The position numbers and the translations under genes were made by a program. A stretch of 23,224 nt of DNA from a virus, in IMG/VR virus record IMGVR_UViG_3300005913_000098, positions 1 to 23,224 of that record; one strand, written 5' to 3'. Positions 1 through 23,224 of the stretch are shown in pieces; the first letter of the stretch is position 1, and every line of letters begins with the position of its first letter. Under the pieces are notes generated by a model. The model did no database searches. It was not told where the DNA came from and worked only from the letters and a program-made list of their open reading frames with translations.

Positions 1-1
1 T

Positions 2-103
2 GCTGCTGCTCCAAAGAGTGCTGGCGCAAAACCAGTTACCTCCATGGAAGACGACGATGAAGATGCGATGAGTTTCTTCAGTAAGTTAGCTGCTGACGCA
101 TAA
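2..103 (+). CDS. C-terminal end of a gp32-like single-stranded DNA-binding protein (partial)
   Basis: Only the last 33 codons lie in the window; the gene enters from the left and stops with TAA at 101-103. The visible tail is Ala/Pro-rich, then strongly acidic (EDDDEDA), and ends in a short hydrophobic patch (MSFFSKLAADA). A flexible linker followed by an acidic, partly hydrophobic tip is typical of phage ssDNA-binding proteins such as T4 gp32, where the tip recruits replication partners. The DNA-binding core is not visible, so identity rests on the tail style only. The gene is followed within 20 bp by a terminator. Another acidic-tailed protein is possible. Confidence 0.55.
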   Translation, partial: AAAPKSAGAKPVTSMEDDDEDAMSFFSKLAADA

Positions 104-121
104 CAGTTCAATATGCCAAAT

Positions 122-149
122 AAAAAGGACCCTTCGGGGTCCTTTTTTT
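122..149. terminator. Bidirectional intrinsic terminator with UUCG tetraloop
   Basis: An A-run (122-126), a GGACCC / GGGTCC stem (127-132 with 137-142), a TTCG loop (133-136) and seven Ts (143-149) form a near-perfect rho-independent terminator. The A-run on one side and T-run on the other allow it to work on both strands. It sits between two convergent genes: the rightward gp32-like gene ends at 103, and the leftward tape-measure-like gene has its stop codon at 148-150, inside the T tract. On the plus strand the loop is the very stable C(UUCG)G type. Confidence 0.93.
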
Positions 150-1869
150 ATGCTGCTATCATCATATCATTACCTACTAATCCACCGAAACTTCGATCTG
201 GAATATTAGGGTTTGATATATTATAGGTGTTCTGACTATTAGTTACTGGAGAAGATCCGGAGTTACTCGACACTGATGCAGGCACAGATAGTGCCGCACT
301 ATCTTTAACCATTTCGGTGGCAGTTTCAGAGTTGCGCCTTTCAGTATCTGATTTGTTTAGTGTGTCTCCACTCTTCTGAACTTCTTTTATCGGGGGTGCT
401 GACATTTTCTTAATATCGACTGTTGCTTCACCCGCAGCCAGTCCACGGATCATAGAAGCACCTTTGTTGCCAACAAGAGGAATTTTTTCAATGAGTGATG
501 CAACCCATTCTATAATAGTGTTCCACACACCGCGAAGTATGTTGCCGATACTAAATTCTGGAGCATCTTCATCGCGGAAACCAAGAGTTTTGGTAATCCA
601 GTCAATAAGCATGTCGATTGGTTTGAATAGTAAGTCCATATAACCACCTTTGCCTACTAGGTTATTCCATAATTCGGTTAGTGCTGCGCCAGGATCAGTG
701 AATAATGTACTAAACCAATTGAATATACCGTCGATACCGTTTTTAATCAATGATAAGAAGTCAAAACTATCTAATGTTTCTGAGAAAGATTCGAACCCTA
801 GTTTAGAAGCGATCCAAGATGCTAAGTCCTTGAGCATATTCAATGGAGTACCGATGATAGATGATATTAAACCACCCAGGCCACCTTTAATAGCACCCAA
901 TATCCCGCCGTCTTCGTATCCTTTCATAGCACCACTAACAGTATCGAATAGTGCCATGATGATAGTGAAGGGCGCGAAGATCTTTCCAAAGAATGCTCCG
1001 AACTTACCCAGTACACCACCGGCAGTAAATATCTTAAGAACTCCCTTGATCTTTGATAATACATTACTAACCCATCCACCAACTGTATTCTTTATCGAGG
1101 TGAATACTCCCTTAACATCATTTAATCTATCGCCTATGCCAAATATAGGACCAAGCAAAGCTTTTACTTTAGGTACAATGTTTCCAAATGCGTCTGAGAA
1201 TAATTTAAATTCAGCTTTAACATTATTTAATGGTATGAGAAAGAAATTCTTCACACTAGTGAATATCGATTTAATCTTTTTTACAAAACTACTTTCTTTA
1301 AAGAACAATTTGATACGATCCAGCACACCAGTGAAGAAATTTCCTACACTGGAAACTAAAGACATGATCTTAGCACCTATCTTAGTAGCACCAAACTCTG
1401 CCTTCAGGAAACGGAATGTTGCTGCAATTCCTTTACCTATCAATAGAGCAGCTTCTTTCACTATGATAAAAAATGACTTGGCGATCGTTACGAACTGCTT
1501 TAGATAGCCGCTAATAAATCCCGCGACAAAACTAATAGCACCTAATATAATTCCACCAAACCCTCCAGCGCTTGATTCACTAACGGTCTTTTTTGGGGTA
1601 GTATTGTCTGCAATTGCGTTTAGAGCATTAAGAGTCCTCTCTTGTAATACTCCATCTTCCTTTGCCTTTTCAAGTGCTGCAAGGTTATTGCCTCCTAAGA
1701 TATCTGCAATGTTTTGTAGTTGATCGTTCATCACGAACGAGTTCGCGTCGATGTTATTCAAGTAGTCGTTAGACATAGAAATCCTGCTATCGACCTGAAC
1801 AATGTTCTGGTTGAATTCCATCATCTCTAGAATTACATCTTCTAGCAAACCTTTTTGTTCGTTATCCAT
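148..1869 (-). CDS. Tape-measure-like tail protein (functional counterpart of T4 gp29)
   Basis: This 573-residue protein starts at ATG 1869-1867. Its N-terminus (about 1-90) is helical and acidic. It then has long Gly/Ala/Phe-rich hydrophobic and amphipathic stretches (about 102-123, 280-310, 321-355), and a Ser/Thr/Asn-rich low-complexity tail (about 495-560). Hydrophobic segments spaced by amphipathic Phe/Lys helices are typical of tape measure proteins, which set tail length and enter the cell envelope. The length is close to the roughly 590 residues of T4 gp29. The context is the main argument: in long-tailed phages the gene just downstream of the frameshifted tail-assembly chaperone is usually the tape measure, and this gene follows that frameshift cassette by 4 nt. 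I recognise no catalytic motif. It could instead be another internal tail or membrane-active protein. Confidence 0.65.
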   Translation of the reverse strand: MDNEQKGLLEDVILEMMEFNQNIVQVDSRISMSNDYLNNIDANSFVMNDQLQNIADILGGNNLAALEKAKEDGVLQERTLNALNAIADNTTPKKTVSESSAGGFGGIILGAISFVAGFISGYLKQFVTIAKSFFIIVKEAALLIGKGIAATFRFLKAEFGATKIGAKIMSLVSSVGNFFTGVLDRIKLFFKESSFVKKIKSIFTSVKNFFLIPLNNVKAEFKLFSDAFGNIVPKVKALLGPIFGIGDRLNDVKGVFTSIKNTVGGWVSNVLSKIKGVLKIFTAGGVLGKFGAFFGKIFAPFTIIMALFDTVSGAMKGYEDGGILGAIKGGLGGLISSIIGTPLNMLKDLASWIASKLGFESFSETLDSFDFLSLIKNGIDGIFNWFSTLFTDPGAALTELWNNLVGKGGYMDLLFKPIDMLIDWITKTLGFRDEDAPEFSIGNILRGVWNTIIEWVASLIEKIPLVGNKGASMIRGLAAGEATVDIKKMSAPPIKEVQKSGDTLNKSDTERRNSETATEMVKDSAALSVPASVSSNSGSSPVTNSQNTYNISNPNIPDRSFGGLVGNDMMIAA

Positions 1870-1873
1870 ATCT

Positions 1874-2071
1874 TTACCTATTCCAAGATTGTTGTCTTAT
1901 TTTTGCGCGTTCTTCTTCTTGTTTCACAAACTCAACTAATTGCATAACATAAATCTCTCTCTCCCAAGGCATCATGGTATCAAGTTCACTGAGTGAATAA
2001 TTATGATGCTGCATCATAGCAAAATTCGTCTTGTAGTGGTTTACAAGCGAATCATGGGAGAGGCCTACCCG
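1874..2071 (-). CDS. -1 frame extension of gp26 (gp51-like tail-assembly chaperone part)
   Basis: This stretch would otherwise be a roughly 195-bp gap between the gp26 and tape-measure genes. Read in the -1 frame from the slippery site near the gp26 stop, it is open for 65 codons and ends in TAA at 1876-1874, 4 nt before the next ATG. The peptide contains a MPWEREIYVMQLVEF segment followed by a Glu/Arg/Gln-rich helix (KQEEERAKIRQQ) and ends SWNR. From memory this resembles short 'gp51 baseplate hub assembly catalyst' entries in cyanophage T4-like genomes. Internal ATG codons exist, but none has a clear Shine-Dalgarno sequence, which favours production as a fusion with gp26 of about 296 residues. 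Expression as a separate small protein remains possible. Confidence 0.72.
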   Translation of the reverse strand, partial: RVGLSHDSLVNHYKTNFAMMQHHNYSLSELDTMMPWEREIYVMQLVEFVKQEEERAKIRQQSWNR

Positions 2072-2763
2072 AAAAAATTTGCAAGACCCTTTAACTCAAA
2101 CTCATTAACTGTACCACAATTGGAACAAGTATATTTGACATCATGTTTAAGCGAAGGCATGCTCTGGAAGAACTGCTCGATCTTTTTAAACTGAGCAGAG
2201 TTCAGTGAGTCTACAAACGCTTGTAGTTCTTGTGGAGTAGAATCTTTGGCAGGGTATACATTATTTTCGTCAAAAATCATTTCAATTGAATTAACAACTG
2301 TTTTCATAACCGCTTCTATACCTTCTAACTTAGATATCTTTTGAGCATCTTCGACAGTAGGATACCTTAGTTTGATTCCGACCTTATCGGTCAACATAAT
2401 CTTACTATCGAATTCAGTACCTTGTACTTCTAATGCATCTAGATTAAGTTCGTACTCGTTACTCTCTTCGCAGTTAGAACACTTTAGGTTAATTTTAGAT
2501 ACTTCCCCGACAGACTTTGATCTCAACTTTAAAAACAAGTACTCTAGGTCAAATGTAGCAAGTTGTTTAACTTGAAGTTTGCCAAATGTACATGCGTCAA
2601 TAACATCTTGCACTGCTCTTAATATTTGCGATTGATCTTCGCTTTCCATAGCAAGCATCAAAACCTTTTCCTCTTTAACGAGGTAGGGTCTGTATGTAAC
2701 TTCTTTCTGTGTAGATGGGATCTTTACAGAATATTTGGGTGTATCGATTACGGGTAATGCCAT
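2065..2763 (-). CDS. gp26: gp26-like baseplate hub / tail-assembly protein with two CxxC pairs
   Basis: This 232-residue protein begins with a beta-rich N-terminus (MALPVIDTPKYSVKIPSTQK) typical of the T4 gp26 baseplate family (T4 gp26 is about 208 residues). Two CxxC knuckles, C95/C98 (CSNCEES) and C213/C216 (CSNCGTV), are each followed by an EYEL or EFEL strand. They could form one split zinc ribbon or two small ones. The start has a good Shine-Dalgarno sequence (AAGGA) and a late promoter 37 bp upstream. The last codons contain a TTTTTTC slippery site, so part of the product is probably extended by 65 residues. That gives this gene the short/long architecture of tail-assembly chaperones, which bind the tape measure and help tube polymerisation. 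Confidence 0.82.
   Translation of the reverse strand: MALPVIDTPKYSVKIPSTQKEVTYRPYLVKEEKVLMLAMESEDQSQILRAVQDVIDACTFGKLQVKQLATFDLEYLFLKLRSKSVGEVSKINLKCSNCEESNEYELNLDALEVQGTEFDSKIMLTDKVGIKLRYPTVEDAQKISKLEGIEAVMKTVVNSIEMIFDENNVYPAKDSTPQELQAFVDSLNSAQFKKIEQFFQSMPSLKHDVKYTCSNCGTVNEFELKGLANFFG
2071..2077 (-). promoter_or_regulatory. Candidate -1 ribosomal frameshift slippery heptamer TTTTTTC
   Basis: On the minus strand the final gp26 codons read GCA AAT TTT TTC GGG TAG. T TTT TTC matches the X XXY YYZ slippery rule; the overlapping A AAT TTT does too. Shifting back one base reads CGG GTA GGC and stays open for 65 codons. A weak Shine-Dalgarno-like AAAGGG (2092-2087) lies 9 nt upstream, a distance similar to the stimulator in dnaX-type frameshifting. 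A small GGG/CCC hairpin can be drawn immediately downstream, but it lies too close to the slippery site to be convincing. Confidence 0.75.
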
Positions 2764-2799
2764 TATTTAATTCCTTAATATAAAAATTTCAGTCAGTAG

Positions 2800-2807
2800 T
2801 ATTTATA
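2800..2807 (-). promoter_or_regulatory. T4-type late promoter (TATAAATA) for gp26
   Basis: The minus strand reads TATAAATA, the exact T4 late promoter element, in the 46-bp gap between the tail-tube-family gene and gp26. With T4 spacing, transcription would start near 2794. This gives a leader of about 31 nt that contains the AAGGA ribosome binding site of gp26. Function is inferred from motif and position. Confidence 0.68.
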
Positions 2808-2809
2808 GT

Positions 2810-3478
2810 TTAAAGTCCGAAGGTTCCTGCAACTGTATCAGCAATTCCACCAGCAATTCCAGTAACTGTATCAACAAGTCCTTCTACCACGAAGTTCTCG
2901 TATGTTAGGTTAACCGTCACTTTCTGAATACTGTTCTCGGCAGTGTTATCTAGGTTAATAGCATTAATACCAGTAGGATATGCGTTCTCTAGGCGAACAG
3001 TGTATATTGGGATGTTCTGTTTGTTTAGTTGAGCAATTCTGACGTCGGTTACATATTCGCTCTTATAGTTCATAGTATAAGTGTCGATATTAAATACCAT
3101 ACCCATCCATTGATCAAACATCTTTCGCATATAATAATCATTGGTCAACAAGAAAGTAAACGTGACGTCTTCATTGATATATGTGTATGGAACTTTGATA
3201 GATTGCTTTACGTTCTGCATATCAATCGTCGTGATTGCGCGCCCAGGCAGGGTGCAACTCTCACATAACATAGCAACATCTCTGGGGTCGTTTATAAGAC
3301 CTCCTAACGACAAACCATTTCCAGACAGTACTCCGACTGCAAGGGCGTTTAAGTCAAGATTCAGTAAACTGCCCGATGGAGGTTGCATATAAACCATGAA
3401 TCTATTAGAGTTAGCAAGTCCTTGGCGTTTGCTGAAGATTCCTTTTAGTTCGTCGATATCGCTTCCGAGTAATGACAT
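2810..3478 (-). CDS. Tail-tube-family protein (gp19/gp54-like)
   Basis: This 222-residue protein has a hydrophilic helical N-terminus followed by beta-rich sequence. It carries the tube-family pattern of a 'C.. CTLPGRAITT' segment (about residues 85-95), a long FTFLLTNDYYMRKMFDQWM stretch, and a late YPTGINAI turn before a final strand. T4-type tube proteins share this fold: gp19 forms the tube, and gp54 starts polymerisation on the baseplate. Since the neighbours are baseplate and tape-measure genes and no sheath gene is present, a gp54-like initiator role is plausible. The length (222) lies between gp19 (163) and gp54 (320). An AGAGGA ribosome binding site lies in the end of the upstream gene, 8 nt before the ATG. 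Family assignment is firmer than the choice between gp19 and gp54. Confidence 0.65.
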   Translation of the reverse strand: MSLLGSDIDELKGIFSKRQGLANSNRFMVYMQPPSGSLLNLDLNALAVGVLSGNGLSLGGLINDPRDVAMLCESCTLPGRAITTIDMQNVKQSIKVPYTYINEDVTFTFLLTNDYYMRKMFDQWMGMVFNIDTYTMNYKSEYVTDVRIAQLNKQNIPIYTVRLENAYPTGINAINLDNTAENSIQKVTVNLTYENFVVEGLVDTVTGIAGGIADTVAGTFGL

Positions 3479-3480
3479 TA

Positions 3481-4077
3481 TTATAGTCCTCTACTTATTT
3501 TATATGAGTCTTTCCAGACTGCGGTTTTTGTGCTCTTAGCAAATTGCTCAGTTGGTAAGAATATCGCGATCTCCCATTCTGGTGGGCGAACCAATACAAT
3601 TTTTGAATCTATCTGACTACTAAGATAATGTTTGAAACAAGGTTTAAACTCTCGATACTTACGAACACTCTTGAGTAAGTCGTACCTCATTTTAAACCTA
3701 GTACTTTCATCAAATTTATCATTAGTAAGAGTACCACCAAGGCTGTCTAAGAACGAAGCCCGTACCGTTGGTTTCAGATAGTGTAGATTTAATCCGTAGA
3801 AACCGCCCGGAGCCTTTTCAACCATTATTGTCAATGGGAATTGGTCATAGTACGGAAGTTTCTCTCGATGTTTAGGATCATAAAAGAACATATACATGTT
3901 ACCCCAGATCGCCCTAGACTTCATGATCAATGCTTCATCCTTTAGCAATTGATTTCTATTGACCTTGCCTAGTTCCTTAACTTTTTGACGGAACCATACT
4001 TTAGCATCATCGCTGCGTGGGTTTATTCCCGCTCGAAATGCTGCTTGTTCTAATTTATAAAATAATGATTCTGCCAT
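3481..4077 (-). CDS. Conserved T4-like virion assembly protein next to gp4 (possibly gp2-like)
   Basis: This 198-residue protein begins directly after the gp4 stop codon with no spacer, so translation is probably coupled. The N-terminal helix (residues 1-50) is basic. A distinctive central block contains MFFYDPKHREKLPYYDQFPL, then a GGFYGLNLHYL motif and an Arg/Lys-rich helical segment. I recognise this pattern as conserved in cyanophage-like T4 relatives but am not certain of the name. A DNA end protector (gp2) is one annotation I associate with such a neighbour of gp4. Neither catalytic residues nor membrane segments are visible. A neck or packaging role beside gp4 is inference. Confidence 0.6.
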   Translation of the reverse strand: MAESLFYKLEQAAFRAGINPRSDDAKVWFRQKVKELGKVNRNQLLKDEALIMKSRAIWGNMYMFFYDPKHREKLPYYDQFPLTIMVEKAPGGFYGLNLHYLKPTVRASFLDSLGGTLTNDKFDESTRFKMRYDLLKSVRKYREFKPCFKHYLSSQIDSKIVLVRPPEWEIAIFLPTEQFAKSTKTAVWKDSYKISRGL

Positions 4078-4524
4078 TTATTTTCCTAGTATTTTAATTC
4101 CAAGACCCTTTAAGGTATCTTCTGTCCACACAACAAACTTCCACCCCCGAGTCATACAATATTCTTCAGCAGCATCCCACTTAGATTGGTTCTTAACATA
4201 TGTCATAACCTCAGTAATATACTTCCTAGTTTTACGAGCAGGTTGCGCGGGTGGTGTAGTTTCTTTCTTTGGTTTAATCTCAACCAAAAATGTTTGCCCA
4301 TTTGCCATTTTCATTTTAACGTCTACAAAATATCTATGTATCTTATTATCAGTCTTGCATCTGTATGGTATGACAACTTCTTCAGAACTCCATTTTAGAA
4401 CCTGATCGTTTTCTTCGCACCACTTAAACACCTGTCGTTCCCATAGGGAACGGAAATATACCTTAGTAGAGTCCCCATCGTACTTATCATGTCGTTTAAT
4501 TGGGTATCTGCCGGAGTATGCCAT
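4078..4524 (-). CDS. gp4: gp4-like head completion protein with nuclease-fold motif
   Basis: This 148-residue protein matches the size of T4 gp4 (150), which completes DNA-filled heads before tail joining. A PD-(D/E)xK-type pattern is intact: an N-terminal FRSLWERQVF helix with E29, then D68 in YFVDVKM, and E82-x-K84 in VEIKPK. This resembles TnsA-like endonuclease cores. Whether it cuts DNA is not shown by sequence. It is the first gene of the leftward operon. Its start codon overlaps the rightward late promoter by one base, and its leader of about 28 nt, read from the leftward late promoter, lacks a recognisable Shine-Dalgarno sequence. Confidence 0.83.
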   Translation of the reverse strand: MAYSGRYPIKRHDKYDGDSTKVYFRSLWERQVFKWCEENDQVLKWSSEEVVIPYRCKTDNKIHRYFVDVKMKMANGQTFLVEIKPKKETTPPAQPARKTRKYITEVMTYVKNQSKWDAAEEYCMTRGWKFVVWTEDTLKGLGIKILGK

Positions 4525-4531
4525 ATAAATA
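4524..4531 (+). promoter_or_regulatory. T4-type late promoter (TATAAATA), rightward, for gp48 onward
   Basis: This is an exact TATAAATA on the plus strand, whose first base belongs to the gp4 start codon. With T4 spacing transcription would begin near 4537 and give a leader of about 40 nt before the gp48 ATG at 4577. It faces the leftward promoter at 4559-4566. Confidence 0.72.
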
Positions 4532-4558
4532 ATATATAATGTTGTGTATTCTTACAAC

Positions 4559-4566
4559 TATTTATA
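4559..4566 (-). promoter_or_regulatory. T4-type late promoter (TATAAATA), leftward, for the gp4 operon
   Basis: The minus strand reads TATAAATA here, and transcription would begin near 4553. The leader to the gp4 ATG is about 28 nt. The element itself lies inside the leader of the rightward transcript. Confidence 0.72.
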
Positions 4567-4576
4567 AGAGAAATCC

Positions 4577-5401
4577 ATGATAGATTTTAATAAAAAAAAT
4601 GATACAGCAAGGTACATGTATCCAGAAGATATATCAAATTACCCAAAAATGGCAATTGAAGTTGTCACGGGGGATTACCCAACTTCTGTATTTCTACCGA
4701 TACCAATTGGAATGCCTATACAAGATGGTATGTCATATGGGTCTAATAACCTCAATCAGATTGGCGCTATAGCTCAAGATGTTTTGAACAGTGGTGGTTC
4801 GATAAATTCAATTGGAAATAGTATAAGTAAGATGAAGAATGAACTTGCCGCTTCGAATGATTCTACCACAAATACAGCTGCACTTGCGATGATTGCGCAG
4901 AAGAACGGCATGGGAGCACTTGCGGGTGGTGATACGGGCAAAGCGATTGCAGAGGCAGTGTTATACAACAAGAGAACATTGCTTAACCCGAATCAAGTAA
5001 CAACTTTCAATGGTTCTAACACACGGTCATATTCATTTGAATTTAAACTAATTGCGACTAGTCAGAAAGATAGTGATACCATAAGGAATATTCTTGAGCG
5101 ATTACGACTTAATGCATACCCATCTGGTAATAGGTTTACATTGAAATATCCATCAGAGTTTAATATTAAGGTTCTTAATAGAGACGACACTGTCAATAAG
5201 TATTATTCACCTACATATAATTGTTTCTTACTCAGTATGAGTTCTTCTTATAATACGACTGCTAACTCTTTCTATAAAGACGGAGCACCATTAGATGTTA
5301 CTCTATCACTACAGTTTCAAGAAACTAAAGCACTTACACGAGAAGATATCGAAAAGATGCATTCTGATAGGTCTAGTATGCCAGATAACTTTTACATCTA
5401 A
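4577..5401 (+). CDS. gp48: gp48-like baseplate tail-tube cap protein
   Basis: This 274-residue protein starts in a short N-terminal segment with a MYPEDISNYPKMAIEV pattern. A middle helix- and Ala-rich region (about 65-135) is followed by the conserved core: a FNGSNTRSYSFEFKLIA strand block, a helix (SDTIRNILERLR), and a beta C-terminus with FLLSMSSSYN and a LSLQFQETKALTREDIE ending. This core is typical of the gp48/gp54 baseplate cap proteins, which top the hub and seed the tail tube. T4 gp48 is longer (364). The ATG is 46 bp downstream of a late promoter, with a weak purine-rich AAGAGAAA ribosome site. It is the first gene of the rightward block and is followed by gp53 after 11 bp. Confidence 0.72.
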   Translation: MIDFNKKNDTARYMYPEDISNYPKMAIEVVTGDYPTSVFLPIPIGMPIQDGMSYGSNNLNQIGAIAQDVLNSGGSINSIGNSISKMKNELAASNDSTTNTAALAMIAQKNGMGALAGGDTGKAIAEAVLYNKRTLLNPNQVTTFNGSNTRSYSFEFKLIATSQKDSDTIRNILERLRLNAYPSGNRFTLKYPSEFNIKVLNRDDTVNKYYSPTYNCFLLSMSSSYNTTANSFYKDGAPLDVTLSLQFQETKALTREDIEKMHSDRSSMPDNFYI

Positions 5402-5412
5402 GAGGTTTTATA

Positions 5413-6192
5413 ATGTCTTTCTTTAGAAACTTCCCAAAAACTTCCTACGACTATTTCAATACAGGAGTTAATACCAGAATCATTGATTTGTTCAGGTATG
5501 TCAAACCTTTAAACACCTTAGATGATGAATTGACTGCTTATACTTTTTACAAGATTGAAGAAGGTGACAGACCCGATATAGTATCACAAAAAGTATATGG
5601 CACGCCAGAATATTACTGGACTTTCTTTATAACTAACGACAGCCTTAGAACAGGTTTAGGTGAATGGCCAATGTCATTTAACGAGTTCGATAAGTACATG
5701 GCAGAAGAATACTCTGGAGTAACTTTCACATTCAGACCACAGTACAACTACACTGGAGACGGATTACTACAGTCTATTGAGAATTCTGTTGCGGGTAAGT
5801 TTCAAATTGGAGAAACCGTTATAGGAACATTGAGTGGTGCAACTGGTAAAATAGAAAGTAAAGAACCAACCATGCAACAATTATCTATTGTTGATGTTGT
5901 TGGCACATTTCGCAGTAATGAGATTATCCGTGGGCAAACTACACTGAACAGTTCTATTACTTATGAAGTTTTTGACACACAAGTAGCACCTCATCACTAC
6001 GAAGACAATCTTGGTAGGAGAGTTAACAATGCAATACACATTGATGGAGGTCTTCCCCCAGTGCAGTTGAATACAGTTACCAATTATGAATATGAGTATA
6101 ATTTAAACGAACAAAGGTCAAATATTCGTATTATTAGTAACGATCGTATATTCGAATTCGCAGACTCTTATCAAGAATTACTCAACACATGA
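5413..6192 (+). CDS. gp53: gp53-like baseplate wedge protein with an inserted beta module
   Basis: This 259-residue protein has an N-terminal LysM-like segment (about 40-95) where the EEGDRPDIVSQKVYGTPEYYWTFF pattern is characteristic of T4 gp53, which joins wedges into the six-fold baseplate. T4 gp53 is 196 residues. The extra 60 or so residues correspond to a beta insertion at about 127-186 with the pattern GETVIGTLSGATGKI...GTFRSNEIIRG. Related patterns occur in gp8 and in the 1741-aa protein here. A good AAGAGG ribosome site lies 8 nt before the ATG. The stop overlaps the gp27 start by 4 nt (ATGA), indicating coupled translation. Confidence 0.88.
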   Translation: MSFFRNFPKTSYDYFNTGVNTRIIDLFRYVKPLNTLDDELTAYTFYKIEEGDRPDIVSQKVYGTPEYYWTFFITNDSLRTGLGEWPMSFNEFDKYMAEEYSGVTFTFRPQYNYTGDGLLQSIENSVAGKFQIGETVIGTLSGATGKIESKEPTMQQLSIVDVVGTFRSNEIIRGQTTLNSSITYEVFDTQVAPHHYEDNLGRRVNNAIHIDGGLPPVQLNTVTNYEYEYNLNEQRSNIRIISNDRIFEFADSYQELLNT

Positions 6193-7535
6193 TTAACGGC
6201 AATCTAGACAATAATAACACTGCAGAAAGTGCTGTTCCGGGATCTTTTAGGATATCTGAGATATCTATACAGAACGCATACGGTAAAGAGTTTAATATAT
6301 TTAACCAAGTAACTAAATTGGTAATAACTGAGAGTATGTACACCTATGGTCTGCATGCTTCTATAGAAATACTCGATACAGTCAACCTATTTGAAGAACT
6401 GCGCATAAGCGGCCAAGAGAAAGTTACTATCATCATCCACAAGAGAGATAAAGGATCTAAAGACACCATTAAATTGAAAAAAGTATTTTATGTTACGGAA
6501 ATCCCATTATTTGGTAAGATCAAAGAAGCAAGTCAAGGATATACCCTAACTTGCCTAAGCGAACACGCATTTACAAATAAGGTAGTAAGTTTGTCTAGGT
6601 CTGTTAAAGGTTCTATCTCTAAAGCAATTGAAAAAGTTATAAAAAACGATCTACAGTATACGGGTGACATATTCAACACGGCAGATAGTAAGGGAAATGT
6701 GAGTTTAGTAATACCCAATGTAAAACCATTCAAGGCTGTGGACTGGTTGTTGCGTAGATCATTTGACGAGTCCAGTTCACCTATATTTGCATACGAAACG
6801 TTGAACGGGTTTTATATAATCCCATATAAAGAAATTGCAACCTCAAAAAGTATCGGAACATACAGTTTTACATTTAGACAAAATGATGAGGAAACTACTG
6901 AGGAAGGGTATAACGAGCGTAAATACAAAGTACTTGCAATGGCGTCTAACCTAAACAGTTCAAAGTTTCATCACTCTGGACGGGGTGCATATGCATCGAC
7001 GACAAAAGTATTAGACATATCGACCAAGAAATATTATGATGTTAAGTACGATTATCAGAAATCATTCGAGAGGTCTCCCAAGGCGTATGTGGGATATCCG
7101 TTGATATCTAATAAGTTTAAGATAAAAGACGAGACTTTAAATCATCATCACGATTCTTTAGAAATTTATATAAACTCCAATGAAATGTCATATGGTACGA
7201 ACTATGTGAACTATCATGCGGGAGCAATTAATAGTGCAGGGACAAGATTGTCCATTCTAGAGAATATGGATTCAATTAAAGTTTCTATCACCATCAATGG
7301 TGACTTGTCAGTTAATCCTGGAAAGAAACTTTCGCTGACCGCACCAAAGTCAATTGATCCACAAGTATATAAAAAGATACGAGAAAAATCTGCAAAAAGA
7401 AGCTCTGAGCATGACATGATGATATCTGGGGACTACATAATTACTGGAGTTCAACATGTATTCAGTGATAAGTACACATGCGAAGCAGTACTGAAGCGAG
7501 ATTATTCATATTACACATTAGATTCGGCAGAGTAA
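6189..7535 (+). CDS. gp27: gp27-like baseplate hub protein
   Basis: This 448-residue beta-rich protein shows a hub pattern: an N-terminal SFRISEISIQN strand, a YGLHASIEILDTVNLFEEL block, and a first barrel followed by helical LSEHAF / SRSVKGSISKAIEKVI. The middle has a VDWLLRRSFDESSSPIFAYE segment, and the end is a second barrel (GDYIITGVQHVFS). In T4, gp27 (391 residues) forms a trimeric torus that binds gp5 and connects to the tube. The position directly before gp5 and after gp53 supports this. The start overlaps the gp53 stop by 4 nt. No odd feature was seen beyond about 55 extra residues relative to T4. Confidence 0.8.
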   Translation: MINGNLDNNNTAESAVPGSFRISEISIQNAYGKEFNIFNQVTKLVITESMYTYGLHASIEILDTVNLFEELRISGQEKVTIIIHKRDKGSKDTIKLKKVFYVTEIPLFGKIKEASQGYTLTCLSEHAFTNKVVSLSRSVKGSISKAIEKVIKNDLQYTGDIFNTADSKGNVSLVIPNVKPFKAVDWLLRRSFDESSSPIFAYETLNGFYIIPYKEIATSKSIGTYSFTFRQNDEETTEEGYNERKYKVLAMASNLNSSKFHHSGRGAYASTTKVLDISTKKYYDVKYDYQKSFERSPKAYVGYPLISNKFKIKDETLNHHHDSLEIYINSNEMSYGTNYVNYHAGAINSAGTRLSILENMDSIKVSITINGDLSVNPGKKLSLTAPKSIDPQVYKKIREKSAKRSSEHDMMISGDYIITGVQHVFSDKYTCEAVLKRDYSYYTLDSAE

Positions 7536-7539
7536 CATT

Positions 7540-9051
7540 ATGGCAAGTAGTACAGACCAATTTATTGGAGCAAGTTTTGTTTGGTTCACAGGCGTGGTTG
7601 AAGATCGCACCGATCCAGAAATGATGGGGCGAGTTAGGGTTAGATGCTTTGGGTTTCACACAGACTCTAAGGCACAGATCCCTACTAACGATCTCCCTTG
7701 GGCAACGGTATTATTACCAAATACCTCAGCATCAGTATCTGGCGTAGGACACACTCACGGATTGGTTCCTGGGAGTTGGGTTGTTGGGTTTTTCCGAGAC
7801 GGATCATCTGCACAAGATCCAGTTATCATGGGATCTATAGCAAGTTCATTCGAACAGATGCCGGTTTCTACCAAAGGGTTTTCTGATCCTGGTGGACATT
7901 ATCCAAAATATATCGGCGAACCTGATGTGAATAAACTAGCCCGTGGAATAGACACTCACCCATATGTAAATGACGTAAGCATTGGTGAACCCGCGTCGCC
8001 ATATGCAGCGGTATATCCATACAACAAGGTTATAGAAACTGAGTCTGGTCATAAGATAGAACTTGATGATACCCAAGGCGCAGAGCGAGTTAGAATAACT
8101 CATCATTCCGGCTCATTCGTTGAGATGCAACCTGAAGGCGATATTGTAATTAGACAAGAGAACAAGTATGAAATTGTTCTATCCAACGATAACTGTCACG
8201 TCCAAGGGAATATCAACTTATTAGTTGATGGGAATGTAAATCAGTTTATCCGGGGCGACCTAGATATATTCGCAGAAGGGAATATGAGTTTTAAATCTGG
8301 TGGAAACATCACCTTTGATGCAGCGGGTAATTACGCTGAAGCAGCATCTAATATTAACATGAACACATCGCCCGCTGACCCATTCGGTGCGGATGCTCAA
8401 CGTTTAGTTCTTGCTCTTGCAGGATCTAACGCTGCGTTTGACGATGACTTTGATAATGATAACGCAGCATTAATCGTCCCATCAGAAGATGTTGTTGTTA
8501 CTGAAAATGTTACTCCTGATACGACTCCAGAGGTAGTGAAAAAAAATCCAGCAAAACAAGTGTGTGATGGCATATCTGAGGACGATGTTACAGATTCTCT
8601 ACAATTGACACCCAATTATACATTGGCATCAGTTTCTTCTGCAGCACTGTTTAAGCATACCGTACAAGCACAGGCGGGGTATACTAAATCAGAAATTGCA
8701 TGTAACCTAAAGGCACTTTGTGAAAATATTCTAGAACCAATCATTGCGCAATACCCAGGCCTAAGAGTTAACTCTGGATTCCGAACAGTAACTACAGGTA
8801 AATCTCAACACGAACGGGGGATGGCATGTGATATTCAATGGCCCGGAATTAAACCCGCCGAATATCTTAATCGTGCGCAGTGGATTAAAGCAAACGTTGG
8901 ATATGATCAACTTATATTTGAACATGGAAACTCTATCTGGTTACACCTAAGTTTTGATCGCCCTAGAAATAATCAGGGCACTCCGCAGAGAAACCGTGAA
9001 CTAACTTATTACAAAAGTAAGTATACCTCTGGTATGACTTTGTACTACTAA
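7540..9051 (+). CDS. gp5: gp5-like tail spike hub protein with C-terminal M15-type peptidase domain
   Basis: This 503-residue protein has three parts. The OB-fold N-terminus (about 12-105) has the VEDRTDPEMMGRVRVRCFGFH motif of gp5/VgrG proteins. A beta-helix needle follows (about 165-275), with repeats such as GNINLLVDGNVNQFIRGDL and GGNITFDAAGN. After an acidic linker (about 280-355), a C-terminal domain (about 360-475) matches the M15 D-Ala-D-Ala carboxypeptidase pattern: SGFRT, then SQHERGMACDI with H424 and D431, and WLHLSF with H469; E461 may be catalytic. This would cut peptidoglycan stem peptides during penetration. T4 gp5 instead carries an internal glycosidase (lysozyme) between OB fold and needle; none is visible here. 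The PAAR gene follows after 1 bp. Confidence 0.87.
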   Translation: MASSTDQFIGASFVWFTGVVEDRTDPEMMGRVRVRCFGFHTDSKAQIPTNDLPWATVLLPNTSASVSGVGHTHGLVPGSWVVGFFRDGSSAQDPVIMGSIASSFEQMPVSTKGFSDPGGHYPKYIGEPDVNKLARGIDTHPYVNDVSIGEPASPYAAVYPYNKVIETESGHKIELDDTQGAERVRITHHSGSFVEMQPEGDIVIRQENKYEIVLSNDNCHVQGNINLLVDGNVNQFIRGDLDIFAEGNMSFKSGGNITFDAAGNYAEAASNINMNTSPADPFGADAQRLVLALAGSNAAFDDDFDNDNAALIVPSEDVVVTENVTPDTTPEVVKKNPAKQVCDGISEDDVTDSLQLTPNYTLASVSSAALFKHTVQAQAGYTKSEIACNLKALCENILEPIIAQYPGLRVNSGFRTVTTGKSQHERGMACDIQWPGIKPAEYLNRAQWIKANVGYDQLIFEHGNSIWLHLSFDRPRNNQGTPQRNRELTYYKSKYTSGMTLYY

Positions 9052-9052
9052 A

Positions 9053-9349
9053 ATGCCAGCAGTAGCAAGAATAGGTGACCCGACCACAACAGGGCATGGA
9101 TGTGATGCCACCACTACTGTGATAGGTGGTTCGGGGAATGTGTTTGCTAATGGTATCGGGGTAGAGCGTCAAGGAGACCCTACAGCGCCGCATACGATCC
9201 TTGCGGGTAGTGTATGTGTACCCCACGGCGCTGTGATCAACGTGGGGTCTCATAATGTCTTTACTAATGGTATTCCTACTGCAAGGGTTGGTGACTCCAC
9301 CGACGGAGGTGCTATCACTGCTGGGTCGCCCAACGTGTTCGCAAATTAA
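9053..9349 (+). CDS. PAAR-repeat spike tip protein (gp5.4-like)
   Basis: This 98-residue protein starts PAVARIGDPTTTGHGC, the classic PAAR opening, and continues with Gly-rich repeats (NVFANG, HNVFTNGIPTARVGDST, SPNVFAN). PAAR proteins form a sharp cone on the end of the gp5/VgrG needle, held by a metal ion. Candidate ligands are H15, C17, H47, C55 and H58. The size equals T4 gp5.4 (97). It follows gp5 by one base without a separate ribosome site, so it is probably translated by coupling. The gap after it (9350-9432) contains promoter-like elements. Confidence 0.93.
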   Translation: MPAVARIGDPTTTGHGCDATTTVIGGSGNVFANGIGVERQGDPTAPHTILAGSVCVPHGAVINVGSHNVFTNGIPTARVGDSTDGGAITAGSPNVFAN

Positions 9350-9352
9350 CCC

Positions 9353-9381
9353 TTGCCAATATTCCAAAAATGGTGTATAAT
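9353..9381 (+). promoter_or_regulatory. Sigma70-like promoter candidate upstream of gp25
   Basis: TTGCCA (9353-9358) is separated by 17 bp from a perfect TATAAT (9376-9381). It lies in the 83-bp gap between PAAR and gp25 and would start transcription near 9388, about 45 bp before the gp25 ATG. The match to the host-type consensus is good, but AT-rich sequence produces such matches by chance. Confidence 0.4.
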
Positions 9382-9419
9382 ATTCATTGGTCCAGCAGGG
9401 TAGTAGCTACAATATAACA

Positions 9420-9427
9420 TATAAATA
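9420..9427 (+). promoter_or_regulatory. T4-type late promoter (TATAAATA) next to gp25
   Basis: An exact TATAAATA ends 5 bp before the gp25 ATG at 9433. With T4 spacing the first transcribed base would be at or next to the A of the start codon, so the transcript would be leaderless. Either that is real, or gp25 is translated from an upstream transcript and this promoter serves gp6 onward. Confidence 0.5.
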
Positions 9428-9432
9428 AAAGT

Positions 9433-9876
9433 ATGAGCACAGAACTACTATCAGACGTTAATGTAACAAACCAGAAGGTTGCTATTGTTTCTAGAAGAAA
9501 ACAATACTCTGACCTAGACTTGTCATTAATACCTCACCCAAACAAAAAGGATATAATTCCTTTAACGGATATTGCGGCAGTAAAGAATTCTATTAAGAAT
9601 TTAATACTTACTTCAAGATACGAGAGACCATTTCAACCAGAACTTGATTCTGGTGTGAGAAGTATGTTATTCGAGAATGCGGATAGCATGACAAGATATA
9701 TGTTAACTAGTAGAGTTAAGAGAATCATTGATAATTACGAACCTAGAGTTAATAATGTAATTGTCCAAGTAGAAGATGACTCTGACAACAATGGATACAA
9801 TATAACTATAGTTTTTAACGTTATAACTTATGACTCGCAGTCAGACGTTAGAATATTCTTAGAGAGAGTTCGATAA
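9433..9876 (+). CDS. gp25: gp25-like baseplate wedge protein
   Basis: This 147-residue protein has the gp25 core: SLIPHPNKKDIIPLTDIAAVKNSI, then the TSRYERPFQPELDSGVRSMLFE block (about 60-81), and the EPR motif (residues 103-105, NYEPRVNN). EPR is conserved across contractile systems, where this protein joins the gp6-gp7 bundle and starts the sheath. T4 gp25 is 132 residues. No Shine-Dalgarno sequence is evident; TATAAATA sits immediately upstream. The stop overlaps the gp6 start by one base (TAATG), indicating coupled translation and matched output of two directly interacting wedge proteins. Confidence 0.93.
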   Translation: MSTELLSDVNVTNQKVAIVSRRKQYSDLDLSLIPHPNKKDIIPLTDIAAVKNSIKNLILTSRYERPFQPELDSGVRSMLFENADSMTRYMLTSRVKRIIDNYEPRVNNVIVQVEDDSDNNGYNITIVFNVITYDSQSDVRIFLERVR

Positions 9877-11720
9877 TGGCAGTCAACCTAAATGTAACTG
9901 AATTAGATTTTGATCTGATCAAGCAAAATTTAAAAAATTACTTATCATCACAATCGAAGTATAATGACTACGACTTTGAAGGGTCTGGGCTATCTATTCT
10001 ATTAGATGTTCTGGCATATAATACACATTATAACGCGATGACAGCACACCTTGCGTTGAATGAGGCGTTTCTCGACTCAGCGCAGATTCGCGGTAATGTT
10101 GTGTCACATTCGAAATTGTTGGGATACTTGCCTAGGTCAAAGACTGCATCTACAGGACTAGTTAATGTAACGGTTAATAATCCAATTGGTTCACCAGTAC
10201 CTGCTTATTTAACTCTAGAACGCGGAACTAAATTTATTTCTATAGTTGATGGTGAGGAATTTCCGTTTGTGGTAACAGAATCTACTTCTGCAACATATTC
10301 TGCATCTAATAATAATTTTGTATATCCAAATATAGCTATCAAACAGGGCACATTTAAAAGTCTTACTTATAGGGTAGACACTTCCATCGAAAATCAAAAG
10401 TTTGAGATACCAGATGAAGATATTGATATCTCAACTCTGAGAGTTCGCCTCAAGACAAATGATGACTCTGACGACTATACTATATACACTCAATTCTCAT
10501 CTTTGGTAAATGTTGGTGCTAGTAGTAGAGTTTACTTTGTTCAGGAGAATAGTGGTAGTAAGTATGAGATTTATTTCGGTGATGGTATTATTGGCGCAAG
10601 GCCAACTTCAAATAATATTGTAGAGTTGGAGTATGTATATACATCTGGTGCAATAGCAAACTCTGCTAGAAACTTTGAAATAGTATCTGAGATAGGTGGT
10701 AACTCTGATATTACAGTCGCAACAGTTAGTTCAGGCACAGGCGGTGACGATCGAGAGTCAATAGAATCTATTCGTTTTAACGCGCCTCTGACATACATTA
10801 CACAGAACCGTGCAGTGACTGCCGACGATTATAAAGCAATTATTTTAAGAGAATATGGTGACATCGATGCGATTTCCGTTTGGGGTGGTGAAGATGCTAG
10901 TCCTCCAGATTATGGTAAAGTATATATCTCGATTAAACCTAAAACTTCTGATACATTAAGTACGACAGATAAAGAATTTATCAAAGATAATATCCTAAAG
11001 GGTAAGAATGTTATTTCTATCACACCAGTAATGGTCGACCCAGAATACACTTTCATTAAACTAGAAGTATTCTTTAAGTATAACCCTAACCTAACTGATA
11101 GAAAACTTGCTGAGTTACAAGCATTAGTTGCAAACGTCATTGCAAATTATAACAATACTGATTTGAAGAGATTCGACGGCGTGTTTAGATATTCTAAGTT
11201 GTTAAGAAATATCGACTCTTCTGATCCTGCTATATTAAACTCATACTCAAGAGTCTATATGTATAAGGTTGTTACTCCTTCGAACACTGTTCAAAACTAT
11301 TACGACTTATATTTCTCATCTCCGATATACACTACAACTTCTTCAGAATCTGTTCTGGAAAGTACATCATTTTTGATCAATAGTATTGAACACTTCTTTG
11401 GCGACTATCCGATTATTAATTCTAATAATCGACGCATAACTATTTACAAGATTGTTAATGGTGCGAGAGTAATAGTCAACTCTGAAGCAGGTATTATATA
11501 CACTGCAACTGGTAGAATAGTTATCAATAACTTTAAACCCGACACAACTGCTGAGATTAGGCTTACAGTTCTACCAAATTCATTAGACCTTGCGCCTAAA
11601 CGCAATCAGTTATTGTCGATATCACCTTTCTTTACAGAAGTTAATGGTGAGGTAGATACTATTGCGGTATCTGGTTCATCAGGAACAGTTGATTACACTA
11701 CAACTTCTAGACACAAGTAA
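9876..11720 (+). CDS. gp6: gp6-like baseplate wedge protein
   Basis: This 614-residue protein is close to T4 gp6 (660). The N-terminus has an LDFDLIKQNLKNYL helix and a FEGSGLSILLDVLAYNTHYNAM motif with a following ALNEAFLDSA segment, the signature of gp6/gpJ wedge proteins. The centre has an EIYFGDGIIGARP block, a NRAVTADDYKAIILREYGDIDAISVWGGED block and a KVYISIKPK strand. The C-terminal third is beta-rich (about 430-600). gp6 dimers form the inner iris of the baseplate that widens on contraction. Its start overlaps the gp25 stop by one base. No unusual feature was seen. Confidence 0.92.
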   Translation: MAVNLNVTELDFDLIKQNLKNYLSSQSKYNDYDFEGSGLSILLDVLAYNTHYNAMTAHLALNEAFLDSAQIRGNVVSHSKLLGYLPRSKTASTGLVNVTVNNPIGSPVPAYLTLERGTKFISIVDGEEFPFVVTESTSATYSASNNNFVYPNIAIKQGTFKSLTYRVDTSIENQKFEIPDEDIDISTLRVRLKTNDDSDDYTIYTQFSSLVNVGASSRVYFVQENSGSKYEIYFGDGIIGARPTSNNIVELEYVYTSGAIANSARNFEIVSEIGGNSDITVATVSSGTGGDDRESIESIRFNAPLTYITQNRAVTADDYKAIILREYGDIDAISVWGGEDASPPDYGKVYISIKPKTSDTLSTTDKEFIKDNILKGKNVISITPVMVDPEYTFIKLEVFFKYNPNLTDRKLAELQALVANVIANYNNTDLKRFDGVFRYSKLLRNIDSSDPAILNSYSRVYMYKVVTPSNTVQNYYDLYFSSPIYTTTSSESVLESTSFLINSIEHFFGDYPIINSNNRRITIYKIVNGARVIVNSEAGIIYTATGRIVINNFKPDTTAEIRLTVLPNSLDLAPKRNQLLSISPFFTEVNGEVDTIAVSGSSGTVDYTTTSRHK

Positions 11721-11726
11721 ATAGTT

Positions 11727-12674
11727 ATGGCATCTATCGAAGCATCCGCGTCTTCAAAACGAAAGACCAAAGAATCTATTAGAGTAGAATCATTAATACC
11801 CGAATACCTTAGAGAGAATTCGGAAAGATTATTGATGTTGCTCGAAGATTACTATAAATTCATGAATCAGGGATTTCAACCATCGTATGAACTACATCAC
11901 ATATCTGAAGAACGAGACATTGATACCGCTGAACATTATTTAGATCTTATTCAGAAAGAGATCGCGGTAGTTATACCTAGAGATATTCAAACTGACAGAG
12001 TTAAACTATACAAGAGACTAGTTAACTATTATAATATTAGAGGTTCTTCTGAGTCTATTGAAACTTTCTTTCGTATACTATTGCAAGATGAAGTCGAAGT
12101 ATACTACCCAAAGGATCAAATGTTGATCCCATCTGCGGGAAAATGGGATCCTAGTATTCAGAGATACCTTAATTCAGATGGATTCTTGTCAGATAGAAAC
12201 AAGTTACAAGATTCTTATTTCTACCAGAAATTCTCATATGTTATTAGAACTGGTAACAATGTAGATCAGTGGGAAAATGTATACAACAAATTAGTACACC
12301 CAAGTGGATTTATTTTCTTCGGTGAGATTTTCTTATTACTGATGGCAACTCTTGATCAAGGTGTTGTAAATAGTGGTGCAATCATGCCAGGGCGCCAGCC
12401 AGGATTGATCCGAGATGAAGATCTGCCAAGATTAGTCTATATGATCGCAGCTCATAATAGGATGAGCGTTCAAGAATCTTTAATGGTAGTAATACTTGCA
12501 CTTACATATGTGGATCAATACTATGTACGCAAGTCTAAAGAATTCTCAGACCTGCTCAAGTTCTACGACGAATCTCCAATGTATTCTTATGAGAATTTCA
12601 CTATACAACAGGGTATAAATAAAACAATCGATAGAGTTAATGTAGGAGTCTCTATCACGCAATCATCAATGTAA
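11727..12674 (+). CDS. gp7: gp7-like baseplate wedge protein (short form)
   Basis: This 315-residue protein has a basic N-terminal tail (about 1-20), a helix with SLIPEYLRENSERLLMLLEDYY, and a conserved block of LYKRLVNYYNIRGSSESIETFF with EVEVYYPKDQML. Helices to the end carry an AHNRMSVQESLM segment. The position between gp6 and gp8 matches T4 gp7, but T4 gp7 has 1032 residues. I assign it as the short gp7 equivalent found in cyanophage-like T4 relatives; only the core bundle region would be kept. A late promoter motif lies in its last codons. It may instead be an unrelated wedge component in the gp7 slot. Confidence 0.62.
   Translation: MASIEASASSKRKTKESIRVESLIPEYLRENSERLLMLLEDYYKFMNQGFQPSYELHHISEERDIDTAEHYLDLIQKEIAVVIPRDIQTDRVKLYKRLVNYYNIRGSSESIETFFRILLQDEVEVYYPKDQMLIPSAGKWDPSIQRYLNSDGFLSDRNKLQDSYFYQKFSYVIRTGNNVDQWENVYNKLVHPSGFIFFGEIFLLLMATLDQGVVNSGAIMPGRQPGLIRDEDLPRLVYMIAAHNRMSVQESLMVVILALTYVDQYYVRKSKEFSDLLKFYDESPMYSYENFTIQQGINKTIDRVNVGVSITQSSM
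12614..12621 (+). promoter_or_regulatory. Possible internal late promoter (TATAAATA) before gp8
   Basis: An exact TATAAATA lies in the last 60 bp of the gp7 gene. A start near 12627 would give a leader of about 63 nt to gp8, including its AAGAGGAA ribosome site. A few chance copies of this 8-mer are expected in a window this AT-rich, and this is the only exact copy found inside a gene, so it is weak. Confidence 0.32.
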
Positions 12675-12689
12675 GAGGAATATTTAAAA

Positions 12690-14054
12690 ATGACAGCAAT
12701 CGTAACCAATGATTTTCGAGTAGTTAACGCTCAGAACTTCAAAGAAGATATTACAGATGCGGATAATAGTGTTTATGTGTTCATCGGTAAGTCTGATGCG
12801 TGGTCAGACTCTATTGATGATTTAGCCGATGCTACACCGCCCGATCCTATCGACTCGCCTTATGAACAAAACCTTGCGTATAAAAATATGATCGCAGCCA
12901 AGGTTGTAACTTCTAGCGATGTAACACACGTTGTTCCACGTCATGATTGGACTAGTGGTGAAGTTTACTATGCATGGGACGATAGTGACCCAGATATATA
13001 CTCCACAGGAGACCACTATTTTTATGTTATCACTGATGAGCGTAAAGTATTCAAGTGTTTAGATGTTGGTCCTGCTGCATCTGTAGTTAAACCTACTCTT
13101 GCTCAAGTACCTCCGTTCGCATTAGGTGATGGTTACACTTGGAAGTATCTCTATACACTTGCTATTGTAGATTCTGAGAAGTTCTTGACTAACTTCTATA
13201 TGCCAGTTAAAACAGTGTTGTTACCAGAATCTGGTTTGATAGGTGATTTGTCTGAATCTGATCAGGCACAGTACACGAATCAACAATCCGCGATCGCTTC
13301 GTTGTCTGGTAAAATATACAGATCTAAAGTTGTTTCTGGTGGTAGTGGTTATACTTACGCAACTTTAACCGTAGACGGTGACGGCACAGGTGCTACAGCT
13401 ACAGCTACAGTTGCCGGTGGTGTTATCACAGGCGTTACGATGACCAATGTTGGGTCTAACTACAATATTGCTAGAATTGTTATCACGGGCGACGGTGTCG
13501 GCGGCGAAATTCACCCAATTCTTGCCGCTAGTAAAGCACATGGATCAGATCCAGTTGCTGAGCTTGGAGCATACTTTATTGGAGTCAATACTCGGTTAGA
13601 GTATGATGATGGTAGTGGTGACTTTATTGTGGATAACTCATTTAGACAGGTCGGACTAATTCGCAACCCATTGAACCCTGCTGGTAATGCAGTATCAACT
13701 GCTACCACTTTCAACGGACTAAAGACACTTAGTCTTGCTTCAGGAACTGGTTTTACCGCCAGTGACTATATAACAGGTGCTTCTAGTGGTGCTGTTGCAT
13801 ACATCGACGATTTTGATTCAGATTCATTAGTTATCAAATTTCACCAAAATGAGAAGACCGGATATAAATCATTCCAAAACTCGGAAAACGTTGTAGGTGA
13901 TATATCAGGCAGTGGTGCTGCACTAGGTTCTGGTGCGGTTTCTGGTCCAGAGTATTCTCCTAATACGGGTTATATTATATTCCTGGAAAACCGTGGACCG
14001 TTGAACCGATCAGCAGCACAGATCGAAGATGTAAAAATCATCATTGAATTCTAA
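12690..14054 (+). CDS. gp8: gp8-like baseplate wedge protein with two beta insertions
   Basis: This 454-residue protein aligns by eye with T4 gp8 (334): AIVTNDFR near the start, FIGKSDAWSD (31-40), VVPRHDWTSG (81-90), GDGYTWKYLY (147-156), GLIRNPLNP (322-330), and the end FLENRGPLNR...IEDVKIIIEF, which parallels the T4 C-terminus. The added length falls in two places. Residues about 212-275 form a Gly/Thr-rich beta insert with GGSGYTYATLTVDGDGTGATA. Residues about 335-420 form a second insert with a YITGASSGAVAYIDDF pattern. Both probably sit on the outside of the wedge. A strong ribosome site (AAGAGGAA) precedes the ATG. Confidence 0.9.
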   Translation: MTAIVTNDFRVVNAQNFKEDITDADNSVYVFIGKSDAWSDSIDDLADATPPDPIDSPYEQNLAYKNMIAAKVVTSSDVTHVVPRHDWTSGEVYYAWDDSDPDIYSTGDHYFYVITDERKVFKCLDVGPAASVVKPTLAQVPPFALGDGYTWKYLYTLAIVDSEKFLTNFYMPVKTVLLPESGLIGDLSESDQAQYTNQQSAIASLSGKIYRSKVVSGGSGYTYATLTVDGDGTGATATATVAGGVITGVTMTNVGSNYNIARIVITGDGVGGEIHPILAASKAHGSDPVAELGAYFIGVNTRLEYDDGSGDFIVDNSFRQVGLIRNPLNPAGNAVSTATTFNGLKTLSLASGTGFTASDYITGASSGAVAYIDDFDSDSLVIKFHQNEKTGYKSFQNSENVVGDISGSGAALGSGAVSGPEYSPNTGYIIFLENRGPLNRSAAQIEDVKIIIEF

Positions 14055-14067
14055 GAGAGAAATATAA

Positions 14068-17000
14068 ATGACATTCAAGCTTTTCAATACACCGCCTTAC
14101 TATGATGATTTCGATGAGACGAAGAACTATGTAAGAATCCTTTTCCGACCAGGAAATGCAGTCCAAGCGCGTGAATTAACTCAGATGCAGACTTCACTGC
14201 AAGCACAAATTGATAGACATGGTAAACATGTATTCAAAGAAGGTTCTCCGGTAATTGGAGGGAAACCAACTATAGATGAATCTGATTTTATTAAGGTTGA
14301 ATCATCTTTTATTCCCTCTTCTGGCGGAGCAACTTTAGTTACTGATAATTATTATGAAGAATTTTTAGGAACAACCATCCTTGGTCAAACATCTGGTGTT
14401 ACTGCAAAAGTTATTGATGTAGTTCCATCTGGAACAGATGGTCCAATTACATTATATTTAAAGTATACTAATTCTGGTACTGATACAGAGACAAAATTAT
14501 TTCAAACAGAAGAAGAACTAGTTTCGGATGCAATTATTCCGCGACAGGCAAAAATTAAAACCTCGGTAGAAATTCCTACAGGTAAAGGGTTGAGGTTCTC
14601 AATCCCTGAAGGAGTATTTTTTGTTAATGGTCATTTTGTATATGTCCCAAGCGAATCTTTAATCGTATCTAGGTATAGTCTAGATATTTCCACTCGCATT
14701 GTTTACGAGATTGTAGAGAACACTGTAACTATCGCTGAAGACGCGTCTCTTGGTGATAATGCTCTAGGTACTCCTAACGAGGCAGCACCCGGAGCACATA
14801 GATATCAAATCCTACTGAACCTTAAAACTCAACCATTTTCTTTCACAGAACCTCGAGACGATAAATTTATTCAGTTAATGCTTATCGAAAATGGTTTCAT
14901 CAAGCAGCGAGCAACGACAGAATACTCAGAATTAAGTAACGAACTTGCCCGAAGAACATACGAAGAATCTGGTAACTATGTTGTTAAGCCTTTCATCATC
15001 AATACTCGCGAGTTATATAATGATGGATCTAATAATGGACTTTATAATTTAGCACAATTGCGTAGATTTTCTAGATTAGGCGTTGCTTCTACAGACGCGC
15101 AAGTAATTTCTTATGGCGAAAGTCGGCTTGCGGTAGGCCTAGAAAAATCCGTTGCATATGTTAACGGATACCGTATCGAGTTAGAAGATATTAAATATGT
15201 AGAGTTGCTCAAATCTAGGGAAACTGAATGGTTTAATGGAGCTTCAATTGTTGCAAATTTAGGTAACTATGTAACAGTTAACGTCAGTCAGGGGTTACCA
15301 GACGTAGATACATTTGGTATTCTTAACCTCAAAGACAGTGGTAATTCTGTTATCGGAACTGCTCGTGCTCGTTCTATAGATTGGGTATCAGGTACTACAT
15401 ATAAACTATATCTGTTTGATATATCTATGGCAATAGAAACTTTTTCTGATGTCGTATATATTCAACAAACCCTTTCTTCTGGGCCACAGTTCACAGCAAC
15501 TTTAGTTTCTACTAACTTATTCGATACCAACTATAATTCTTTAGTATATAAGTTACCATTTGATACAGTACAGACATTGATCTTTGGTGGGCAGAATGAT
15601 ACTTATTATACTGTAAAGAGAAAAACTTCTGCTTCAGTTACTGGCTCTCAAACAACTGTTGATGCTACTGATGGTGTTATTCAACCATACAATTCAACTG
15701 ACTGGATTGCGATTGATAATAGTGGTGATCCTATTAATATTAGCGGAGTTACTATATCATTCAACTCTAGCACGAACGTTTCTAGTGCAGTAATATCTTT
15801 CTCAGATCATACAACTGGTGATGTATACATCGTATATCCAATTGATAAGAACCTTGCTAAGAAAACCAAGAACCTAATTGAAGATCATGTTATCTTAAAG
15901 ACTAGCCCTAACACTACTCCAGGTAGTTATGATAGTTTAGGTATTACAGACGTATTTAGACTAGTTTCTATAAAAGATGTAGGTGTACCTCTTGCGGGTG
16001 GTGGTTTCTTAGATATCACCGATAGATATGAATTAGACAACGGTCAACGCGATAACTTCTACGGTATTGGTAGAGTTCGCCTAAAGTTTGATGCAATTCC
16101 TCCTATCGGAAATTTGTCTATTACTCTAGATTATTTCCTACATGGTACTGGCGATTACTTCTCTGTGGACTCGTACTCTGGTATCGACTACGAAGATATT
16201 CCATCTTTCAACTCTATTAAGGGTCAAGTCGAATTGCGCGACGCAATTGACTTTAGACCAGTAAAGACTACTTCTGGAGATAATTTCACCGGAGCAGGAT
16301 CATCGCTAGTTGATATCGTTAAACCTGGATCTATTATTAGAACCGATATCGTGTATTACCTAAACCGTATCGATAAAATTTATGTTGATAAAGATGGTAA
16401 CTTTGGTATCCTACAGGGCGTTCCTGCTCTAAACCCAGAACCGCCTAAAGACCTTAAAGATTCTATGATTCTTTACAGGTTAGAAGTCGGGGCGTTTACA
16501 TTTGGTCCTGAGAGTATCAATCCAATCATGATCGACAACCGTCGATACACAATGCGCGACATTGGTAAGTTGGAAAGACGTATTAAGAACTTAGAATACT
16601 ACACAACATTATCTTTGTTGGAAAAAGAAACTGCCGACTATCAGTTGCCAGGGAATGCATTTAAGAACGGATTCGTCGTAGATAACTTCTACGGTCATAA
16701 TGTAGGAAATCCATCTAATCCAGATTACTCATGTTCAGTTGACCGTGCAAGAGGGGTATTAAGACCGCAGTTTGTAGAACAAGAAACTCGGTTAAAGTGG
16801 AACAGCGGTTTAAGCACGGGGGTTAAGAAGTCTGGTTCTTTGTTAACACTAGATTACTCTGAGGTTTCTTATATAGAGCAACCATATGCTTCGTATGCAG
16901 AATGGGTTAATCCGTACAATGTATTCACATGGACTGGTGATATGGTGTTGTCGCCAGAGTCTGATAACTGGAAAGATACAGAAACCCGTCCAGATGTTAT

Positions 17001-19293
17001 CATCGACCAAGAAGGTGTGTATGACTCATTTGTGCAACTAGCAGACGCGTCCGGTGTTACTGGCACCGTTTGGAACGAATGGCAGACAAACTGGTCTGGC
17101 GTTGTTGCATCTTCTACTAGTAGAAGCAATATCAACATGGGTGTACGCGACACTACTATCACTACTACGAAAAGTAACCAATCTAGAGCAGGTATTAGAA
17201 CTGATGTAGTCCCAGATACTATTACTACTGACCTAGGTGATCGTGTTGTTGAAGTTAACTTCGTACCATTCATTAGATCTAGAATCGTTGCCTTCAAAGC
17301 AGAACGTATGAAACCTGGAACTAAGTTATATGCGTTCTTTGATGGTAAAGATATCACAGCATATACTACACAGACAACTCAGTTTTTTACATTTAGCGAT
17401 TTCACCGGCAATAACCCAGAATATACATCTGGATACACATTTAATAACCGAACTGGCTGGCCAACTGAACTCCAGTCTAAAACAGATTTGGTTACAGACT
17501 CATCTGGGTCTATAACTGGGTTTTTCATTGTTCCGAATAATTCGTTACTAAAGTTTAAGACTGGTCAACGAACTTTCAAATTAACTGATGAAGAAAACAA
17601 CATCTTTATAGATTCGACTACTTCTGCAGAAGCACTTTATGAAGCTGCCGGACTAATTGAATCTAAAGAAAATGTCATTTTGTCTACGAGAGTTCCTCGT
17701 CTCGATAGAACTATGCTCGGTGAAGATAGAGTTCTTACATCGACAACTTCAACCTCGAGAGATATCATAACTTGGTCAGATCCATTGGCTCAGACCATTA
17801 TAATCGATGAACCAGGCGGTATATTCGCAACTTCATTAGACTTGTACTTTAGAGAATATGATGAAGATATTCCAGTTACAGTACACTTGGTTACTACAGA
17901 AACTGGTATTCCTACACAAACAATCATACCGTTTACTAAAGTCACTAAGAAGTTGAGTGCCGCAAATGTTTCTGAAGATGCATCAGTGGCAACTAACTTT
18001 GCATTTGAAGCACCAGTGCATTTACAACCAGGAATTGAGTATGCAATCGTTATCATGTCTATGTCAGATAAGCCTAAGGCTTGGGTTGCTGAGATGGGGG
18101 GATTTGATGTAACTAATCCAACTTACCGAATCTCAAAACAACCTTATAATGGTGTATTCTTCAAGTCAGCAAACGCTTCTACATGGACACCAGAGCAAGA
18201 GAAAGACCTTAAGTTTAAATTAAACCGCGCCGAGTTTACAACTACATCTGGTGAGATTATTCTAGAGAACGTCGAGTTGCAAAGAACCATACTAGGCACG
18301 GATCCTATATACACAACTACTGGTTCTAATGTAGTTAAGGTATACCACAAGAATCATGGTATGTTTGTTAATTCAGACACCACCATTGATAATATTACTG
18401 CAACAGCGACAACATTCTTGAATGGAATTCCACTGAGTGAGTTAGAGGATACTCATAATATCATACGAGTTGAAAAAGAATACTACGAAATTACTGTAAC
18501 CACTAATGCTACAGCAACTGGTAGAGCTGGCGGAAGTTCTTTAACAGCAACCGCAAACCGATTGATGGACCTGATGCAAGTATATCTTGAAGAACTTGCT
18601 ATTCCAGGAACTTCATTGTTGTGGGATGCTTCGGTAATGTCTGCTAAGTCATTCGCAGGCATAGAGCAAGAATATGTTGCAAGTCCGTACTTCCCTATCA
18701 TTATTAACGAGAACACAATATTCAATCGACCACAGTGTATTCCTAGTCTGGAAAATGAGCCTGCTGGTGTTCGTGGATTCAGAGCAAAGGGTGCTATATC
18801 GACGAATACAAGTAAGTTGTCTCCTGTATTAGATCTAGACAGAATGTCAGTATTCTCTATATCAAACAAGTTGGATCACCCAAGTAATATTGTTGAAGAT
18901 AACAGAAACTATGTTGAAAACTTCGTTGCTGAAACAGAAGCAAGTGGAACTAGTTCTGCTGCTAAGTATATTACTCGCAGGATCAGTTTAACTGAGAGTG
19001 CAAACAATATTAAAGTTCTTGCTGGTATGAACCGTCCTTCTGGAACAGATTTAGAGTTGTACTACAAAGTTCAATCTAGTGAAGATACTAACTTCGACTT
19101 TGTTGGATGGACGCTGGCAACACCTACATCTCCTATTCCATTCGGTGAAAACTCTAATAACTACTCTGAGATTGAATATGATATTAGTACGAACGAGTTT
19201 AGTAACATGGCATTTAAGATTGTTCTTAAATCTAGAAACTCTTCTTTCGTCCCTACGGTTCGAGACTTCCGAGCAATTGCATTTACTTCGTAA
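14068..19293 (+). CDS. Giant virion structural protein, probable baseplate wedge/fibre attachment protein
   Basis: This 1741-residue protein is the largest here. Its N-terminus (about 1-70), with NTPPYYDDFDETKNYVRILF and PGNAVQARELTQMQTSLQAQIDRHG, recalls the DUF4815-type start of large virion proteins in cyanophage-like T4 relatives. A beta module follows (about 96-155: GTTILGQTSGVTAKVIDVV). The long beta-rich middle includes a RRIKNLEYYTTLSLLEKE helix. A later beta-sandwich has SDPLAQTIIIDEPGGIFATSLDLYF and HLQPGIEYAIVIMSMSDKPKAW. The C-terminus has another beta domain ending VPTVRDFRAIAF. No enzyme motif or membrane segment is seen. Position after gp8 suggests it replaces T4 gp10/gp7-type peripheral wedge parts and anchors fibres. 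The weak AGAGAG ribosome site lies 8 nt before the ATG. Confidence 0.8.
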   Translation: MTFKLFNTPPYYDDFDETKNYVRILFRPGNAVQARELTQMQTSLQAQIDRHGKHVFKEGSPVIGGKPTIDESDFIKVESSFIPSSGGATLVTDNYYEEFLGTTILGQTSGVTAKVIDVVPSGTDGPITLYLKYTNSGTDTETKLFQTEEELVSDAIIPRQAKIKTSVEIPTGKGLRFSIPEGVFFVNGHFVYVPSESLIVSRYSLDISTRIVYEIVENTVTIAEDASLGDNALGTPNEAAPGAHRYQILLNLKTQPFSFTEPRDDKFIQLMLIENGFIKQRATTEYSELSNELARRTYEESGNYVVKPFIINTRELYNDGSNNGLYNLAQLRRFSRLGVASTDAQVISYGESRLAVGLEKSVAYVNGYRIELEDIKYVELLKSRETEWFNGASIVANLGNYVTVNVSQGLPDVDTFGILNLKDSGNSVIGTARARSIDWVSGTTYKLYLFDISMAIETFSDVVYIQQTLSSGPQFTATLVSTNLFDTNYNSLVYKLPFDTVQTLIFGGQNDTYYTVKRKTSASVTGSQTTVDATDGVIQPYNSTDWIAIDNSGDPINISGVTISFNSSTNVSSAVISFSDHTTGDVYIVYPIDKNLAKKTKNLIEDHVILKTSPNTTPGSYDSLGITDVFRLVSIKDVGVPLAGGGFLDITDRYELDNGQRDNFYGIGRVRLKFDAIPPIGNLSITLDYFLHGTGDYFSVDSYSGIDYEDIPSFNSIKGQVELRDAIDFRPVKTTSGDNFTGAGSSLVDIVKPGSIIRTDIVYYLNRIDKIYVDKDGNFGILQGVPALNPEPPKDLKDSMILYRLEVGAFTFGPESINPIMIDNRRYTMRDIGKLERRIKNLEYYTTLSLLEKETADYQLPGNAFKNGFVVDNFYGHNVGNPSNPDYSCSVDRARGVLRPQFVEQETRLKWNSGLSTGVKKSGSLLTLDYSEVSYIEQPYASYAEWVNPYNVFTWTGDMVLSPESDNWKDTETRPDVIIDQEGVYDSFVQLADASGVTGTVWNEWQTNWSGVVASSTSRSNINMGVRDTTITTTKSNQSRAGIRTDVVPDTITTDLGDRVVEVNFVPFIRSRIVAFKAERMKPGTKLYAFFDGKDITAYTTQTTQFFTFSDFTGNNPEYTSGYTFNNRTGWPTELQSKTDLVTDSSGSITGFFIVPNNSLLKFKTGQRTFKLTDEENNIFIDSTTSAEALYEAAGLIESKENVILSTRVPRLDRTMLGEDRVLTSTTSTSRDIITWSDPLAQTIIIDEPGGIFATSLDLYFREYDEDIPVTVHLVTTETGIPTQTIIPFTKVTKKLSAANVSEDASVATNFAFEAPVHLQPGIEYAIVIMSMSDKPKAWVAEMGGFDVTNPTYRISKQPYNGVFFKSANASTWTPEQEKDLKFKLNRAEFTTTSGEIILENVELQRTILGTDPIYTTTGSNVVKVYHKNHGMFVNSDTTIDNITATATTFLNGIPLSELEDTHNIIRVEKEYYEITVTTNATATGRAGGSSLTATANRLMDLMQVYLEELAIPGTSLLWDASVMSAKSFAGIEQEYVASPYFPIIINENTIFNRPQCIPSLENEPAGVRGFRAKGAISTNTSKLSPVLDLDRMSVFSISNKLDHPSNIVEDNRNYVENFVAETEASGTSSAAKYITRRISLTESANNIKVLAGMNRPSGTDLELYYKVQSSEDTNFDFVGWTLATPTSPIPFGENSNNYSEIEYDISTNEFSNMAFKIVLKSRNSSFVPTVRDFRAIAFTS

Positions 19294-19298
19294 TAAGT

Positions 19299-19511
19299 AT
19301 GAGTGATAATCTAGTTCCAATTGAGAATAGTACGGGGTTTAGAAGGGACCTCCACTCTAAAGCCGTACTAAATACTAATAAGAATGCATACCTCCGAGCA
19401 CGCGAAGAGGCACAGAAAAAGAAACAAGAAATTGAGGAAATGCAACAACTTAAAACTGATGTTGCAGAACTCAAGGATTTACTAAACAAACTTTTAGAAA
19501 AAGTAGGTTAA
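19299..19511 (+). CDS. Small coiled-coil protein of unknown function
   Basis: This 70-residue protein starts 5 bp after the giant gene and ends 1 bp before the fibre gene, which supports it as a real gene. Residues 1-25 (LVPIENSTGFRRDLHSKAVL) are less charged. From about 28 to the end it is a highly charged helix with coiled-coil spacing (RAREEAQKKKQEIEEM, then LKTDVAELKDLLNKLLEKV). From memory, similar small proteins lie between wedge and fibre genes in other cyanophage-like myoviruses. It could be an oligomerisation adaptor between wedge and fibre, or an assembly chaperone. No Shine-Dalgarno sequence is visible, so coupling to the upstream stop is likely. Confidence 0.75.
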   Translation: MSDNLVPIENSTGFRRDLHSKAVLNTNKNAYLRAREEAQKKKQEIEEMQQLKTDVAELKDLLNKLLEKVG

Positions 19512-19512
19512 T

Positions 19513-21828
19513 ATGGCAGTAACTAATGTAGCAAAGACAGACACGTTTGATGGATGGCGTGTCAAGACAAATACCATAGCATCAGAACTTGGTGATAATA
19601 CACTTCTGGTAGCAAACTCTACCCTAAATTCAGAAAATGCAGTTGATGCAGTATTAGAGACTCTTGCTAAAGTAGAAACTGAAGTTGGTAATATAAATGG
19701 ACTAACCACTACAGCACTTAACTTGGTAGGTGGTATCAATGAACACGATGTTGAAATCGGTGTAATATCAACGCTGACGACTGCTGCTAAGAATAATTTA
19801 GTAAGTTCTATCAACGAATTGGACTCGGAACTTGGTGTTCTATCTGGTTTAACAACAACTGTTAAATCTACAATCGTTGGTTCTATCAATGAATTGGACT
19901 CGGAACTTGGTGTTCTATCTGGTTTAACAACAACTGTTAAATCTACAATCGTTGGTTCTATCAATGAGGTAGTTCAACGAGAAACTGATAGATACAACAA
20001 TACATTAAAACTAGACCTTACGGATGCAACCGTTGGTGGTAGCAACGCTAGTGAGCAAGCAATTCTATCTGATATATCAATGCCTGCTGGTAGAACTATG
20101 ACTTTGTCTGGCACATTAGATATATCTTCTGGTCAATTGATCGTAGGTGGTGCAGGCGGCGCGTTGAATATCCAAACTACATTCTTGATATTAGGTGATG
20201 CTGAAGCAGCAACCGCTTCTAATGGTGGAGTAGTTGTTAATCGAGGTGAAGAAGGATCTACTGCAAGGGATGACGTTCGTGTATATTGGGATGAGACTGT
20301 AAAAGATTGGAAGTTGAAGAAATTCGCAGACGATAATACTACAGTTATTAGCCCACATATCATCGACTCATATAACATGAAAGATGTCGTTGTAGGAGGT
20401 ACTCAGAATGGTATTGCGGTAACATACGACAGTGTTAATAATAGAGCTAACTTTGATGTAAACGACTTTACGATCACCTTGAGTGGAGACGCTACAGGTA
20501 GTGCTACAGTAACGAACTTATCTAATGTTAATATTCCAGTAACGATTCAACCGAATTCTATCGCTCTTGGAGTAGATACCACTGGTGCATATGTTCAGTC
20601 TGTTACACTATCTGCTTCTAATCCTGGTATTAGTTTAACACAATCTTCTGCTGGGGCTGAAAGTAATGCTATCACAGCATTGCAAGTTGACTCTACTGTC
20701 ATTAGAACAACAGGAACGCAATCCCTTGCTGGTGTAAAAACCTTTGCAGATAAACCAGTTTTTTCGACTGGATTTACTTCTAACGGGGCATCGACAATCT
20801 CAACAGGCGGGTTGGTTACATATGGCAACTCTTCGTTCGAGAACAATCTAGAGGTTAAGGGTAACTTTACTGTTTCTGGGACTGTCACTACGGTTAACAC
20901 TGAGACGGTTACTATCAACGACAACATTATTGTATTAAATAACAACTCTGCAGCAACCCCTACAGAAAACGCGGGTATTGAGATTGAGCGCGGTAGTTCT
21001 ACGAACACTAGTTTGTTGTGGGACGAGACAGAAGATAGTTGGAAATTTTATAATGGATCAGTTCAATACGATCTAGTCGGTAAGGTAAATGCCGGAGCGG
21101 CAATAACAGTAGCCAAGTCTACTAATAAAGCAGAGTGGACTGTTAACCACGCAGATACTTCTTCCACTTCAAGCATAAATGTTAATAACAGCGCAAATAC
21201 ATTTGTGCAGGACATCAAAGTTAGTGTTGACACCTATGGTCATGTTACTGAACTTTCTAGTACATCAACTGAAGTTTCTATTGGTCGTGGTGAACTTACT
21301 ATCACTGCTGGTGGTGCAATTACTCTCGGAAATATTTCAGGCAGCAATACATTTAATGCTGATCAGTTTACAAATAATAATATCACAGTTAACCACGCAG
21401 ATACTTCAACACAGGTTTCTGTAAATAATGCTGGATATACATATATTCAAGATATTATCTTAGATGATTATGGTCACTTAACTGGAATTACTTCCTCTAC
21501 TTGGTCTGCAACTCTTGCTAATATAACAGACTCAACAGAAGATATTCAAGATATCGTCGGAGGAATGTTTTCTGGCATAGGTAATCCAGATGAATTTGGT
21601 ATAAGTATCACATATGATGACACGACTGGTAAGATCAAGGCAGATGTTGGGGATTTTAATATAACACTAACAGGATTTGTGAGTGGCACTGGTACTGTAA
21701 ATAATTTAGGTAATGTTAGCATAACAACCTCGTTAAACAGCTCTATTAATACTGAACTCTCTAACGCAATTAAAGCACTTTTACCAAAGTTATATAATTC
21801 TGCTGGCTCCCAAGTATTCCCTACGTGA
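19513..21828 (+). CDS. Tail-fibre-like virion protein with tandem 25-residue repeats
   Basis: This 771-residue protein opens with a TFDGWRVKTNTIASELGDN segment (about 11-30), typical of fibre N-termini that bind the baseplate. Residues 52-151 are four 25-residue repeats ending in GLTTTxxxxxVGSIN-like segments; the last two are identical in protein and DNA. Two related modules follow, at about 225-265 (GGVVVNRGEEG...WDETVKDWK) and about 470-515 (NAGIEIERGSS...WDETEDSWKFYNG), a pattern common in marine phage fibres. Near the C-terminus another pair repeats VNHADTS with VQDI / IQDI and DxYGHxT motifs. No S74 chaperone or depolymerase motif is visible. It is probably a trimeric long or short fibre. 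Confidence 0.8.
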   Translation: MAVTNVAKTDTFDGWRVKTNTIASELGDNTLLVANSTLNSENAVDAVLETLAKVETEVGNINGLTTTALNLVGGINEHDVEIGVISTLTTAAKNNLVSSINELDSELGVLSGLTTTVKSTIVGSINELDSELGVLSGLTTTVKSTIVGSINEVVQRETDRYNNTLKLDLTDATVGGSNASEQAILSDISMPAGRTMTLSGTLDISSGQLIVGGAGGALNIQTTFLILGDAEAATASNGGVVVNRGEEGSTARDDVRVYWDETVKDWKLKKFADDNTTVISPHIIDSYNMKDVVVGGTQNGIAVTYDSVNNRANFDVNDFTITLSGDATGSATVTNLSNVNIPVTIQPNSIALGVDTTGAYVQSVTLSASNPGISLTQSSAGAESNAITALQVDSTVIRTTGTQSLAGVKTFADKPVFSTGFTSNGASTISTGGLVTYGNSSFENNLEVKGNFTVSGTVTTVNTETVTINDNIIVLNNNSAATPTENAGIEIERGSSTNTSLLWDETEDSWKFYNGSVQYDLVGKVNAGAAITVAKSTNKAEWTVNHADTSSTSSINVNNSANTFVQDIKVSVDTYGHVTELSSTSTEVSIGRGELTITAGGAITLGNISGSNTFNADQFTNNNITVNHADTSTQVSVNNAGYTYIQDIILDDYGHLTGITSSTWSATLANITDSTEDIQDIVGGMFSGIGNPDEFGISITYDDTTGKIKADVGDFNITLTGFVSGTGTVNNLGNVSITTSLNSSINTELSNAIKALLPKLYNSAGSQVFPT
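19666..19965 (+). repeat. Tandem repeat, four 75-bp units; last two identical
   Basis: Within the 771-aa gene, units at 19666, 19741, 19816 and 19891 each encode 25 residues. Units 19816-19890 and 19891-19965 are the same at every base. The first two are diverged in both DNA and protein. Because the unit is a multiple of three, changes in copy number keep the reading frame. Confidence 0.95.
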
Positions 21829-21840
21829 TAGGTTCATAAG

Positions 21841-22971
21841 ATGGTTGATTTTTTAAGATTGAAAAATACCGGCAGTGATACTGTCGGCTTGCAAGCTATG
21901 TCAACATCAGATAAAGCTTGGGTAGCTTGGAAGTTTGGTTCATACATAGTTAATAATCCAAGCAACTATATGCGTATTCAAGTTTCTACTTCTAATCCAG
22001 GTGGTACTTGGGAAAACATTGGTTCTTTCGTTGATACTTTTAGGGATCCTATAGGAACTCATCCAACAACTACAGTATATTCATCTACTACAGGATTATA
22101 TCAAGTTAGACAACCAAGCGTTGCAGACAGACCTTCATTAAACGATTCTAATTCACCAGTATATCTATATAACCATCCGACAAATGGATGGGGGTCTAGA
22201 ATATCTTCTAGTGGGGTAAATAGTAGTTATCAATTTGAAGATTCTATGATGCCTGCTGTAGCAGCACACTTAGCAGGGTTGAATATCGGGTCTTATTCTA
22301 TTCAACCAAATAATCCAGGTGGTTCTGGAAAAACCTGGATAGCAAGAGATACTATTACCGATTTTGCAAGAAGTGGAAGCACTACTACAACGCTTTGGCA
22401 ATGTACTGCATCACCTTCTCCTACAGAATACAGGCCTGTCTATGCTAATGATAGTGGTACGAGCGGAGATTTTCAAGAATATAGTGACTCTGGGGTAGAT
22501 ACATTAGTAAAATGTATACATACTAGATCATGGAGTTCTAGTGGAGTCGGTTCTTATGTATTTCAAACTTCTGCACCAACAACAGGTACTTGGGTTAAGA
22601 TGGGTGCGTCTATAACAGATACTCGACAAACTGTATCACCTAGTTCTTATGTAAGCAACACTTCCGGAAATTTCACCGGATACTACGCAAGAGATTATGC
22701 TGGGACATACACTGGCACTTACATTAGGGATTTTGCTGGCGCATATGCTGGGGCGTATAGGATGATTTTTTCGGGATTTGCAGGTCCGCAATATGTAGGA
22801 TATTATACAGGATATTATAGAGGGTATTTCACTGGAAATTATACTGGATACTTCCGCACGAATTATGCCGGAACATATACTGCTTATTACACCGGATATT
22901 ACGCTGGTGCTACTGTGACCAGTAACAAAGAAACTGTATCTTCAAAATCACTATGGTTGAGAACTGCTTAA
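21841..22971 (+). CDS. Adhesin-like virion protein with C-terminal xGx(Y/F) tetrapeptide repeats
   Basis: This 376-residue protein follows the fibre gene after 12 bp. The N-terminal half contains two loosely similar segments (about 47-68 and 241-262, each with a Thr-Trp then DTxR pattern), suggesting an internal duplication. Residues 275-358 are about 21 consecutive four-residue units of the form xGx(Y/F), with a few RDY/RDF-type and other variants. The extreme C-terminus (359-376) returns to ordinary sequence, so the repeat is internal. No known enzyme or lectin motif is visible. Location at the end of the fibre block suggests a surface or receptor-binding role; this is inference. The weak ATAGG ribosome site lies 9 nt before the ATG. 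Confidence 0.7.
   Translation: MVDFLRLKNTGSDTVGLQAMSTSDKAWVAWKFGSYIVNNPSNYMRIQVSTSNPGGTWENIGSFVDTFRDPIGTHPTTTVYSSTTGLYQVRQPSVADRPSLNDSNSPVYLYNHPTNGWGSRISSSGVNSSYQFEDSMMPAVAAHLAGLNIGSYSIQPNNPGGSGKTWIARDTITDFARSGSTTTTLWQCTASPSPTEYRPVYANDSGTSGDFQEYSDSGVDTLVKCIHTRSWSSSGVGSYVFQTSAPTTGTWVKMGASITDTRQTVSPSSYVSNTSGNFTGYYARDYAGTYTGTYIRDFAGAYAGAYRMIFSGFAGPQYVGYYTGYYRGYFTGNYTGYFRTNYAGTYTAYYTGYYAGATVTSNKETVSSKSLWLRTA
22663..22914 (+). repeat. Degenerate 12-bp repeat encoding GxY tetrapeptides
   Basis: This stretch encodes about 21 in-frame four-residue units with Gly at position 2 and Tyr or Phe at position 4, for example TGYY, AGTY, TGTY, AGAY and TGYF. Codons for Gly and Tyr vary between units, so the repeat is conserved mostly at protein level rather than being a fresh DNA expansion. 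Confidence 0.9.
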
Positions 22972-22990
22972 CATATTAAGGAATTATAAA

Positions 22991-23224
22991 ATGGCAAATT
23001 TTATCTCGTCGACATTCGCAGAACCTCATTGGCAGGATATTCAGACAAAGAGCGTGATCCGCGCAAAGATGATCCACAACTATGACGACGGAAGTTCTAG
23101 ACAATTCGATTGTTCTATATCAAAACCTGCTGTTGAGGGCGAATCTAATCCTGACTGGGACTTTATCATGGATAAGTATGGTGAAGAATTCGTAACAGAA
23201 TCGACGACAGAAGTTATTCAGAAA
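22991..23224 (+). CDS. Partial gene at the right edge, unknown virion protein
   Basis: The ATG at 22991 follows a clear AAGGA ribosome site 8 nt upstream, and the frame is open for 78 codons to the window edge. The visible N-terminus (MANFISSTFAEPHWQDIQTK) is followed by an IHNYDDGSSRQFDCSISK segment and a WDFIMDKYGEEF helix. I do not recognise it. By position it probably belongs to the same fibre or structural operon. Confidence 0.8.
   Translation, partial: MANFISSTFAEPHWQDIQTKSVIRAKMIHNYDDGSSRQFDCSISKPAVEGESNPDWDFIMDKYGEEFVTESTTEVIQK

Follow-up and report, generated by a model that had tools for sequence, protein, structure and literature searches.

The window described here, a stretch of 23,224 nucleotides, is the whole of the viral DNA that was analysed (IMG/VR record IMGVR_UViG_3300005913_000098). 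The phage that it comes from is uncultured, is related to marine T4-like phages, and very probably uses the frameshift form of the gp26–gp51 locus described below. The locus is read from the minus strand and comprises the following features.

148–1869, minus strand: tape-measure-like gene, 573 aa, putative client of the chaperone; weak match to a tape-measure PHROG (6e-5)
1874–2071, minus strand: −1 frame extension of 65 codons and a stop, the gp51-like tail of the putative long form, recognized by PHROG 634 and pN/pS
2023–2053, minus strand: predicted stem-loop, a possible stimulator, ~17 nt downstream of the slip site
2065–2067, minus strand: zero-frame stop TAG, which ends the short form
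2065–2763, minus strand: gp26-like gene, putative short chaperone form, 232 aa, with matches to PF12322 and PHROG 150
2071–2077, minus strand: slippery heptamer T_TTT_TTC, in register in viral relatives and isolates
2087–2092, minus strand: Shine-Dalgarno-like AAAGGG, candidate upstream stimulator, ending 9 nt before the heptamer
2810–3478, minus strand: gene of a tail-tube-like protein (PF23849, 1.6e-8; PF06841, 1.9e-6), upstream of the gp26-like gene

The gp26-like protein matches PF12322, the family of T4 gp26, with an E-value of 1.9e-66 and 224.4 bits in the profile search (the curated cut-off is 24.5 bits), as well as PHROG 150, ‘baseplate hub’, at 5.6e-73. The 3′ end of its gene reads GGT CTT GCA AAT TTT TTC GGG TAG, with the slippery T TTT TTC just as the preliminary description had given it. 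The heptamer T_TTT_TTC (2077–2071) lies in the correct X_XXY_YYZ register, one sense codon ahead of the TAG, and is overlapped by a second heptamer, A_AAT_TTT. Only the gp26-like gene, among the 18 window genes checked, carries an in-register heptamer near its stop.

Behind the heptamer, the −1 frame is open for 65 codons (2071–1877, RVGLSHD...QSWNR) and ends with a stop at 1876–1874, 4 nt ahead of the ATG at 1869, so that the coordinates agree with the earlier claim of an open frame running through a 195-bp gap up to the tape-measure-like gene. This 195-nt gap is the largest between the genes of the window, and the chance of a 65-codon open frame in it was estimated by shuffling as ~0.007–0.01. 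The 65-residue tail is matched by PHROG 634, ‘baseplate hub assembly catalyst’ (gp51 of marine T4-like phages), at 1.5e-26. Among 697 pairs of relatives, the −1 frame gives pN/pS values of 0.146 at tail codons 4–18 and 0.164 at codons 19–55, compared with 1.0–3.4 in the other frames of the tail region; since the pairs share ancestry, these values should be read as an effect size rather than as a formal test. ATG, GTG, and TTG are all absent from the first 17 codons in 44 of the 65 complete tails, and from the first 25 codons in six of them. In most relatives, a conserved SHDSLVNHYKTNFA block precedes the first possible start, with selection on it matching that on the rest of the tail. Since this start-less first block is conserved as protein, the −1 frame is very probably reached by ribosomes coming from gp26. 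The annotation of the tail in public records is inconsistent, with none in Synechococcus phage ACG-2014b and a separate short gp51 in Syn1; both are probably mis-annotations of the frameshift product.

A search of IMG/VR viral contigs yielded 80 relatives, 79 of which could be scored. A run of six or seven T in register, followed by an open −1 frame, is present in all 79, the frame in short contigs being scored only as far as the contig end. Both the slip site and the −1 frame are also found in 12 isolates from distant phage groups (Syn1, P-SSM2, Mosig, KVP40, 6E35.1a, D479, AS-zj, phiM19, Ochrobactrum OC, Mendera, Milchi, and EniLVp02). The heptamer and its frame relation, the conservation of which had been proposed as a check, are thus kept across related genomes. 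In the 70 distinct products, the codon ahead of the Phe-Phe pair varies (AGT, AAT, TCT, GAT, or GCT, encoding Ser, Asn, Asp, or Ala) but has T as its third base throughout; the pair itself invariably opens with TTT (70/70), versus 442 of the 639 Phe codons elsewhere in these genes. When the 3.3-kb region was compared with phage genomes at the DNA level, several of the best matches began at about 2091, i.e., at the junction. Ackermannviridae and relatives (L091, L092, L093, and L098) possess a homologous −1 tail after gp26 with no canonical T_TTT_TTY, which is replaced by weaker sites such as GAG ATT TTC ATT TAA and CTT TTT CGC TAA; slippage in these phages may therefore work differently.

The Shine-Dalgarno-like AAAGGG noted earlier 9 nt upstream of the slip is indeed present, and pairing of this kind is strongly enriched in relatives. 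Across the 70 distinct relatives, the mean anti-Shine-Dalgarno pairing energy immediately before the slip is −5.5 kcal/mol, and 83% of them attain −4 kcal/mol, compared with 16% elsewhere in the same genes; the window's own sequence gives −4.5 kcal/mol. A well-placed ribosome site with an ATG for the second frame, which had been named as evidence against a frameshift, was looked for as well: a good Shine-Dalgarno match accompanies 71% of the gp26 starts in relatives versus 6% of the first tail ATGs. On the downstream side, the stretch 2070–1985, which holds the predicted stem-loop, has an MFE z-score of −2.76. The corresponding folding in relatives follows a weak trend (mean z of −1.0, with control segments at +0.07 and −0.85), which does not support a universal downstream stimulatory fold. 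In close relatives, AGAGG/AAAGGG before the slip could pair with a CCTCT/CCTTT block behind it (2092–2056 in the window). Promising as it seemed in these phages, this pairing was rejected as a signal: it occurs in 84% of cases, slightly more than the 82% in shuffles (1.1% of shuffles being as high), and is absent in distant phages; the complementarity may reflect codon constraint only.

Taken as an account of this locus, a programmed −1 frameshift that joins gp26 to the gp51-like tail is very likely, since the heptamer and the −1 frame are kept, selection on the tail is strong before any start, and Shine-Dalgarno-like pairing is enriched at the slip and lacking at internal ATGs; the comparative data strongly support the fusion claimed in the preliminary description. 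We consider it improbable that gp26 and gp51 are instead two separate proteins, the tail having a start codon of its own that ribosomes might reach by reinitiating behind the gp26 stop. Such an arrangement would agree with the separate short gp51 of cyanophage GenBank records (44 codons in Syn1, for example), with the ATG that overlaps the gp26 stop in KVP40, EniLVp02, Mendera, and 6E35.1a, and with the ATG at tail codon 19 in the window. However, it would leave the invariance of the heptamer without a reason, the internal tail ATG has no Shine-Dalgarno sequence, the SHDSLVNHYKTNFA block, which in most relatives precedes any possible start, is selected like the rest, and in T4-type phages the tail occurs only as a fusion to a gp26-like domain. 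Independent initiation of the tail was accordingly rejected, most tails having neither a start upstream of the conserved block nor a Shine-Dalgarno sequence.

Slippage of the transcribing polymerase, rather than of the ribosome, would be compatible with the uninterrupted run of six or seven T in every relative scored, but the strict X_XXY_YYZ register and the upstream Shine-Dalgarno-like element fit the ribosome, and six T followed by C is a short run for polymerase slippage, making this explanation very improbable. As for a sequencing or assembly error, or the decay of a once continuous gene, homopolymer runs are prone to such errors and gp51 of T4 is uninterrupted; yet the same −1 relation recurs in the genomes of isolates and in dozens of contigs assembled independently, and the −1 frame is under purifying selection. 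This conservation already refutes error and decay, to which we assign a negligible probability.

The gene order at the locus, tail tube, chaperone, and tape-measure-like gene, is the standard order in long-tailed phages, although the call of the tape-measure gene is weak. Tape-measure PHROGs recognize the homolog of the tape-measure-like protein in one related genome (L007) with E-values of 6e-12 and 9e-12, and a search for similarity of the downstream gene to T4 gp29 detected none; the assignment of this gene as a putative tape measure is based on weak profile matches together with its position. The predicted structure of gp26 has a mean pLDDT of 87. Among the listed PDB matches to the predicted fold, the tail assembly chaperone of HK97 (gp13, 2ob9) has the top Foldseek probability (0.47 and 0.33, depending on the chain), with E-values of 1.6 and 3.1, which are below significance; a PDB sequence search with the gp26-like domain gave no match to a solved structure. 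Considering the weak tape-measure matches, the lack of gp29 similarity, and the sub-significance fold match, we infer for the gp26-like protein a likely role as a tail assembly chaperone. The shared domain, the −1 tail, and the gene order support the earlier suggestion of a short/long chaperone pair ahead of the tape-measure-like gene.

Several further observations were made on the surroundings of the locus. In Aeromonas phage AS-zj (L094, 3205–5235), ~2 kb after gp26 bear no annotated gene and hold the −1 tail, as well as a 622-codon open frame at the position of the tape measure. Near the tail-tube gene of the window, the minus-strand gene at 4078–4524 has a match to the N-terminal domain of TnsA-like endonucleases (PF08722, 6e-19) and occupies the position of the gp4 head completion gene in the gene order of relatives. 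Rfam and tRNA searches of the window gave no matches.

We are highly confident, from comparative sequence data, that the locus encodes a two-form tail assembly chaperone, made by a programmed −1 frameshift that appends a gp51-like tail to gp26. Most ribosomes would terminate at the TAG and release the gp26-like short form of 232 residues. A smaller fraction, held up by the upstream Shine-Dalgarno-like element and perhaps by the downstream hairpin, would slip back by one base on T_TTT_TTC and read 65 further codons, giving a long form of ~296 residues with the gp51-like tail. Lambda gpG/gpGT suggest, by analogy, that the domain shared by both forms may coat the product of the adjacent tape-measure-like gene, and that the long form, the less abundant of the two, may use its tail domain to recruit tail tube subunits. 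The observations consist of the sequence, its conservation, the selection on the −1 frame, the lack of a plausible independent start, and the complementary gene content of T4-type phages; the slippage itself, its rate, and the function as a chaperone are deduced from them.

Short and long tail chaperone forms produced by −1 slippage are found in many tailed phages. With lambda gpG/gpGT and related chaperones of long-tailed phages, the locus described here shares the two forms encoded at one locus, slippage near the end of the first gene, and the site between the tail tube and tape-measure genes. It differs from them in that no solved structure matches the gp26-like domain in sequence and the match to the fold of HK97 gp13 is only sub-threshold, and lambda slips at a heptamer different from T_TTT_TTC.

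Tail assembly chaperones of T4-like phages are the subject of a study by Vladimirov, Gautam and Davidson (Virology 2022, 566:9–15), cited in PMC10885494 and PMC12846349. Citing this study, the PRFect paper (PMC10885494) reports that some T4-like phages have one short and one fused long chaperone gene and no frameshift, and the paper on phage Adele (PMC12846349) reports that poly-T slippery sequences are known in the short-form genes of T4-like phages. The chaperone locus of Vandenendeviridae and Andersonviridae described in the latter paper likewise has a conserved poly-T −1 frameshift before the tape measure, and its second part is usually mis-annotated as a hypothetical gene; these are, however, other phage families, and their motif is GTTTTT. 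The idea of a short/long chaperone is less new than the preliminary description had supposed, and it matches the published assignment for T4-like phages as conveyed by these citing papers. Since the principle, by the same accounts, has already been published for T4-like phages, the gain here consists of confirmation, extension, and annotation repair.

Comparison with T4 itself reveals a different arrangement of the same elements. T4 gp26 and gp51 belong to the same PF12322 family, but their genes are separate, lie on opposite strands, and have no slip site. T4 gp51 is a full gp26-like PF12322 domain fused to the tail, and the tail profile matches the C terminus of T4 gp51, not T4 gp26. T4 gp26 is therefore the counterpart of the short form (G) and T4 gp51 that of the long form (GT); the two are not G and T. 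Of the earlier proposal that gp26 and gp51 are the G and GT parts of one chaperone, the short/long pair stands, with the refinement that T4 gp51 comprises more than the T part. T4, EnC07, and ESh16 (T4-type, Tevenvirinae) each have two PF12322 genes, whereas 14 other genomes have one, followed by the −1 tail. In the three T4-type genomes, gene 26 ends with neither a slip site nor a −1 tail and is followed by gene 25; the codon ahead of its Phe-Phe pair is GAA or GAG and the first Phe codon is TTC, and with these codons the slippery run is gone. A tree joins T4 26 with 51 (97/92), as would be expected from duplication, although both are long branches, for which the program warns of a possible false join. 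T4 thus appears, judging from its gene content, to obtain the short/long pair from two separate genes. We regard it as reasonably probable that a single frameshifting 26–51 locus is ancestral across T4-like phages, a reading that takes in Kyanoviridae, KVP40- and Aeromonas-type Straboviridae, alphaproteobacterial phages, and Ackermannviridae, and that a gene duplication took its place in the T4 subfamily alone, the tail being lost from one copy and fixed in frame in the other.

The frameshift described here is probably the route to the tail chaperone pair in a large group of marine T4-like phages, and it would account for the short ‘gp51’ gene with no proper start that is found in many cyanophage annotations. 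If the single locus is indeed ancestral, cyanophages would have no separate protein corresponding to the widely annotated stand-alone ‘gp51 baseplate hub assembly catalyst’. The T4-like phages also offer a natural experiment, in which the same short/long pair is obtained through a frameshift in one branch and through gene duplication in T4.
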